64,000 bases of DNA from Cognatundibacterium jejuense (lineage in GTDB: Bacteria; Pseudomonadota; Gammaproteobacteria; Burkholderiales; Burkholderiaceae_D), in NCBI RefSeq assembly GCF_014284255.1, contig NZ_JACOFV010000009.1, forward strand, positions 1 to 64,000. Direction: 5' to 3'. Shown in pieces: positions 1 to 64,000 of the stretch. Made by a program: the position numbers and the translations under genes. Under the pieces are notes generated by a model. It searched no databases. It was not told the origin of the DNA and worked only from the letters and a program-made list of their open reading frames with translations. Every line of letters starts with the position of its first letter. Within the stretch, counting starts at the first letter, position 1.

Positions 1-87
1 TGGACAATGCCTATTCAAAATTGGCGTATGGCGTTAAATCGTTTTATGATTGAGTTTGGTGACCGCATTCAAAAATACGATCACTAA
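1..87 (+). CDS. IS256-family transposase, C-terminal fragment (cut by window edge)
   Basis: An open frame runs from base 1 to a TAA at 85-87 and encodes 28 residues ending PIQNWRMALNRFMIEFGDRI plus a short tail. This matches the usual end of Mutator/IS256-type transposases (W-x-x-ALN-x-F-x-I-x-F-x-DR). The terminal inverted repeat follows immediately, which supports the call. The rest of the protein, including the DDE residues, lies outside the window, so completeness of the element is unknown. Confidence 0.75.
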   Translation, partial: WTMPIQNWRMALNRFMIEFGDRIQKYDH

Positions 88-97
88 TTTGTTCCGT

Positions 98-126
98 GGC
101 ATTTACACAGAATTTCTTACAGGCTC
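98..126. repeat. Right terminal inverted repeat of an IS256-family element
   Basis: The stretch begins ggcatttacacag and ends tttcttacaggctc, so read inward it starts GAGCCTGTAAGAAATTC and continues TGTGTAAATGCC, the typical end of IS256-family elements. It lies 10 bp after the transposase stop. The bases just after 126 (aactcgac) would be one copy of the expected 8-bp target duplication. The left end is outside the window and cannot be compared. Confidence 0.7.
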
Positions 127-197
127 AACTCGACTCCTAAAAGAGAAGTCAAGTGCTTTCCAAAGATACCTGGTTTGTCTGCGACATTACCGTCAAT

Positions 198-1115
198 TTA
201 AATCATTGAATCAAATTGCATGGTTGTGAGCAATGCATTCTGAATTTCACTCACACGCTGATTCAATTTTTCAACACCGAAATCCATACCTTTGGGCATC
301 ACTACAGTACGCAATGGTCGTTTAGATGTTTGCTCTATGAGTTTCACAATGGCATCCGTTACATCTTCTACACGTGGAGGCTCTGGTGAGTCATACATAC
401 TTTGAAATCCTGCTTTCATCGCCTCAGGAATTTTTCCGATGTCACCATAAGCATCAACGATATTTTGATCGTGAGGCGCAGGACTTCTTGTTAGCAAACT
501 CGTTCCGAACGGACCTGGTTCAACAATAACTGAATCGATACCAAGGCCAGACAACTCATAACGGTATGCTTCAGCCAACGCTTCTAAAGCAAACTTACTC
601 GCGTTGTATGCACCAAAGAAAGGAAAAATTACACGCCCGGCAAGTGACGTAACACTCACAATCAAACCCGAACGTTGTGCTCGCATGGTCGGTAACACAG
701 CGCGTATCATACGTGCCGGACCAAAGGTATTGACTTCGAACTGCGCTTGCAATTCAGCACTGGAATACGCTTCCGTCACGCCAATATTCATCACGCCAGC
801 ATTATTAAGCAGCACGTCTATGCGTCCATGTGACTTTGCAATGGCAGCGATTGCCGTTTCGACAGAATCATCACTAGTTACATCCAGCTCTACGACTTCG
901 AGTTGATGACCACCTTGTTTTGCGAAGGCTTCCAGTTCAGCCTTGAAAGCGACATTGCGAGTATATGCATCTCTCATGGTCGCGATGACATTATGTCCTT
1001 TTGCGGCAAGCGCCTTTGCAGTCAATGCGCCAAAACCGCTGCTACTACCCGTAATGACGATAGTCTTAGCGTGGCTATTATTACCGTTGGTATTTTCTTT
1101 ATTAAGAGTATTCAT
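198..1115 (-). CDS. Short-chain dehydrogenase/reductase (SDR)
   Basis: A 305-residue classical SDR. The cofactor motif TGSSSGFG is at residues 22-29, NNAG at 104-107, the catalytic Ser at 157 and Y-x-x-x-K at 170-174 (YNASK). After the Tyr the PGPFGT segment is typical of the family. The substrate cannot be read from sequence. It is transcribed divergently from a TetR-family gene 161 bp away, with a near-perfect palindrome between them, so it is probably repressed by that regulator and induced by a small molecule. The start ATG at 1115 has only a weak purine stretch (GAAAG) upstream. The N-terminal 16 residues before the Rossmann strand are longer than usual, but no better start is visible. 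Confidence 0.9.
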   Translation of the reverse strand: MNTLNKENTNGNNSHAKTIVITGSSSGFGALTAKALAAKGHNVIATMRDAYTRNVAFKAELEAFAKQGGHQLEVVELDVTSDDSVETAIAAIAKSHGRIDVLLNNAGVMNIGVTEAYSSAELQAQFEVNTFGPARMIRAVLPTMRAQRSGLIVSVTSLAGRVIFPFFGAYNASKFALEALAEAYRYELSGLGIDSVIVEPGPFGTSLLTRSPAPHDQNIVDAYGDIGKIPEAMKAGFQSMYDSPEPPRVEDVTDAIVKLIEQTSKRPLRTVVMPKGMDFGVEKLNQRVSEIQNALLTTMQFDSMI

Positions 1116-1213
1116 GAGTATCTTTCATTTATCAAACGTATTTAAACGCAAATCAGTTTTCAGTTGTGTTCTCTATGTCCAAACATTTTAAATCACGACC
1201 GTTATTTCAATAT

Positions 1214-1231
1214 ACATGACGATCGTTATGT
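1214..1231. promoter_or_regulatory. Probable TetR operator with overlapping tetR promoter
   Basis: ACATGACGATCGTTATGT is an 18-bp dyad with one mismatch between half-sites (ACATGACGA and ACATAACGA). It overlaps a promoter for the TetR gene: -35 ATGACG at 1216-1221, a 17-bp spacer and a perfect TATAAT at 1239-1244. Binding here would block the regulator's own promoter, and its position between two divergent genes suggests it also controls the SDR gene. That TetR proteins bind such palindromes is known; this pairing is inferred. Confidence 0.65.
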
Positions 1232-1276
1232 GAACAAGTATAATTTGAGAATAATTAAAAGTTTAATGAGGGAAAC

Positions 1277-1852
1277 ATGTCTCGGAATGAACAAAAATTT
1301 CAAACACGTCAACGGATTTTAGAGGGTGCAGGACGTGGTTTTAGAAAAGGTGGCTTTGCTGGTGTGGGAGTAGATGGTCTGGCAAAAGAAGCCGGAGTCA
1401 CTTCCGGTGCATTCTATGTACACTTCGATTCCAAAGCGCATGCGTTTCGTGAAGTTGTGGTTCACGGAATGACATATTTAAAAAATGGACTGCTCCAATT
1501 TCAGCAAGAACACGGAAAGCAGTGGTGGAATTTATTTGTCAATTTCTATCTCAATGAGAGACGCGTTTGCGACTTATCCGAAAGTTGTGTATTGCCATCG
1601 TTAACGTCTGAAGTAGTCCGCTCTGACGCATTATCACGCACAGCTTTTGAGATAGAACTCCGTGAGGTAGCGAAATTAATCGTGAATGGGCCAGCATCGC
1701 CTGATTTACCAAACGATGTAGAGGCTGCATTGGCTGCACTGGCATGCTTGATTGGTGGCGTTTCTTTGGCGCGCGCGGTGAGTGATCCAGATTTGGCTCA
1801 AACCATTGCCACATCAGTCGCACGGTCACTATTACCAAATCACTCTGCCTAA
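1277..1852 (+). CDS. TetR/AcrR-family transcriptional regulator
   Basis: A 191-residue regulator. The N-terminal helix-turn-helix covers about residues 10-56 (RQRILEGAGRGFRKGGFAGV, then VDGLAKEAGVTSGAFYVHF), which is the TetR_N signature. The C-terminal ligand-binding half is helical and resembles the TetR C-terminal families of Burkholderiales regulators. GAGGGA at 1268-1273 gives a good ribosome binding site for the ATG at 1277. A consensus -10 and the palindromic operator lie just upstream, so autoregulation is likely. The probable target is the divergent SDR gene. The ligand is unknown. Confidence 0.9.
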   Translation: MSRNEQKFQTRQRILEGAGRGFRKGGFAGVGVDGLAKEAGVTSGAFYVHFDSKAHAFREVVVHGMTYLKNGLLQFQQEHGKQWWNLFVNFYLNERRVCDLSESCVLPSLTSEVVRSDALSRTAFEIELREVAKLIVNGPASPDLPNDVEAALAALACLIGGVSLARAVSDPDLAQTIATSVARSLLPNHSA

Positions 1853-2210
1853 TTTAATATCCACTAACAGGAAGACATTGATTTATTGAGATAAATTTTC
1901 GTCTTAATTTTTAAATTCTATTTCAAATAAATTTGACGAAAAAACGCATCGAGTAAAAAGCAGCGTACCATGTTTAAAATCCAAGATGTAGTCAACGGAC
2001 ATGCACGCTATACAAAATAGCTGAAAAATTATCTTACTCAAGCGCCAACATACAGGCTTTGCAATAAGTTAAATATCGAACTGCCTGTGTGACGTTTGGT
2101 CATTTTTGATGCTTACCACAGATTACAGCGTGATTTTGGTGGTGCACCAAGCAAGGTTCCGGGTTTACAATTGTATTTTGGTAAAACAATATCTATTATC
2201 CGGAGCCCTA
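1853..2210. other. Intergenic region between tetR and M64 peptidase genes
   Basis: 358 bp, AT-rich, without a convincing gene. TTTTCGTC at 1897-1904 and GACGAAAA at 1935-1942 form an inverted repeat with a 30-base loop, too open to call a terminator. The promoter of the peptidase gene should be here but no clear -35/-10 pair was seen. Confidence 0.5.
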
Positions 2211-3632
2211 ATGACCTACTCACCTTACGCCTTTTTTGGCGCAGCACTACTGGGTTTATCGCAACTCGCCTACGCCGCCCAGCCAGCAACGATACGTGTT
2301 GACTACATGCATAGTGGCAATGCCGCCGCAGAGCAATATGCGCTGGAACGAGTCTTGGTAGAACCATTGCCGTGGCCGGGAAATATGAACCAAGCCATCG
2401 ATAATTCCAACCTCGGCAACAATAAAGTCGAAGTTACCGATCTGACCACAGGGAAATTGCTATATTCACGTGGTTTTTCGACGGTATTTGGTGAATGGCG
2501 CAGCACTGATGAAGCCAGTAAAATCAGCCGCGGCTTTCAAGAGTCTGTGCGTTTTCCTAAGCCAGAACATCCGGTCAAAGTCAGTCTTTTTAAGCGCGAC
2601 GCAAACAACGCCTTTGTACCTTCCTGGAGCGTTGACGTAGATACGGACGCGCAAGATGTGATTCGCAAACAAGGCCCTGCTCCAGCAAAACCTATTCCAA
2701 TTCATGTTTCAGGTGCATCGGTAGATAAGGTCGATTTATTGATTTTGGGTGATGGTTATACCGCAGCACAAATGTCGAAATTCAAAGCCGACGCGACCAG
2801 ATTGAGTAAGCATTTGTTTGAGGTGTCACCTTTCAAAGAGCATGCGAAAGATTTCAACGTCTGGGCCATGGCTGTTCCTACGCAAGAATCCGGAGTATCA
2901 CGCCCATCAACCGGTATTCACCATGCATCAGCTTTGGGTACCCGCTATGACATTTTTGGCAGTGAACGCTACGTGCTTACCACTGATAATCGTGCCTTAC
3001 GCGATATAGCTCAATATGCGCCCTACGAATTCATTGAAATTTTAGTCAATAACGAAACCTATGGCGGTGGCGGCATTTTTGGTCAATTCAGTACCGCAGC
3101 AGCCAAGAGTGATTGGTCTAATTATTTATTTGTGCATGAATTCGGACATCATTTTGCAGGCCTCGCCGACGAGTACTACACCTCGCCTGTTGCCTATCAA
3201 CCGAGTGCCACCAAAATCGAACCTTGGGAACCAAATGCGACAGCATTGCTCGATCCAGCCAACCTAAAATGGAAAGATAAAGTCGCAACAGATACGCCAA
3301 TACCTACAACATGGCCTAAGCAAGCTTACGATGAGCATGCCAAAACGTATCAAAAGATTCGTGCTGAACTGCGCGCGAAAAATCGCCCCGAATCAGAAAT
3401 GAGTACCTTATTCAAAGAGGATCTCGCCTTTAGTAAAAAGTTGTTTTCAGAGGCTAAATTTGAACACGTCACTGGCGCGTTTGAAGGTGCGAATTACGAA
3501 TCAAATGGCTACTTCCGTCCAGCAATGCAATGCATCATGTTTGATCGAAGCGATAAGTTTTGTGATGTCTGTAGCGCCGGAGTAGAGAAAGTTATTCAGA
3601 TGTATTCGACACCGGGAAACAATAGTAAATAA
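2211..3632 (+). CDS. Secreted M64-family (IgA-peptidase-like) zinc metallopeptidase
   Basis: The ATG at 2211 was chosen because it starts a signal peptide (MTYSPYAFFGAALLG, cut near AYAA) and has a GGAG-containing site just upstream; the longer frame from 2106 adds 35 residues that look non-coding. The 473-residue product has an N-terminal beta-rich domain, then the M64 core starting around VDKVDLLILGDGYT. The zinc motif HEFGHH begins at His309 (H309-E310-x-x-H313) and is followed by AGLADEYY, a strong M64 signature. A Cys-rich end (MQCIMFDRSDKFCDVCSAGV) probably forms disulfides. It is a stand-alone gene ended by a strong terminator. Likely periplasmic or secreted; target proteins unknown. 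Confidence 0.88.
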   Translation: MTYSPYAFFGAALLGLSQLAYAAQPATIRVDYMHSGNAAAEQYALERVLVEPLPWPGNMNQAIDNSNLGNNKVEVTDLTTGKLLYSRGFSTVFGEWRSTDEASKISRGFQESVRFPKPEHPVKVSLFKRDANNAFVPSWSVDVDTDAQDVIRKQGPAPAKPIPIHVSGASVDKVDLLILGDGYTAAQMSKFKADATRLSKHLFEVSPFKEHAKDFNVWAMAVPTQESGVSRPSTGIHHASALGTRYDIFGSERYVLTTDNRALRDIAQYAPYEFIEILVNNETYGGGGIFGQFSTAAAKSDWSNYLFVHEFGHHFAGLADEYYTSPVAYQPSATKIEPWEPNATALLDPANLKWKDKVATDTPIPTTWPKQAYDEHAKTYQKIRAELRAKNRPESEMSTLFKEDLAFSKKLFSEAKFEHVTGAFEGANYESNGYFRPAMQCIMFDRSDKFCDVCSAGVEKVIQMYSTPGNNSK

Positions 3633-3683
3633 AACCAAGGCTATCGCTCTGTCTGATATCAATCCAGACAGTGACGCCTCAAT

Positions 3684-3720
3684 GAAAAGGGAGAGTTGAC
3701 ACGATTAACTCTCCCTTTTC
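3684..3720. terminator. Strong bidirectional intrinsic terminator
   Basis: A perfect 14-bp stem, GAAAAGGGAGAGTT at 3684-3697 and AACTCTCCCTTTTC at 3707-3720, encloses a 9-base loop. A-rich and T-rich flanks allow termination from both sides, so it separates the M64 peptidase gene from the convergent pilus operon. Confidence 0.85.
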
Positions 3721-3749
3721 GTTAAAAAACGCAATTATTGATTCGTTGG

Positions 3750-4424
3750 TCAAGGCAGAATCAACACCAAATCGTTTAAGTTAATTTCTAAATCCATATA
3801 AGAAGACATATCACGACCATAACGACGCCCCGGGATGAATCTTGTTGCATAAAATACTGCCTGCAATTGATCTAATGTTTCAGCGGTCGCTCCGCCATCG
3901 TCTAACAACCTGACATCTTTCACCAGGCCTTTAGCATCAACGTAAATACGTAATCGGACTGGCATCAATACATGATGCTGAAACTGTACTGTTTCAAAAT
4001 TTGGCTCAGAGACAGGCACAGCAGGAATGTCCATTTCACTTGATGGCATATAAGTGGAAGGTCGCTGATCATTGAGTTCCGGATGTTTTTTGATGGGATC
4101 GGTAGATTGAACTTCTGCCTCGTTTCGCGCAGCTTTCAACCTGGACGCATCCGGCGGCAACACGATCTCAGACGTTGGCCTGAAAATGGATTGAGGATTT
4201 GTAACTGGAGCACGAAAAAAACTAACATACAAAATGTGCTGGCTGGCGTCGATGTTGGCGTGCTTTCGGCGCTCGCCCGTGACATTATCACTACTTAATT
4301 GAAACGCAACCAGATGGACGACCAAAGAAGCTGTTAAGCACAGAAATCGAAAAGTATTTGTACGCATGGGCAATGCCACTGATGTGACATTGCCCGTATT
4401 GATTTGAAAATATTTACCCTGCAT
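3750..4424 (-). CDS. TonB-like energy-transducer-domain protein at the end of the pilus operon
   Basis: A 224-residue protein: a short cytoplasmic N-terminus, one membrane segment (FLCLTASLVVHLVAFQL), a Pro/charged periplasmic linker and a C-terminal TonB-type domain (PVRLRIYVDAKGLVKDVRLL, later FIPGRRYGRDMSSYMDLEI). The ATG at 4424 lies 11 bp after the pilY1 stop, in the same direction. A start at 4367 (MRTNTFRF) is equally possible, and a TTG frame extends to 4463 inside pilY1. None has a good Shine-Dalgarno sequence, so translational coupling is likely. No ExbB/ExbD is nearby. It could be a TonB paralogue or a pilus-associated envelope protein that only shares the fold. Function in pilus biology is not established. 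Confidence 0.7.
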   Translation of the reverse strand: MQGKYFQINTGNVTSVALPMRTNTFRFLCLTASLVVHLVAFQLSSDNVTGERRKHANIDASQHILYVSFFRAPVTNPQSIFRPTSEIVLPPDASRLKAARNEAEVQSTDPIKKHPELNDQRPSTYMPSSEMDIPAVPVSEPNFETVQFQHHVLMPVRLRIYVDAKGLVKDVRLLDDGGATAETLDQLQAVFYATRFIPGRRYGRDMSSYMDLEINLNDLVLILP

Positions 4425-4435
4425 CAACAAATGAT

Positions 4436-7400
4436 TTAATCCGCTGTCGGTAATTCCCGCCAATTGATACGTTTAAAATTTACTGACGTTTCAAGAGGTG
4501 GAACGGGACTAGCCACCCCTTGTTGCCCGCCGGTGAGTAAGCGCACGTGTCCATTGATATTAAGAAATGCAACATCCGAGATTGTGCCGCTGGAAATATT
4601 AGATACCACGCCACCACTTGAGTTAGTTAACACAGATGTGCCGTTTCCTATATTTATCGCATAAACTAAACCGCTGGATGAAGGGTTGCACGGATCCCCA
4701 TTCGGTGTGACCGTTGCAAATGCCACCATTCCATTGGTGCTGCTCGGTGTTACCACAACCCGTGCCGCAACTCCAACGCTATTCGTCGGTAAATCGATAT
4801 ACCATCCCATTGGACTACTTGGAGCAGAACCAATTCCCGATGTAAGGTTGGTATCTGCCACCATATTGCTGCGAGCAATTGGATAGCTTACGCCATTGGG
4901 TAAAGTCGTCGCAGTATAAAATGCTGTCGCCGTACCATCAACAATTGCATAAAAGGTCTGTATTTGTGTACTCGAAAGATCAGGTGTACTCAACAACTGG
5001 CCCGTGCCAAGCAAGACATAGCGTTTAAATGTTCCTGGCTGAACTTCAATCAGTGGGCGAGTCGTTACAGGCTGTGTTACGCCTGAAGAGTCTTTTAATA
5101 CAGCAATTTTCGTTGGTGTCGCATAGTTACCAGTTGTCGTGGTCACATCAATGCGCCATACGTTCCCCAGCAAATCACCTGCGTAAATAGCGTCGGCCGT
5201 GCTATCGCTAAAGCTGGCAACATAAGCAGAGGCGTAGGCTAGTCCAGCCGGATTAGAAGTTGAGCCAACTCCGGTAGCGACAGTTTCCAGTAAGGCTCCA
5301 GTGGCAGGATTAACAAAGAAAAAATACCCCTTACCGTCTGAGTTGTTATAACCCGAAGTAAAGACCACAACCCAGCCATACTTGGCAGTTTTTACGACAA
5401 CTGGCGGACCAAAAGAATATCCCATCTGGCTCACAGTTGTTGTATCTGTGGCTTTAGGAAACTCCCACAATACTTTACTAGCAACCGCAGTCTCGCTCGT
5501 CCAGGTGGAGGGGTCTGTAACATCTATCGCATAATAACTAATACCGCCTTTACCCAATCCACCGATTAATACTGACTTCCATGACGGAGTTGTACTGCTG
5601 CTGTTGGCGGTATGATTCATGTCGATGTCAAACACCTGCTGTTGGCCATCAACCAAATAATGATGCACAAACGTCGGATTACCCAAGGATGCCAAACCGC
5701 TTACTGGTCCAGTGCTACTATTTCCATAAACAGCACTTGGAATATAAGCAAATAATTCAGCGCCTCCCGTACTGGTATTTGAGCCGTCAAACGCATGAAC
5801 CATGCCGTCATTAGCACCGACATAAACTACAGTTTTACGTGATGCATACGCTGTTTTGAACGCAGTGTATCCAGGATTAAAACTTTCAGAAAAAGCACTG
5901 TTTGGTGGGCCAGCTGCCGCCACCTTTGAATCGACAATATCACCCAGTACTGCTGCACGGGTTCGGTACACACCGTTAGTCTGGCCAATTTCCAAAGCCC
6001 GGATTCCCCTGAGGTAGGCGAGATAATTTGCTGACGATTGCGATCCGGCGGCAACACCCGGAACGTTAGCAAATGTTGCATAACCTGTAGGATTGTTTGA
6101 ACTTACATTACTCGTCTGAAATGGAAAACCAGCCCCCGTGCCCGTGCAACAGGTCACAATTTGTCTTGTGGATTGTGTTGCCAGTAAAGATTGCGCGTCC
6201 CAGATGGAGGTGAAAGCTGGTGTGCCTGTCGCGTCATAGGTCACGGAGCTGCCAACGACATCCCCTGTCCAGTTACCTGAGTTGTATTGGCTCGCATAGC
6301 TAATATTGTTGGAACTTGTTATTTGCCCCGAGGTGAATGAGAAAGTCGTTGAGGAACCGCTGATATTACTAATAATGCTAGCGAAAGCACTATTCAAACC
6401 AGCAACCATGACATTCGCCTGCGCACCACTAAAATAATTATCCGGACGCAAATTAGATCCGAATGTATCGCTATTGGTATGCCACATCGCGTTCGTCATT
6501 GGTATTGTGGTGGCTGCTGCGGCACCATTTTTTACCGTAAGCGTATTTTTGGAATTAGTTGATGCATAAGGTTGAAAGCCACTTGGCACGGAAAAGCCAC
6601 CATATTTCGTGGCGTAATAGAATTGATTGTTGTTGGCATAGGCTTGATTCTCTTGCACATCAACCCAGTATGTTGCGACTGTCTGCGTGTAGTATTTCGG
6701 CGTTGTACCGTCCGTATTGGCCCACTCGTTTGGTCGCATATCATTCGTATGGATATCGTAGGCGAGCCCGGCCATAAAATACGAAGAATAGTCACCAAAT
6801 AAGGTTGTCCCAAGACTACTGACCCCTTCTAAAGTCCCGACCATATTGGTTGCAGTCTGAACATTCACAGTGGTATCCGTTGGCCTCAGCGCTGTTTCGA
6901 AACTTGCATTTCCTATGGTACTACCAGGCAAATTTGCATCAGCGTGCGTATTGCGATCGCCAATGCCCAAAATAAAATTCTTTTGACACGAGTACAGAAT
7001 CGGATCATTCCAAGAGGTAATCACAGGAAAACCATCAATCATTGATGCAGTAGGATTGGACGTATAGGTGGGCCAATTACCTAAATTTTTATAGTAACGC
7101 ACACCTGCATAATACAATTCACTGAGAGGATCGTAAGTTTTATAGGATTTCGCTGCTTCACCAAATTTATTCAAATAATTAATTACGCCGCTATTAGTCA
7201 CACCAGAATTAGATGCATCGCTTGGATTTGGATTGGTGGCAAATATCCCTGTCGTTGCACTCCACTCAGCATATGGATTTGTCTGCGTATTCGTACCAGC
7301 AATAATTTGTCCAAGATTTCCCGTAGTCCCTGGCAAAGCAGGTTGTATTGGTCCGACAAATTTCATGTTCGCACGTAATACACCACCGTCGCGCTGTATT

Positions 7401-8329
7401 GAATTGTCATTTAAATAACCGAATACACCAAAGCGAATTTTTTGTGAATATTGTTGAATTAATCCTTCAGGTTTATAGCCAGAACCATATGCCGTGCAAT
7501 TCGACTCAACGCCGATAGTTGTATCGCAAACTTTTACTCGTGCATTTAAAGCGTAAACTTTGCTTGAATTAGCTAAATTAGATGAGTTGTAGGAGTTTTG
7601 CCCAGAATAAGCCACTGTACCGGTGGCGGGAAATACGGTTGATGCAGAAACACCACTTGGAGAATCGAGACTAGAAGCACTCACGCCCGATACCCAAATT
7701 TGATTACCAGTCCCCCAAACACGGGACGTGACAGTCGACCAATTAAATGGCGTTGCGCCGGCAATATAAGAAGCATTGGTAATACTCTTGTTAACAGTTT
7801 CATCTTTACCGCCTTGTCCTGAAGCCCAGGTTCTTTCCAATACAGTGCTAGTCGTTGTATCGATGACCCGATATCCACCGGTTAAAGCCCAACGGAAAGT
7901 ATCAATCGTCTGCATGGACGCCCAATTCAGCCAGTTACCACTCCACAATGACATAGCTGACGAACTGGTACATGCATGATTCGTCGCCAATCCAGCAGAC
8001 TGAAAATAACCCTTCATATTCGTATTTACGGCAACATCATCGGCTGCAGAGCTGTTATATACATAGCACTTACCAGGATCAAAATAGCCAAGGTAATTGG
8101 TTGCAGGAGTATATGGATTGGTACTTGGCGGGTAAGCCCAACTCAAGGCGGTCGGATATTCAACCGACAAAGACAGTAATAAATTTCCTGGAACGGCGAT
8201 AGATGTCAAAAGAGGCTGATCGGCGATGATAGTCTGTGCATGCGCAATGGTGGGAGAGCTCAACATACAAGCAGCCGTAATGCATGTAAAAAACCCAGGC
8301 AATAGATTAAACGAAGAGAGCTTGTTCAT
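4436..8329 (-). CDS. pilY1: PilY1-type pilus tip/assembly adhesin
   Basis: The ATG at 8329 is preferred: AAAGGA lies 7-8 bp upstream and a signal peptide follows (MNKLSSFNLLPGFFTCITA, cut near AHA). A longer frame reaches 8371. The 1297-residue product carries the PilY1 landmarks: a Cys-bearing N-terminal part with LSWAYPP, a middle motif NFILGIGDRNTHAD, and the C-terminal beta-propeller with VYVGANDGMVHAFDG, GGLGKGGISYYAIDVTDPST and AIYAGDLLGNVWRIDV. PilY1 promotes type IV pilus extension and is held at the tip by minor pilins. No von Willebrand DxSxS site was seen. The usual Asp-rich calcium loop before YAGD is degenerate (see findings). It is encoded directly after pilX. Confidence 0.92.
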   Translation of the reverse strand: MNKLSSFNLLPGFFTCITAACMLSSPTIAHAQTIIADQPLLTSIAVPGNLLLSLSVEYPTALSWAYPPSTNPYTPATNYLGYFDPGKCYVYNSSAADDVAVNTNMKGYFQSAGLATNHACTSSSAMSLWSGNWLNWASMQTIDTFRWALTGGYRVIDTTTSTVLERTWASGQGGKDETVNKSITNASYIAGATPFNWSTVTSRVWGTGNQIWVSGVSASSLDSPSGVSASTVFPATGTVAYSGQNSYNSSNLANSSKVYALNARVKVCDTTIGVESNCTAYGSGYKPEGLIQQYSQKIRFGVFGYLNDNSIQRDGGVLRANMKFVGPIQPALPGTTGNLGQIIAGTNTQTNPYAEWSATTGIFATNPNPSDASNSGVTNSGVINYLNKFGEAAKSYKTYDPLSELYYAGVRYYKNLGNWPTYTSNPTASMIDGFPVITSWNDPILYSCQKNFILGIGDRNTHADANLPGSTIGNASFETALRPTDTTVNVQTATNMVGTLEGVSSLGTTLFGDYSSYFMAGLAYDIHTNDMRPNEWANTDGTTPKYYTQTVATYWVDVQENQAYANNNQFYYATKYGGFSVPSGFQPYASTNSKNTLTVKNGAAAATTIPMTNAMWHTNSDTFGSNLRPDNYFSGAQANVMVAGLNSAFASIISNISGSSTTFSFTSGQITSSNNISYASQYNSGNWTGDVVGSSVTYDATGTPAFTSIWDAQSLLATQSTRQIVTCCTGTGAGFPFQTSNVSSNNPTGYATFANVPGVAAGSQSSANYLAYLRGIRALEIGQTNGVYRTRAAVLGDIVDSKVAAAGPPNSAFSESFNPGYTAFKTAYASRKTVVYVGANDGMVHAFDGSNTSTGGAELFAYIPSAVYGNSSTGPVSGLASLGNPTFVHHYLVDGQQQVFDIDMNHTANSSSTTPSWKSVLIGGLGKGGISYYAIDVTDPSTWTSETAVASKVLWEFPKATDTTTVSQMGYSFGPPVVVKTAKYGWVVVFTSGYNNSDGKGYFFFVNPATGALLETVATGVGSTSNPAGLAYASAYVASFSDSTADAIYAGDLLGNVWRIDVTTTTGNYATPTKIAVLKDSSGVTQPVTTRPLIEVQPGTFKRYVLLGTGQLLSTPDLSSTQIQTFYAIVDGTATAFYTATTLPNGVSYPIARSNMVADTNLTSGIGSAPSSPMGWYIDLPTNSVGVAARVVVTPSSTNGMVAFATVTPNGDPCNPSSSGLVYAINIGNGTSVLTNSSGGVVSNISSGTISDVAFLNINGHVRLLTGGQQGVASPVPPLETSVNFKRINWRELPTAD

Positions 8330-8370
8330 ATTCATTTCCTTTAAATTACAGTCTGTCGTCAATAACATCA

Positions 8371-8991
8371 TTACATCGACAACGTCGTCTGCATATAACT
8401 CTGCGTATTTCTTGGGCCGCTGACCCGCACACTGACCCGATAAACAATGGGACCGTTTGGTACACCTTTAGAAACATTGGCAGTTCCACCAGTGGAAAGC
8501 ATCGTTGAGCCGACGATGCAACTGGCTGTGCTTGTCGGTCCCGGCAAATTGCACAAACGGTCAATCACAAATCGAATCGTGACGCCGGTCGTGGCGTCAG
8601 TGATGTCAGCACCCGTCATGGTCCACAACGCATCATTCGTTATCATTAATGGCAATCCGTGGGCGTCCGATGGTAGCAGCGTTGCTGAGTAATTAAATGC
8701 TGGGGCACTAGTTTGCAAAGCAATTGCGGTACCGAGTTGCGCAGGGTTCTGAATCTCCGCTTTGGCAGCTACAACACCGCGTTCCCCCTGATTAATCAGA
8801 TCACGTTTAAATGCTAAATTACCTGCCAAAACTAACGAAGTATCAAAGGATCGCACCATCGCTATCGCTGATATCATCAAAATCAAAAGTGCAACCAAAG
8901 TCACAAACAAGATCACACCATGCTCGCGGACTGGTTTGAAACCCGTTCGTGACGAACCATACTTACACGAAGAAATGTTGGTGAATATCAT
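8371..8991 (-). CDS. pilX: Minor pilin PilX
   Basis: 206 residues with a leader ending EHG at residue 25 and the hydrophobic helix VILFVTLVALLILMISAIAM, then RSFDTSLVLAGNLAFKRD, the standard PilX sequence. As in other PilX proteins the mature chain lacks Glu5 (Val instead), so it probably relies on other minor pilins for assembly. The ATG at 8991 is 3 bp after the pilW stop, so the two are translationally coupled. It should work with PilV, PilW, FimT and PilE to prime pilus assembly and present PilY1. Confidence 0.9.
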   Translation of the reverse strand: MIFTNISSCKYGSSRTGFKPVREHGVILFVTLVALLILMISAIAMVRSFDTSLVLAGNLAFKRDLINQGERGVVAAKAEIQNPAQLGTAIALQTSAPAFNYSATLLPSDAHGLPLMITNDALWTMTGADITDATTGVTIRFVIDRLCNLPGPTSTASCIVGSTMLSTGGTANVSKGVPNGPIVYRVSVRVSGPRNTQSYMQTTLSM

Positions 8992-8994
8992 GAT

Positions 8995-10188
8995 CTAATT
9001 TAACAGCAATGAGTTACGTAATGGAATGGTTAGCTCAATCGTACGATAACGGAAATTCTTCTCAGCCGTGCTGAGTGTACGAGTATAGGTGAAAGGCGCG
9101 CCCAGATCAGAAAATAACGTTAGCGGACCTGTCGTAGCGGGCGGTACAGTTGGTTTTTCGCTTAAAGATGTCCGCGTGATCAGCCCCAGACGAATCGCTT
9201 TAATACTCTTCAAGGTCGCAACTGATGCAGCAGTACCACTTTCCAATGTTACAAAATCAAACCCGGCAGTTCCCGGATCGATAAAAGTATCAGGTATGCC
9301 ATCGGCATTGGTATCGACAAAATATAATGCATGCATTTCAAAAACACCGTCAGCTATCGCGTTTGCCGTATTAAATGTCGCCCCTTGTAAAAGATCATAT
9401 TGAAATAAGACATTGTTATTACCAACACCAATTAACTGAAAATTTGGCATGTTTGCAGTAGCATTACCCAAATTCATTGCGAACGCATTCCCTGAATAAT
9501 TAGCTAAACTGGTCGTGCCGATAGGGCTGGAAGTATAGACACCGCTTAAAGGAACTGCGGTTACGTTAATTGCCCCCGCATAACCAGCAGTTACTTGCTG
9601 AATCATGCAGGGAGAACCATTGGTGACTGCCTGATCCAATATCAACACTAAATCATTGCCATTAAAGGCAATAGAATTAATCAGATTCAATTGACCTGGA
9701 CCAGCGACAGTTGTAAATGGTGTTGGCACTTCTCCAAACCCAGCAGTTCCAGTCATAGTAATTAACACATCGGACTTTTTTCCGCTGACATTTGGTGTCG
9801 TTAGATCCTTGGCAATAATTAACGGTGCAACTCTATAAACACCTGCAAGCGCCGTATTCAATGCCGTAAATGGCGCGCCCATCGCTGGTGTGAACGGCAA
9901 TATTTGCGTTCCATTTAAAGCCGAAAATATCTGACAACCGAAAACCTGCTGAAAGTTATCAGAAATGCCTGAGCCTGCTGCCCGCACCGTTTTTTCCAAT
10001 TGGTACATTGCGTAGTTACCGGCCTGATCAATATCATTGACAGACGTCATCGTCCGTTTTTTGCCTTCGCTGGTTGACAATACACCAGAAATTGCAAGCG
10101 ACATCAGCAACACGATCACAACCGTGACCAATAATTCGACCAGAGAAAGGCCTTGTTCACGCTTACGATAATGCAATTGAATTTTCAT
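8995..10188 (-). CDS. pilW: Minor pilin PilW
   Basis: A 397-residue class III-signal prepilin. The processing site is REQG|LSLVELL, with Gly13 at -1 and Glu18 at +5, followed by a 20-residue hydrophobic helix. The segment TSVNDIDQAGNYAMYQLEKTVRAAGSG is characteristic of PilW. It is larger than PilV or FimT, as expected for PilW. The start ATG overlaps the pilV stop by 4 bp (ATGA), which indicates translational coupling. Confidence 0.92.
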   Translation of the reverse strand: MKIQLHYRKREQGLSLVELLVTVVIVLLMSLAISGVLSTSEGKKRTMTSVNDIDQAGNYAMYQLEKTVRAAGSGISDNFQQVFGCQIFSALNGTQILPFTPAMGAPFTALNTALAGVYRVAPLIIAKDLTTPNVSGKKSDVLITMTGTAGFGEVPTPFTTVAGPGQLNLINSIAFNGNDLVLILDQAVTNGSPCMIQQVTAGYAGAINVTAVPLSGVYTSSPIGTTSLANYSGNAFAMNLGNATANMPNFQLIGVGNNNVLFQYDLLQGATFNTANAIADGVFEMHALYFVDTNADGIPDTFIDPGTAGFDFVTLESGTAASVATLKSIKAIRLGLITRTSLSEKPTVPPATTGPLTLFSDLGAPFTYTRTLSTAEKNFRYRTIELTIPLRNSLLLN

Positions 10189-10583
10189 GGCATAGCAACT
10201 TGAGTAATGTACTGGCTAGTCGTGGGTAATGAAGGTTCTTGCCAGGTAATGGTGATCGTCACCACACCATTCGCATCAGGTACACTGATGACCGCCGTGG
10301 CAGCCGGAAGGCCGGAAACAGCTGTGTTAGTTAACCTTGCTGTCCATGCTGTGATAGTAGCAGCAGGCAGAGTCAGTGTTTGTTGATTCCACATCGTTGC
10401 GACAAGTTCGTTAGCCATAACCGATGCGCGCATCCGGTCTTCTGAGTTATATGATGACTTAGTCGCCGTTGCCTGCAGGCCAATCAGACCAAGCACAGCG
10501 AAAGAAAATATCAACAAAGAAACAAGCACCTCTACCAACAACAGACCAGATTGTTTTTTGGGAATTTGGAGTACGTTTTTCAT
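10185..10583 (-). CDS. pilV: Minor pilin PilV
   Basis: The ATG at 10583 gives a 132-residue prepilin with KQSG|LLLVEVLVSLLIFSFAV, Gly13 at -1 and Glu18 at +5. The downstream sequence GLQATATKSSYNSEDRMRAS matches the PilV family. Longer frames (to 10595 or 10649) only add residues encoded inside fimT. The start lies one base after the fimT stop (TAA-A-ATG), so coupling is again likely. Confidence 0.9.
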   Translation of the reverse strand: MKNVLQIPKKQSGLLLVEVLVSLLIFSFAVLGLIGLQATATKSSYNSEDRMRASVMANELVATMWNQQTLTLPAATITAWTARLTNTAVSGLPAATAVISVPDANGVVTITITWQEPSLPTTSQYITQVAMP

Positions 10584-10584
10584 T

Positions 10585-11178
10585 TTAACAACCATCTGGA
10601 TTAGCAACAGATAAGACTCTGCTCGCATCACACAAGCGCACCTGCCCACCCATAGAAACTTGCACCCGATAAGTGCGATTTGCTGCAGGCATCGTTACAG
10701 TGTAGGTAGTAGCGGCTGCAGTTGCACAACCAACACCGAATGCCGCAGTCGTCGTTGTTGCAGTATTAACTACCATACGTGCCATCGAGTTAAAACAAAT
10801 GGCCGCAGGACCAGTTACCACGGCGCCCGGACCTATGTTGCCGAATGAGCCACCTTGGACATACGGTGTATCAACAACCTCTGTCGCAAAGATAGGCAAT
10901 ACCTGGATATACCAATTCTTCCCGCCGGTGGTAGCCGCTACGTTTGCAGCTGGCGCAGCATTGGTCAGAACAAATGCTACTTGCCGATTTCGCTTTACCG
11001 CTTCGGCTTGCGCTGCGCGCAAGCCATTTTGTATTGCCTCAGCAACACTGCGCGCTTTACTATTGCTAATCCAACCAGAAAATCCAGCTTGCGCAAGATA
11101 TAGCAAAATCGCAGATAACGAAATCACCACCAGCATTTCAATTAAGCTAAATCCCCGATTGGAACATACTTTTAGCAT
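10585..11178 (-). CDS. fimT: Minor pilin of the FimT/FimU/GspH family
   Basis: The ATG at 11178 was chosen because it places the prepilin site NRG|FSLIEML at residues 7-9 (Glu14 at +5). The upstream 57 codons of the open frame lie inside pilE and look like shadow sequence. The 197-residue product has the GspH signature ARSVAEAIQNGLRAAQAEAVKRN directly after the helix. It overlaps the end of pilE by 7 bp. It probably forms the pilus-tip priming complex with PilV, PilW and PilX. Confidence 0.88.
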   Translation of the reverse strand: MLKVCSNRGFSLIEMLVVISLSAILLYLAQAGFSGWISNSKARSVAEAIQNGLRAAQAEAVKRNRQVAFVLTNAAPAANVAATTGGKNWYIQVLPIFATEVVDTPYVQGGSFGNIGPGAVVTGPAAICFNSMARMVVNTATTTTAAFGVGCATAAATTYTVTMPAANRTYRVQVSMGGQVRLCDASRVLSVANPDGC

Positions 11179-11654
11179 GTCGACCCTTTGCTCACTATCC
11201 AACACGCATTTGTAGCACCGCCCCAGCGAGATCCCATCGTCGAAGTCTGAAAATTGGCATTCGTAATACTGTAAGTAAAACCAGCAGTCGCTTTGCCGGC
11301 GATACCGGTAGCAGTAATAGTATAAGTTGTCGCCGTTTGTACCGGACAACTGAGTGTAAAGTACTTGGTTTGAATCGCGGCCAGATTAGTCGCATTGCAG
11401 GGTGCAAGGATCGCCCCACCCACATCAGCATAAGTTCTGTTGTCTTGAAAATATTGCTCCATACTGGCTCGAATCGACGATAAATTACTTGTGGCTTCTG
11501 TGATCTGACCACGCAAAACATAATCGGTATAAGCTGGTAAAGCGACCGCAGCTAAAATACCAATAATCGCCACGGTGACCATCACTTCAATCAAGGTAAA
11601 TCCTCGCTGTAAAAATTGATTAGATTTCAAGCGCATAAACGAATCAACTCGCAT
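11172..11654 (-). CDS. pilE: Type IV (minor) pilin PilE
   Basis: A 160-residue prepilin with QRG|FTLIEVMVTVAIIGIL (Gly18 at -1, Glu23 at +5), the TDYVLRGQITEATSNLSS region typical of PilE-like subunits and Cys pairs toward the end (APCNATNLA, TLSCP, NACWI, GSTC) that should form the C-terminal disulfide. GGGGA lies about 6 bp before the ATG at 11654. It is the first gene of the seven-gene operon running to 3750; in Pseudomonas pilE is usually last. Its short length fits a minor rather than the major pilin. Confidence 0.88.
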   Translation of the reverse strand: MRVDSFMRLKSNQFLQRGFTLIEVMVTVAIIGILAAVALPAYTDYVLRGQITEATSNLSSIRASMEQYFQDNRTYADVGGAILAPCNATNLAAIQTKYFTLSCPVQTATTYTITATGIAGKATAGFTYSITNANFQTSTMGSRWGGATNACWIVSKGSTC

Positions 11655-12409
11655 TCAAATTCCCCACTCAAAAGTTAACAGTCAATATATCGAGAAAGAC
11701 CTAGTGTATTTTACGTAACCAGTCCGATACGACGCATTCTGCACAGATTGCGGCAAGCTTTTCAAGCTTGTTTAAACTTCATTAACAAATTCACATAACC
11801 AAGATCGTTGGGATGATCCCGGATTTTAATTTTTTTATAATGAGAATTTCAATAAAGTCTCTCACTTCAACACCCTAACTCATCGAGTTTTAAAATACAA
11901 ACAAACTCGCACTAAGCGTTATCATCAGTTACCCCGCTTATCTGGCAAGACTGTTGAAAGTTTGTGATAGAAACGCTATCTGGAACACACCTTAGTCGGG
12001 AAAGTGTCTCTATATACATTTCTCAGACAAGGAAATTAATATGTTTACCAATTGCAACGTTAGTTCATATTAGCAAGACGCGTAAACATGTCAACATCCG
12101 TAACAAAAAAAACATCGAGTTACATTGAGCTATCTGACTACTGTTTTATTAAAAGACTTTACGTAAAAAAAATAGATAGAAAAAATATCTAAAAAACCAT
12201 CCCCATATTAATAGCTTCTCAATAAATTATTTTTTCTTTAATGAAAATTCCTCTCCACATGTCGCTTTCTTAAAACAACAAGGAATAAAAAACTGGCGAC
12301 AATTTTGCCAAAAAAGCATCCCGGCAATTTTCTGTTTCAGTTAATTTTTAAGGACAAAATTCAATGCTTTCTTGGTATTTTCAAGTGAATTTAGAACCAA
12401 GTATTTAAT
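11655..12409. other. AT-rich 755-bp region upstream of the pilus operon
   Basis: No gene was found. It must contain the promoter of the pil operon (toward lower coordinates), but no convincing sigma70 or sigma54 element was identified by eye. CAAGCTT at 11754-11760 and AAGCTTG at 11764-11770 form a 7-bp hairpin with a 3-base loop, and GATAG/CTATC at 11966-11980 a smaller one. The half next to the cyclase gene is very AT-rich with A- and T-runs. Confidence 0.5.
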
Positions 12410-14041
12410 TCAGTTTTCATAAATTTCATCATCAGTTTCTAACGAAAACTTATAACAATTTCTTCCGTTTTTTTTGGCTCTGTACATTGCCTTGTCTGCC
12501 AAGGTCATGAGAGTTTCTAATTCTTGAGAGTGGTCCGGAAACATGGCGATACCAATGCTCGCTCCGACAGTTAACACCAAATCACCGATATAAAATACTT
12601 CTGATAAATTAGCGACCAATTTGCTGGCGATTAATGCAGCAGTGGATCTATCATTGCACTCAGTTACGAGCACAACAAATTCATCTCCCCCTAGCCGACC
12701 AACCAGATCTGATTGCCGGACACCATCCCTGAGACGATCAGCGACCTCTTTGAGCAATTGATCACCGACTGCATGACCGTACCTGTCGTTCACTAGTTTA
12801 AAGCCATCCAAATCAACAAAAAACAAAGCTAATTTATTTGCCTGACGTCCTGCTAAAGCCATGCTTTGGCGCATGCTAATCATAAAGGAACGACGATTCG
12901 GCAGGCCTGTCAAAGCATCATGATGGGCAAGATAATTCATTTGCACTTCAGTTGCGATAAGCTTATCAACTAATAAGTTGAAACTCTCCAGCATCAAGCC
13001 CACTTCATCCTTTCTCTTTACGACGATTCGACTCAACGTTTTATCGCCTTGTGCCATCTCGCGCATAAGCTTAGCTGAGGATCGCAAAGGTCTGAATGCA
13101 TACTCCAGAAACATGACCAAAATTAAAATCAGAATCGATGCCGAAACTACGCTATTTCGAACAAACGTACCCCAGATCAAACTAACCGGGCTCAGGGCTT
13201 CATCGGTTGGTATCTCTGCCAAGAGTATCCACTGCGCGGCTGGGATATCGGTTGCTACGACTAACATTTCTACGCCAGCAGAATCAGTATTAACACCAGA
13301 CCCGCGCCAACCCAGCATGACCTTGTCATGAAAAGAATCACGGCCAATTTCCGGCGCACGCTGCAAACGTAACGCGGGTCTTGAAGCGGATATAAAGAGC
13401 TGATCTCGCGGAGAAAACAAAATAAAATCACCGGTTTTTCCGAGATGAATTTTTTCCAACAAGTCAAGAAAGCTCGGCATACTTAGCTCAGTACTCCCCA
13501 TCAAAACAGCGACAATATGACCACCGTCGTCTTTGATCGGCACGCTCATATTAACCACTCCCTGATGCGTTGCTCGGCTGATTCCAGGTTTACCTATGTA
13601 AAAATCAGCACCATCGCGCGCCGCGATAAACCAGTCTCTTTCATTGAAGTCGAGTTGATGTCTGCCACTAATATGCGGATAATCAACGATAACGCCTTTC
13701 CCATCTTTAGGAACCACCACCATCCCTTGTGAAAACAGCGGAGAATATTCTTGTCGTTGTTGCAGCCATGCTTCCAATTTAGCCGGCTGAGTCAACAATG
13801 GCAAAGGAAACTCATTCGCTGTTTTTTCCAACAATTGCTGACGTTGAAGAACCTTCTCGTTGATATCCAACGCCACATAAGTTGCTAACGAACTTTGTTG
13901 AGCAGAAACCACTTCCAACATATTGTTACGAATCATATGCGCAGCGATGTTGTAGCGGATAACACTCCCAAAAAAAATGAATAGCAAGCCAACGGCGATG
14001 AGCCGAAATTTCAAGCCATGAGTAAAACTCAAAAAATGCAT
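12410..14041 (-). CDS. Membrane diguanylate cyclase, dCache-HAMP-GGDEF
   Basis: 543 residues. Membrane segments lie near residues 10-30 and 290-312 and enclose a periplasmic double-Cache sensor (MVVPKDGKGVIVDYPHISGR, later YIGKPGISRATHQGVVNMSV). A HAMP linker follows (RPLRSSAKLMREMAQGD). The GGDEF domain starts at about residue 374 (DALTGLPNRRSF) and has an intact active site, GGDEF at 451-455. RQSD a few residues earlier fits the RxxD product-inhibition site. It should make c-di-GMP in response to an external small molecule. It is next to the pilus operon and a few kilobases from two c-di-GMP phosphodiesterase-type genes. It is monocistronic. Confidence 0.92.
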   Translation of the reverse strand: MHFLSFTHGLKFRLIAVGLLFIFFGSVIRYNIAAHMIRNNMLEVVSAQQSSLATYVALDINEKVLQRQQLLEKTANEFPLPLLTQPAKLEAWLQQRQEYSPLFSQGMVVVPKDGKGVIVDYPHISGRHQLDFNERDWFIAARDGADFYIGKPGISRATHQGVVNMSVPIKDDGGHIVAVLMGSTELSMPSFLDLLEKIHLGKTGDFILFSPRDQLFISASRPALRLQRAPEIGRDSFHDKVMLGWRGSGVNTDSAGVEMLVVATDIPAAQWILLAEIPTDEALSPVSLIWGTFVRNSVVSASILILILVMFLEYAFRPLRSSAKLMREMAQGDKTLSRIVVKRKDEVGLMLESFNLLVDKLIATEVQMNYLAHHDALTGLPNRRSFMISMRQSMALAGRQANKLALFFVDLDGFKLVNDRYGHAVGDQLLKEVADRLRDGVRQSDLVGRLGGDEFVVLVTECNDRSTAALIASKLVANLSEVFYIGDLVLTVGASIGIAMFPDHSQELETLMTLADKAMYRAKKNGRNCYKFSLETDDEIYEN

Positions 14042-14803
14042 TATTTAATCCAACATTTCTGGTGAGCGAAATTTTCTTGCAATGGATGTTGATTAAAAAC
14101 TGTGGCAAAACGTAATACTAAATTGCATAGCCAAAGCTATTATTTTCTCAAGCTATCTCATCTCGTTTTCTCAAATCGCTTAAAAATTTTGGCACTCAAA
14201 AATGTATCTGTCACCGTGACCTGAGAAGATTGCTATCCCCAATTCTCTTTATCACTTTCTTGAGCAATTTCGATAATTTCGATAATTTCGATAATTTCGA
14301 TAATTTTATTTTAGGATAAAACCACTCACTCCATTATAGTGCCGTGAATAAATATGTATTGCCAAAACAAAAAATTATTGCCTCTGAATACCGTCCCCTG
14401 TTCCACTATAGATACAACAAAATTCCGTTTCAACAACACATTTCGAATTTACAAACCAGATCTGTTTATCTGCTGCTTTTTAAAAAACCTGCTAAACATG
14501 CGCAAACGCAATAAAACTTGCGCCTTTCATTCCCTTACATTTTTGCAAAATACGTTACTTTCTGACGGTCAACTGCTGGCACGTAACACACGTTCATGGC
14601 TCATGTTGATATATCGACGGCCAAGGTCTTATGATCCATGCCTCGATCTTCCTCGTATCTATACGTTTAATTGCATGTCACGATTGTCTAAATTATGAAT
14701 CGAGAGCTTATCTATTGAATAAAAAATAGTGCGGGTCAGTTTTTGACAGAAGATCAATACCGCGCAACCAGGTTTAATTTAACAACGTTAATTGGTAGTT
14801 CTT
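14042..14803. other. Intergenic region with a 9-bp tandem repeat
   Basis: 762 bp without a convincing gene. It holds the tandem repeat at 14271-14306. An open frame at 14354-14698 has no ribosome binding site and an unnatural composition and was not accepted. The cyclase promoter should lie near 14042-14250. Confidence 0.5.
14271..14306. repeat. Tandem repeat, four copies of CGATAATTT
   Basis: Four perfect head-to-tail copies of the 9-bp unit CGATAATTT, with part of a further copy (caattt) just before. It lies about 230 bp upstream of the diguanylate cyclase start. A role as spacing or phase-variable element is possible but unproven. Confidence 0.85.
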
Positions 14804-15076
14804 ATGACACCACAATTCGCCTCAAAAACTGATCTATTCTTTTGCCTGTCAACACTTGCTATTTTCATTTTATTTAGCATGCTCGCCTCGCAACATATCA
14901 AAATTAATACGCTGATCAAAAGGCTACAACAGTTACCAGACCAGAACGATATTGATGAATTAAAAATGTCAATTCTTGAACACAAATTTCAAACGATTGC
15001 TGATTTTGATGAGTTACACAGAACGATACGCAACGAAACAAATTTTAATCAAGAGATGTTACCAACTAACAACTAA
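14804..15076 (+). CDS. Small single-pass membrane protein, unknown function
   Basis: I do not recognise this 90-residue protein. It begins MTPQFASKTD, has one hydrophobic segment at about residues 11-30 (FFCLSTLAIFILFSMLAS) and then a hydrophilic, probably helical tail rich in Ile, Leu, Asp and Glu. The ATG at 14804 was preferred to a start at 14792; GGTAG nearby is a weak ribosome binding site. The composition looks like real protein, but there is no family evidence. Neighbours are a diguanylate cyclase (divergent) and a lipoprotein gene (same strand, 245 bp on). Confidence 0.5.
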   Translation: MTPQFASKTDLFFCLSTLAIFILFSMLASQHIKINTLIKRLQQLPDQNDIDELKMSILEHKFQTIADFDELHRTIRNETNFNQEMLPTNN

Positions 15077-15321
15077 CGAAGGTAAGTTATTGTCGAAATC
15101 GGCTAAGGTAAAAAGCGATCTAAAACATCGATCATTCATAAAAATTTCATAGAGTTGTTTAACCACGTATAGGTAAATGGACGAGCCAAAATTTTGCTTG
15201 CGTCAGTCTTCTTCATTTCACTATCACTGGGCTGTTTTGTAAATTGGCATTTCTAAGTATGTAGCTTGTTGCGCAATCTCAATCGATAACAACCATTATT
15301 CTCACAAGGGATACTCACATC

Positions 15322-17406
15322 ATGAAAAATCATCAATTCGCACTTAGTGCCATCATGCTTGCCTGCCTCGCTGCTTGCGGTGGTGGCGGCTCATCATCTC
15401 CAGCTAATTCAAGCACATCAAGCACATCAACACCACCGACGCCACCAATCGTTACTTCGCCACAGTCGGTCAATGTACCGGTAATGATCAGTGACGCATC
15501 TTCTGATGACTGGTCCGCGATTAATGTCATTATTAACGGTATCACTTTTACCGATTCCAATGGAAACGTGACGTCGAATTTATTGAGTGCTCCTTGGTCT
15601 GGCAATCTAGAACAATTGGACAATCTGGCTGAGCAATTGAGTTCCGCCAGCCTGACAGCAGGTACTACTTACGTTAGCGCGACGCTGACCATTAGTGCAA
15701 ACCCTGGTGATGTGGGATTGACCGTTGCCAGTGATCCTGAATCTGGCTTTCCAGAAGCAGCCAGCACAGTCATTCCAAAGACGCGGATTAATATTCAAGG
15801 TGCGAGCGGCGCTACTGGTAGCCAGACAGTGACCGTTCCAATTAAGTTTGCAACGCCATTTATTGCACCGCAAGCGACTTCTGCGACCAATCCTACGCCC
15901 GTTACTGGTACCACTAGTAACGGGATTAATGTTGATTTTGATCTCAACCATCCCGCATTTATTGTCGGCCATATTCCAGCCAATGGCGGCAACATCATCT
16001 GGTCAGTGAATTTTAACGGCCCGGTCAAACACAAACCTGTCGATGATTTGACCCGTCTGGTTTTACGCCACATGTATGGCAGCGTTACATCGGTTTCGAC
16101 CACCACCAATACAATGGTGATAGAACGAGATACAGGCACTTTATCTACGAGTGGTGGCGGGAATACTTTCAGCCCTGTCGATACGGGTAAGGCATTGACT
16201 ATCAATGTAGACACGACCAACGGTACCTTGTTCTACGATCTGGACAACAAGACAAACAACGGCACGATCAAAGATTTCAGCAACGCAGCAGTGGTCGCTG
16301 CACTACAAAAAACTGGCGAATATGTTCGCGTTGCTGCGCGTTACCAACAAGATGGCACGTTGGTCGCGACACGTATTTTTGCTTCGACAAACTTCAATAA
16401 GATTTTTATCAGCCCAGAGGGTCACGTCATACATGCTGATCAGACCACTGGTGCAACGATGGTGTTAGATAACGCAGACGGGAAGCCGATTACTGTAGCA
16501 ATTGACCCAACGACGCAATTCTTCTTCCGGACCCCGAATACCTCATCGGATGCGGCACCAATTGGTACCGGACCGAGCTTCCTGACCAGCGGTTCGTTGG
16601 TGCGAGGATTTAAAGTCAAAATCACGCCAGTAGATGTAACGGCGTCGACAATGCACGCTGCAACCGTTGATATTGAGACAGCACCATACCAAGGCAAAGT
16701 GACAAACGCGAACACCACCAACTTTAGCTTGACGTCGACATTCCCGACACCGACGGATAATTACAAAGGCGTGGCTTTGAGCTATATCAGTGCAACGACA
16801 CCGAACGGCGTTGATCCATTGAACCCCAAAACAACAATTACTGGTTTCAAATACTGGAATTACGCTTATCCAACCATTGTTACCTATACATCCGGTTCGA
16901 CGAATGCGATTACGAATTTTATCGGAACCACAGGTGCCATTAATTTTGGAAGCACAGGAACAAATCCCCCCATTACCTATAACCCAATAGTGCTGACATA
17001 CGCTACGTGGGCTGCCAGCACCAGCAATCCTGGTACTGGTGGTTGGACTGTTCCATATGCGATATTCATGCCACAAACTATTCCAAATACGACTGTCGCA
17101 ACGCCGCTAGTAGCTGCCTCAGGCACAAACAATAGCTATACTTTTGCGATTAATGCAAAAGGCGGATCTAATGCTGTCACGGTCAACGTAAATGCAACAG
17201 CCGGTTCCGCAGCCTTAGTGTACCAAGTTGATCGTACTGGAGATGTCGTCACAGTCAGCCCTATCGATATCACCACCACAGCCGGATTGACCGCATTGAC
17301 GAATGGCGTATCCAAAGCAGGAACAGCAGTACAAGTCAGTGGAGTACCGAAATCGGATGGTACTTACAACGCTTACCTGATCAAGTACTACACCGCAGCA
17401 AAATAA
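15322..17406 (+). CDS. DUF4382-like surface lipoprotein
   Basis: 694 residues. A lipoprotein signal peptide ends in LAAC (Cys19), followed by a Gly/Ser/Thr/Pro-rich linker. The first folded part (VNVPVMISDASSDDWSAINV, then GNLEQLDNLAEQL) resembles the DUF4382 domain of secreted bacterial lipoproteins; later parts look like repeated beta domains of the DUF5666 kind (SVTSVSTTTNTMVIERD, VRVAARYQQDGTLVATRIF). AAGGGA precedes the start. It is probably anchored to the outer membrane. No catalytic motif was seen; function unknown. An intrinsic terminator follows directly. Confidence 0.72.
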   Translation: MKNHQFALSAIMLACLAACGGGGSSSPANSSTSSTSTPPTPPIVTSPQSVNVPVMISDASSDDWSAINVIINGITFTDSNGNVTSNLLSAPWSGNLEQLDNLAEQLSSASLTAGTTYVSATLTISANPGDVGLTVASDPESGFPEAASTVIPKTRINIQGASGATGSQTVTVPIKFATPFIAPQATSATNPTPVTGTTSNGINVDFDLNHPAFIVGHIPANGGNIIWSVNFNGPVKHKPVDDLTRLVLRHMYGSVTSVSTTTNTMVIERDTGTLSTSGGGNTFSPVDTGKALTINVDTTNGTLFYDLDNKTNNGTIKDFSNAAVVAALQKTGEYVRVAARYQQDGTLVATRIFASTNFNKIFISPEGHVIHADQTTGATMVLDNADGKPITVAIDPTTQFFFRTPNTSSDAAPIGTGPSFLTSGSLVRGFKVKITPVDVTASTMHAATVDIETAPYQGKVTNANTTNFSLTSTFPTPTDNYKGVALSYISATTPNGVDPLNPKTTITGFKYWNYAYPTIVTYTSGSTNAITNFIGTTGAINFGSTGTNPPITYNPIVLTYATWAASTSNPGTGGWTVPYAIFMPQTIPNTTVATPLVAASGTNNSYTFAINAKGGSNAVTVNVNATAGSAALVYQVDRTGDVVTVSPIDITTTAGLTALTNGVSKAGTAVQVSGVPKSDGTYNAYLIKYYTAAK

Positions 17407-17423
17407 TTTCAATATCCGCTTTG

Positions 17424-17453
17424 AAAGCCGTTTAGCGTAAGTTAAACGGCTTT
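17424..17453 (+). terminator. Intrinsic terminator of the lipoprotein gene
   Basis: An 11-bp stem, AAAGCCGTTTA at 17424-17434 and TAAACGGCTTT at 17443-17453, has an 8-base loop and is followed by further T residues. Confidence 0.85.
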
Positions 17454-17625
17454 TTTCTTCATAGCCGCCTCCTGCAACACAGTGATGTTGCAATTTTGCA
17501 TCTATGCCATCCTCTGATCCAGCGTTTCTTTCCACCCTGCCAAAGGCAAGATTGCTCATTCGTGACTTTGTACAATTCATTTACAAAAAAATATAACAAA
17601 ATTTTATTATTTTGTTTTTTGTGCA

Positions 17626-17642
17626 ATATACTTTCTGATCAG
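17626..17642 (+). promoter_or_regulatory. Promoter-like element shared by the two HD-GYP genes, copy 1
   Basis: ATATACTTTCTGATCAG lies 29 bp before the ATG. The same element with one change occurs at 22471-22487, 31 bp before the paralogue. TATACT fits a -10 box and TGATCA is a 6-bp palindrome at the likely transcription start. No -35 box is obvious. Confidence 0.55.
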
Positions 17643-17670
17643 AATGAATCTGACCATGAAAGGATAAGCA

Positions 17671-20580
17671 ATGCAAGCGTCTAAAAAGTGGCCGTTTCAC
17701 ATTTATCTTTCTTATAGCTTAACCGGTTTAATTTTTGCCTTTACGCTTGCAATCGGTGTCGTTCAATTTAATAAAATGGGCGAGATTATCCTGCATGAGG
17801 CTAATAGCAATTACGAACATACTGGCAAGCAAGTTGCCAACAGTATTCAAGCAATTTATACGCCCGCTAAAAATCAAACGGAAATTCTGGCGCAATCAAT
17901 GCCGATACCCGGTGATCAACTTGATGACAGACTGGAGCACATTGCTTACCTGGCGAAAGCCGTTGCCAGTATTCCCTCTGCGACCTCAGCGTTTATTGGA
18001 TACGTTGATGGCGAGTTTTTTCTTCTGAGAAAATACCAACAAAACTCAGTCTCTTCTTCACTTTTTCATGTACCAGCCGACACTGCCTGGGTGGTTCAAA
18101 GTACCAGTTTAAAGCACAAAAAATTGGTCGAACACGTCATTAGTTTTAACAAACTACTAGAAGAAACCAGTCGTAAAAAAATTACGCGCCGAAAGTTTGA
18201 TCCGCGCGAGACGCTCTGGTACAAGTCCGCCATCAATGCTCCAGACCATGTGAATGTCACCAAGCCCTATTACTTCTTCACCAATCATCAAATCGGCGTT
18301 ACCTATTCACAAAAAATTGCAGACGCAGACGCAGTAATAGGTATCGACATTGAATTGCCTACCATTTTACAGACGCTGGAAAACAATAAATTAACACCAT
18401 CTAGCAAAATCGCTCTGATCGATGAAAATGCACAGATTCTGGCCCTGCAATATGGCGACAAAATGCCGTTTCGCCCCCAAATAATCACAGACAAAGATGG
18501 CACCCATCACATGTCAAGATTGATGGAACAAGATGTTCCTGTGTTAAATACTGTACTTAAACTGAAATCTGCCAAGGGTGCCCTAAGCGAATCTATCGAT
18601 ATCGACGGAGAAAACTGGGCTACCTACAAACAAAATATCGACATCCCTGGTGGCAGACCATTGACTTTACTAATTGCCAGCCCGCACCAGGAATTACTGG
18701 CGGATATTATTGCCATGAAAAAGCAAAGCATGCTTTTTTTTGGTGTGCTATTCCTAATTGCCATCCTGATCACCTTTTTGCTTTCTAAACGAATCTCCAG
18801 ACCGATGGTGCAACTGGCTCAAGAAGCCCAAAAAATTGCCCATTTTGATTTCCAAAGCCCGATCAACATCAAATCGCACATCAAAGAGATTTCTGATCTG
18901 GCGACATCCATGTCGGGAATGAAGGCTACGATACAATCATTTTTAGACATTGCCAGCAATCTTACCGGTGAGACCAACTTCAATAACTTGCTTGCTACCG
19001 TCTTAAGGGAGTTATCCGAAATCACGATTGCAGATACGGCGATTTTGTATTTATATGATCCCCAAAAATCTTCACTTGAGTCGGTACAAGTTTATATGGA
19101 TCATCATGTCGTCAACGTTGAACAACAAATCATCCCGACGACAGCTTCTCATCCCGTTGCTCTGGTGTGCCATCAGACGTCATCAGTGACACGCCTCGGG
19201 GTGGAAGCATTGCACGAGTACTTTGGTGGCATCGCCGAGTACCAACACGAATGCACTCTGATTGCCATTCCATTGCGCGACAGAAAAAATCAATTAGTCG
19301 GCGCTATTGCACTCTTAATCAATGCTAGCAGCATCGATGTTGGGCGTCAGGCGATGGCAGTCGCCGTTTCCGGCACCGCTGCTATCGCGATAGAAAATCA
19401 GCGCCTGATACAAGAACAAAAGGCATTACTTGAGGCCTTTATTCAATTGCTTGCGGGTGCCATTGACGCCAAGAGCCCTTACACAGGAGGCCATTGCCAG
19501 CGTGTTCCTATGCTCACCAAGAGCCTGGCGCAAGCTGCCTGCAATGAAAATACAGGTGCATTTGCCGATTTTCGTCTAAGCGACGCAGAATGGGAAGAAT
19601 TGCACGTTGCCGCCTGGCTGCACGATTGCGGTAAAGTTACGACACCCGAGTACATCGTCGATAAGGCCACCAAACTGGAAACCTTATATGATCGTATTCA
19701 CGAAGTTCGCATGCGTTTTGAAGTCATCAAGCGCGATGTGCACATCAATTTTTGGAAGGCTGTGGCAGAAGGTGGTAATCCAGACCAGCTGAAGAGACAG
19801 CGCGATCAGACGCTATCCGACATCGATGCCGAATTTGCCTTTATCGCAGAATGCAATGAAGGCGGCGAATTTATGAGCGAAGAAAAAATGGCACGCATCC
19901 ATCAAATTGCAGAAAGACAATGGGAGCGTACTTTATCTGATCGTATCGGCATCTCTTACAACGAAAGAGAAAGAAAAAATCGTATTCCTGAAGCAGCACT
20001 ACCGGTAATGGAAAAAGTGCTGGACGACAAAGCTGAACATATTTTCATTCGAGAAGAACATGACCAGATAGACGTCGATAATCCGTGGGGATTCAATATC
20101 AAGGTACCGGAACATTTGTACAACCGCGGTGAAATTTACAACCTAAAAGTGAAGCGTGGCACGCTGTCCGAAGAGGAGCGCTACAAAATTAACGAGCATA
20201 TTGTGCAGACAATTATGATGTTAAAGCAGTTGCCGTTTCCACGTCATTTGAGCCGGGTGCCAGAAATTGCAGGTGGTCATCATGAAAAAATGGATGGTAC
20301 GGGCTATCCTAAAGGCCTGCACGGTCACGAAATGGACGTCAAAGAAAAGATCATGGCGATTGCCGATATTTTTGAAGCCCTGACTGCATCAGATCGCCCC
20401 TATAAAAAAGGAAAAACCTTATCTGAAGCGCTGAATATCATGAGTTTCATGAAAAAAGATCAGCATATCGATAGCGATATATTTGCCTTGTTCTTGCGTT
20501 CCGGGGTATATCTCGAATATGCCTATATGTTTATGCAGCCGGAGCAAATTGATGAAGTTGATATTCATGCTTATATGTAG
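17671..20580 (+). CDS. Cache-HAMP-GAF-HD-GYP phosphodiesterase-type sensor, paralogue 1
   Basis: 969 residues. A membrane segment near 10-32, a long periplasmic Cache-like sensor, a second membrane segment near 349-370, HAMP (RISRPMVQLAQEAQKIAHFD), GAF (about 425-590; TAILYLYD, IAIPLRDRKNQLVGAIALLI) and a C-terminal HD-GYP domain. Metal ligands visible are HD at 651-652, His843, HH at 870-871 and D in IADIFEAL; GYP is at 878-880. The 192 residues between HD and His843 are far more than the usual roughly 28, so about 165 residues are inserted. It probably hydrolyses c-di-GMP. A close paralogue follows two genes on, separated by a secreted hydrolase. Confidence 0.9.
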   Translation: MQASKKWPFHIYLSYSLTGLIFAFTLAIGVVQFNKMGEIILHEANSNYEHTGKQVANSIQAIYTPAKNQTEILAQSMPIPGDQLDDRLEHIAYLAKAVASIPSATSAFIGYVDGEFFLLRKYQQNSVSSSLFHVPADTAWVVQSTSLKHKKLVEHVISFNKLLEETSRKKITRRKFDPRETLWYKSAINAPDHVNVTKPYYFFTNHQIGVTYSQKIADADAVIGIDIELPTILQTLENNKLTPSSKIALIDENAQILALQYGDKMPFRPQIITDKDGTHHMSRLMEQDVPVLNTVLKLKSAKGALSESIDIDGENWATYKQNIDIPGGRPLTLLIASPHQELLADIIAMKKQSMLFFGVLFLIAILITFLLSKRISRPMVQLAQEAQKIAHFDFQSPINIKSHIKEISDLATSMSGMKATIQSFLDIASNLTGETNFNNLLATVLRELSEITIADTAILYLYDPQKSSLESVQVYMDHHVVNVEQQIIPTTASHPVALVCHQTSSVTRLGVEALHEYFGGIAEYQHECTLIAIPLRDRKNQLVGAIALLINASSIDVGRQAMAVAVSGTAAIAIENQRLIQEQKALLEAFIQLLAGAIDAKSPYTGGHCQRVPMLTKSLAQAACNENTGAFADFRLSDAEWEELHVAAWLHDCGKVTTPEYIVDKATKLETLYDRIHEVRMRFEVIKRDVHINFWKAVAEGGNPDQLKRQRDQTLSDIDAEFAFIAECNEGGEFMSEEKMARIHQIAERQWERTLSDRIGISYNERERKNRIPEAALPVMEKVLDDKAEHIFIREEHDQIDVDNPWGFNIKVPEHLYNRGEIYNLKVKRGTLSEEERYKINEHIVQTIMMLKQLPFPRHLSRVPEIAGGHHEKMDGTGYPKGLHGHEMDVKEKIMAIADIFEALTASDRPYKKGKTLSEALNIMSFMKKDQHIDSDIFALFLRSGVYLEYAYMFMQPEQIDEVDIHAYM

Positions 20581-20651
20581 AGATATATGTGAAAATAAGC
20601 CTGACGACGGCAGACTTTACTCATTCTGAGCCAAGTCTGACAATCACGAGA

Positions 20652-20682
20652 AAAGAAGCCGTTCAAGATGAACGGCTTCTTT
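20652..20682 (+). terminator. Intrinsic terminator after HD-GYP gene 1
   Basis: A perfect 14-bp stem, AAAGAAGCCGTTCA at 20652-20665 and TGAACGGCTTCTTT at 20669-20682, with an AGA loop. It ends the first HD-GYP transcript before the hydrolase gene. Confidence 0.85.
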
Positions 20683-20877
20683 ATCTATATGTTATTCCGC
20701 CTATCAAATTAACGTGACTTCTTTATGACCAAATACCACCTATCGATAAAATACATCACTTAGTAAAAATTATCTGTCAAAACGCGCTAAATGCTTTTCA
20801 AGCAATGCAATTCCACCTAGAGTCACGCATTGGTTTTTTTCTGCCCGCCGCCGAAATTTTTATAAGCACAAACAATA

Positions 20878-22209
20878 ATGACTCCGTTCCTTAAACGCAT
20901 TGTCGTGTCTCTCATTACCTTCGTGCTGTGCAATCAGACCTGCACAGTATTAGCACAAGAAAATCGCATTGACACCATACGTCCTGATGCGCCAGAACTC
21001 GCTCACTATGGTACCTATCAGACAGGTGTAAAGACGCTGCACTTTACCCATGAAAATCAATTGGATATTGTGAAAGCGAAAGCTGGTGAAAAGATTCCCG
21101 TCTACAACCGACCGCTGACTGTTGAAATATGGTATCCAGCCAGTTTAAATGCTGATCAAAAAGCAGGAAGTACACCATTACATGCGATGACACGCGATGG
21201 GATCACTGAAGCAACTCTTTGGGGACAAGCAGTACGCGATGCACGAGCAAACAGTGCGGACGGGCCATATCCTTTGCTGATCGTTTCACATGGCTATCCG
21301 GGCAACCGTTTTTTGTTGAGTCATTTGGTTGAAAATCTGGCGAGCAAAGGCTATGTCGTTGCATCGATTGATCATACGGACAGCACTTATCAGGACCAGT
21401 CTAGTTTTGGTAGTACCTTGATGAATCGCTCTTTAGATCAGTTATTCGTCTTAAACCAAATGGAGAAATTAAATAAGGAAACGACCCATGGTTTGAAAGG
21501 CATGATTAATGTCAATATCACTGGCGTAATCGGTTACTCGATGGGCGCCTATGGGGTCGTCAATACCGTCGGCGGTGGTGTTAGTGAAGCCGCAGTGAAG
21601 TCACCAATCGGTGTACCAGATAGTGCATTGGAGATACGCCAATCAGGAAATGCTAACTATCTCGCCAGCATAGATAAACGCATCAAAGCAGCAGTCGCTT
21701 TTGCCCCTTGGGGCTGGAATATGGGTATATGGGACAAACAAGGATTAGCTGGCATTCATACCCCGATATTTTATATTGCAGGTAGTGCGGACGATGTCTC
21801 TGGCTACCGGCCAGGTGTCAGAAATATTTACGAGAATACGATCAATGCACCACGCTACTTACTGACATTTGAGAACGCAAATCATAATGCAGGCGCACCG
21901 ATTCCGGCGCCCAAAGAAACCTGGAAGTATTCAGAAAAATTACATTTTATTCCAGCAGAGCATTACCTCGATGCGGTCTGGGATAACGTACGGATGAATA
22001 ATATTTCTCAGCACTTTGTGACTGCATTTTTGGATAAATATTTGAAAAATGATGTCCGCAAAGATGCTTATCTTAACGTCATAGAAAACGCTCAAGATGG
22101 CAAATGGTCGGTCGCAACAGATGGCAGCTACAATACAGACCACACTTATTGGAAGGGTTTCCCGGCCCGCACGGCAATCGGCCTTCGACTGGAACACCAA
22201 CACCCCTGA
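20878..22209 (+). CDS. Secreted alpha/beta hydrolase (dienelactone / PAF-acetylhydrolase-like)
   Basis: 443 residues with a signal peptide (MTPFLKRIVVSLITFVLCNQ, cut near VLAQ). The alpha/beta-hydrolase core includes VSHGYPGNRF (oxyanion region), the nucleophile elbow GYSMG at 219-223 with Ser221, an acidic residue in AGSADDVSGYRP and a late His in FENANHNAGAP. This layout fits the dienelactone-hydrolase or platelet-activating-factor acetylhydrolase group. Substrate unknown; probably periplasmic. It sits between the two HD-GYP paralogues, after a terminator, so it has its own promoter. The ATG at 20878 lacks a good ribosome binding site. Confidence 0.85.
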   Translation: MTPFLKRIVVSLITFVLCNQTCTVLAQENRIDTIRPDAPELAHYGTYQTGVKTLHFTHENQLDIVKAKAGEKIPVYNRPLTVEIWYPASLNADQKAGSTPLHAMTRDGITEATLWGQAVRDARANSADGPYPLLIVSHGYPGNRFLLSHLVENLASKGYVVASIDHTDSTYQDQSSFGSTLMNRSLDQLFVLNQMEKLNKETTHGLKGMINVNITGVIGYSMGAYGVVNTVGGGVSEAAVKSPIGVPDSALEIRQSGNANYLASIDKRIKAAVAFAPWGWNMGIWDKQGLAGIHTPIFYIAGSADDVSGYRPGVRNIYENTINAPRYLLTFENANHNAGAPIPAPKETWKYSEKLHFIPAEHYLDAVWDNVRMNNISQHFVTAFLDKYLKNDVRKDAYLNVIENAQDGKWSVATDGSYNTDHTYWKGFPARTAIGLRLEHQHP

Positions 22210-22517
22210 CATGTTGCACGTAACTAAGTAGCTGAATACACAAGGCTGCGGCGAGAAAACAGCAGCTGGTGACGTCTCACCTTACCAAATAAAGGTTTAG
22301 GCAGCCAGCAACACAAACAACAATCACTCAAGCACATCGATCAGGCCCACGCAACGCTTCCTCATTTCCGTTCTCAATATCTTGCCGCTCAGCAAAAACC
22401 ACTTATGTGCTGGTATCGCCTGGAGAAAATATTCGCTTTTTTTTGCTGGTGCTTTTGCCCTTTTAATGAAATATACTTCCTGATCAGCCTGAACATGGCA
22501 AAAAAAAGGGCATCATA
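22210..22517. other. Intergenic region before HD-GYP gene 2
   Basis: 308 bp with no gene and no clear terminator for the hydrolase. Its last 50 bp contain the promoter-like element at 22471-22487. Confidence 0.5.
22471..22487 (+). promoter_or_regulatory. Promoter-like element shared by the two HD-GYP genes, copy 2
   Basis: ATATACTTCCTGATCAG differs from the copy at 17626-17642 at one position, although the sequence further upstream has diverged. This selective conservation suggests a functional -10 and start region. Confidence 0.55.
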
Positions 22518-25424
22518 ATGCACACTTCTAAGAAGCTACCATTTCAGATTTATTTTTCATTCTGCTTAATTGGCTTACTTGTTGCGTTGGTAATTGGTAT
22601 CGCGCAATTCAATAAAATGGGTCAAATCATTTTGCAGGAAGCCAATCGCAATTATGAGCGCACCGGTAGACAAGTCGTCAAAAATATTCAGGCCATTTAC
22701 ACCCCAGCCAAAAATCAAATTGGGATTCTGGCAGAAACCATGCCTATCCCTGGCGACACCTTAAATGAACGCTTAGAACATATCGAGTATCTGGCGAAAT
22801 CGATCGCCACCGTTTCTTCAGCAATTTCAATATTTATAGGTTACGCCGATGGTGAGTTTTTCTTGCTTAGAAAATACGATAAAAATTTAGCTAATGCTTC
22901 GTTGTTCAACGTTCCGGATGACACTGCATGGGTCGTTCAAAGTACAAGTCTGAAGCATAAAAAGCTGGTCGAGCATGTAATCAGCTTTAATAAACAGCTA
23001 GAAGAAACCAGCCGCAAAAAAATCCCGCGAAAAAATTTCGACCCACGTGAGACGATCTGGTACACAACGGCGATGGCCACACCTGACAAGGTCAACGTTA
23101 CCAGGCCCTATTATTTTTACACGAATCATCAAATTGGCGTCACTTATTCCCAAAAAATTGATAGTGCAGATGCAGTCGTGGGCATTGATTTTGAATTATC
23201 CACGATATTACAAACGATAGAAAACAGCGGCCTCACTCCGTCCAGCAGAATTGCTCTACTTGGCGAAAGCGCCCAGATTCTGGCAATGGTACATGGTAAC
23301 CAAGTCCCATTTCGGCCGGAAATCATTACCGAAAAAGATGGTACCCACCGCTTGCCAAATTTAATGGAACAGGAGGATGCACCTATTCTCAATAAAGTGT
23401 TCAAACTATATTTATCAAAAGTGATATCGAGTCAATCAATCGACATCGATGGAGAAACCTGGGCAACGTTTAAGCAACGCATTGAGACACCTGGTGGAAG
23501 ACCATTGACACTGCTGATTGCCAGTCCGCATAGAGAGTTACTGGCTGAAATTATTGAGATGAAAAAACAAAGTATGCTGGTATTTGGCATTTTGTTTGCT
23601 CTTACATGCATAATTTTCGTGTCTTTTTCAAAACGGGTTACAGCACCGATCGTAAAACTCGCAGAAGAGGCTAACAAGATTGCACATTTTGACTTTAAGA
23701 GTACAGTCAAGGTTCGCTCCGGAGTAAAAGAAATTTCTGAGCTTGCCAGCTCGATGCAAGGCATGAAGGCAACCATACAATCATTTTTGGGTATTGCCCG
23801 CGACCTTGCTGGTGAAACTAATTTCAACAAATTATTGGCGTCGGTTTTGCGTGAGCTTTCGGAAATTTCTATCGCCGATACTGCAGTTTTATATTTATAC
23901 GAACCTAAAAAGGCAACACTGGAATCGGTGCAGGTATATATGGATCATGAGGTTGCAAATACCGCGCAACAAGTCATTCCTATCATCCAGCAACATCCGG
24001 TAGCACAAGTTTGTCATGGTGAATCATCTGTGATGCGCCTCAGCGTTGATGAACTGAAAGAATACTTTGGCGTTATTGCAGAATACCAACACGATTGCAC
24101 CTTAATCGCCATTCCTTTACGTGACAGAAACAATCAATTAGTTGGCGCCATTGCCTTGTTGATTAATGCAAGCAGTATCGATATTGGCAGACACTCTATG
24201 GCAGTTGCAGTATCAGGCACCGCGGCGATAGCGATCGAAAATCAACGTTTGATACAAGAACAGAAAGCTCTTTTAGAAGCGTTTATTCAATTGTTAGCCG
24301 GCGCAATTGACGCCAAGAGCCCCTATACAGGGGGCCACTGCCAACGTGTCCCCATATTAACCAAGAGCCTGGCACGTGCAGCTTGCAATGAAACCTCTGG
24401 CACCTTTGCTGATTTCCGTTTGAGCGACAACGAATGGGAAGAATTACATATCGCTGCCTGGCTGCATGATTGCGGCAAAGTGACCACCCCCGAATACATC
24501 GTCGATAAAGCCACCAAATTAGAGACGCTATATGACCGCATTCATGAAGTGCGCATGCGTTTTGAAGTAATTAAGCGAGATGTAGAAATTGATTACTGGA
24601 AGGCGATCGCGGCAGGTGGCGACCCGGAAAAACTCCGACAACAGCGCGATCAGGCAATCACTGCAATCGACGACGATTTTGCTTTCGTCGCTGAGTGCAA
24701 CGTGGGCGGTGAGTTCATGAGTGAAGAGAAAATTCAACGTCTTGACCAGATTGCAGAAAGAAGCTGGCAACGTAGCTTATCTGACCGCATCGGCATTTCT
24801 TCTCTGGAGCAAGAAAGAAAAAATCGGGCACCAGAACCCCTGTTACCAATCACAGAAAAACTCTTAGAAGATAAACCAGAACATATTTTTATCCGCGAAG
24901 AACAGGACAAAATTGCCCCTGACAATCCATGGGGTTTTAATATCAATGTACCAGAACACCTATATAACCGCGGTGAACTTTATAACCTCAGAGTAAAGCG
25001 TGGCACTCTATCGGAAGAAGAACGCTACAAAATTAATGAGCACATGGTACAGACGATCAAGATGTTGACACAATTACCGTTTCCCCGCCATTTAAGTCGC
25101 GTGCCAGAAATCGCCGGAGGCCATCATGAAAAACTCGATGGCACGGGCTACCCCAAAGGTCTGCATGACAAAGATATGCAAGCACCGGAAAAAATGATGG
25201 CAATTGCCGACATTTTTGAAGCCTTGACGGCATCCGATCGTCCCTACAAAAAAGGAAAAACCTTATCTGAAACCCTTAAGATTATGAACTTCATGAAACA
25301 AGATCAGCATATTGATGCCGATCTGTTTGCGGTATTCTTGCGTTCTGGCGTTTATCTTGAATACGCACATCAGTATTTGTCTCCTGAGCAAATTGATGAG
25401 GTTAATATTCATGCATATCTATAA
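22518..25424 (+). CDS. Cache-HAMP-GAF-HD-GYP phosphodiesterase-type sensor, paralogue 2
   Basis: 968 residues, colinear with the gene at 17671 and largely identical to it by eye, above all in the GAF and HD-GYP parts. HD is at 650-651, and GGHHEKLDGTGYPKGL and MAIADIFEALTASDRPYKKG carry the remaining ligands and GYP motif. The same long insertion separates HD from the rest of the core. Differences concentrate in the periplasmic sensor and membrane segments, as expected if the copies respond to different signals. AAGGG lies before the ATG. The pair is a local duplication, but the hydrolase gene between the copies is present once. Confidence 0.9.
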   Translation: MHTSKKLPFQIYFSFCLIGLLVALVIGIAQFNKMGQIILQEANRNYERTGRQVVKNIQAIYTPAKNQIGILAETMPIPGDTLNERLEHIEYLAKSIATVSSAISIFIGYADGEFFLLRKYDKNLANASLFNVPDDTAWVVQSTSLKHKKLVEHVISFNKQLEETSRKKIPRKNFDPRETIWYTTAMATPDKVNVTRPYYFYTNHQIGVTYSQKIDSADAVVGIDFELSTILQTIENSGLTPSSRIALLGESAQILAMVHGNQVPFRPEIITEKDGTHRLPNLMEQEDAPILNKVFKLYLSKVISSQSIDIDGETWATFKQRIETPGGRPLTLLIASPHRELLAEIIEMKKQSMLVFGILFALTCIIFVSFSKRVTAPIVKLAEEANKIAHFDFKSTVKVRSGVKEISELASSMQGMKATIQSFLGIARDLAGETNFNKLLASVLRELSEISIADTAVLYLYEPKKATLESVQVYMDHEVANTAQQVIPIIQQHPVAQVCHGESSVMRLSVDELKEYFGVIAEYQHDCTLIAIPLRDRNNQLVGAIALLINASSIDIGRHSMAVAVSGTAAIAIENQRLIQEQKALLEAFIQLLAGAIDAKSPYTGGHCQRVPILTKSLARAACNETSGTFADFRLSDNEWEELHIAAWLHDCGKVTTPEYIVDKATKLETLYDRIHEVRMRFEVIKRDVEIDYWKAIAAGGDPEKLRQQRDQAITAIDDDFAFVAECNVGGEFMSEEKIQRLDQIAERSWQRSLSDRIGISSLEQERKNRAPEPLLPITEKLLEDKPEHIFIREEQDKIAPDNPWGFNINVPEHLYNRGELYNLRVKRGTLSEEERYKINEHMVQTIKMLTQLPFPRHLSRVPEIAGGHHEKLDGTGYPKGLHDKDMQAPEKMMAIADIFEALTASDRPYKKGKTLSETLKIMNFMKQDQHIDADLFAVFLRSGVYLEYAHQYLSPEQIDEVNIHAYL

Positions 25425-25491
25425 ATTGTAGCGTTTGGAATAGTTCTCCACATGCGACAATAACGGTTTTCTATCCGCAAGATAAAAACAC

Positions 25492-26292
25492 ATGTCGAAT
25501 ACTTTGTCAGACAAGAGTCCTTTCGTATTTTTATGCTTTTTCGTGGGCGTAATATTGGTGGTTGACACCAGTATTTTGATGACACGACATAACTTTGGAT
25601 TTGGTGTAACGTTTCCCTTTTGTGTCGGCATCGCTTTATTGGGCATGGCCTGGCAATGGCAGAAATTACATGATTGGTTAAATCAAAAGAAACGCAGACA
25701 GCTACTATGGAAGCTGCTTTGGACGGGAACAGCAATCTGGCTATCTACCGTGGCGGCTTTTTTTTATTTCATTCAGGCTGGGCACGATATCGACATTCAA
25801 ACAATTCGTCAGCCCGTACGAACGATTTTAGTGTTGGGCGGAGGCACCAGAAACTGCCTTCCAAGACCCACTCTGGCTGAACGTTTGGATTTGGCTTTTG
25901 AATGGGCACAACGCTTGCCTGACACCAAACTCGTTGTCAGCGGCGGCCAGGATCCGGGTGAACAATGCACCGAAGCACAAGTCATGGCTAACTATCTGCA
26001 TCAGCGCGGATTACCAGAGAATCGCCTGTTGCAAGAAGGCATGAGTACGAACACATTTGAAAACCTGACCTTCAGCAAAAAAATCATGTCTGAACACGGC
26101 ATCAATACTACCGATGGATTACTCATCATCACCAGCGATTTTCATAGCGTACGGTCGCGTCAGATCGCACTCAAGGCAGGATTCAACAATCTTGCCAGTG
26201 CGGGTGCTGAGACACCACTCAGCGTGCGCTACAATAGCTGGCTTCGCGAATATTTTTCATTTGTTCGTGGCTGGATAGTCGGAGATTATTAA
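25492..26292 (+). CDS. YdcF/ElyC-family (DUF218) membrane protein
   Basis: 266 residues: three hydrophobic segments in the first 100 residues, then a DUF218 domain (TILVLGGGTRNC, KLVVSGGQDPGEQCTEAQVM, EGMSTNTFENLTFSKKIM, LLIITSDFHSVRSRQIALKAGF). The E-x-x-S/T-x-N-T-x-E-N and T-x-x-x-H-x-x-R motifs are characteristic. Members affect cell-envelope precursor or polysaccharide handling, but the reaction is not established. The last 36 bp overlap, tail to tail, the end of a DUF1127 gene on the other strand. Confidence 0.82.
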   Translation: MSNTLSDKSPFVFLCFFVGVILVVDTSILMTRHNFGFGVTFPFCVGIALLGMAWQWQKLHDWLNQKKRRQLLWKLLWTGTAIWLSTVAAFFYFIQAGHDIDIQTIRQPVRTILVLGGGTRNCLPRPTLAERLDLAFEWAQRLPDTKLVVSGGQDPGEQCTEAQVMANYLHQRGLPENRLLQEGMSTNTFENLTFSKKIMSEHGINTTDGLLIITSDFHSVRSRQIALKAGFNNLASAGAETPLSVRYNSWLREYFSFVRGWIVGDY

Positions 26293-26523
26293 CGGTGCGC
26301 TATGTCGCAGCAACCCGGTTTCTGCTTGATTTCTGCGCTGATACTGACGTTCCCGAAAACCTGGAATTTCACTGCGCCCTATTCCCAGATCTCTGAGTTC
26401 CAACTCACTCATCTCAGACAACTCAGACAACTCTCCTTGAGATGGCGAATACACTTTGTCCCATATCATTTGCCAGCGATAAGCAAAGCGATTTATAACA
26501 GCTTGTAAAAGGGAAGCTTGCAT
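26257..26523 (-). CDS. DUF1127 small protein
   Basis: 88 residues. The segment LSEMSELELRDLGIGRSEI at about 35-53 is the DUF1127 signature (L-x-x-L-S-D-x-x-L-x-D-I-G-x-x-R-x-D-I). AAGGAG lies about 7 bp before the ATG at 26523, an excellent ribosome binding site, so this is a real gene despite overlapping the end of the ydcF-like gene by 36 bp. Family members include small proteins linked to stress, phosphate or polyamine responses and RNA binding in other proteobacteria. It is divergent from a LysR gene 111 bp away, which may regulate it. Confidence 0.8.
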   Translation of the reverse strand: MQASLLQAVINRFAYRWQMIWDKVYSPSQGELSELSEMSELELRDLGIGRSEIPGFRERQYQRRNQAETGLLRHSAPLIISDYPATNK

Positions 26524-26634
26524 GATGAACTCCTTAAGCAGATAACAACGATTAATGTTGAAGAAGCCTCATCATGCGTCTTGCAGTACAATCAGTAAAA
26601 TGACATTTTATGATCACATCAATCAGGAAAACTG

Positions 26635-27525
26635 ATGAGAGAACTCAGCCTCGATCAACTCAAGACACTGATTTGCATCATTGATCTCGGGACATTTTCT
26701 GCGGCCGCGCAAGCTTTGCACTTGTCTCAACCAACAATTAGCCTGCACATCAATGAACTGGAAAGTCGTTTTCAGACACCGTTACTGGTACGCGGCGGCA
26801 AGCGAGTACTTGCAACACCTGCCGGGGCTTGTCTGGCCGACAGCGGCAGGCGTTTATTGCGTGATGCCGATGAGGCGGTGGCAGCAGTCGAGCGTCAGGT
26901 TGCGGGTATTACTGGCAGGGTCAGGCTCGGTGCATCAAGCGGCATCCTGGTTCATCAACTACCGCAAGTAATGGAAACGTTGGAAAAGACCTATCAAAAA
27001 ATCGATATTGAGGTCAACATTTTGGGCTCTTCCGACACCATGAACGGCTTACAGCAAGGCAGCCTGGATATTGGTATCGTCGCCATGCCGCAAACACCAG
27101 CGAAAGACATCGTCATTACACACTGGCGTACCGATCCCATGATGGCGTATTTACCACTGCGTTGGAAAGCACCGAAAGTCGTGACGCCAGAATGGTTAGC
27201 TCAGCAGCCGCTGATATTTAATGAACCAAGCACCCATATGTATCAACTGACGATGGCCTGGTTTGCGCAAGCAGGATTTTCTCCGCGTGCAAAGATCGAA
27301 CTCAACTATACCGAAGCGATGAAAAGTCTGGTGGCTGCTGCTTATGGCGCCGCAATACTACCGTTCGAACATCCTGAACTTTCTGAAGTCCGACCGCAAA
27401 TCCAATTGCGCCCTTTACGTCCTGCTTTACCGCGCCACATTGGAATTGCTCATAGACCAATTGCTACGCTAGACGGCGCGAGTAAAAATTTCCTGAATAT
27501 CTTAGAAATGTTTAAGCAAAAATAG
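26635..27525 (+). CDS. LysR-family transcriptional regulator
   Basis: 296 residues. The winged helix-turn-helix occupies about residues 1-60 (LDQLKTLICIIDLGTFSAAA, then LSQPTISLHINELESRF), followed by a periplasmic-binding-protein-like effector domain (VRLGASSGILVHQLP, LDIGIVAMP). The ATG follows GGAAAACTG. It is divergent from the DUF1127 gene and 34 bp upstream of a secreted protein gene in its own direction. Its target may be either. Effector unknown. Confidence 0.92.
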   Translation: MRELSLDQLKTLICIIDLGTFSAAAQALHLSQPTISLHINELESRFQTPLLVRGGKRVLATPAGACLADSGRRLLRDADEAVAAVERQVAGITGRVRLGASSGILVHQLPQVMETLEKTYQKIDIEVNILGSSDTMNGLQQGSLDIGIVAMPQTPAKDIVITHWRTDPMMAYLPLRWKAPKVVTPEWLAQQPLIFNEPSTHMYQLTMAWFAQAGFSPRAKIELNYTEAMKSLVAAAYGAAILPFEHPELSEVRPQIQLRPLRPALPRHIGIAHRPIATLDGASKNFLNILEMFKQK

Positions 27526-27559
27526 GCATCCTTAAATATTGTCGATAGAAAGTGCCAGC

Positions 27560-28288
27560 ATGAAACGCGATAAAGCCCATACCACCAGAATCATTGATCA
27601 CATTAGTTACCGCCTTACCTGCGTCTTTATAATTCCGCTGATTAGCTTGCTTTTCATCGCCGGTAACGCCAGTGCACAAACAACATCAAATCAAACACAG
27701 CAGCCATGTTGTGGAGTGATTACTCCGGCGGGAAAACACATGTTGCAAACATTGGACAGCATGAATGTTGAACACTTATGGCTTGCACACGAACACGTGA
27801 ATTGGGAAACCGGCGTTGCCGATCGTGACGCAGACTATGCGGGACCAGGCAAAGCCACGCATTGCAGTGCGTTTGCCGCCGCCGTAGGGCAGCGAGTCGG
27901 CGTCTATTTGCTCAGACCGCCTGAGCATAGTCAGATTTTATTGGCAAACGCACAAACCGCGTGGTTATCAAGCCAGGCGGCAACGAAGGACGGTTGGGTC
28001 AGATTAGACGATGCTAAAGCTGCGCAAAGTCGCGCTAACCTTGGTGAACTGGTGGTGATTGTTTATCAAAGTCCTAATCCCAAAAAACCGGGTCATATTG
28101 CGATTGTCCGTCCGTCTTTAAAGACACAATCGCAACTTGATAAGGACGGCCCACAAGTCACACAAGCCGGAACGCATAACCGCAACGATTGGGATGCACG
28201 CGATGCATTCCATGGGCATGCAGGTGCATGGCCTGACTTTGTGCAATACTTCAGTCACGGAATCCATCAGACCACGCCAACAAATTAG
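27560..28288 (+). CDS. Secreted protein with Cys/His peptidase-like motifs (NlpC/P60 or CHAP-like?)
   Basis: I do not recognise a specific family. The ATG at 27560 has AGAAAG about 8 bp upstream; a TTG frame starts at 27539. The 242-residue product has an N-terminal signal anchor or signal peptide (LTCVFIIPLISLLFIAGNAS, cut near ASAQ). The mature part has KATHCSAFAAAVGQRVGVYL, GELVVIVYQSPNPKKPGHIA and a later H-x-W region. A Cys followed by a Gly-His-Ile-Ala strand resembles the Cys and His placement of papain-like NlpC/P60 or CHAP amidases, but this is inference. It follows the LysR gene closely and probably shares its transcript. Confidence 0.6.
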   Translation: MKRDKAHTTRIIDHISYRLTCVFIIPLISLLFIAGNASAQTTSNQTQQPCCGVITPAGKHMLQTLDSMNVEHLWLAHEHVNWETGVADRDADYAGPGKATHCSAFAAAVGQRVGVYLLRPPEHSQILLANAQTAWLSSQAATKDGWVRLDDAKAAQSRANLGELVVIVYQSPNPKKPGHIAIVRPSLKTQSQLDKDGPQVTQAGTHNRNDWDARDAFHGHAGAWPDFVQYFSHGIHQTTPTN

Positions 28289-28304
28289 TGCTTGCAAACA
28301 CTTT

Positions 28305-28336
28305 AAACTGCGTCATTCAAAACATGGCGCAGTTTT
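28305..28336. terminator. Probable terminator between convergent genes
   Basis: AAACTGCG at 28305-28312 and CGCAGTTT at 28328-28335 form an 8-bp stem with a 15-base loop and T- or A-rich sides, between the secreted protein gene and the convergent aspartate kinase gene. Confidence 0.45.
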
Positions 28337-28351
28337 GCTGAATGCTGCGTT

Positions 28352-29755
28352 TTATTGACCAAAAAATTCGTCATGCACCAGTCTTAATGCAAGCTTGCGA
28401 TCTTCTCGCTGAACCAGCATATACGCGGCGACTTCACTGGCACCTGCCGCTGCCAGCGTCACCCTCGCCCCACCCGCCAGCGCCGCGGACAAAGCCCGGC
28501 TTGCGATCGCACTCCCCACATCGGATGCGTCAAGTACGCCGTCACCTACTACGGCAACAATCGCCACTGCATCGTTCCGACTCACCTCAACCACGCCAGC
28601 CAAATGGTGTTCGCTCAAAGCTTCATACGCAGCATCCAAATGATCACGTGCCAGTAAAATATTGATCGCAGTTTGCGCCGTCAAGACGCTCTTAATATTG
28701 ATGCCATGCTGATCAAGGGTATTCGTTACTTGCGCCAGAATACCTGATTTAAAACCGACACCCGGACCATGCAATTTCAGTATCGCTACATCCTCGGTAG
28801 AGCTCACGCTCTTTACCACATCACTGGTTACTTTGCGTTGTCCATCAATGATCGTATAAGGTTTCAAACCACGTTCCGGACGAGTGATATTTAAAATCCG
28901 GATAGGAATCTCGCGGTCAAATAGCGGCTCTACGGTGCGTGGATGTAAAATTTTTGCCCCGAAATACGACAATTCCGCCGCTTCCAGATAATTTAATTGA
29001 GAAATCGAACGTGGCGCGCTGACCGTACCTGGATCAGCGCTTAAGAAGCCATCCACGTCTTTCCAGACATCCAACGATTCGGCACCGATACAGGCAGCAA
29101 TCGAGGCCGCTGAATAGTCCGAACCACCACGACCAAACAAAGTAGTTTTGCCATTTTTATCAACGCCGTAAAAACCCGGCACCACGTACACAACATCGTC
29201 GGCCAATGCTTGTGATACTGGCGTAGTGCTCGCTTCAAAATCACAAGCAGAATTACCAAAAACGCCATCAGTCACCAGACCGATATCTTCCGGTAAAGCT
29301 TCACGCGCAGCGATACCGCGGCTCAATAACACTTCGGTCAGCAACAAGCTCGATAAGCGTTCGCCATAACTCAGAATGGCATCGTTCACAAACGTCGGCA
29401 CATCGCCAATACAATGAATGCCAGTCAGGTAACGATCTAATTGATCGAGTCTCTCACCTAATGCTTTTTCGGTTCTGTCGCGATGGGCAACATCGCTGAT
29501 ATTCGCTTCCAGAATCTCGCGTTTCAACGCGCGCAAAGTCTGGGTGTAATTTTGACTTTCAGCCAATGCAGCTTTCGTACCAGCACCCTCTTTTGCGGCT
29601 TGAACGCAGTCGATTAAGGCGTTAGTAATGCCAAAAAATGCCGACACCACCAATACCAGTGGCCGTTGATACGCTTGTACTACGTTGACGACTCGATCAA
29701 TATCCTGTGGCTGACGTAAATTTGATCCGCCAAATTTTACAACGATTTTTTTCAT
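28352..29755 (-). CDS. lysC: Aspartate kinase (monofunctional, LysC/ThrA-type)
   Basis: 467 residues from the ATG at 29755, which has GGAA 6 bp upstream; a TTG start at 29767 is less likely. The kinase domain starts KFGGSN (residues 7-12), with PTFVNDAILSYGERLSSLLL, GFYGVDKNGKTTLFGRGGSDYSA and VWKDVDGFLSADPG typical of aspartokinases. Two ACT domains follow (VAILKLHGPGVGFKSGILAQ and AIVAVVGDGVLDASDVGSAI). It phosphorylates aspartate at the start of the Lys/Thr/Met pathway. The length and motifs resemble the LysC/ThrA class rather than the shorter split-start Ask usual in Burkholderiales, so it may be a second, pathway-specific enzyme. It stands alone, without asd or dapA. Confidence 0.88.
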   Translation of the reverse strand: MKKIVVKFGGSNLRQPQDIDRVVNVVQAYQRPLVLVVSAFFGITNALIDCVQAAKEGAGTKAALAESQNYTQTLRALKREILEANISDVAHRDRTEKALGERLDQLDRYLTGIHCIGDVPTFVNDAILSYGERLSSLLLTEVLLSRGIAAREALPEDIGLVTDGVFGNSACDFEASTTPVSQALADDVVYVVPGFYGVDKNGKTTLFGRGGSDYSAASIAACIGAESLDVWKDVDGFLSADPGTVSAPRSISQLNYLEAAELSYFGAKILHPRTVEPLFDREIPIRILNITRPERGLKPYTIIDGQRKVTSDVVKSVSSTEDVAILKLHGPGVGFKSGILAQVTNTLDQHGINIKSVLTAQTAINILLARDHLDAAYEALSEHHLAGVVEVSRNDAVAIVAVVGDGVLDASDVGSAIASRALSAALAGGARVTLAAAGASEVAAYMLVQREDRKLALRLVHDEFFGQ

Positions 29756-30008
29756 GCCCGATTCCAAATAAGTGTTGCAGTGTTCGATTGCATTGCCAAT
29801 AAGCAGGACGAGTGCAAGCCACGCCCCGCTGACATTTGATGGGTCTTGGTGAATTGTACCCGCCCTACCTGCCTATCCCAGCCACTAGGGTACTGCCACC
29901 TGAGGTATGGGTCAATCAAACTGGCGCAAACAAAGCCAAATCTTTCATCATTTTCGGCCTGCCTGGCAATTAGTTAAGCAAGAACAGACAAGACACAGAT
30001 GTGCATTT

Positions 30009-30024
30009 ATTTCCGATCGGAAAT
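30009..30024. promoter_or_regulatory. Perfect 16-bp palindrome, probable operator
   Basis: ATTTCCGATCGGAAAT is its own reverse complement. It lies 13 bp upstream of the Pho box and could bind a dimeric regulator controlling ppk2-pit or lysC. The protein is unknown. Confidence 0.5.
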
Positions 30025-30037
30025 GGCATTTTGATCT

Positions 30038-30071
30038 ATGTCATAGATGAGTCACATCGACTGCTTATAGT
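30038..30071 (+). promoter_or_regulatory. PhoB box and -10 element for ppk2-pit
   Basis: ATGTCATAGATGAGTCAC at 30038-30055 matches the consensus CTGTCATAWAWCTGTCAY at 14 of 18 positions, with TGTCAT and AGTCAC spaced 11 bp apart. TATAGT at 30066-30071 begins 10 bp after it, the spacing seen in PhoB-activated promoters where the box replaces the -35 element. The genes downstream, a polyphosphate kinase and a phosphate transporter, fit phosphate control. Confidence 0.6.
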
Positions 30072-30111
30072 TGAAAGATTATTGTAATTTTATCTTTTAG
30101 GTGATTCTGTG

Positions 30112-31032
30112 ATGCTTAACACCCAAATCAGCAACCAAGAACTGAGCGAACATATACGTCGTGATTTACTCGACGGCTACGATGAGGAATTTGAACTCGA
30201 AATTGAAGATCGTCACTATGAAAATGGCGCAGAGGCCATTGCATTAAGCGATTTTGAAAAAGAACAACGCCGCTTATACTTCCGTGAGTTATTCAGGTTG
30301 CAAGCAGAGCTGGTCAAATTGCAAGATTGGGTCGTCGCCACTAAACATAAGGTTGTGATCTTATTTGAAGGACGCGATGCCGCTGGCAAAGGGGGCGTGA
30401 TAAAACGCATCACCCAACGTTTGAATCCACGCGTATGTCGGGTCGCGGCATTGCCAGCACCAAATGATCGTGAACGCACACAATGGTACTTTCAACGTTA
30501 TGTATCGCATTTACCAGCTGGTGGTGAAATCGTTTTGTTTGATCGTAGCTGGTATAACCGCGCTGGCGTAGAGAAGGTCATGGGATTTTGTACTGACGAT
30601 CAATATGAAGAATTTTTTCGGACCACGCCAGAATTTGAACGTATGTTGGTCAGCTCCGGCATCCAGCTGATCAAATATTGGTTCTCCATTTCTGACGAAG
30701 AGCAACGCGCCCGTTTCTTAGGACGTATTCACGATCCGCTGAAACAATGGAAATTAAGTCCTATGGATCTCGAGTCTCGTCGCCGCTGGGAAGATTACAC
30801 CAAGGCGAAAGAGATCATGCTTGAGCGTACGCATATCCCTGAGGCACCATGGTGGGTTGTCGAAGCCGATGATAAAAAGAAAGCACGCCTTAATTGCATC
30901 CATCATCTGCTAAATCAGATGCCCTATCAGGAAGTACCCCATCCTACAATTGAATTGCCGCAGCGTGAAAGACATGAGGATTATCTGCGCAATCCAGTTC
31001 CGGCAGAAATTATCGTTCCCAAAGTGTATTGA
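30112..31032 (+). CDS. ppk2: Polyphosphate kinase 2 (class I PPK2)
   Basis: 306 residues. The core begins near VVILFEGRDAAGKGG with Walker A GRDAAGKG at 87-94, a lid-type region RVAALPAPNDRERTQWYFQR and DRSWYNR at 144-150 as Walker B. WYFSISDEEQRARF-like and PWWVVEADDKKKARL segments are typical. PPK2 uses polyphosphate to phosphorylate nucleoside diphosphates, and can run in reverse. Single-domain length and motifs fit class I. GTG at 30109 precedes the ATG at 30112; TAGGTG about 9 bp upstream favours the ATG. pit follows 77 bp later, probably in the same operon. Confidence 0.92.
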   Translation: MLNTQISNQELSEHIRRDLLDGYDEEFELEIEDRHYENGAEAIALSDFEKEQRRLYFRELFRLQAELVKLQDWVVATKHKVVILFEGRDAAGKGGVIKRITQRLNPRVCRVAALPAPNDRERTQWYFQRYVSHLPAGGEIVLFDRSWYNRAGVEKVMGFCTDDQYEEFFRTTPEFERMLVSSGIQLIKYWFSISDEEQRARFLGRIHDPLKQWKLSPMDLESRRRWEDYTKAKEIMLERTHIPEAPWWVVEADDKKKARLNCIHHLLNQMPYQEVPHPTIELPQRERHEDYLRNPVPAEIIVPKVY

Positions 31033-31109
31033 TCAATACTCTGCACAATCCCGAATTTATTTAGTTTGCTATACCAAATATCGCTTTAAATTAACTGGAG
31101 ATTCATCGT

Positions 31110-32726
31110 ATGACCATCACTAATATTGCCGCTACTGGAGTACCAGAACGGCCGGCAAAAAAAACCTTGAGGGATCACAAAACGAGTCCTGTCACGCTGA
31201 TTATTTTTGCTACTTTATTGATCGCCGGTATTGTATTTACCTGCTACAGTCTGGTTTCCGATATGAGTGGCGTGAGCTTTGGCGATACCACGCTGGTACC
31301 TTACATTTTGCTGGGTGTTGCCTTGTTGATCGCTCTCGGCTTTGAATTTGTGAATGGTTTCCACGACACTGCCAATGCCGTGGCGACCGTCATTTATACC
31401 AATTCTTTACCACCTAACTTTGCCGTGATGTGGTCTGGATTCTTCAACTTCCTGGGGGTGTTGTTGTCTAGTGGTGCGGTGGCGTTCGGGATTATTTCAT
31501 TGTTACCAGTCGAATTGATTTTGCAAGTAGGCTCTTCTGCTGGCTTTGCGATGGTCTTCGCTTTGTTGATCGCTGCGATATTGTGGAATCTTGGGACCTG
31601 GTGGTTAGGTTTGCCAGCATCTTCATCACATACGCTGATCGGTTCTATCATCGGTGTAGGTGTTGCAAATGCGATGATGCACGGTCGTGATGGGACGACC
31701 GGTGTTGATTGGGCGCAGGCGACCAAAGTGGGTTACTCCTTGTTGCTATCACCTTTAGTTGGCTTCTTCTTTGCTGCCATGTTGTTGCTGGTGTTGCGCA
31801 AACTGGTGAAAGCAAAAGAACTATATGAAGAACCGGACACCAACACGCCACCACCATGGTGGATCCGTGGTTTGTTAGTGTTGACTTGCACCGGCGTTTC
31901 TTTTGCACACGGCTCGAATGACGGTCAAAAAGGTATGGGTTTAATCATGCTCATTCTGGTTGGTACAGCACCGATGGCCTATGCACTGAACCGTGCCATG
32001 CCAGTCGATCATATGACGCAATTTATTGCAGTTGCTCAGGTGACTGAACAATCCCTGCACAAATACATTGTGCAAGACGCACCAGTGGAACCACGTAAAA
32101 TCTTGGCGAACTATGTACGTACCAAAGAATTAACCACTGAAGTATTGCCAGCGCTTGCAAAAACAACGGGCAATATTGCGCAACAAATTAAAGAACACGG
32201 CACGCTGGCGAAAGTTCCAACGGCTCTCGTATCCAATGTGCGTAACGACATGTTCCTGGCTTCAGAAGCAATTCGTTTGCTGACCAAAGACACCAGCTTA
32301 AATTTTGATACTGATACCAAAGAGAATCTGAATGCGTTTAAACATCAGATTGATGATGCAACCAAGTTCATTCCTTTGTGGGTGAAAATTGCGGTAGCGA
32401 TCGCACTTGGTCTCGGCACCATGGTTGGCTGGAAACGTATTGTTGTTACCGTCGGTGAAAAAATCGGCAAAACACATTTGTCTTATGCCCAGGGTGCTTC
32501 TGCTGAATTGGTCGCGATGTTGACGATTGGTGCTGCAGATATGTATGGTTTACCAGTGTCGACGACACATGTTCTGTCCTCTGGCGTGGCGGGTACGATG
32601 GCAGCAAATCGTTCTGGTTTGCAGATGTCCACCATCCGCAATCTGGCGATGGCATGGGTACTGACAATGCCAGCAGCGATGTTATTGTCGGGTTCTTTGT
32701 ATTGGTTATTTACACATATTTTCTGA
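31110..32726 (+). CDS. pit: PiT-family inorganic phosphate transporter
   Basis: 538 residues with about ten to twelve hydrophobic segments. The duplicated PiT signature is clear: FEFVNGFHDTANAVATVIYT in the first half and AADMYGLPVSTTHVLSSGVA in the second, with SSSHTLIGSIIGVGVAN and FAHGSNDGQKGMGLIMLIL. A long hydrophilic loop near 310-430 separates the halves. It should import phosphate with a cation across the inner membrane. GGAG lies before the ATG. With ppk2 upstream and a Pho box before the pair, uptake and polyphosphate metabolism appear co-regulated. Confidence 0.93.
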   Translation: MTITNIAATGVPERPAKKTLRDHKTSPVTLIIFATLLIAGIVFTCYSLVSDMSGVSFGDTTLVPYILLGVALLIALGFEFVNGFHDTANAVATVIYTNSLPPNFAVMWSGFFNFLGVLLSSGAVAFGIISLLPVELILQVGSSAGFAMVFALLIAAILWNLGTWWLGLPASSSHTLIGSIIGVGVANAMMHGRDGTTGVDWAQATKVGYSLLLSPLVGFFFAAMLLLVLRKLVKAKELYEEPDTNTPPPWWIRGLLVLTCTGVSFAHGSNDGQKGMGLIMLILVGTAPMAYALNRAMPVDHMTQFIAVAQVTEQSLHKYIVQDAPVEPRKILANYVRTKELTTEVLPALAKTTGNIAQQIKEHGTLAKVPTALVSNVRNDMFLASEAIRLLTKDTSLNFDTDTKENLNAFKHQIDDATKFIPLWVKIAVAIALGLGTMVGWKRIVVTVGEKIGKTHLSYAQGASAELVAMLTIGAADMYGLPVSTTHVLSSGVAGTMAANRSGLQMSTIRNLAMAWVLTMPAAMLLSGSLYWLFTHIF

Positions 32727-32741
32727 TTAAATTTTTCGATA

Positions 32742-32771
32742 AAAAAACTCGCTTTAAAGCGAGTTTTTTTA
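32742..32771. terminator. Bidirectional terminator between pit and rlhA
   Basis: A 12-bp stem, AAAAAAACTCGC at 32742-32753 and GCGAGTTTTTTT at 32760-32771, with loop TTTAAA. A-tract and T-tract flanks serve both convergent genes. Confidence 0.88.
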
Positions 32772-32797
32772 TTTTTAAGGACAGCATATCTACAGAA

Positions 32798-34768
32798 TTA
32801 TTGCGCCGGACGTGTCTTATGAAATACCAGCGGACTATATGGCACAGAGGATGGTGGCGGTGCTTGCAAGATGTGTTTCTTCATCGCACCCACAATATGC
32901 ATCTCACATGGCTTGCAATCGAACCTCAAGGTATACTTTTCTTCTCCGGTGACCAAAGTCATTGGTTCCGCTTTCACCTGGCCTTGTACGCCCTTCACGC
33001 CTTTGGCTTGTTTAGGGCAAAGATTGAAAGAGAATCGCAGGCAATGCTTGGTGATCATTAAGGATACTTCGCCTGGCTCTTCATGCGCCTCGTAAGCAGC
33101 AGCAATCAATTGTACGCTGTGTTTTTTATAAAATTCACGAGCTTTGCTGTTGTAGACATTGGCCAGGTAACTGAGTGTCGCTTCTGGATAAGCGACCGGC
33201 GGCTCCACGGCTGGTGTGCGCTCCGGGCGCAACCACGCTTGCGAGCGCGCCAGTTCATGTGCGGCGACGGCATCGCGGCGCAAGGCATTGATGACCGAAG
33301 ATGGCACAAACCAAGCTTGGCGCAAACGCAAATCAACATTCGCAGACTCAAACATGGTGTTACCCAATTTGGCCAGACTGTCGCGCAAACCTGTTTCTGC
33401 TTTATCGGCCTGTTGCGCTGCTTGCAAGGCTATCGCGACAGAAACTTCTGAATGCACACCGTCTTCATCGGTCACCGCCAAACGCAAACCTTGTTCATCA
33501 TCAGATAAGGTCAGCCAGACTGGAATCCGGCGTTCTGCTGATTTTTTGGTTAATGCGTGTTCCCAGCGTTGATCACGGTTGCGATTGATCAGCATGCCGA
33601 CTTTCAGACCTAATAGTTCGCTGACTTTCTCGTTAGGTGAAACACGCCACAAATCGCCATTTTCACTCTTGCCCATGTGTTCTACGGTATTGGCCTGAAT
33701 ACCCATGACTTCCCGTTTGAGCATGTAGTTCAAGCCATCGCCATTGGCCATCGGTTCGTTGGTTTCCATTTCAAACCAGGTGGTACCGATGCGTGTCACG
33801 TAACCAAGATGCAAACCAACGTATTTAGGCGAATCAAACGCGCCGATATTATCCAGACGCCCATTGGCAAAATAATCGGTATGACCACGATGGAAGTTTT
33901 TATCGACATTTGGCGTGAAGGCGATCTGGCTGCGACCGCTGGACGCACGTGTAAATTCTGGTCTGCGCTCTAAAATTTCGTCGAGCAGCATGCGGTAATG
34001 GGCCGTGATATTTTTAACGTAACCCATGTCTTTGTAGCGGCCTTCAATCTTCAAGGACTGCACTCCGGCATCAAGCAATGCTTCGAGGTTGCGACTCTGG
34101 TCATTGTCCTTCATCGACAATAAATGTTTTTCGTAAGCGACAACGCGCCCTTCACCATCGGTCAGGGTGTATGGCAAGCGACACGCTTGTGAACAATCGC
34201 CACGATTTGCACTGCGACCGTTGTCAGCATGCGAGATATAGCATTGACCAGAAAACGCCACGCACAGAGCGCCATGAACAAAATATTCTAAAGGCGTTTT
34301 CACTTCGGCTTTAATCGCCTTGATTTGTTCTATCGTCAGCTCGCGTGCCAACACCAATTGTGAAAAACCGACATCCCCTAAAAATTTGGCTTTCTCAACG
34401 CCACGAATATCGCACTGTGTGCTGGCGTGCAACTGAATCGGAGGAATATCCAATTCTAATATCCCCATGTCCTGCACAATCAACGCGTCAACACCTGCAT
34501 CGTACAGCTGACGAATTTGTTTGCGTGCTGGTTCTAATTCAGACTCATGCAAAATCGTGTTCATGGTCACGAAGATACGCGCATGATAGCGATGGGCAAA
34601 TTGCACGAGCTCTGAAATCTCGCTGATCTCATTGCTGGCATTGTGGCGAGCACCAAATGACGGGCCGCCGATGTACACCGCGTCAGCACCATGCAGGATC
34701 GCTTCTTTGCCTATCTCAATATTTTTAGCGGGAGACAGAAGTTCAGTTTGATTGACGAGCAAGCTCAT
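32798..34768 (-). CDS. rlhA: 23S rRNA C2501 5-hydroxycytidine synthase (RlhA, U32 family)
   Basis: 656 residues, close to the roughly 650 of E. coli RlhA (YdcP). The U32 domain starts ELLSPAKNIEIGKEAILHGA and continues DAVYIGGPSFGARHN and VHGALCVAFSGQCYISH. The four Cys in CVAFSGQC and GDCSQACRLPY fit the cluster-binding set of the family; further Cys occur near the C-terminus (ITKHC, NLCPKQ, RFDCKPCEM). RlhA hydroxylates a 23S rRNA cytidine with prephenate-dependent chemistry. The RhlA/YdcP-type C-terminal extension distinguishes it from the shorter TrhP. It is a single gene, convergent with pit. Confidence 0.87.
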   Translation of the reverse strand: MSLLVNQTELLSPAKNIEIGKEAILHGADAVYIGGPSFGARHNASNEISEISELVQFAHRYHARIFVTMNTILHESELEPARKQIRQLYDAGVDALIVQDMGILELDIPPIQLHASTQCDIRGVEKAKFLGDVGFSQLVLARELTIEQIKAIKAEVKTPLEYFVHGALCVAFSGQCYISHADNGRSANRGDCSQACRLPYTLTDGEGRVVAYEKHLLSMKDNDQSRNLEALLDAGVQSLKIEGRYKDMGYVKNITAHYRMLLDEILERRPEFTRASSGRSQIAFTPNVDKNFHRGHTDYFANGRLDNIGAFDSPKYVGLHLGYVTRIGTTWFEMETNEPMANGDGLNYMLKREVMGIQANTVEHMGKSENGDLWRVSPNEKVSELLGLKVGMLINRNRDQRWEHALTKKSAERRIPVWLTLSDDEQGLRLAVTDEDGVHSEVSVAIALQAAQQADKAETGLRDSLAKLGNTMFESANVDLRLRQAWFVPSSVINALRRDAVAAHELARSQAWLRPERTPAVEPPVAYPEATLSYLANVYNSKAREFYKKHSVQLIAAAYEAHEEPGEVSLMITKHCLRFSFNLCPKQAKGVKGVQGQVKAEPMTLVTGEEKYTLRFDCKPCEMHIVGAMKKHILQAPPPSSVPYSPLVFHKTRPAQ

Positions 34769-35052
34769 GGCGATGACCAGTGTAACGAGGAAAGGGCGAA
34801 ATTATAACGAAATCAAAGGCTTATGTCCTGAATGCGTCAACTTTCATTGTGCTTTTTAGTTCAAGACCAGCAAATACCAATGTCAATCTGCAAAGTCTTT
34901 GCGGTTAACTTGCGATTATCTGCCGCTGGAGCACGTATTTTTTGACGAATGCCAGATAAAAATGTAATTTCATCTACAATTCGACTTCATAGAACCTTAT
35001 CCAGAACAAGCCTGATCACTGTTCATACCAATCACTTTTTACGCGCTCACTT

Positions 35053-36543
35053 ATGCTTTCTTTACGCTTTCGCCAATTGATTCTGACCGTCTGCACAAGC
35101 AGTTTATGCAGCGCTCTCGTACCTTCTGACGCGATCGCGCAAACTGTTCTACCGGTTAAATTGGCGACCAGCTTACAAAAAGCGGGCGTGCCAGCGAGTG
35201 CCATCAGTGTGATGGTACTGCCCGTCAATGCAAGTAATGCCGACGCTGCGGTCCTGGCGCAAAATGCTGACCTGGCGATGCATCCAGCGTCCACCATGAA
35301 ATTGCTGACGACATTGGTCGCTTTAGAAGAACTGGGACCCAATTTCCGTTGGAAAACGCAAATTCTGTCCGATGCACCTGCCGCAACTGAAGTATTGGTT
35401 GGCAATCTGTATTTACGTGGTGGTGGCGATCCCGATTTGACTATGCAAAAATTGCAGGAGATGCTGCGTGACCTGCGTAATCGAGGCATACGTTCTATCA
35501 ACGGTAATATCGTGTTGGATCGCAGCTACTTTCAGCCAGAGCGCAGCGACATCAATATGGCGCCGTTTGACGAACATCCTGATGCGTATTACAACGTGGT
35601 TCCGGATGCGTTGCTCATTCACAGCAATATCAGTTCGATTACCGTCGAGTCCGGCAATGACAATGTTGAGACACGCTTACTAACACCTCTGGACAACACG
35701 CTCATCATTAATCAATTACGCTTAAACAAAAAGCCCTGTGCAACATGGGAACAAACCTGGCAAGCCCCCGATGTGTCGGTCTCTGATAACGCAGCGATCA
35801 ACATCACCTTGAATAGCAGCTTTCCACGTAATTGCAAGATTACACAACACTTAAACATACTGGATCGCAATCAGTACATTACGCATTTAATTCGTGGTTT
35901 ATGGCAAGAGCTAGGCGGGAGCTGGCAAGGAAAAATTGTTGATGGCAAAACACCTTCCAGCGCCAATCTGTTACTCGAACATCAATCAGAAACCCTGGCT
36001 GACACCATACGTATCGTCAACAAACATTCTGATAACGCGATGGCACGCAGCATTTATCTGAGTCTGGGAACAGAAAGCAATCCTCTGCTCAACACCAATA
36101 GCGCACAAGCCGCCGATGCCCGCATACGCGCGTGGTTGTTCAGACATGGGATCAATGACGCAGGCATTGTTCTGGAAAATGGATCTGGCCTCTCCCGTAC
36201 AGAACAAATCAGCGCCAGGCAAATGGCTGCTTTATTGCTGGCTGGAGCACGTAGTAATTGGTACCCAGAATTTGCCAGCAGCCTGCCAGTCGCAGGCATG
36301 GATGGCACCATGCGCAAACGTCTGAAAGACAGCCCTGCCGCACAAAATGCGCGTATCAAAACCGGTACGCTCAAAGACAGCGTAGCGATCGCCGGTTACG
36401 TACGCGACGTCAATGGCCAAAACTGGGTCGTCGTTGCGATGGTCAATACTGATGCCGCAGGCAAAGCAAGAACAGCACTGGATACGCTAATCAATTGGGT
36501 CGCCAGTGGGCGGGATGATGCTGCAAACCTATTCGAGCCGTAA
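35053..36543 (+). CDS. dacB: D-alanyl-D-alanine carboxypeptidase/endopeptidase (PBP4, S13)
   Basis: 496 residues with a signal peptide (MLSLRFRQLILTVCTSSLCS, cut near AIAQ). The three serine-DD-peptidase motifs are present: STMK at 80-83 (nucleophile Ser80), SDN at 326-328 and KTG at 436-438. The long insertion between the first two motifs is normal for S13 enzymes. It trims or cleaves peptide cross-links of peptidoglycan in the periplasm. It is monocistronic. The ATG at 35053 lacks a strong ribosome binding site but agrees with the signal peptide. Confidence 0.92.
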   Translation: MLSLRFRQLILTVCTSSLCSALVPSDAIAQTVLPVKLATSLQKAGVPASAISVMVLPVNASNADAAVLAQNADLAMHPASTMKLLTTLVALEELGPNFRWKTQILSDAPAATEVLVGNLYLRGGGDPDLTMQKLQEMLRDLRNRGIRSINGNIVLDRSYFQPERSDINMAPFDEHPDAYYNVVPDALLIHSNISSITVESGNDNVETRLLTPLDNTLIINQLRLNKKPCATWEQTWQAPDVSVSDNAAINITLNSSFPRNCKITQHLNILDRNQYITHLIRGLWQELGGSWQGKIVDGKTPSSANLLLEHQSETLADTIRIVNKHSDNAMARSIYLSLGTESNPLLNTNSAQAADARIRAWLFRHGINDAGIVLENGSGLSRTEQISARQMAALLLAGARSNWYPEFASSLPVAGMDGTMRKRLKDSPAAQNARIKTGTLKDSVAIAGYVRDVNGQNWVVVAMVNTDAAGKARTALDTLINWVASGRDDAANLFEP

Positions 36544-36658
36544 CTGATCCAGTAATTTGGGCAATGAAGAAGCGTGCGCAGGTATTATATCCATAAGGTA
36601 CCACCTAAAGCGTTGATTTCTAGAGTGTTGGCATTTAACATTCACCTTTTACAAACCG

Positions 36659-36684
36659 AGTAGACACCTGCACAGGTGTCTACT
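36659..36684. repeat. 26-bp inverted repeat
   Basis: AGTAGACACCTG at 36659-36670 and CAGGTGTCTACT at 36673-36684 form a perfect 12-bp stem around two central bases. No T-run follows, so an ordinary terminator is doubtful. It could act as an operator or a terminator for dacB. Confidence 0.6.
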
Positions 36685-36902
36685 AAACGTTATGGCATAT
36701 CGTATCGATTGAGTGAATTTTTGAGCCATCAGTCGAAACATTACCCAGAACTTTTCACACCAGGTTACCCTTAGTTTTTGACACAAGCAAACTACTAATT
36801 GCCTGCTTCTTTATTGCCAATTCCATCACCCGCGTTACAATCATTCATCATTTTTCATCCGGATTAGCGTGCATTATGTGTCACCACACCACACAACTAC
36901 CA

Positions 36903-36960
36903 GCCTAATGAACCGTTGCAGCGGATCGCCTGCGGCGCCCGCTGAACTCACACGTTAGCC
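36903..36960 (+). other. Candidate integron attC recombination site
   Basis: 58 bp with attC architecture: R'' GCCTAAT at 36903-36909, L'' TTGCAGCGG at 36916-36924, a short variable loop, L' CCGCTGAA at 36939-36946 and R' GTTAGCC at 36954-36960. L'' and L' pair perfectly except for one unpaired G in L'', the extrahelical base that defines orientation in real attC sites. R'' and R' each deviate at one position from RYYYAAC and GTTRRRY. Total length and spacers (6 and 7 bp) are typical. No integrase gene or second site was seen. Confidence 0.6.
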
Positions 36961-37065
36961 CCGTCAGCCCTATGATCGTATCAGAAGATTTACTTGTGAA
37001 TGTCTTTGCCAAATTTCTTGCCGCTGATCTTTCTATTGATCGCGCAGGGTTCGGTCTGTTTGGAA

Positions 37066-38310
37066 TCATTGATCAGTTGATGAATACGATTCTTCAGCAT
37101 GCGAACTTTCAGATGATTCACTACCATACAATTGCGTGCTACCACGTCGCGAGTTGACCATTGCTGCAAAACTATGTGCGCGCATTAGCTGCTCATATTT
37201 TGCAATTGCCATTGTGATAGAACCGGATTGTCTGGAGTAATCACAGATGATATCGGCCAGGATTGTGGCATCATACAACGCTGAGTTTGCGCCGACGCCG
37301 CTCGCGGGGCTCATGGTGTGGATGGCATCACCTAAAAGCGTAACTTGAGTCGCTTCCCATTCTGTCTGAACCGCCGAGTAGCGGATCGGAACCATTTTCA
37401 TTGAAGAACTGTTTGCGCATTTGAATAAGGCTTGCAGCGGTTTGTCCCAAGTTTGGCTGACATGCTTGATCATTGCAGATAACTCGGTCGACGAATTTAC
37501 AATTACGCTATTTTTTTTCAATCCGAAGCCACCCGGTTTACCTATGATTGCCCAATACAAATAGTCCTGCCGTGGACTCATTTCAAACATTGAAGATGAG
37601 AATGCATTGTCTGAAAATAGGGGGTAACGCATTGCGTCTATGATGACGGCCAGTTCGCTTTCAAATAATACAGTCGTTGCAAATTGTAATTTCTGGGCGA
37701 TTTGTTCTTTTGCATTTCCATCCAATACGGTCTTCCCATAAATGCAGATATCGCCGCTTTCTATTGGATCTGCATGAGGAAAGCGTATCTCACGCACGCG
37801 GGAATGCACGCCGTCTGCTCCTATAACGACATGTCCGCATTCGGAGCTGCCGTCATCAAAGTGACATGTAATCTGACCATTGATTTGTTGTTCGTAGTTC
37901 AGTAATCGTTTGCCAAAATGAACTTGTTCTTGAATTCCCTTCAGCAATATTTCGCGCAGATGCAGTCGATCAATCTTGAGGTCTGGTGTGTCCGCAGTTT
38001 CACTATCCTGCCATTCATCCACCCACTTTCCATTGATGGTTTCGAGATGGGAATTAATCGTTTGTACCGGCCCCGATTTAATCGCGAAGTGTTCAGTAAG
38101 AAGTTTGTAAAGATGATCGGGCATGCAGTTGGCTAACGCTTGTTGCCCTTCTTGATCAATGCGTAAGCGAAAACCTTGGCCGCGGGTGTCATGCGAAGGA
38201 TCTTGTTCAAAGACCTCAAATAATATTCCATTCTTTTTTAATCCTTGCGCCAAACATAGCCCACCCAGACCAGCACCGATAATGATGATTTTTAATTCCT
38301 GGAATTTCAT
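37066..38310 (-). CDS. FAD-dependent monooxygenase (UbiH/TetX clan)
   Basis: 414 residues. The FAD motif IIIIGAGLGGLCLAQGL is at about 9-25, the DG motif VVIGADGVHSRVRE in the middle and the GD motif LLGDAIHTMSPASGVGANSA toward the end. These define group A aromatic hydroxylases and Tet(X)-type enzymes. The substrate cannot be told: aromatic catabolism, antibiotic synthesis or antibiotic inactivation are all possible. It is divergent from an AraC regulator 100 bp away that probably controls it, and an attC-like site lies about 105 bp beyond its 3' end. The C-terminal Ser/Glu-rich tail (YGSESSESSHAEESYSS) is unusual. Confidence 0.87.
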   Translation of the reverse strand: MKFQELKIIIIGAGLGGLCLAQGLKKNGILFEVFEQDPSHDTRGQGFRLRIDQEGQQALANCMPDHLYKLLTEHFAIKSGPVQTINSHLETINGKWVDEWQDSETADTPDLKIDRLHLREILLKGIQEQVHFGKRLLNYEQQINGQITCHFDDGSSECGHVVIGADGVHSRVREIRFPHADPIESGDICIYGKTVLDGNAKEQIAQKLQFATTVLFESELAVIIDAMRYPLFSDNAFSSSMFEMSPRQDYLYWAIIGKPGGFGLKKNSVIVNSSTELSAMIKHVSQTWDKPLQALFKCANSSSMKMVPIRYSAVQTEWEATQVTLLGDAIHTMSPASGVGANSALYDATILADIICDYSRQSGSITMAIAKYEQLMRAHSFAAMVNSRRGSTQLYGSESSESSHAEESYSSTDQ

Positions 38311-38355
38311 AATTTTTCTTTCGATTAAAAAGTTGTGTCATTCATTATGAGATGA

Positions 38356-38370
38356 CTGGCACAATGTCAG
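38356..38370. promoter_or_regulatory. Imperfect dyad between monooxygenase and AraC genes
   Basis: CTGGCACAATGTCAG is an imperfect palindrome in the 100-bp divergent region, about 40 bp before the AraC start. It is a possible regulator site; support is weak. Confidence 0.3.
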
Positions 38371-38410
38371 ATAAGGATGTTTTGACAAAAAATAGTGAAT
38401 TTGAGCCATC

Positions 38411-39205
38411 ATGCATAATCAAACAGATTTTAGTGAATTAGAAACTGGTCCGGCACTGATAGCAATTTGGAGTAATGCTCAGGCAGATTCTCAATTTCAG
38501 CTAGGAACACTTGAATATCAAAGCCATAGTCATTTACGAGGGCAGATATTTTGTATCGAAAGTGGTTTAGTACAGGTTCGTACGAAGCAGGGGTCGTGGC
38601 TAATGCCTCCGCACCGAGCCGGTTGGATCCCCCCGGGGCATGCACACAGCGTTAGTGTTACGGGGGTGATGAGCGGATGGACGGTTTTGGTGACGCCATT
38701 AGCTAGCGCAGGTTTTCCTGCCAATCCCTGCGTGATTGGTGTCAACGACTTGATGCTCGCACTCGTTCGACGGGCAGCTTCGTGGAACAATCAGATAATT
38801 CTAGATCCCGAACAAGACAGGTTAATTGGCGTTTTGATTGACGAAATTCAACGAGCTCCGCAACAGAATTTGCATTTACCCATGCCAATTGACCGACGGG
38901 TATTGCGCGTTGCGACAGAAATTCTTTCCAATCCCAGCGACCAGCGAAGTTTGGAACAATGGGCTGTCTGGGGTAACATGTCTGCGCGTACCTTGAGCCG
39001 ATTAATGCGCGCAGAAACCTCTTTAAGTTTTTCACAATGGCGTCAACAAGCCCGTCTCTTCTCAGCACTGGAACTTCTTGCAAGTAGAGAGAAAATTGCA
39101 GATATTGCCGAGGCACTAGGCTATGCAACTCCTAGCAATTTTATTGCAATGTTCCGGAAAAATTTCGGTGTATCACCGGGGCATTATTTTAGTCAAATAT
39201 CATAA
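38411..39205 (+). CDS. AraC-family regulator with cupin sensor domain
   Basis: 264 residues. The N-terminal half is a cupin-like sensor (YQSHSHLRGQIFCIESGLVQ, then GWIPPGHAHSVSV), the C-terminal half the double helix-turn-helix (about 170-264: SLEQWAVWGNMSARTLSRLM and KIADIAEALGYATPSNFIAM, FRKNFGVSPGHYF). This is the common arrangement of AraC proteins that regulate a neighbouring operon. Its likely target is the divergent FAD monooxygenase. Effector unknown. Confidence 0.9.
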   Translation: MHNQTDFSELETGPALIAIWSNAQADSQFQLGTLEYQSHSHLRGQIFCIESGLVQVRTKQGSWLMPPHRAGWIPPGHAHSVSVTGVMSGWTVLVTPLASAGFPANPCVIGVNDLMLALVRRAASWNNQIILDPEQDRLIGVLIDEIQRAPQQNLHLPMPIDRRVLRVATEILSNPSDQRSLEQWAVWGNMSARTLSRLMRAETSLSFSQWRQQARLFSALELLASREKIADIAEALGYATPSNFIAMFRKNFGVSPGHYFSQIS

Positions 39206-39670
39206 AAGATAATTAACCTGTCTGTTTTTTTAACCACTCAACTTTACATATAAATGTTGTCAAAGGCTGAAAAAGAACAGCACTCGAATGATTCGTTCGC
39301 GTTAGACGACGTAAGTAAGGGCAGGATAAAGCAAACTTCATGGCTGCTCTTTGAATTTTGCAGATCGTAACTCACGAAGAAGTGGTAGTTGTTCCCGCAT
39401 GCATTTAGCCAGAACTGACATCTTTTTTCATTCGAAGCCGAGTTCTGACAATGAGCTATATTTGGTTGTGGTTTTCTCGCTAGTGCACCACCCAACGATT
39501 CGATAACGATCACTAGCAAACACAGTACATGGGATAGCAGTAATTAGACAAAGCAGCCACGGAAAAGTAAAAATCTCTCATAAAAAAAGCTTAGGCAATG
39601 AGATATAAAGAAGAAGAAATGTTTCGCTGCCCTATGTGAACACAAGAGCAGCGCGGGTTACTTCGTTAAT
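39206..39670. other. Intergenic region, no gene supported
   Basis: 465 bp between the AraC gene and the diheme cytochrome gene. A 91-codon minus-strand frame (39244-39519) starts with TTG, lacks a ribosome binding site and resembles no family. No terminator or repeat was seen. Confidence 0.45.
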
Positions 39671-40294
39671 TTACTGCTTCAAAATAAACGCAGCCAAGGT
39701 ATGAATTTCTTCATCCGACAAACCGGCATAACCTGGCATAGGCACCGCGCCCCAACGGCCTGATCCACCTTGACGAATATTGGCGCTCACTTTGCTTAAT
39801 GCTTGCGCATCATCCTTGTAATGCTTAGCGACGTCTTGATAAGCAGGGCCAACAATTTTGTTTTGAATCGCATGGCAGCCCAGACAGGCATTTGCATTGA
39901 GTAGGCTCATTGCGTCGGTGGCTTTGGCACTGCCTGCCGGAGCGCTTGCTGCACTGGCAGTTGTAACAGTTCCCGCTGGTTCGGTACCGTAAGTCGTTGC
40001 CAGAAATGCGCTAATTTGAGCGATTTCGGCCTCATCAATTGGCGCACCATAGGCACGTTGCATCTTGGTGACTTCGGCGGTCCACTGCTTCAAGGACATG
40101 GTTCCTGGCTGTAAATTGATGTAATCGACGGAGTGGCAAATTGCGCATTTTTGACTGGCGATGACGCGTCCAGGATGGTTGGAAGGTTTGAGTTGTGCAG
40201 TTTCTGGCGGCAATTGAATTTCAAGTGGTGCTGACTGGGTCAAACCAGAGACCAACATAGTGCATGCAACCGGGATCAGATAGCGTAATTTCAT
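39671..40294 (-). CDS. Diheme c-type cytochrome, partner of the molybdoenzyme
   Basis: 207 residues with a signal peptide (MKLRYLIPVACTMLVSGLTQ, cut near QSA). Two heme-binding motifs are present: CAICH at 50-54 and CLGCH at 137-141, each in its own cytochrome c fold; an Ala/Ser-rich linker at about 104-128 joins them. VPMPGYAGLSDEEIHTLAAF carries the probable Met ligand of the second heme. It lies 9 bp downstream of the SorA-like gene, so it is almost certainly the electron acceptor of that enzyme. Classical SorB has a single heme; this one has two. Confidence 0.9.
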   Translation of the reverse strand: MKLRYLIPVACTMLVSGLTQSAPLEIQLPPETAQLKPSNHPGRVIASQKCAICHSVDYINLQPGTMSLKQWTAEVTKMQRAYGAPIDEAEIAQISAFLATTYGTEPAGTVTTASAASAPAGSAKATDAMSLLNANACLGCHAIQNKIVGPAYQDVAKHYKDDAQALSKVSANIRQGGSGRWGAVPMPGYAGLSDEEIHTLAAFILKQ

Positions 40295-40303
40295 GGCAGG
40301 CTC

Positions 40304-41533
40304 CTAAGCGACTATCACGGTTTTAGATTCAATCACATTGCGCATATAGCCACCCGGATTCCAGCTTTGTTCTGTCGGTTGCGTTTCTCCGGCATGGCTG
40401 GTGGCACGGACCAAAATTTGCAATTCGCCTTTCTGTTTTGGAACAAGCGTATGCGTCCATTGCCTGAAAGAATAGTTACCCAGATCTTTGGCCAATGTGG
40501 TGCTTTGCCATGTTTTGCCATGATCCAGAGAGAGTTCTACCGTTTTAATGCCCGCTCCGCCATCAAAGGCGATGCCTTGCAACTTGAGTGGTTTGCCGTG
40601 AGTTACCTGCACCTTATCAGCGAGGTTGGTAATGAAGGAGCGGATTTTTAATTTGCCGATGGGATGCGTTTTAGCCGGCGCGGTGCCCGGCGCTACGCAT
40701 TCACAAGGATTGTCCGGCAATCGGTAAGCGGTGCTCATAAAGAAGCCGTCAAAGACGTGATCCAGCACGTCAATCTGGCTCAGATGTTTGACCCAGTAAG
40801 TACCAAAATAACCTGGCACGATCAGCTTTAAAGGATAGCCATTCAGAAATGGCAAATCTTCACCATTCATCGCCCAGGCAATGATGGGTTCGCCATTCAT
40901 GGCGTGACTGATATCGAGTGCTTTGATGAACTGCGGCGTCGTTGGTAAGACTGGTTCATCCAATCCCTTGAAAGTCACTTGCTTAGCACCATCGAGAATA
41001 CCCGCTTTTTCAAGCACAGCTTTGAGCGGGATGCCGGTCCATTTGGCATTCCCCATAGAACCATTTCCCAATTGCGCACCAAAAACGCGAGGCTCGGAAT
41101 ACCCCCTGCTATTACCAGAGCATTGATTGACAGCTACGACATCAACAGCCGGTGCTAAAGCTTTCAGCTCCGCCAACGACAAGGATAAAGGGGTCTTTAC
41201 TTTACCAGCGATATTAAGACGATAACTGCCTGGCTCAATCGCCATCGGCATATTTGCCAGATGGTAACGCACAAAAAAGGCATCATTTGGTGTGAGGATG
41301 GATTCATCAAACACGCTGAACGGTGTTTCCAGATGCGGCGGTCTGGTGGTGATTAACATCAATGGACGCTTTTGCGGATAGCGAACCAGATCACGCGTAC
41401 CGTTTTCAAACGCTTGTTGTTCGGTATCGGCGGCCAGAGAAGATATTGGCTGAGTAGCAAACCCAGCGGCAGCGGCACCAGCGGTTCTGAGAAAGTGACG
41501 CCGTGCGCCGTTTTTTTGTTGCGGCTTGCTCAT
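40304..41533 (-). CDS. Sulfite-oxidase-family molybdopterin enzyme (SorA-like)
   Basis: 409 residues from the ATG at 41533, which has AGGAG 7 bp upstream; the frame runs on to 41587. A twin-arginine signal is visible (RRHFLRTAGAAAAGFA, RR at 11-12), so the folded Moco protein is exported by Tat. The oxidoreductase domain contains the Moco-binding Cys138 in VNQCSGNSRG, and VPGYFGTYWVKHLSQIDVL; a Mo-co dimerisation domain ends the protein (GAGIKTVELSLDHGKTW). The likely reaction is periplasmic oxidation of sulfite to sulfate, passing electrons to the cytochrome encoded next. SoxC-like or other sulfoxide activity is an alternative. Confidence 0.88.
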   Translation of the reverse strand: MSKPQQKNGARRHFLRTAGAAAAGFATQPISSLAADTEQQAFENGTRDLVRYPQKRPLMLITTRPPHLETPFSVFDESILTPNDAFFVRYHLANMPMAIEPGSYRLNIAGKVKTPLSLSLAELKALAPAVDVVAVNQCSGNSRGYSEPRVFGAQLGNGSMGNAKWTGIPLKAVLEKAGILDGAKQVTFKGLDEPVLPTTPQFIKALDISHAMNGEPIIAWAMNGEDLPFLNGYPLKLIVPGYFGTYWVKHLSQIDVLDHVFDGFFMSTAYRLPDNPCECVAPGTAPAKTHPIGKLKIRSFITNLADKVQVTHGKPLKLQGIAFDGGAGIKTVELSLDHGKTWQSTTLAKDLGNYSFRQWTHTLVPKQKGELQILVRATSHAGETQPTEQSWNPGGYMRNVIESKTVIVA

Positions 41534-41653
41534 ATCCACTCCTGTTGGGCTTGTTATGTTATCAACCTCAAAGTTATTCAACGTCAAATGAATAACTTCT
41601 GCTAAGGATAATCATTAACCAGACAAATCCCAAGAGGAATTTGATGAGCAGGG

Positions 41654-42478
41654 TTATGCAGAATAACGCGCTCGCAATAACTGCATCATCGCCACATTCA
41701 ATTCCCATGCATCGCTGACGACTTGATTGGTGTAGGGCAAGGTTTGCGTGTACGGACTTGGGCCAAATTCCGGTGTCATCGTGATTTGTTCAGCACCTTC
41801 AGCACGGCGCAAAGCCACAATCGCATCCCACCATGAAAGATGTTGTTGTAACGCGGCAGCATGTTCCGGCGCACGGAAATCATTGACTTGTGGCCCCTGA
41901 CTATGGCCGACACGCGCATGAATGTGCCTTACGTGTGGGAATACTTTTTCCAGCGTTTCAGCCTGATCTTCCAATAAAGATTCACATGCACAACACCAAT
42001 GCGATAAATCCGCGTTAAGGTGCAAAGCCTGGCGTTGCTGCAAATACGGCATCAGCAACATCGGATGCCCACTAAAGCGACTGCGATGGATTTCATGCAC
42101 GATAGGGATGCCCGTTTCAATGCTGATACTATCGGCTAAATCGAGCAATTCATTGTTTTGTGCAAAGCTGTAAAAATCCTTACCTGTGTGTGTATTCACA
42201 AACAGTGGCTGCGCGGTACACGCGTTGAGCAGCAATTCTGCCAACGCTTGTTTATGCGCTTTAAAATTGCTGTGGAACACGGTCTCCCATTGCTGTGCAA
42301 TCAATTGCAAACCTGCATCGGCAATCGCCTTTACCCACGCATCGCGCTCGGCGACATCCATGGGTAGCGACATTTCTATGCCATCAAATCCAGCGTCGCT
42401 GACTTTACGAATAAACGTGTCGCGGCTCAGATGGGCACTGCCCCAGTGCGGAGCAAATATTAAAATTTGTTGGGTCAT
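41654..42478 (-). CDS. Sugar phosphate isomerase/epimerase-type TIM barrel protein
   Basis: 274 residues of the AP-endonuclease-2 / xylose-isomerase-like family. The N-terminus GFDGIEMSLPMDVAERDAWV, the metal-site segments VNTHTGKDFY, IVHEIHRSRFSG, LNADLSHWCC and HIHARVGHSQGPQ, and TPEFGPSPY near the end match family members. It probably acts on a sugar or polyol derivative; the exact substrate is unknown. It lies 28 bp downstream of the PhyH gene, in the same operon, so the two may act in one catabolic step series. Confidence 0.82.
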   Translation of the reverse strand: MTQQILIFAPHWGSAHLSRDTFIRKVSDAGFDGIEMSLPMDVAERDAWVKAIADAGLQLIAQQWETVFHSNFKAHKQALAELLLNACTAQPLFVNTHTGKDFYSFAQNNELLDLADSISIETGIPIVHEIHRSRFSGHPMLLMPYLQQRQALHLNADLSHWCCACESLLEDQAETLEKVFPHVRHIHARVGHSQGPQVNDFRAPEHAAALQQHLSWWDAIVALRRAEGAEQITMTPEFGPSPYTQTLPYTNQVVSDAWELNVAMMQLLRARYSA

Positions 42479-42506
42479 CTTTACTTTCGTTCTAATGATC
42501 TGCTAT

Positions 42507-43343
42507 TCAAAATCCACTGACCGGGAAGCTGGCATCGCGCTGTATCCAGTTCAACGGTGAATAACTGGTCGCACCGTCAGTCACGTGTAAAGTATAGGCG
42601 TGGCGTGAAATCGGCGAGCGATTTGGTGCGCTGTAGTGTGGCAACAAACCGTGAAAGCATACCAGCGTTCCGGCTTTGACTTCCAGCGGTACCGCTGTAG
42701 CGTCGCTCGGCCAAGGCATATCTGACAGTTTTTCCACCGTCACAATATCTCCATGACGTACAAAGCGTTCGCGCATTGGGGTTTTATGACCACCCGGCTC
42801 AGCCCATAAACAGCCGTTTTCTAAGGTCGCGTCTTCCAGTGCAAACCAGAACGTGGTGACACTGACAGGATCAGTTTCAAAATACGTCGCATCCTGATGC
42901 CAACGCACTTCGCCACCGATGCCCGGTTGCTTGAAGATATACATGGATTGCCAGATTTCTGGTTTTTGCAGACCTAATTGCTGCGCGACGTTTGCCAATG
43001 CCGGGCCGCGTGAAAATGCGCTGAATACCGGATCGAGGTCGTGCATGGCATGACCAATTTTATTGATCGACAACGATTTATCTTGTCCCAGATTGCCGTT
43101 GGCATCAAACGCTTCTTCTTCAAAAAAGCAGCTGATGTTATTGGCTGAATTCAAAAAATAATGGTCTATCTTCTTTTCTTGTTCTTTGGTTGTGAAGATT
43201 GATGCGGAGGATGCCGGATCAAAATCGTTGACAATCATCGCTGCGCGTTCGCGCAAAGCAGCGATCTCTTCTGTCGATTTAAAATCGGGAATGATCACAT
43301 AACCATCTTGATGAAATTGTGTGATTTGTTCTTGACTTAACAT
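42507..43343 (-). CDS. Phytanoyl-CoA dioxygenase-family (PhyH) Fe(II)/2OG oxygenase
   Basis: 278 residues from the ATG at 43343, with GGGGG upstream; the longer frame adds 12 residues. It begins MLSQEQITQFHQDGYVII, the usual PhyH opening. Iron ligands fit H-x-D in VRWHQDATYFE and the distal His in CFHGLLPHYSAPN, with the 2-oxoglutarate Arg in SPISRHAYTLHV. It should hydroxylate a small substrate with O2 and 2-oxoglutarate. A LysR gene is divergent from it and is the likely regulator; the isomerase-like gene follows. Confidence 0.88.
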   Translation of the reverse strand: MLSQEQITQFHQDGYVIIPDFKSTEEIAALRERAAMIVNDFDPASSASIFTTKEQEKKIDHYFLNSANNISCFFEEEAFDANGNLGQDKSLSINKIGHAMHDLDPVFSAFSRGPALANVAQQLGLQKPEIWQSMYIFKQPGIGGEVRWHQDATYFETDPVSVTTFWFALEDATLENGCLWAEPGGHKTPMRERFVRHGDIVTVEKLSDMPWPSDATAVPLEVKAGTLVCFHGLLPHYSAPNRSPISRHAYTLHVTDGATSYSPLNWIQRDASFPVSGF

Positions 43344-43511
43344 AGGGCCCCCGTGATTTGGCATATAAATTTGGTGCAATTTTAAGTTAGCGCGTTAGCA
43401 GAATGTTTTATCTTGGCACTTTGATTCAGCGCAAGTTTAATGAAAGCCACTGCGACACCACAATATAAATAGTGGTTGACACATTGTCTTCAATTTATTG
43501 ACAATAGAACG

Positions 43512-44453
43512 ATGGATCAATTAAAAGCAATGGAAATTTTTGTCGAGGTCGCGCGTCAGCGCAGCTTTAGTGCTGCCGGCAAGCAATTGGGCATCAGTCG
43601 CGCCCTGGTCAGTAAGATGATTCTCCAGCTTGAAGCAGAACTTGGCACACGTCTGCTGCATCGCTCTACGCGCGAAGTCAGCCTGACGGAATCTGGCATC
43701 GCCTATCTGGAACCTTGCAGCGCCAGCGTTGAACAAGCAAAACTGGCACGACAAGCCATTACCCAATCTGGCAGCGAACTGGCGGGCGCATTGCGCATAC
43801 AAGCACCAACCAGCTTTGGGAGTGAATGGCTCGCCGACGCGCTGGCACGCTTCACGTTACTGCATCCTAAGCTGCAAGCCAGTTTGCACGTCGACGATAA
43901 CTTGCTCGATCCATTCAAGCACGGCTTTGACCTCAGCATACGAGTCGGTGGCATCCCTGATAGCCGTGGTTTGCAAATGCGACCCTTAGCACCATGTCGG
44001 GGTATTTTGTGTGCGAGTCCCGCTTATCTGGCGCAACATGGTACACCGCTCCATCCTTCCGATTTACGCCAACACCGTTGTCTGCACTTCAGCCATCTGA
44101 CACAAGGTGCCAGTTGGCGTTTTAGCCGCTTGCATGAGAACCAAACTGAAGAATTGATAGTCGATATTGTGCCTAGCTTTAGTTCCAACAATGGCAAAGT
44201 CTTACACCAGGCGGCGTTGCGAGGAGCCGGGATCGTGTACGACACCACGTTTCTGGCGTGGCGTGATCTGCTCGATGGCAAGCTGGTTCCGGTTTTACAC
44301 AACTGGGACTTGCCTTTAAACAATCTGACCGCACTCTATCCATCGACCCGCAAGGTAGCGCCAAAAATCCGCGCCTTGATTGATTTTCTGGTCGAAGAAT
44401 ACCAACCTGTTCCTGAATGGGATCGCGCTTTAGCGGCAGCCAACTTAGCTTAA
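43512..44453 (+). CDS. LysR-family transcriptional regulator
   Basis: 313 residues from the ATG at 43512 (MDQLKAMEIFVEVARQRSFS), the normal start of this LysR subgroup; the frame is open from 43476. The HTH is at about 18-40 (AAGKQLGISRALVSKMILQL). The effector domain contains LRIQAPTSFGSEWLADAL and PRGILCASPAYLAQHG-like sequence, typical of the CrgA/DmlR-like group. The 168-bp divergent gap to the PhyH gene suggests it controls that operon. Confidence 0.92.
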   Translation: MDQLKAMEIFVEVARQRSFSAAGKQLGISRALVSKMILQLEAELGTRLLHRSTREVSLTESGIAYLEPCSASVEQAKLARQAITQSGSELAGALRIQAPTSFGSEWLADALARFTLLHPKLQASLHVDDNLLDPFKHGFDLSIRVGGIPDSRGLQMRPLAPCRGILCASPAYLAQHGTPLHPSDLRQHRCLHFSHLTQGASWRFSRLHENQTEELIVDIVPSFSSNNGKVLHQAALRGAGIVYDTTFLAWRDLLDGKLVPVLHNWDLPLNNLTALYPSTRKVAPKIRALIDFLVEEYQPVPEWDRALAAANLA

Positions 44454-44688
44454 TCCAAACGAGGCTCAGAAGCGATTCATGATAAAAGCAAACGATACAA
44501 GCAGGCTTGTGTCGGGTTTCATCAACGCGCTGTAGAGACATGTTGCGTAACGGTAACGTAAACCCAAAAAGCGAGCTCAAATCATCAACTTGTAGTTGAA
44601 GGCAACTAACATATACTTCATGGTGCAGCTATATGCTAACGAATTTCATTCGTCAGATCGCTGCGGATGTCTTATAGAGAAGGTGGGT

Positions 44689-45078
44689 ATGCTCGCGTTT
44701 CTGAAAAATTGGATCAAGATTATTGTTGTTGCGTTCACCGACAAATATTTCCTTACCTGGTTCATCCCCCTCATCACCATTGCGGTGATCATTGTCTCTG
44801 TCTTGTTTGAAATGCTGGGTTTTGATCATACGTTTCAAATTTCTCATCTGTATTCACAAAGTTGCAGAAATTTAAACGATAAGGAAGCACTGGCGATGCT
44901 GATCGTGATGTTTGTTGCCTTGCTCAGCGCGGTGCTGACAGTTGGAGAACTCATCATTTTTGCCGATAATCGTCGCCAAGGTTACCCAATCAACTATTTT
45001 AGTTTTATCGGTACTAGTTGTACGACGATACTCGCGCTGACCGCCACTTTCGTGATGACGGAAGAATGGTGTCATTAA
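44689..45078 (+). CDS. Small polytopic membrane protein, unknown function
   Basis: I do not recognise this protein. The ATG at 44689 was chosen for its AAGGTGGG ribosome binding site; the frame is open from 44596. The 129 residues contain three likely membrane segments (YFLTWFIPLITIAVIIVSVL, LIVMFVALLSAVLTVGELII, FSFIGTSCTTILALTATFVM). Cys residues occur in SQSCRNLND and at the end (EEWCH). No neighbour suggests a role. Confidence 0.6.
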   Translation: MLAFLKNWIKIIVVAFTDKYFLTWFIPLITIAVIIVSVLFEMLGFDHTFQISHLYSQSCRNLNDKEALAMLIVMFVALLSAVLTVGELIIFADNRRQGYPINYFSFIGTSCTTILALTATFVMTEEWCH

Positions 45079-45330
45079 ACAAAATACTGCCTTTTTTACT
45101 TATTGCTTTACCAGACGAATCAGAAATAAAAAATATACTACCCGTAGTACCTAAAACAACCCTATATACATCAATGGCAATTGGCATGAAATTAAAAAAA
45201 TAATGGGGAGTATATATAATCCATCAACTCAGGTACCCAAAATGCTCTTGCCGTCAAAAGAAAGACTGGTTTGCCAAAGTGTTATGCAGTAGCATCTCAG
45301 GTCTTTCCTTACTCCAGCGACCTTAGACGC

Positions 45331-47022
45331 ATGTTTTCGCTTTCAGCTTTAGTGAAGCCCTTTACCACATTAACATCCCTGACGAGTTCATTCACTACGT
45401 CACCGACCAGTCAACAATGCGCTAGCAACACGCTACGCCATGCCTTACAACTCACCCTGGCAAGCGTTGTGATAACACTCGCTGCGTGTAGCTCAAACGG
45501 CGTTAAAAAACCGGATGCCAACACCTTAGCGCCAGTAATCACCACGCCGCCAGTATCGAATATCATTGCCAACGCGCCGCCACCGACTCAGCCACCCAGC
45601 AAAGAAACACCGCCGACGCCGCGTGAATTTCGAGCCGTCTGGGTTTCCACGGTGGCAAATATCGATTGGCCCAGCCGTCGCGATTTAAATAGCGACAAAC
45701 AAAAGGCCGAAGTCATCGCGATTCTCGACCAAGCAGTGCAGATGAAATTAAATGCCATCGTCTTACAAGTACGCCCTGCTGCCGATGCAATTTACCCCTC
45801 TGCAATAGAACCGTGGTCTGAGTTTTTAACCGGAGAACAAGGACGCCCGCCGTCTCCGTACTATGATCCATTGCAATTCTGGATAGAACAAGCGCATGCC
45901 CGTGGCCTGGAACTGCATGCATGGTTCAATCCATTTCGCGCCAGAACCGCGGTGTCGAAAGGCAATGCTGCTAAAAATCACGTCAGCAAAACCATGCCTG
46001 AAGCGGTCAAGCAATACGGTGACTTATCCTGGATGGATCCGGGTGAGCCAGCCGCCATGCAACAAACGCTCGCAGTGATCACCGATGTCGTACATCGCTA
46101 CGATGTTGATGGCATTCATATTGACGACTATTTTTATCCGTATCCAATCAAAGGCACGAATGGCACTGAATTGGATTTTCCGGATGAAAATTCCTGGCAA
46201 AAATATTTAAGTACCGGCGGCACCACGAACCGCGCCGACTGGCGACGATCAAACGTTAATCATTTGGTTTCTGCAATCAATCAGGTCGTGCATGAAGAGA
46301 AAAGCTGGGTCAAGTTTGGCATTAGCCCGTTCGGTATTGGTCGCCCAGATAAAATTCCGGCTGGCATCACAGGATTTAGTCAATACGACAAACTGTATGC
46401 AGACGTTGAATTCTGGCTGGCGAATGGCTGGCTCGATTATTTATCGCCACAACTATACTGGCCCATCAATCAGACCCCACAAGCGTTCAAAATCCTGCAC
46501 GCATACTGGCAATCACAAAATGTTCAACAACGCCATATCTGGCCGGGTTTATACACCAGCCGCATCGATAACTCTGATCGTTCCTGGAGCGCAGATGAGA
46601 TCTTGAATCAGGTTGATGCCTTACGCGAGCAAGGCGGTGATGGACACGTGCATTTCAGCCTGGTCAGCTTAAAACAAAATCGCAAAAATATCGCTCAACG
46701 ACTTGGTACAGAAAAATATACGTCACAAGCCTTAGTACCGGCGACGCCGTGGCTGGAAAATACCAATATCGCGCCACCACAGCTGACCCTGTTGGATGAT
46801 AAAAAAACCGTAGAGATTAAACTTGCCGATACTGTAAATACCCGTTGGCTGGCCATCTGGAAGCGCACTGATCAACAATGGCTGTTTTCTGTACAGCCAG
46901 CAAACAAGTTAAGCATCGATACCAATGCTGAAGCATCAAACTCACCAGTGCGACAGATCAGTGTGATGGCGATCAACCGCTCAGGTCAGGAAAGCATCAA
47001 AGGCAGCATCCAACTCCCTTAA
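45331..47022 (+). CDS. GHL10-type (DUF187, YngK-like) glycosidase lipoprotein
   Basis: 563 residues from the ATG at 45331; a non-ATG frame reaches 45271. A lipobox LAAC (Cys53 from this start) gives an unusually long leader of about 52 residues, so the true start may differ. After a Pro/Thr linker, the GHL10 TIM barrel begins EFRAVWVSTVANIDWPSR and includes LQVRPAADAIYPSAIEPWSE, LELHAWFNPFRA, DVDGIHIDDYFYPYP and WVKFGISPFGIGRPD; the acidic pair in HIDDYF is probably catalytic. C-terminal beta domain. Likely an outer-membrane enzyme on glycan such as peptidoglycan. Cell-wall recovery genes follow a few kilobases on. Confidence 0.85.
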   Translation: MFSLSALVKPFTTLTSLTSSFTTSPTSQQCASNTLRHALQLTLASVVITLAACSSNGVKKPDANTLAPVITTPPVSNIIANAPPPTQPPSKETPPTPREFRAVWVSTVANIDWPSRRDLNSDKQKAEVIAILDQAVQMKLNAIVLQVRPAADAIYPSAIEPWSEFLTGEQGRPPSPYYDPLQFWIEQAHARGLELHAWFNPFRARTAVSKGNAAKNHVSKTMPEAVKQYGDLSWMDPGEPAAMQQTLAVITDVVHRYDVDGIHIDDYFYPYPIKGTNGTELDFPDENSWQKYLSTGGTTNRADWRRSNVNHLVSAINQVVHEEKSWVKFGISPFGIGRPDKIPAGITGFSQYDKLYADVEFWLANGWLDYLSPQLYWPINQTPQAFKILHAYWQSQNVQQRHIWPGLYTSRIDNSDRSWSADEILNQVDALREQGGDGHVHFSLVSLKQNRKNIAQRLGTEKYTSQALVPATPWLENTNIAPPQLTLLDDKKTVEIKLADTVNTRWLAIWKRTDQQWLFSVQPANKLSIDTNAEASNSPVRQISVMAINRSGQESIKGSIQLP

Positions 47023-48085
47023 AAGGCCATCACCGTTCGCACAACGTATTATTTATTCACTTAATAAGTTTTCAGGGTCATGGCATTGCATTCAACGCCA
47101 TGACGCAGACCCTCCGTCAACCCAGGTTCCAAGTCTGCCGCCTAACGACACAGACTTGTTCAGCAAACCGGGCAAAACCTCGTTTGTAACGTGCACATTA
47201 TCAGAGCAGGGTTTTATGTGCTGTAAATGTGACACAGATGTGGGACACTCGAAAATACCACTTTCATTTTAAGATGTTGTTTTTAACGACAAATTTGTTT
47301 CTAAAAAGAAAATAGAGTCGTTTATCTATTCTTCACTTTTCTCACAATTCCCAAACTTTTCAATGAGTTAAAGCCATCCTTACAAAATAGTACGAAGTTG
47401 ATTTAAATCAATGATTTACACTATTTTTGTAAATTATTTTCCAATTTACAAGACCACTTTCAATTAACAATTAGCATTGAGTTTCCGCTAATGAATTGTT
47501 AAATTTAGTTACATCTACAAACATTTGTGCTTGGAAAGCAATTGATTTTTCGAAATTGACGTTCCTATAATCAATTTAAGTAACGCGAGATATCCGTAAG
47601 AAACTTCGCGAAACTAAGGGAAACAAAATATACAAACAATAGATTCAAACAATAGATTCAATAAAAAAACTGAAGCAAAATAATTTTCAAGCTCATCGCC
47701 CAAGCCCACCGCTGAAGCGACAAATAAAAAATCAGACTTCAGAAAAAATTCAGTACTCAAAGGGAGAATAAAGTGGCTGACCAAAACATCTGCAAGACCC
47801 GATGGCGGCTCGCCGTCGATCATCAAAGCGCAACCCGCTTAGAGCCATCCTGCTCGCTCACCTAGCGTACTTCAAACATTACCAACATCTCTTCAAGGTC
47901 ATTCAAAGCCGACCTTGAAGTTGCTGTGGCACGCCTGTACTTCACTCGCTCTGAGTGCGGTGGGGTCGGGATTTGCCAAAATCCTTTGAAAGACATCCTC
48001 TTTCAGAGGGCTTGTTTCACCTGAGCCGGTTAGTGCCAAACCCAATGGCAACGACCACTTTTACTTTATTCATCTGGAGAGAAGT
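47023..48085. other. 1.06-kb non-coding region with a structured leader before the sedolisin gene
   Basis: No gene was supported. The first 800 bp are AT-rich; GTCATGGC at 47077 and GCCATGAC at 47097 form a hairpin without a T-run, and CAAACAATAGATT-like direct repeats occur near 47633-47660. The last 220 bp are GC-richer and contain several inverted repeats: CTTCAAGGTC (47891) with GACCTTGAAG (47911), CCTTTGAAAG (near 47982) with CTTTCAGAGG (near 48000), and TGCCA with TGGCA (near 48034). This may be a long folded 5' leader. Confidence 0.5.
47891..47920. repeat. Perfect 10-bp inverted repeat in the sedolisin leader
   Basis: CTTCAAGGTC and GACCTTGAAG surround a 10-base loop, about 165 bp before the S53 peptidase start. 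No T-run follows. Confidence 0.6.
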
Positions 48086-50074
48086 ATGAAACACTGCCGT
48101 AAATTTACCCTGCTTCCGATTGCAGCAATGTTAATGGCTGCGACAAGCATTTCAGCACAAGCAGAAAACTGGACATCAACTGCTACTAAGGCAACCGTTG
48201 TTCCAGCGACCAAAGCAAGTCACATCGCTGTAATGCAAGCGGGTAGCCTGACACATGTCGTCGTGTCTTTGAAACTGCGTAACAAAGCTGAACTGGATAC
48301 CCTGACCAACAACATCATGGCGGGAAGAAATACTCAAAAACTCAGCAGTAGCGAATTTATGTATCGCCATGCACCGACACAAGACCAAGTGCAAGCGGTC
48401 ATCAATCACCTCAAGCAAAATGGCTTCACTAACATCAGCGTCTCAGCCAACAACATGCTGGTGAGTGCAGATGGTTCTTCCGCTTCCGTAAAGAATGCAT
48501 TTAATACGGACTTGCATACCTACAATGTTGGCGGTCGCACGGCACACGCCAACGTCAATGACGTCATGGTGCCACAATCTCTGAGCAACATCGTTTTAGC
48601 AGTACATGGTTTGCAAACCGTGCACTTGCATCATACGACGATGGTCAAAGCGGATGCGAAGACCATGGCACATACGATGAGCACTGTCGGCCATAGCCCA
48701 ACTGAGTTCGCTGGCATCTACAACGCAACCAGCCTGCCAAGCGCCACCAATGCAACTATCGGTATCATTACGCAGGGCGATATGACACAAACTATCGCCG
48801 ACTTGAACACGTTCACGGCAAATGCTGGCTATCCACGTGTCAATGTCTCCACCGTCACAATCGGCTCTCCAAGCTCAGATACTGCTGGCGTCGGTGAATG
48901 GAACATGGATACCCAGGACGCCCTCGCCGCTGCTGGTGGTACGATCAAGCAAATGTTACTGTACACAGCAAACACATTGAGCGACGCTGATTTGACATCC
49001 GCCTACAACCGCGTCATCAGCGACAACAAAGCGCAAGCCATCAACGTGTCCTTGGGTGAATGCGAAACCGATGCGCAATCCTCAGGCATCATGGCAAGTA
49101 ATGATCAGATTTTCCAATCTGCGGTAGCACAAGGACAAACCTTCTCAGTATCATCCGGTGACTCTGGCGCCTATGAATGTGGTGGCCCTGGTACTTCCCA
49201 AAGCTACCCATCCGTATCGCCATACGTGATCTCCGTTGGCGGCACACGGGTCAATACTACCAATGGCGCTTATTCTTCTGAATCTGTTTGGTCCTGCACT
49301 GACGCATCTAGCTGCCAACAAAGTGCAAGCGGTGGTGCGGGTGGTGGGCCAAGCCTGACAGAAAATGCTCCTAGCTGGCAAATCAACTCTGGCGTACTGC
49401 GCGGTTCGACAAAACGTGGCACACCTGACATTTCATTTGATGCTGATCCTAGCAGCGGCGCTTTGGTCTTGGTCAATGGTTCCAACCAACAAATTGGTGG
49501 CACCAGTTTGGCAGCACCTTTGTTCACAGGCTTCTGGGCGCGCGTTCAATCCGCTAACAACAATAGTCTGCCATTTCCGGCGAGCGCTATTTACCAAAAC
49601 GCGGCAGCGAATCCATCTATGTTCCACGACGTAACAACCGGAAGCAATGGTGGTTATAGCGCGAGTTCAGGTTGGGATTATGCAAGTGGCTTTGGTAGTC
49701 TGAACGTGGCAAACTTTGCAGCAGTCATTGGTGGCGGAGTCACTCCTCCACCTCCACCACCACCAAACAATGTATTGACAAACGGTGTTCCTGTGACAGG
49801 CTTGGCACTGACTAGTGGTAACTCTAAAGTGTATACGTTTGTCGTACCTGCTGGTCGTTCCAGCTTAACGATTAAAACCAGCGGTGGCAAAGGTGATGCT
49901 GATATCTACGTTAAATTGGGATCAGCACCGACCACAACATCGTATTTGAAAAAATCCGATGGTCCAACAACCACTGAAACTATCACGATCAGTCGCCCAG
50001 CAGCAGGTACTTATTATGTATTGCTGAACGCCTATGCAACATTTAGTGGTGTCAGCCTGGTTGCTGCAGACTAA
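48086..50074 (+). CDS. Secreted S53-family peptidase (sedolisin) with C-terminal PPC domain
   Basis: 662 residues. Signal peptide (MKHCRKFTLLPIAAMLMAAT, cut near AQA), then an activation propeptide (about 40-190), then the S53 catalytic domain. The catalytic triad fits Glu271 and Asp275 (EWNMD) and Ser474 in GGTSLAAP, with the oxyanion Asp359 in SSGDSGAYE. SSGWDYASGFGSLNV near the end fits the calcium site. A Pro-rich linker leads to a PPC domain (SKVYTFVVPAGRSSLTIKTS) that is often removed on secretion. GGAGAG precedes the ATG. Sedolisins are acid-active endopeptidases. It probably degrades external protein. Confidence 0.92.
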   Translation: MKHCRKFTLLPIAAMLMAATSISAQAENWTSTATKATVVPATKASHIAVMQAGSLTHVVVSLKLRNKAELDTLTNNIMAGRNTQKLSSSEFMYRHAPTQDQVQAVINHLKQNGFTNISVSANNMLVSADGSSASVKNAFNTDLHTYNVGGRTAHANVNDVMVPQSLSNIVLAVHGLQTVHLHHTTMVKADAKTMAHTMSTVGHSPTEFAGIYNATSLPSATNATIGIITQGDMTQTIADLNTFTANAGYPRVNVSTVTIGSPSSDTAGVGEWNMDTQDALAAAGGTIKQMLLYTANTLSDADLTSAYNRVISDNKAQAINVSLGECETDAQSSGIMASNDQIFQSAVAQGQTFSVSSGDSGAYECGGPGTSQSYPSVSPYVISVGGTRVNTTNGAYSSESVWSCTDASSCQQSASGGAGGGPSLTENAPSWQINSGVLRGSTKRGTPDISFDADPSSGALVLVNGSNQQIGGTSLAAPLFTGFWARVQSANNNSLPFPASAIYQNAAANPSMFHDVTTGSNGGYSASSGWDYASGFGSLNVANFAAVIGGGVTPPPPPPPNNVLTNGVPVTGLALTSGNSKVYTFVVPAGRSSLTIKTSGGKGDADIYVKLGSAPTTTSYLKKSDGPTTTETITISRPAAGTYYVLLNAYATFSGVSLVAAD

Positions 50075-50112
50075 TTTGGTCGTAGTAAAGTTTCAATCCT
50101 AAGTCAGTTGGT

Positions 50113-50154
50113 AATCCATCCTCAGATCACAAGTGCTGAGGATGGATTTTTTTA
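50113..50154 (+). terminator. Intrinsic terminator of the sedolisin gene
   Basis: A 13-bp stem, AATCCATCCTCAG at 50113-50125 and CTGAGGATGGATT at 50136-50148, with a 10-base loop and a run of T residues after it. Confidence 0.88.
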
Positions 50155-50228
50155 AAAGGATATGAAGCGAAAGAAGTGACTGGTCAAAGCATGGCAACTT
50201 AGCGACTTCCAGATTTAGCGAATGAGCA

Positions 50229-52025
50229 CTATCTCTTACTGTTCTGTCTGGCATCAGGTGCTATATCCAGATAACGCCAATTCGTATAATTGACAGGATG
50301 ACGCATATAATTTTGCAGCCATGGCTGTATTACGTCTGCCGACAAAGGATGTGTACGCAATACCCATGGATTGTAGGCATGTAAAAGCAAGGCCATTTGT
50401 TGGTAAATCTTTCGGCGCTCAGGCGAATCTGCCATAGTCTGCGATTGCTCGTAGAGTTGATTAAACGCTGGCAAATTAAAACGTGCATAGTTTGCCCGGC
50501 CAATATTACGACCGTATAAAAGCTGATAAAAATTCTCGCCATCGGGAAAATCAGCTATCCAATCCAGCTCATTCATTTGCACTTTACCTAATCGTGCAGC
50601 ATGGATAATTTCAGAATGCTTATCGGTTTTGAACTGTATCCGTATCCCGAGGGCATCCATATTTTTACGCCATACTTCTTCGCGCAAACGCCCGGCAGCA
50701 TTGGCTTCCGAATGCATCAGCAATTGCAAAGGCTTGCCATCGGGCAGCGTACGGTAACCATCTGCACCGCGTTGATAGCCGAATTTATCCAATAATGCAT
50801 TCGCCAGTTGAATATCATATTGCACGGGGCTGACGAAATTCGCATCATAACCAAGTACACTCGGCGGCAACGGTGTTTGTGCCTGTATCGCAAGGCCTTT
50901 TTCAATCAGGCTGATGTCTTCTTTACTGTTGTACGACAGCGCAATGGCACGTCGTAAGGCAATCTTTTCTGGCGTGTAACCGCCTATCACAGGGTCGTCC
51001 ATGTTCATCCACATGTAGTAGGTCTGCAATGTCGGAAACATGTTGAGTCGTATGCCTTGCTGCTGCAATTCTGGCTTGAGCTTACCATCTTTGAGTACCA
51101 TTTCCGCCAGTGGTGCAGGTACTTGTTCTAAAACGTCAAACTGACGGTTCAGAAAACCTAAAATTCTTGCCTGATTTTCTTCAACAATAGTGATTTCTAC
51201 CTTATCGACCAAAGGTTCACTTTTACCTTTTAAACTTGCCGCGACGCTTTGTGAGACGGGATCATTTCCCGCTGCTTCATCAAATACGGTTGTACGATAT
51301 TGGGGATTTTTACTCAATACGATTTGAAAACTGCGCTGCCACTCACTGAGCATGAATGGCCCGGTTCCTACCGGATGATTGCCAGCTTGATTGCCGTAAG
51401 CTTCTATCACTTCTTTGGCGACAGCGCCACTTGCCGTGGTCGCTAAGATGAATAAAAAATTAGTATCCGGTGCATTCAAACGAATGCGTAAGGTGTATTT
51501 ATCTACCGCCTGGATACCAGCAATTGGCGTACGAATATCAAATTTTTTCCCGGCAAGTAGCTTATCAGCGCGCAGTTTGTCATCACCCAGCAACTTACCT
51601 TCAAACATAAACAACCAAGGCGATTTCAGTCCTGGGTCATACAGGCGCTTGATTGAATACACATAATCTTCCGCAACCAATTCACGTGGTTGCCCATGAA
51701 ATGCCGGATCTGGCGTGAATAGGATGCCATGTTGCAAATGCATGGTATAAGTTTTGCCGCCATCGCTGATGGTCGGGATTGCCGTCAAGGTATTGGCTTT
51801 TAATTTGACTGGGCGAGCCAGATACTCGTAAGTCAGCATCGGTTCAAAGATATTTTCATTGATACTGGCTGTCGCAATGTCAGAAGCCACAGCCGGATCC
51901 ATTACACTCTCTTGCTTTGTCAGAAGTACATGCAAAGTTTTGAGCGGCGATGCCGTAGCGGCCAGCGCGGCACTGACTAAAGTTAGCGCAGCGAAACCCT
52001 GCATACATAAAACCCGAAATTTCAT
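50229..52025 (-). CDS. ABC-type oligopeptide-binding protein (SBP family 5)
   Basis: 598 residues from the ATG at 52025 (MKFRVLCMQGFAALTLVSAA, signal peptide cut near ATAS); the frame runs on to 52046. Family-5 binding-protein features: PAVASDIATASINENIFEPM, LVAEDYVYSIKRLYDPGLKS, HPVGTGPFMLSEWQRSFQIV, IALSYNSKEDISLIEKG. No permease or ATPase genes are adjacent, so it must use a shared transporter, as MppA does with Opp. It lies 107 bp downstream of an AmpG-like permease gene on the same strand. A muropeptide- or peptide-binding role is inferred from that. Confidence 0.88.
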   Translation of the reverse strand: MKFRVLCMQGFAALTLVSAALAATASPLKTLHVLLTKQESVMDPAVASDIATASINENIFEPMLTYEYLARPVKLKANTLTAIPTISDGGKTYTMHLQHGILFTPDPAFHGQPRELVAEDYVYSIKRLYDPGLKSPWLFMFEGKLLGDDKLRADKLLAGKKFDIRTPIAGIQAVDKYTLRIRLNAPDTNFLFILATTASGAVAKEVIEAYGNQAGNHPVGTGPFMLSEWQRSFQIVLSKNPQYRTTVFDEAAGNDPVSQSVAASLKGKSEPLVDKVEITIVEENQARILGFLNRQFDVLEQVPAPLAEMVLKDGKLKPELQQQGIRLNMFPTLQTYYMWMNMDDPVIGGYTPEKIALRRAIALSYNSKEDISLIEKGLAIQAQTPLPPSVLGYDANFVSPVQYDIQLANALLDKFGYQRGADGYRTLPDGKPLQLLMHSEANAAGRLREEVWRKNMDALGIRIQFKTDKHSEIIHAARLGKVQMNELDWIADFPDGENFYQLLYGRNIGRANYARFNLPAFNQLYEQSQTMADSPERRKIYQQMALLLHAYNPWVLRTHPLSADVIQPWLQNYMRHPVNYTNWRYLDIAPDARQNSKR

Positions 52026-52132
52026 TCTATTGTCCCATCCAGACACGCTAAATAACGTGCCAATTTAAACTGTTCTGAAAGCGATAGCTTCCATCATCAA
52101 GCAAGTTTTTTATCAGGCTCACAGCAGGCTCA

Positions 52133-53431
52133 CTACACTTTCCGACCAAACTTCGGATCAATTTTGATCAATGCTGTGACGATAAATGTTGGTATTGCTG
52201 ATAAACAGATCCAGATAAAAAAGTGTGAGTAACCGAGCATATTCTGTAAGGCACCACTGTACATACCGGGCAGCATCATACTTAAAGCCATAAAGCCAGT
52301 GCAAATCGCATAATGCGCGGTCTTATGCTCACCATCGGCAAACATAATCATATACAAGATGTACGCCGCAAAACCAAAGCCGTAACCCATTTGCTCTACC
52401 GCCACAGCTGAGCCAACGAGCAGAAGATTTTGTGGCTGAACCAGCGCCAGATAGACATACACCAGATGTGGCACATTAATCGCCAGCGCCATCGGCCACA
52501 AACAGGATTTCAAACCAAAACGTGAAATAACTGCACCACCCAACAAGCCACCAGCAGTCAGCGCCAACATCCCCACAGTGCCATAAATAATACCTACCGC
52601 CTGGGTCGATAAGCCTAACCCACCTTTTACAATTTCATCTAATAAAAACGGCGGTGCCATTTTGATTAACTGCGCTTCGCCAAAGCGATAGAACAACAAA
52701 AAAGCGATGCTCAAAACGAGATTCTTCTTTTTAAAGAATTCACTAAAAATAGTCAGGAATTGTTTGAACGTGTGATTCGTAGAATCACGTCCCTGATCCA
52801 GAGACGGGTGAGGCAACACCACTTTGTGATAGCCCGCGAGACCGATGAACAAGACTGCTAATAATCCAAACACCACGCACCAGCCAAATTCTACCCGCCC
52901 CGTTATATCTTTCAGACTGCCGGCCAGAAACACCAAAGCACCTTGCCCGGTCAACATGGCAATCCTGTAGAACATACTGCGTACGCCCGCAAACGCTGCT
53001 TGCTGATGCTGCTCCAGCGCCAGCATATAAAAACCATCGACACTGATGTCATGGGTCGCCGCGCTGAATGCAATCAACCAGAAGATCAACAAGCTCGCCT
53101 GAAAAAAACTGCTCATGGGAATCGTCAGTACCACCAAGCCAAACAAACTACCTATCAGCAACTCCATGCCAACGATCCAGTAACGTTTTGTTTTATACAG
53201 CTCAACTAATGGTGACCACAGAGGTTTGATCACAAAGGGCAAATACAACCAACTGGTGTATAAAGCGATATCTGCGTTCGAGATTCCCATGTTTTTATAC
53301 ATAATGACCGACAAAGTCATCACGACGACATAAGGAATGCCCTGCCCGAAATACAAAGAGGGGATCCAGCGCCACGCTTTCACTGAGATTGGGAGTGACA
53401 ATTTTTCGGGATTTGGTACGGCACTATTCAT
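52133..53431 (-). CDS. AmpG-like MFS permease
   Basis: 432 residues with about twelve membrane segments. RWIPSLYFGQGIPYVVVMTL at the start and AFSAATHDISVDGFYMLALE in the middle match the AmpG/SLC33-like branch of the MFS, which imports anhydromuropeptides or GlcNAc-containing fragments in AmpG. Length is shorter than E. coli AmpG (about 490). It is divergent from a BadF-type sugar kinase gene and precedes an oligopeptide-binding protein gene. Together with AmiD this suggests uptake of peptidoglycan fragments. No clear ribosome binding site was seen at the ATG. Confidence 0.82.
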   Translation of the reverse strand: MNSAVPNPEKLSLPISVKAWRWIPSLYFGQGIPYVVVMTLSVIMYKNMGISNADIALYTSWLYLPFVIKPLWSPLVELYKTKRYWIVGMELLIGSLFGLVVLTIPMSSFFQASLLIFWLIAFSAATHDISVDGFYMLALEQHQQAAFAGVRSMFYRIAMLTGQGALVFLAGSLKDITGRVEFGWCVVFGLLAVLFIGLAGYHKVVLPHPSLDQGRDSTNHTFKQFLTIFSEFFKKKNLVLSIAFLLFYRFGEAQLIKMAPPFLLDEIVKGGLGLSTQAVGIIYGTVGMLALTAGGLLGGAVISRFGLKSCLWPMALAINVPHLVYVYLALVQPQNLLLVGSAVAVEQMGYGFGFAAYILYMIMFADGEHKTAHYAICTGFMALSMMLPGMYSGALQNMLGYSHFFIWICLSAIPTFIVTALIKIDPKFGRKV

Positions 53432-53747
53432 TAGCTATTTTTTCTATCTTTTAAGATTTTATTAATACTTTTTAATTTTGCCCCTTTAATTAACATCAAA
53501 TTCCTAATGAGTGGAAGATAACAAAGGCCGCAGATTAAAAATTTTTCAGATTAACAATTTTATATCCTTATGATCCTTACAGCATTTCAGAATGCGCCCT
53601 ATAATAAACGGAAATAAGCTGGAATCAACGTAAAGTTGGCTAGCGTCTACAATCTAGTAAATAATTGTGCTCGGTATTTGCTCAACTCTCGTTCAACACT
53701 AGTTCAACACTCTATTAACGGTCAATTTTCCGCATTTATCCTCCGGA

Positions 53748-54710
53748 ATGAACTCTACTCACCATCCACCATCGCCCCCCGTCAGGGAAATAAGCACTCC
53801 TCCACATTTGGGTCTGGGCATTGATACTGGCGGAACGCAAACCCGTTGGGCGCTCGCCGGTGTGGATGAAGAAATCATCGCCAGCGGCACCGCTGAAGGC
53901 TTAAGCGCGTTGTACTTTAATAGTCTGGAAGGAAAAAACACGTTTCAGCAAGTTTTCTCCGGTCTGGCAGCAACAGCTGGAACCCATGGCATCTTACAAA
54001 CCGTGCGGGCTGGGATCACGGGCTTTGGTGGTGAGGTCGGCAATTTGCAAAGTATGCTGGCAAAAATCTTTGACTTACCTGAACACCATATTCGTGTCGG
54101 CAACGATATAGAAATCGCTTACCTTGATATTTTCCGCCCTGGTACTGGTTACCTGATTTATGCCGGGACGGGTTCTATCGCTGCTTATATTGATGAGCAT
54201 GCCAAATTCCATCGCGCAGGTGGCAGAGGCTATTTATTGGATGATGGTGGTGGAGGATTCTGGATCGCGCGCGAAGCCTTACGCCACATCTGGCGGTTGG
54301 AAGATGAGCAACCAGAACTATGGCGTGAATCAGCCTTAGGACGCAATATTTTTCAACTCATCGGTGGTAATGATTGGAGCCATTCCAGAGAATTTATCTA
54401 CCAGCGCAGCCGTGGCGACATTGGCAAACTCGCTTTGGCGGTTGCCAGTGCAGCAGAAAGTGATGAAGTTGCCTTAGATATTCTCAGACGTGCGGGTGGA
54501 GAACTAGCGCGCCTTGGCATCGCCATGTGCAAACGCTTTGGTAATAAGCCCATAGCCTTGAGTGGCAGAGTACAAGAACTGCACCCTATTATTGCCGAAT
54601 CACTCAAACAACATTTACCGCCAGAAATCAGTTTCAGACAAAGTACCTGTCACGCCCATTTTTCTGCGGCGCGATTGGCTGCAAGGCAGTTACAATCGCT
54701 GTCTTTATGA
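53748..54710 (+). CDS. BadF/BadG-type ATPase, probable N-acetylglucosamine-type kinase
   Basis: 320 residues of the ASKHA superfamily. Phosphate 1 motif LGIDTGGTQTRWAL at about 23-36, phosphate 2 region YAGTGSIAAYID, and GGRGYLLDDGGGGFWIAREA, the signature shared with N-acetylglucosamine and N-acetylmuramate kinases of the BadF family. It probably phosphorylates an amino sugar freed from the cell wall. It is divergent from the AmpG-like permease gene and 34 bp upstream of amiD, probably as one operon. Confidence 0.85.
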   Translation: MNSTHHPPSPPVREISTPPHLGLGIDTGGTQTRWALAGVDEEIIASGTAEGLSALYFNSLEGKNTFQQVFSGLAATAGTHGILQTVRAGITGFGGEVGNLQSMLAKIFDLPEHHIRVGNDIEIAYLDIFRPGTGYLIYAGTGSIAAYIDEHAKFHRAGGRGYLLDDGGGGFWIAREALRHIWRLEDEQPELWRESALGRNIFQLIGGNDWSHSREFIYQRSRGDIGKLALAVASAAESDEVALDILRRAGGELARLGIAMCKRFGNKPIALSGRVQELHPIIAESLKQHLPPEISFRQSTCHAHFSAARLAARQLQSLSL

Positions 54711-54744
54711 TCCACCATATCGCAAATTAACCAACAACGCTTCC

Positions 54745-55542
54745 ATGAAAAAACTTTTACTACTCGGATTCTTTGCCGCGTTGCTCAGTGGCTGCGCCAC
54801 TACCGGCGAAAACAGAATAATAGACAAAAGCATTGCTGCTAAAGGACAGGAAGACCGGGTGCAGTTTATCATCCTGCATTACACAGCGATTGATCAGGCG
54901 ACTTCACTGCGTGTACTAAGTACACAGGATGTCAGCGCCCACTATCTGGTTGGCAATGAGAGCCCGATCAAGGTCTGGCAATTGGTCGATGAAAGCCGCA
55001 TGGCCTATCATGCAGGTTACAGTGACTGGCGTGATTTCAGTCGCTTAAACGCCAGTTCTATCGGTATTGAAATCGTCAATCTCGGTTACAAAGACACGCC
55101 CGAAGGACGAGCTTACTTTCCGTTTCCACAAGCACAAATTGATCGCGTAATTGCATTGGTCAAAGACATCTCTGCCCGTTATCACATCCGTCCACAATAC
55201 ATCCTCGCGCATTCGGATATCGCGCCGCAACGCAAACCTGATCCCGGGCCACTTTTCCCATGGAAGCAACTTGCCGATGCCGGTTTGATCCCGTGGCCTA
55301 ACGCAGATGAAGTTTTAGCATTGCAACCACTGTATGAGCAGCAATTACCTGAAGTTAAATTGTTTCAACAAAAGCTAGCTAAAATTGGCTATAAAATCCC
55401 GCAAACCGGCATTTTGGACGACGCAACGAAGAACGTGATTATTGCTTTTCAAATGAAATATCGTCCGGAAAAATTTGACGGTACACCCGATGCACAAACC
55501 GCGGCGATGATCGACGTGCTATTGAATAAGATTAAACCGTAA
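54745..55542 (+). CDS. amiD: N-acetylmuramoyl-L-alanine amidase lipoprotein (AmiD)
   Basis: 265 residues. The ATG at 54745 starts a lipoprotein signal peptide (MKKLLLLGFFAALLSGC, lipobox LSGC, Cys17); upstream codons of the open frame overlap the kinase gene and are not convincing. The amidase_2 domain has zinc-ligand candidates His45 (ILHYTAID) and the His in ILAHSDIAPQRKPDPGP, with SIGIEIVNLG between. A peptidoglycan-binding domain ends the protein (KLAKIGYKIPQTGILDDATK). Domain order and length match E. coli AmiD (276 residues), an outer-membrane enzyme that cuts the amide bond between MurNAc and the peptide. Confidence 0.92.
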   Translation: MKKLLLLGFFAALLSGCATTGENRIIDKSIAAKGQEDRVQFIILHYTAIDQATSLRVLSTQDVSAHYLVGNESPIKVWQLVDESRMAYHAGYSDWRDFSRLNASSIGIEIVNLGYKDTPEGRAYFPFPQAQIDRVIALVKDISARYHIRPQYILAHSDIAPQRKPDPGPLFPWKQLADAGLIPWPNADEVLALQPLYEQQLPEVKLFQQKLAKIGYKIPQTGILDDATKNVIIAFQMKYRPEKFDGTPDAQTAAMIDVLLNKIKP

Positions 55543-55556
55543 TTTTATGCTTCAAA

Positions 55557-55581
55557 TGGCGGGTGCAAACCCGCCAATTTT
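55557..55581 (+). terminator. Intrinsic terminator of amiD
   Basis: TGGCGGGT and ACCCGCCA form an 8-bp GC-rich stem closed by a GCAA (GNRA) tetraloop, followed by ATTTT. Confidence 0.75.
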
Positions 55582-55679
55582 GCTCAAACAGTAAGCTCAG
55601 CGCGGGTTAGTACTACGAAGTGCGATCAAATGAGGTCTCGAAGCATTCGATTGAAATATCTCGCATCGGACAACAACAT

Positions 55680-56081
55680 CTACCAATTCAAATCTTTCGC
55701 CACATCTTTCCAGCACAAGGTTTTAGCCAAATTGACGATTTCAAAACCATCGGTCAGCGGATTCTGATGCTGAAACCAGACGAAAGTCGCGACTGACATC
55801 AGGTAATTTGGATTATTGGCTGGCTCATTACTACGCAAGCTCAGCGCACATGCATATGCTGGTAGCGCAGAACATTCATCACCGGATTTGTTTTTTTGTA
55901 AGAATAAATGGGGCTTTTGATTAACAGAGCTATCTTCGACATCTTTCAAAAATTGCTGAACCAGGTGTTGATTTATTTTTTGATCTGCAACACCTTCAAG
56001 AAAACCTGAGTAAATATTTTTTACTAAGATCCGCTCCACTTCCTTGAAGCTCTTTCCGCATTGAAAAACAATGTCGTTCAT
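55680..56081 (-). CDS. Hypothetical 133-residue protein
   Basis: I do not recognise this protein. GGAG lies about 8 bp before the ATG at 56081, and the composition is protein-like: an acidic, helical N-terminal half (MNDIVFQCGKSFKEVERILV) and a C-terminal half with several aromatic residues (LMSVATFVWFQHQ). No signal peptide or membrane segment. Probably cytoplasmic. It has no clear operon partner; function unknown. Confidence 0.55.
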   Translation of the reverse strand: MNDIVFQCGKSFKEVERILVKNIYSGFLEGVADQKINQHLVQQFLKDVEDSSVNQKPHLFLQKNKSGDECSALPAYACALSLRSNEPANNPNYLMSVATFVWFQHQNPLTDGFEIVNLAKTLCWKDVAKDLNW

Positions 56082-56409
56082 CTCTTAAGTCTCCATCTTT
56101 TTATTGTGGATTGAGAAAAGAATAGGCCTTTTTTATTCCTCAAATATATTTACTTACAACTTATTGAATATAAAGACTTTTATTTAAAAAAGAAGAACAA
56201 ATTGTATTTAAAACCACACTTTACACAAATAAAGTTGGATAAATAAATTAAGAGGGCTGACGCACAATTGTTTCAAAAAAATAAGCCAGAGAAAACCTTC
56301 TAAATTGAGGGCAGGGTCACCAGGTTGCGGACTGTATTTTGTAAAAAATCTACAGGCGAATGAAGCTACAGCCCGACTTTACCTAGCATAAGCGTGTACA
56401 AACTAACCA
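56082..56409. other. Intergenic region, nothing recognised
   Basis: 328 bp, AT-rich. It should hold the promoter of the hypothetical gene at 55680-56081 and the end of the DUF3016 transcript, but no clear promoter, terminator or repeat was seen. Confidence 0.45.
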
Positions 56410-56916
56410 CTACTTCAATGGAAACTTATTACTCTTCAACTGTTTTTGAAACCAGTCTTCGATCATTTTGGTTTCGTATGGAAAATTGCCGGCGTTAATT
56501 GGTCTGAACGTCATAAACCCCATGTCAGAAATATTTTCCGTCGCTTGCGCGATAATTTGCCCTTTAGCATCCGTCATCGTGTAATTAAACGACATGCGTG
56601 GCCAATAAATATCCTTAATGACACGAATATCATTGCCACCAGGACGCATCATAGGGCGAACATCACCAGCGAGATCGAGATCGGTCACAGTAACATTCCA
56701 CTGCACATCGTCCGGTAATTTTTTTCCAAGGTCAGCGAATACCTGACCCAACTCTTTAAACACTCCCGCACGAAAACTGTCACGATTTTCATTGCTTGGG
56801 CGTATATCAGAATATTTATCAGGATCTTGCCAAGTTACTTTGACTTCGCCAGCGCCAGCAAAACTGCTCAACAAGCTACCACTAGCGAATGCTAACGCAA
56901 TTAAAATTTTTTTCAT
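56410..56916 (-). CDS. DUF3016 secreted protein
   Basis: 168 residues with a signal peptide (MKKILIALAFASGSLLSSFA, cut near AGA). The mature part EVKVTWQDPDKYSDIRPSNE, GNDIRVIKDIYWPRMSFNY and FPYETKMIEDWFQKQL is the DUF3016 family pattern. AAGGAG lies about 5 bp before the ATG. Members are periplasmic proteins of unknown function. It is monocistronic. Confidence 0.85.
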   Translation of the reverse strand: MKKILIALAFASGSLLSSFAGAGEVKVTWQDPDKYSDIRPSNENRDSFRAGVFKELGQVFADLGKKLPDDVQWNVTVTDLDLAGDVRPMMRPGGNDIRVIKDIYWPRMSFNYTMTDAKGQIIAQATENISDMGFMTFRPINAGNFPYETKMIEDWFQKQLKSNKFPLK

Positions 56917-56991
56917 TTCAGTTCTCCTTATTTACTCGCTCCTGCAATAAATCGAACATTAAGCGATAACTCATAGACAGGAACTACAAAC

Positions 56992-57015
56992 AAAAACAGC
57001 CAGACATGCTGGCTG
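56992..57015 (-). terminator. Intrinsic terminator of the glycine-zipper lipoprotein gene
   Basis: Read on the minus strand, CAGCCAG and CTGGCTG form a 7-bp stem with a 5-base loop followed by TTTTT, about 30 bp after the stop codon of the gene that ends at 57046. Confidence 0.8.
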
Positions 57016-57045
57016 AATCATCACTAACATTACCAGCTCGACCGA

Positions 57046-57504
57046 TTAGTGAGTAACGCGTGTGGTTCTGCCATTCGACAATAAACGTACACGCTCACCA
57101 ATGTTGAATGCTTCATCCGCATCCTGAGTGATTGCTTTCATTTCGCCATTGTCGAGGCGCACAGTAATTTCCAGGCCAGGTTTATGGCTCATGTTGTTTT
57201 CAACTTTTTGACCGATAATGCCACCAGCCAGGGCGCCGACGATTCCTGCGGCAATAGCACCGTTTCCACCACCAATATTCGAACCAGCGGCAATTCCGCC
57301 CAAAGCAGCACCTGCAACAGTACCAACACCCGTCTGGCCTTTATCGATCATTACGTTACGTATAGAGTCGACATACGCCATGCGTACCGTTTGTTCAGAC
57401 TGCGCTTGGTTTGCGCGATAAACGCTCCCTGAATTCGAAGGTGTCGAACACGCACTCAACAAAGCAACGGCAACAATTGGCGCTACCATCAATAATTTTT
57501 GCAT
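57046..57504 (-). CDS. Glycine-zipper 2TM-domain outer-membrane lipoprotein (SlyB-like)
   Basis: 152 residues. Lipoprotein signal peptide with lipobox LLSAC (Cys19), then a glycine-zipper stretch (VGTVAGAALGGIAAGSNIGG, AIAAGIVGALAGGIIGQ) and a C-terminal beta domain (LEITVRLDNGEMKAITQDAD, FNIGERVRLLSNG). This is the SlyB/Pcp-like layout. These proteins sit in the outer membrane and support envelope integrity under stress. A minus-strand terminator follows the gene. Confidence 0.88.
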   Translation of the reverse strand: MQKLLMVAPIVAVALLSACSTPSNSGSVYRANQAQSEQTVRMAYVDSIRNVMIDKGQTGVGTVAGAALGGIAAGSNIGGGNGAIAAGIVGALAGGIIGQKVENNMSHKPGLEITVRLDNGEMKAITQDADEAFNIGERVRLLSNGRTTRVTH

Positions 57505-57709
57505 CGCTATCTCCTTGTTTCAAGCATTTAAAAATAATGCATCGGCATGTATTTAACACTAACTTATGATCTCATACTAAGCAAAAAGTTCCTCTGTTTT
57601 GTAGCGTTTCTTATCATACTGCGACAATGAACATCGGTTTGCCATCTTAAAAAAGGCAATTACAAGGCAATTTTGTATCAATTTATTATGCTCTTTTTGA
57701 ATGCCAGAT

Positions 57710-57741
57710 AAAATTTCATCAAAATTTCATCAAAATTTCAT
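57710..57741. repeat. Tandem repeat, three copies of AAAATTTCATC
   Basis: Three consecutive 11-bp units (the last lacks its final base) lie just before the glycosylase start chosen here. They would encode part of an N-terminal extension if translation began at 57701. Confidence 0.75.
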
Positions 57742-57757
57742 TGTTTCACGATTTGTT

Positions 57758-58288
57758 ATGCCCAAAACCGACAAAAACGATCAAAAGTACACCGACTACG
57801 ATGCCAGTTTATCGGGCTTCGCACCTGTCATTGATGAGCGCGCACATACACTCGTTTTAGGGAGCTTCCCTGGTGTCGCCTCACTCAAATCACAACAATA
57901 TTATGGATTTCGTCACAATCAATTCTGGCGTCTGATGTCGGACGTGATAGAAGAAGATTTGATGGTACTTGAATATAGGCACAAATTAGATGCATTACTA
58001 TCAGCAGGAATAGGTTTGTGGGACGTTTTTAAAAGCTGCCAACGCCAGGGCAGCCTTGACTCAGCGATAAGGGAAGGTCAATTCAATGATTTCGTTGCCC
58101 TAAGAAATCAATATCCGCGATTGCAACGCGTTTGCTTTAACGGAAAAACAGCAGCAAAAATACAAGCCTATTTTGATGATCATGGTTATAGCACACTGGT
58201 ATTACCCTCTTCGTCACCCGCCAACGCAATGCAGACGTTTGAACAAAAATTACTTGTTTGGCGGAAGATCAGGCAAGAATCAGAGTAA
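57758..58288 (+). CDS. DNA-deoxyinosine glycosylase (UDG family 6, HDG)
   Basis: 176 residues from the ATG at 57758 (MPKTDKNDQKYTDYDASL). A start at 57701 would add 19 residues encoded partly by a tandem repeat and is less likely. Uracil-DNA-glycosylase-fold motifs: HTLVLGSFPGVASLKSQQYY, FRHNQFWRLMSDV, VCFNGKTAAKIQAYF and LPSSSPANAM, the last typical of family 6 enzymes that remove hypoxanthine from DNA. It is a stand-alone repair gene, followed 71 bp later by the spermidine-synthase-like gene. Confidence 0.82.
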   Translation: MPKTDKNDQKYTDYDASLSGFAPVIDERAHTLVLGSFPGVASLKSQQYYGFRHNQFWRLMSDVIEEDLMVLEYRHKLDALLSAGIGLWDVFKSCQRQGSLDSAIREGQFNDFVALRNQYPRLQRVCFNGKTAAKIQAYFDDHGYSTLVLPSSSPANAMQTFEQKLLVWRKIRQESE

Positions 58289-58359
58289 GCTCTACCAAAA
58301 ATGATGATCCCCCGCTGCTACATTTTGCTTTAAGGAAGGGCAAAAGGTAAAATAAGCAC

Positions 58360-59178
58360 ATGCTAATCAAACGTAAATCCATAGAAGCCGAAGCGAACCA
58401 TCGCACCGGCCCGAAGGCAGCTTCTGCCAAAAAATCTCCGCGCAAACCCAAATTCGCTCCAGTCACTTTATCTGAACTCGACGGCGTGCGTTTTTTGCAT
58501 TTCGGCACTGAATGGGTTCAAGGTGCAATGCGTCTGCGCAAACCAGATAGTATTGAACTCGAATACGCGCAACAGATGATGATGTGGATGCTGTTCAACA
58601 CCACACCTGAGCATGTTGTACAACTTGGCTTGGGCACCGGTGCCCTGACCAAATTCTGTTACCGCCAGTTTGAGGAAGCACGCGTCACCACAATAGAGCT
58701 CAATCCCTCCGTCATCAGTATCTGTGAAAGCATGTTCAAATTACCGATGAACGACGAACGTCTGCAGGTGCGTGAAATGGATGCGATGGACTTTGTCATG
58801 GATGAAAGCAATCACGATACGATCGATGCATTGCAGGTTGACTTGTATGATGCAACTGCCAAGGGCCCGGTACTCGATACCCCGGAATTTTACCAGGCAT
58901 GTGCCGCCTGCCTGAAAGAAGACGGCATGTTAACGGTCAATCTGTTTGGTGACCATCCTAGTTACGCCAAAAATTTGAAAGCTTTGCGCTTTGCCTTTGC
59001 CGAGGTATTGTGTTTGCCTGAAGTGCATGATGGCAATGTCGTCGCAATTGCGTTCAAACATAGACAGAAGCTTGATTTTCCGGCTCTGTATGAACGCGCT
59101 GACGAAATTAAAACGCAAACCAAGCTGCCGGCAAAATCATGGGTGAATGGTTTGAAAACAGCTTGTGATCCTGAGTAA
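58360..59178 (+). CDS. Spermidine-synthase-like methyltransferase-fold protein
   Basis: 272 residues. A basic N-terminal stretch (TGPKAASAKKSPRKPKFAP) precedes a Rossmann fold with VVQLGLGTGALTKFCYRQF, VTTIELNPSVISICESMF and DALQVDLYDATAKGPVLDTP. This is the polyamine aminopropyltransferase family pattern, where the last Asp-rich loop binds substrate. Whether it makes spermidine is uncertain: the N-terminal beta hairpin of SpeE is degenerate, and no speD is nearby. AAGG lies before the ATG. Confidence 0.78.
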   Translation: MLIKRKSIEAEANHRTGPKAASAKKSPRKPKFAPVTLSELDGVRFLHFGTEWVQGAMRLRKPDSIELEYAQQMMMWMLFNTTPEHVVQLGLGTGALTKFCYRQFEEARVTTIELNPSVISICESMFKLPMNDERLQVREMDAMDFVMDESNHDTIDALQVDLYDATAKGPVLDTPEFYQACAACLKEDGMLTVNLFGDHPSYAKNLKALRFAFAEVLCLPEVHDGNVVAIAFKHRQKLDFPALYERADEIKTQTKLPAKSWVNGLKTACDPE

Positions 59179-59258
59179 ATAAGTCGATTCTTTTGCCTGA
59201 TCAAGTGCCGTTTATTATTTAAAAGTAGCTTACCTCACCACCCAACAACCAGAAGAAA

Positions 59259-61040
59259 ATGAATACAACCTCAAAACGCAGTCTTAGCCTGCAGCAAATT
59301 TTTACCTGGTTGATGGAGGATGGCATTATCAAAAAAGAGGATGCCAAAGTTAAATACAATGAAGCGCAAGGCATTTTAAAAAACGGTCCTGCCAGTATGC
59401 ATACACTGACTGCTGCGGCGCAATGCAAATTACAATCTGCAAAAGCACCGCATCATTTACTGACGCTAGACTGGCTAACAGAATGGGCCGCACGTAAAGT
59501 CAATCTGCCGTTTTATCGGATCGACCCTTTAAAAATCGACTTCACGTCCGTATCAGATGTGATGTCCGCAAAATATGCAACGCGCTTTAATATTTTGCCA
59601 GTCGAAACCAAAGGTAATACGGTGGTCGTTGCGACAACCGATCCTTTCAATCACGAGTGGCAAGAAGAGATCAGCCGTATTTCACGCAAAGAGATACGCC
59701 TGGTTCTCGCCAATCCTCTGGAAATTTCGCAATACATCGTCCAGTTCTTTTCCCTGGCAAAATCAATTAAAGATGCGCGCAAGATCAATACTAACGATCT
59801 TGGCCTGCGTCAAAATCTGGAACAATTGGTTGAACTTGGTAAGAGCAATAAGCATCTCGACGCCAATGACCAGCACATCGTCAATATCGTTGATTGGCTA
59901 TGGCAATTTGCGTTTGATCAGCGCGCTTCTGATATTCATCTGGAGCCAAAACGCGATATGGCTGCAATCCGCTTCCGTATCGATGGTGTGTTACACCAGG
60001 TCTATCAGCTACCAGCCAGCATTATGATCGCCATGATTGCGCGTATCAAATTACTGGGACGGATTGACGTAATTGAGAAACGTCGTCCACAAGATGGCCG
60101 TATCAAAACCCGCACCGCCGATGGACAAGAGATAGAGTTACGTTTATCGACCTTACCGACCGTGTTTGGCGAAAAGATGGTGATGCGTATTTTTGATCCT
60201 GAAGTGGTGGTTAAAACCTTACCAGAACTGGGTTTCCCGCCAAAAGATGCAGAACGTTGGGACACACTGACCAAAAAACCGCACGGCATTATCCTGGTCA
60301 CAGGGCCAACAGGCTCGGGCAAAACCACCACGCTCTACACCACTCTTAAATCGCTGGCAACCGCTGAAGTCAACGTGTGTACGGTGGAAGACCCGATTGA
60401 GATGGTCGAAGCATCATTCAATCAAATGCAAGTGCAGTCTTCGATAGACCTCGGCTTCGCTGATGGCATACGGGCATTGATGCGACAAGATCCTGACATC
60501 ATTATGGTGGGTGAGATTCGTGATTTAGAAACTGCTGAAATGGCAGTGCAAGCTGCATTGACTGGTCATCTGGTGCTTTCAACATTGCATACCAATGATG
60601 CGCCATCGGCAATTATGCGCTTATTAGAACTAGGCGTTCCCTACTATCTTTTGGAAGCAACGATTATTGGAATTCTGGCGCAACGTTTGGTACGCACTTT
60701 GTGCAAATTTTGCAAAACACCCGATGGCGAGCTGCCTGATCCCGTCTGGCAAAGTTTGTCAGAGGAATTCGCGCTGCCAAAACCTGCATCCATCTATCGC
60801 CCGGTGGGTTGTCCCGAATGCAGACAAACCGGCTTCCTCGGACGTACCGGTTTGTATGAATTGCTAACGGTCACACAAGCATTTAGCAAACTGATCACCA
60901 AAGAATCCGACATCCACGCATTGCGCGTACAAAGTATCAAGGACGGCATGAAACCTTTACGCATTGCAGGTGCGGAAAAAATCATCGAAGGTTTAACGAC
61001 CGCTGATGAAGTGTTAAAAGTCACATCATCACTCATCTAA
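59259..61040 (+). CDS. GspE/PilB-family secretion ATPase (solitary)
   Basis: 593 residues. An N1-type domain (about 60-170: APHHLLTLDWLTEWAARKVN, FNILPVETKGNTVVVATTDP) precedes the ATPase core with Walker A GPTGSGKT at 349-356, the Asp box region (VCTVEDPIEMVEASFNQMQV), Walker B MRQDPDIIMVGEIRDLETAE and the His box LTGHLVLSTLHTNDAP. Four Cys in LCKFCKTP and GCPECRQTG form the zinc motif of GspE/PilB. It drives assembly of a pilus or pseudopilus, but no other T2SS or pil gene is adjacent; it may serve a system elsewhere, such as the pilus operon in this window. It overlaps the epimerase gene by 4 bp, tail to tail. Confidence 0.88.
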   Translation: MNTTSKRSLSLQQIFTWLMEDGIIKKEDAKVKYNEAQGILKNGPASMHTLTAAAQCKLQSAKAPHHLLTLDWLTEWAARKVNLPFYRIDPLKIDFTSVSDVMSAKYATRFNILPVETKGNTVVVATTDPFNHEWQEEISRISRKEIRLVLANPLEISQYIVQFFSLAKSIKDARKINTNDLGLRQNLEQLVELGKSNKHLDANDQHIVNIVDWLWQFAFDQRASDIHLEPKRDMAAIRFRIDGVLHQVYQLPASIMIAMIARIKLLGRIDVIEKRRPQDGRIKTRTADGQEIELRLSTLPTVFGEKMVMRIFDPEVVVKTLPELGFPPKDAERWDTLTKKPHGIILVTGPTGSGKTTTLYTTLKSLATAEVNVCTVEDPIEMVEASFNQMQVQSSIDLGFADGIRALMRQDPDIIMVGEIRDLETAEMAVQAALTGHLVLSTLHTNDAPSAIMRLLELGVPYYLLEATIIGILAQRLVRTLCKFCKTPDGELPDPVWQSLSEEFALPKPASIYRPVGCPECRQTGFLGRTGLYELLTVTQAFSKLITKESDIHALRVQSIKDGMKPLRIAGAEKIIEGLTTADEVLKVTSSLI

Positions 61041-61957
61041 TTGTTATCTTTGAAACGATGATGTTGTAGCACTGAGTCTAGCGCTGCATCCACGCCCTGC
61101 GTTACTGTCGGATATTGAAACCGCATACCCAATTCCCGTTTGACGCGCTGGTTTTGCATGCGTCGCGATTCCGACATAAAAGACAGTAACATTGGCGATA
61201 CTTGTTGTGCCAGTTCATATCTTGGCAAACGTGGAGGGCGCGGCAATTGAAAGGCATCAGCAACCAAGTCAAAGTACGCCGCCATTTTGAGATCACTGTC
61301 ATCGACCGCGTGATATACCCTTTGCGGCTTAGCGCGAAACAGCGCCAGCATAATCAACTTTGCAAGGTCGTCGGCATGGATGTGATTAGTGTAGACATCA
61401 TCTGCATCCGCTAACGCTGGTGTGCCTTTTTGCAAACGCTCAATGGGTAAGCGATCCGCAGCATAAATGCCTGGCACACGTAAAATCGACAGGTTGGAAT
61501 AACTACGCTTTGCCCATGCACGCAATGCTTGTTCCGCAGCGACGCGACGCACTGCACGCGCATTTTGCGGGCGCACGGTTCTGGTTTCGTCAAATGAGGC
61601 GCCACCACAGTCGCCATACACACCAGTGGTGCTGATATAAACAAGGCGGCTCTTGTCAGGTAAAATGGCGGTCAGATTTTGCGTGCGGATATCTGACGCA
61701 CCTTCGGAGCGCGGGGGCGCGAGATGTACACAGTATGGCGCCAATCCGGCTAATTTCGCCAGACTGGCAGCATTATCCAAATTGGCGACAATCGGTATTG
61801 CCCCAGCTTCACGCAGTTCAGCGCAACGCGCCGGTTGGCTGGTGAGAGCAAAAATCCGGAAACGTGCACGCAACAAAGGTAACAAGCGCATGCCAACATC
61901 GCCACAACCGATGATCAGCAAGCGCGGTTTGCCCATTTTTTTAAACTGTTTTTTCAT
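61037..61957 (-). CDS. NAD-dependent epimerase/dehydratase-family protein (YeeZ-like)
   Basis: 306 residues from the ATG at 61957 (MKKQFKKMGKPRLLIIGCGD); the frame is open to 62008. The Rossmann motif IIGCGDVGMRLLPLLRAR is at about 15-32, with VYISTTGVYGDCGG and NLSILRVPGIYAADRLP typical of extended SDRs of the YeeZ type. The Tyr-x-x-x-Lys pair is not obvious, so catalysis is uncertain. It is divergent from the ferredoxin-reductase gene, with 12 bp between starts. Confidence 0.82.
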   Translation of the reverse strand: MKKQFKKMGKPRLLIIGCGDVGMRLLPLLRARFRIFALTSQPARCAELREAGAIPIVANLDNAASLAKLAGLAPYCVHLAPPRSEGASDIRTQNLTAILPDKSRLVYISTTGVYGDCGGASFDETRTVRPQNARAVRRVAAEQALRAWAKRSYSNLSILRVPGIYAADRLPIERLQKGTPALADADDVYTNHIHADDLAKLIMLALFRAKPQRVYHAVDDSDLKMAAYFDLVADAFQLPRPPRLPRYELAQQVSPMLLSFMSESRRMQNQRVKRELGMRFQYPTVTQGVDAALDSVLQHHRFKDNN

Positions 61958-61969
61958 GCTCAGGATTGT

Positions 61970-62995
61970 ATGACTTTTCAAGTAACTGTGACCCCTAGTG
62001 GTCGTCAATTTAGCTGCGAAGCAGACGAAACCGTATTATCCGCTGCTTTGCGCGCGGGCGTTGGTTTGCCTTATGGTTGTAAGAACGGTGCCTGTGGTTC
62101 CTGCAAAGGTAAGATCACCAGCGGCAACGTCGTTCACGGCAACCATCAGCAACGCGCACTACCAGACAACGAAGAAGCGCAAGGCATGTCCTTGTTTTGC
62201 TGCGCTAAGCCGCAATCTGATCTGACCATAGAAGCACGCGAAATTGCCGCCAGTGGTGAGTTTCCGGTCAAAAAGATGCCAACCCGCGTCGCCAAACTGG
62301 AAAAACTGTCTGATGACGTCATGTTAATTGCTTTGCAATTACCAGCCAATGAGCGTCTCCAATATCGCGCCGGTCAGTACATCGAATTTATGTTGCGCGA
62401 TGGCAAACGTCGCAGCTATAGCATGGCAAATGCCCCACATCTGGATGAACAGATCACTTTGCATGTACGCCATATGCCAGGTGGTTTATTCACCGACCAG
62501 GTTTTCTCGACAATGAAAGAACGTGACATTTTGCGCTTTGAAGGCCCACATGGCACTTTCTTCTTGCGGGAAGACAGCGACAAACCTATCGTTCTGCTCG
62601 CTTCAGGAACAGGTTTCGCGCCGATCAAAGCCTTGGTAGAACACCTGATTTACACAGAATCGACCCGCTCGGTCAGTTTGTATTGGGGTGGACGTCGTCC
62701 AGCTGATTTATACATGGGGGCATTATGTGAAGAATGGGCTGCCAAATTGCCAAACTTTAAATATGTTCCTGTGGTCTCTGCTGCCTTGCCTGAAGATAAA
62801 TGGAATGGTCGTACCGGATTTGTGCATCAAGCAGTACTCGCTGATTTTGCTGATTTGTCTGCGCATCAAGTCTACGCTTGTGGCGCACCTATCGTGGTGG
62901 AATCTGCTCAGCGCGATTTCGTGGCACAACGTCAATTGCCAGCGGAAGAATTTTATGCAGACTCATTTACTTCAGAAGCTGATTTAGCAAATTAA
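61970..62995 (+). CDS. Ferredoxin-FNR fusion reductase (CDP-6-deoxy-glucoseen reductase-like)
   Basis: 341 residues. An N-terminal [2Fe-2S] domain with Cys37, Cys42 and Cys45 (YGCKNGACGSC) and a fourth Cys at 77 or 78 (LFCCAKP). Then an FNR module: FAD site RRSYSMANAP, GGLFTDQVF, and NAD(P) site LLASGTGFAPIKAL and YWGGRRPADLY. This order matches AscD/RfbI-type reductases and oxygenase reductase subunits. The electron acceptor is unknown. AGGA lies 6 bp before the ATG. Confidence 0.9.
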   Translation: MTFQVTVTPSGRQFSCEADETVLSAALRAGVGLPYGCKNGACGSCKGKITSGNVVHGNHQQRALPDNEEAQGMSLFCCAKPQSDLTIEAREIAASGEFPVKKMPTRVAKLEKLSDDVMLIALQLPANERLQYRAGQYIEFMLRDGKRRSYSMANAPHLDEQITLHVRHMPGGLFTDQVFSTMKERDILRFEGPHGTFFLREDSDKPIVLLASGTGFAPIKALVEHLIYTESTRSVSLYWGGRRPADLYMGALCEEWAAKLPNFKYVPVVSAALPEDKWNGRTGFVHQAVLADFADLSAHQVYACGAPIVVESAQRDFVAQRQLPAEEFYADSFTSEADLAN

Positions 62996-63034
62996 TACTT
63001 CTGCTTACGTTTGGTTTCACGAGGAAATTTTTTT

Positions 63035-63172
63035 ATGTCCGGATTAAAATTTATTTTGACGCACTGCGCAAAAAGTCCTACTATCCGGTCTATGAAAAAT
63101 TTTCCTGACATGTCTTCACCAAATATCGTGCGACGTCGCCGCTCGTTCAACGAGCCTGGGCGGATGTGTTAG
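63035..63172 (+). CDS. Candidate arginine leader peptide upstream of argD
   Basis: A 45-codon frame not reported as a gene in any family I know. GAGGAA at 63021-63026 is a good ribosome binding site, 8 bp before the ATG. The product starts MSGLKFILTHCAKS and contains VRRRRS: codons CGA CGT CGC CGC at 63131-63142, with a fifth Arg (CGG) at 63161 and others earlier. The stop at 63170 is followed 38 bp later by an intrinsic terminator and then by argD. This is the layout of amino-acid transcription attenuation. A small structural protein or chance frame remains possible. Confidence 0.5.
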   Translation: MSGLKFILTHCAKSPTIRSMKNFPDMSSPNIVRRRRSFNEPGRMC

Positions 63173-63210
63173 TGTACCTGCGCGTCAGATGAGACCGCAG
63201 CACCAGACCT

Positions 63211-63239
63211 AAGCCACAGGCCAACTCCTGTGGCTTTTT
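63211..63239 (+). terminator. Intrinsic terminator upstream of argD (possible attenuator)
   Basis: AAGCCACAGG at 63211-63220 and CCTGTGGCTT at 63227-63236 form a perfect 10-bp stem with loop CCAACT, followed by T residues and a second T-run. Just upstream CTGCGCGTC at 63180 and GACCGCAG near 63194 can form a weaker hairpin. It could end the reductase transcript or act as an attenuator for argD. Confidence 0.85.
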
Positions 63240-63313
63240 GCTTTTTTACGTTTTAATTTTTATTTTTTCGTTTGTTTTTTATCCACCTCTGGAATGACCT
63301 TAGGAGTCTCGAA

Positions 63314-64000
63314 ATGGAATTCAGTCAGTACAACGTTAATTCTCTGATGTACATCACACCACGCCCGGAAATCGTATTTACCGAAGGTAGCGGTATGTGG
63401 CTGACGGATAATAATGGCAAACGTTACCTCGATTATCTGCAAGGTTGGGCTGTTAATTGCCTGGGTCATAGCCCGGCGGTGATTTCCGATGCCTTGATTG
63501 CGCAGTCGAAAAAATTGCTCAATCCTTCTCCGGCTTTTTACAATGCACCGATGGTAGAACTGGCAACGTTGTTGACGCAAAACTCTTGTTTTGACCGCGT
63601 GTTCTTCACCAATAGCGGTGCTGAAGCCAATGAAGGCGCGATCAAACTCGCTCGTAAATGGGGACAACTGAATAAGAATGGCGCGTTTGAAATCATCACT
63701 TTTGATCATGGTTTCCACGGCCGTACTCTGGCAACCATGTCAGCCTCCGGTAAACCAGGCTGGGACAAACTCTTTGCACCACAAGTTTCTGGCTTCCCAA
63801 AAGCCGATCTGAACGATATCGCATCGGTCGAAAAATTAATCTCCGACAAAACCGTGGCAGTGATGCTGGAACCAATTCAGGGCGAAGGTGGCGTCATTCC
63901 AGCCAACCGTGAATTCATGCATGAGTTACGTGCATTAACCAAAAAACACGGCATCTTGTTGATCGTTGATGAAGTGCAGTCTGGCATGGGTCGCACTGGC
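63314..64000 (+). CDS. argD: Acetylornithine transaminase (N-terminal part, cut by window edge)
   Basis: 229 codons are visible and the frame is still open at the edge. AGGAG at 63302-63306 precedes the ATG. The class III aminotransferase pattern is clear: [70 protein letters not shown] and [12 protein letters not shown] with the Asp that contacts the PLP ring nitrogen. The Schiff-base Lys is beyond the edge. It is the arginine-pathway transaminase or a close relative (succinyldiaminopimelate or GABA types cannot be excluded). A candidate arginine leader peptide and terminator precede it. Confidence 0.88.

Follow-up and report, generated by a model that had tools for sequence, protein, structure and literature searches.

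A probable leader-peptide attenuator with arginine control codons upstream of argD in Undibacterium and related bacteria

Leader-peptide attenuators are known from the trp, his, leu, ilv, thr and phe systems, and to our knowledge arginine is not among the amino acids usually given for this type of control. Arginine biosynthesis is a textbook case of repression by ArgR. The leader described here precedes argD and, like the attenuators just named, appears to combine a short open reading frame (ORF) bearing several codons in a row for the amino acid produced, antiterminator and terminator structures that exclude one another, and a biosynthetic gene. It differs from trp- and his-type attenuators in that its control codons are for arginine and in that it is predicted to be leaderless. 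It is also unlike the T-boxes, which bind tRNA directly and have no leader peptide.

Several described systems share part of this arrangement. In the accessible text of a survey of Actinobacteria, no conserved RNA structure was seen upstream of arginine operons, and T-boxes are mentioned for arginine genes elsewhere (PMC1262725); these T-boxes have control at the RNA level in common with the argD leader. In Sinorhizobium meliloti, the trpL ORF lies at the 5' end of its RNA (rnTrpL) and may act as a leaderless mRNA, according to the part of the report that is accessible (PMC7298713). The likeness to the argD leader would be a leader ORF read from a leaderless mRNA, as predicted for argD; the differences are the amino acid (tryptophan), the gene (trpE(G)) and the bacterial class (Alphaproteobacteria). 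Consecutive Arg codons in orf34 of the Salmonella speF leader mediate a response to arginine (PMC6386406). As far as the accessible portion of that paper goes, orf34 differs from the argD leader in that it works through Rho-dependent termination, precedes speF (ornithine decarboxylase) and is not an intrinsic-terminator attenuator of arginine biosynthesis. The uORFC-8-2 motif before cysS in Rhodobacterales, described in an article available in part, is a predicted ribosome-mediated attenuator with tandem control codons that was found by comparison (PMC8632094), and it differs from the argD leader in its amino acid, cysteine, and its gene. A leader peptide has been reported in the carA 5' region of Pseudomonas aeruginosa (PMC4997734), and the carA motif of betaproteobacteria, mostly Polynucleobacter, is an extended hairpin (PMC8632094). 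Going by the accessible sections of both papers, these carA leaders resemble the argD leader as RNA elements before a gene of arginine and pyrimidine synthesis and differ in the gene itself and in the pyrimidine control in Pseudomonas, and those sections mention no Arg run. The accessible main text of a survey of premature terminators contains none of argD, argF or Arg as whole words (PMC2965389). No published arginine leader attenuator before argD was recognised in our literature search; because most subscription papers lay beyond its reach, the novelty of the argD leader attenuator is not proven.

The locus lies at the end of the window, by which we mean the whole stretch of 64,000 nucleotides that was analysed (Cognatundibacterium jejuense, contig NZ_JACOFV010000009.1, positions 1 to 64,000). 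A first-pass annotation of this DNA had proposed an arginine-responsive transcription attenuator before argD. The features of the locus, with the basis for each, are the following.

63056..63084, + strand: putative promoter with −35 TTGACG (63056-63061), 17-nt spacer and −10 TACTAT (63079-63084); sequence, conservation in leaders.
63092..63172, + strand: leader ORF MKNFPDMSSPNIVRRRRSFNEPGRMC, 26 codons plus stop, with its ATG 7 nt after the −10; conservation, codon-position entropy.
63105..63172, + strand: protector (1:2) structure, predicted to form without a ribosome; folding, pair counts.
63131..63142, + strand: control codons CGA CGT CGC CGC (four Arg); sequence, first Arg codon CGA in 79/80 leaders.
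63155..63161, + strand: left strand of the predicted antiterminator, CCTGGGC (region 2); pair counts, conservation of GAGCCTGGG.
63211..63236, + strand: intrinsic terminator stem-loop (regions 3:4), with a T-rich tail to about 63246; sequence, folding.
63213..63220, + strand: GCCACAGG (region 3), common to the predicted antiterminator (with 63155-63161) and the left arm of the terminator; alignment, folding, pair counts.
63302..63306, + strand: Shine-Dalgarno sequence AGGAG of argD; sequence.
63314..64000, + strand: argD, acetylornithine transaminase, 397 codons, running beyond the end of the window; NF002985.

The four consecutive Arg codons, the stop TAG (63170-63172) at 38 nt 5' of the terminator stem, the stem itself (10 pairs, 6-nt loop, T-rich sequence after it) and a transaminase gene with its own ribosome binding site (AGGAG at 63302, ATG at 63314) are present as the first-pass annotation described them. 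The argD product scores 735 bits against NF002985 (acetylornithine transaminase), for which the cut-off is 568, and no Rfam match was found in 60000-64000 up to E=1. The locus brings together an ORF that appears to be translated, a run of codons for the amino acid of the pathway, an intrinsic terminator, a computed antiterminator and an arginine-pathway gene downstream, and we consider it very probable that argD is controlled by a ribosome-mediated transcription attenuator of the leader-peptide type with Arg control codons.

Relatives were compared for a defined arrangement, namely a −10, an ATG 6-7 nt later, an ORF with at least two consecutive Arg codons and the CCACAGG/CCTGTGG terminator. 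An ArgD search of 392 genomes of the family gave matches in all, and 90 close argD loci were examined, 30 from the search output and 60 added. The arrangement is present in 80 of the 90, with two to four consecutive Arg codons, and absent, with neither this terminator nor a leader, in nine (L048, L054, L071, L082-L085, L092, L093). The tenth, L074, keeps terminator and leader and has a single Arg codon; by eye, its ATG, GKPCA end and terminator are retained and one CGA replaces the run. Among named argD loci, largely from the same species as the 90-locus set, 75 of 80 have the arrangement (not L169, L170, L173, L175 and L191), and they represent Undibacterium, Herbaspirillum, Noviherbaspirillum, Collimonas, Herminiimonas, Oxalicibacterium, Paucimonas and others, and also Glaciimonas soli. 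The persistence of the Arg run and its frame in relatives, which had been set as a test of the attenuator, is thus borne out in both sets. In the comparisons below, "genus" denotes Undibacterium, where these matches place the window.

Outside the family, RNA model R1 was run against 399 genomes of the order and matched 105 at E≤0.01, many among the matches listed covering the terminator end only. Inspection of 14 R1 loci led to the acceptance of two as new and outside the family (L100 and L101, two genomes of another family of the order); both have the arrangement, and in both the terminator arms are changed together, to CCACGGG/CCCGTGG. In eight further R1-matching genomes the best ArgD match lies at another place, and inspection by eye showed no leader in front of that ArgD. 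Less similar ArgD proteins were sampled in 16 genomes, one per genus; in 15 of these the 300 nt upstream hold no short RRR frame. In the sixteenth, L231, a short ORF with the end ALRRRS is found some 80-200 nt upstream of argD, and no terminator was recognised. Comparison across the loci shows that the putative promoter, the frame, the Arg run, the terminator and the gene are conserved together. Three leaders (L029, L038, L040) carry similar insertions, beginning TTAGGACTTA, between the terminator and argD, with the leader intact.

The distribution of the terminator bears on a simpler account, in which it merely ends the transcript of the upstream reductase gene, argD has a promoter after it, and the Arg-rich frame is accidental. 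The reductase gene of the window does end at 62995, 70 of the 80 leader loci have a reductase end in the 700 nt before them, and the terminator would stop reductase read-through too. However, the nine leaderless loci keep the reductase end, 21-131 nt before argD, and lack the CCACAGG/CCTGTGG terminator, while the ten leader loci in which no reductase end was seen still have it. The terminator is therefore more than the end of the reductase transcript. Around the locus a single promoter-like site was found, and it precedes the leader; the leader frame is translated in the genus, as judged by the comparisons described below. This account, which the first-pass annotation had itself named as one that would count against an attenuator, is in our judgement scarcely credible.

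That promoter-like site, TTGACG-17-TACTAT, was the sole one in a scan of 62500-63600; because 1.2 such sites are expected there by chance, the promoter call rests on conservation. In 64 of the 80 leaders a TTGACG stands at 17-18 nt from the −10, and this is the independent count for the promoter. The remaining 16, all from the genus of the window, keep the −10 and the ATG and have no clear −35. The ATG follows the −10 by 6 nt in 22 leaders and by 7 nt in 58, a spacing that is not an independent count because the search picked an ATG 5-8 nt from a TA...T hexamer. ATG 63092 stands 7 nt past the −10, without room for a ribosome binding site, and the mRNA is therefore predicted to be leaderless; both the start site and leaderless translation are what we infer from this geometry. 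The first-pass annotation had proposed a 45-codon frame with a good ribosome binding site. The frame is indeed open from 63035 to 63172, but its start and ribosome binding site were misassigned: ATG 63035 precedes the promoter, at 57 nt before ATG 63092, and no other leader of the set of 80 has an ATG at that place, and for these two reasons it was rejected. Other in-frame upstream ATGs exist in some of the 80 leaders. A second ATG, at 63110, is also invariant in the genus alignment; 63092 is favoured over it because the codon-position bias described below is present already before 63110. Judged by alignment, the conserved start of the leader is ATG 63092, not ATG 63035.

The promoter spacer holds a conserved near-palindrome, TTGACGCAnTGCGCAAAA in the window, which may be a protein site. 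It invites the explanation that a repressor bound to a conserved CGCAnTGCG element between −35 and −10 exerts most of the control of argD, at the promoter. TGCGCA occurs in the 50 nt upstream of the ATG in 50 of the 80 leaders and in 13 of the 16 lacking a clear −35, and the spacer pattern has 41 matches in the window's own genome at up to three mismatches, vs 14 for a reversed control. Against it, six own-genome matches inspected besides the argD site revealed no second promoter, and ArgR was not found. The ArgR family PF01316 was detected in 0 of 41 genomes (the own genome, 24 of the genus and 16 from other families of the order) by a search that was positive in 9 of 14 known genomes as a control. 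It was likewise above cut-off in none of 38 further genomes, 37 of which have the leader; two of the 38 gave matches below the cut-off of 27 bits (24.6 and 21.2 bits). PF02863 had no match in the own genome. According to the accessible text of a survey of regulons in Proteobacteria, many groups of gammaproteobacteria have a highly conserved ArgR, and other classes lack it (PMC5343134). A repressor would also leave the leader and the terminator unexplained, although it could coexist with attenuation, and we consider control mainly by repression improbable.

Translation of the leader frame was assessed from codon-position entropy. Over the 11 codons 5' of the Arg run, the genus (29 distinct sequences) has means of 0.29, 0.25 and 0.84 bits at positions 1, 2 and 3, as for a translated frame. 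In other genera (34 sequences) the values are 1.24, 1.22 and 1.37, and the bias is weak. Gaps within the leader ORF in alignment A1, of the other genera, are multiples of three, and premature stops of the ORF occur in L047 and L079. The comparison thus shows a frame that behaves as translated in Undibacterium and only weakly so in other genera. The run begins with CGA in 79 of the 80 leaders, and the exception has CGA second; as background, 32 long open frames of the window, possibly including some non-genes, contain 702 Arg codons, of which 61 (8.7%) are CGA.

Different constraints appear on the two sides of the run. Before it, at 63113-63130, the residues SSPNIA (SSPNIV in the window) are conserved in Undibacterium with varying third positions, an amino acid conservation that simple codon counting does not need. 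After it, 37 of 39 genus leaders carry GAGCCTGGG unchanged down to the third positions, which do vary before the run; this points to selection on the RNA in the part after the run. Outside the genus the peptide before the run differs (often M..AK.LRRR), and what is shared is the Arg run, the RNA and, frequently, a PG.PC end. The constraint on SSPNIA as amino acids would suit an arrest peptide, that is, a nascent chain that senses arginine in the exit tunnel and works the same downstream RNA switch, in place of slow decoding of Arg codons; nascent-chain sensing occurs in other leaders. Such a mechanism seems to us quite improbable, since the peptide 5' of the run differs in other genera that share the Arg run and the RNA, and since arrest at high arginine would presumably cause antitermination when arginine is high, the opposite of what a biosynthetic gene needs.

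The terminator arms CCACAGG/CCTGTGG are invariant in alignments A1 and A2, whose rows had been chosen for having them. In A1 RNAalifold returned nothing but the terminator, and in A2 it added six further pairs; because it recovered little beyond the terminator, the named structures were tested individually. The alternative fold that the first-pass annotation could not draw by eye is predicted here as a pairing of CCTGGGC (63155-63161) with GCC-a-CAGG (63213-63220); pair counts and ribosome-position folding favour it in the genus and less strongly elsewhere. A weak hairpin near 63180-63201, which had been suggested as a possible part of the antiterminator, sits within the loop of the predicted structure. 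L016 has CCCGGG and a weaker antiterminator.

Pair counts were made on alignments that had not been fitted to the structures; each structure was derived from one alignment member, and the sequences are related to one another. For the genus antiterminator, 77.1% of cells are paired (reached by 0/500 shuffles; at most 38.5% when slid), with a covariation of 0.146 (0/500) and 48 cells changed on both sides (0/500); its outer helix has 93.3% of cells paired, and five of its seven pairs are invariant in 36 sequences. The genus protector has 75.4% of cells paired (1/500; at most 45.8% slid), its covariation being reached by 2/500 shuffles and its cells changed on both sides by 92/500. For other genera the protector is paired in 66.4% of cells (3/500; at most 47.9% slid), with 26/500 for covariation and 38/500 for cells changed on both sides, and the antiterminator in 77.2% (41/500; at most 42.9% slid), with 39/500 and 109/500, respectively; here the outer helix is 93.1% paired and the inner helix 49.3%. 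The numbers of pairs changed on both sides and of further pair types were at shuffle level in all four structure-group tests (reached, respectively, by 328 and 379 of 500 shuffles for the genus protector, 298 and 361 for the genus antiterminator, 314 and 397 for the protector of other genera, and 418 and 148 for their antiterminator). In a simple duplex test, the antiterminator reached p<0.1 in 19 of 37 genus leaders and showed an excess in 0 of 38 leaders of other genera (p<0.1; median p 0.71). Based on the pair counts and the duplex test, the computed antiterminator, which would be exclusive with the terminator, is well supported in Undibacterium and moderately in other genera.

Dependence of the folds on the ribosome was modelled from the ribosome edge, assumed to lie 12 nt beyond the start of the A-site codon, to the end of the left arm of the terminator, that is, before the right arm exists. 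In the genus (n=39), the mean probability that the left arm pairs upstream is 0.32 without a ribosome, 0.82 with the ribosome stalled at the last Arg codon and 0.15 with it at the stop; the corresponding values in other genera (n=41) are 0.14, 0.56 and 0.15. A stalled value more than 0.1 above the stop value is found in 39/39 and 38/41 leaders, and the reverse in 0 and 1, respectively. For stall and for the two differences, stall minus no ribosome and stall minus stop, the group mean was reached by none of 60 dinucleotide-shuffle replicates, in the genus as in the other genera, the replicates not being independent because the leaders are kin to each other. Among single leaders, p<0.1 was obtained for stall in 37/39 of the genus and 4/41 of the other genera, for stall minus no ribosome in 30/39 and 33/41, and for stall minus stop in 38/39 and 7/41. 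As the ribosome is shifted codon by codon, the probability in the genus is 0.80-0.83 while the A-site codon lies between the first Arg (0) and +4, falling to 0.27 at +5, and in other genera 0.44-0.56 from −1 to +7 and 0.25 at +8. The window leader alone gives 0.47 without a ribosome, 0.85 stalled and 0.24 at the stop, a modest result against shuffles (stalled value reached by 3/60, stall minus no ribosome by 5/60). The terminator is thus predicted to be blocked with the ribosome at the Arg codons and free with the ribosome at the stop or with no ribosome.

Our working model is built on these computed folds and their computed dependence on ribosome position. RNA polymerase would start at, or one or two nucleotides from, ATG 63092, giving a leaderless leader ORF. 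With charged tRNA-Arg plentiful, the ribosome would pass CGA CGT CGC CGC, reach the stop and cover CCTGGGC; GCCACAGG would then pair with CCTGTGGC, the terminator would form and argD would go untranscribed. With charged tRNA-Arg scarce, the ribosome would wait at the Arg codons, disrupting the protector and leaving CCTGGGC free to pair with GCC-a-CAGG, so that the terminator could not form and argD would be made. If no ribosome were present, the protector would form and transcription would terminate. An arginine attenuator before argD, as first annotated, is right in kind, given the conservation of the leader in 80/90 and 75/80 loci; the response to arginine and its direction are what we infer.

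A unit with its own promoter, small ORF and terminator might also be a free-standing gene for a small RNA or small protein that acts in trans and lies before argD by chance. The peptide-level conservation in the genus would fit such a gene, and a product of an attenuator acting in trans has a precedent in rnTrpL/peTrpL, as the accessible part of that report describes (PMC7298713). The position before argD is not independent evidence here, because the loci were mostly found via argD. However, model R1 matches the argD leader site alone in the own genome, and the predicted fold switch depends on the position of the ribosome at the Arg codons; we regard a free-standing gene as very improbable, and a trans-acting role could be additional to attenuation. 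A further idea, which we put forward tentatively and think unlikely, is that the leader of Undibacterium goes beyond counting charged tRNA-Arg. Its SSPNIA-RRR peptide would itself be selected, for an arginine-dependent ribosome pause or for action in trans, once released, with the attenuated small RNA, and the unit would take the place of the missing ArgR in sensing arginine in this lineage.

The reach of the attenuator may differ between relatives. In the own genome argF does not come next after argD; the best ArgF match is on another contig and is followed by an argG-like gene. At L159, argD is followed by argF at 25 nt and then argG at 62 nt, with ArgF and ArgG above the NCBIfam cut-offs, and the switch could therefore govern three genes there. 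Upstream of argF in the own genome (L229; G000:C45 near 38085), a hairpin GGCGGCA/TGCTGCC with a T-run stops only a few bases short of the argF ATG and is perhaps a second attenuator-like element; no Arg leader was seen at this hairpin.

The argD leader is real, conserved and well explained, and it concerns an amino acid not usually named in connection with leader-peptide attenuation. Many relatives without an ArgR match above the cut-off retain the leader (37 of the 38 genomes of one set). An Arg leader attenuator kept across genera would explain how argD, and argDFG in at least one relative, can be coupled to the arginine supply without ArgR, and the leader would be a compact natural arginine sensor that is probably leaderless.
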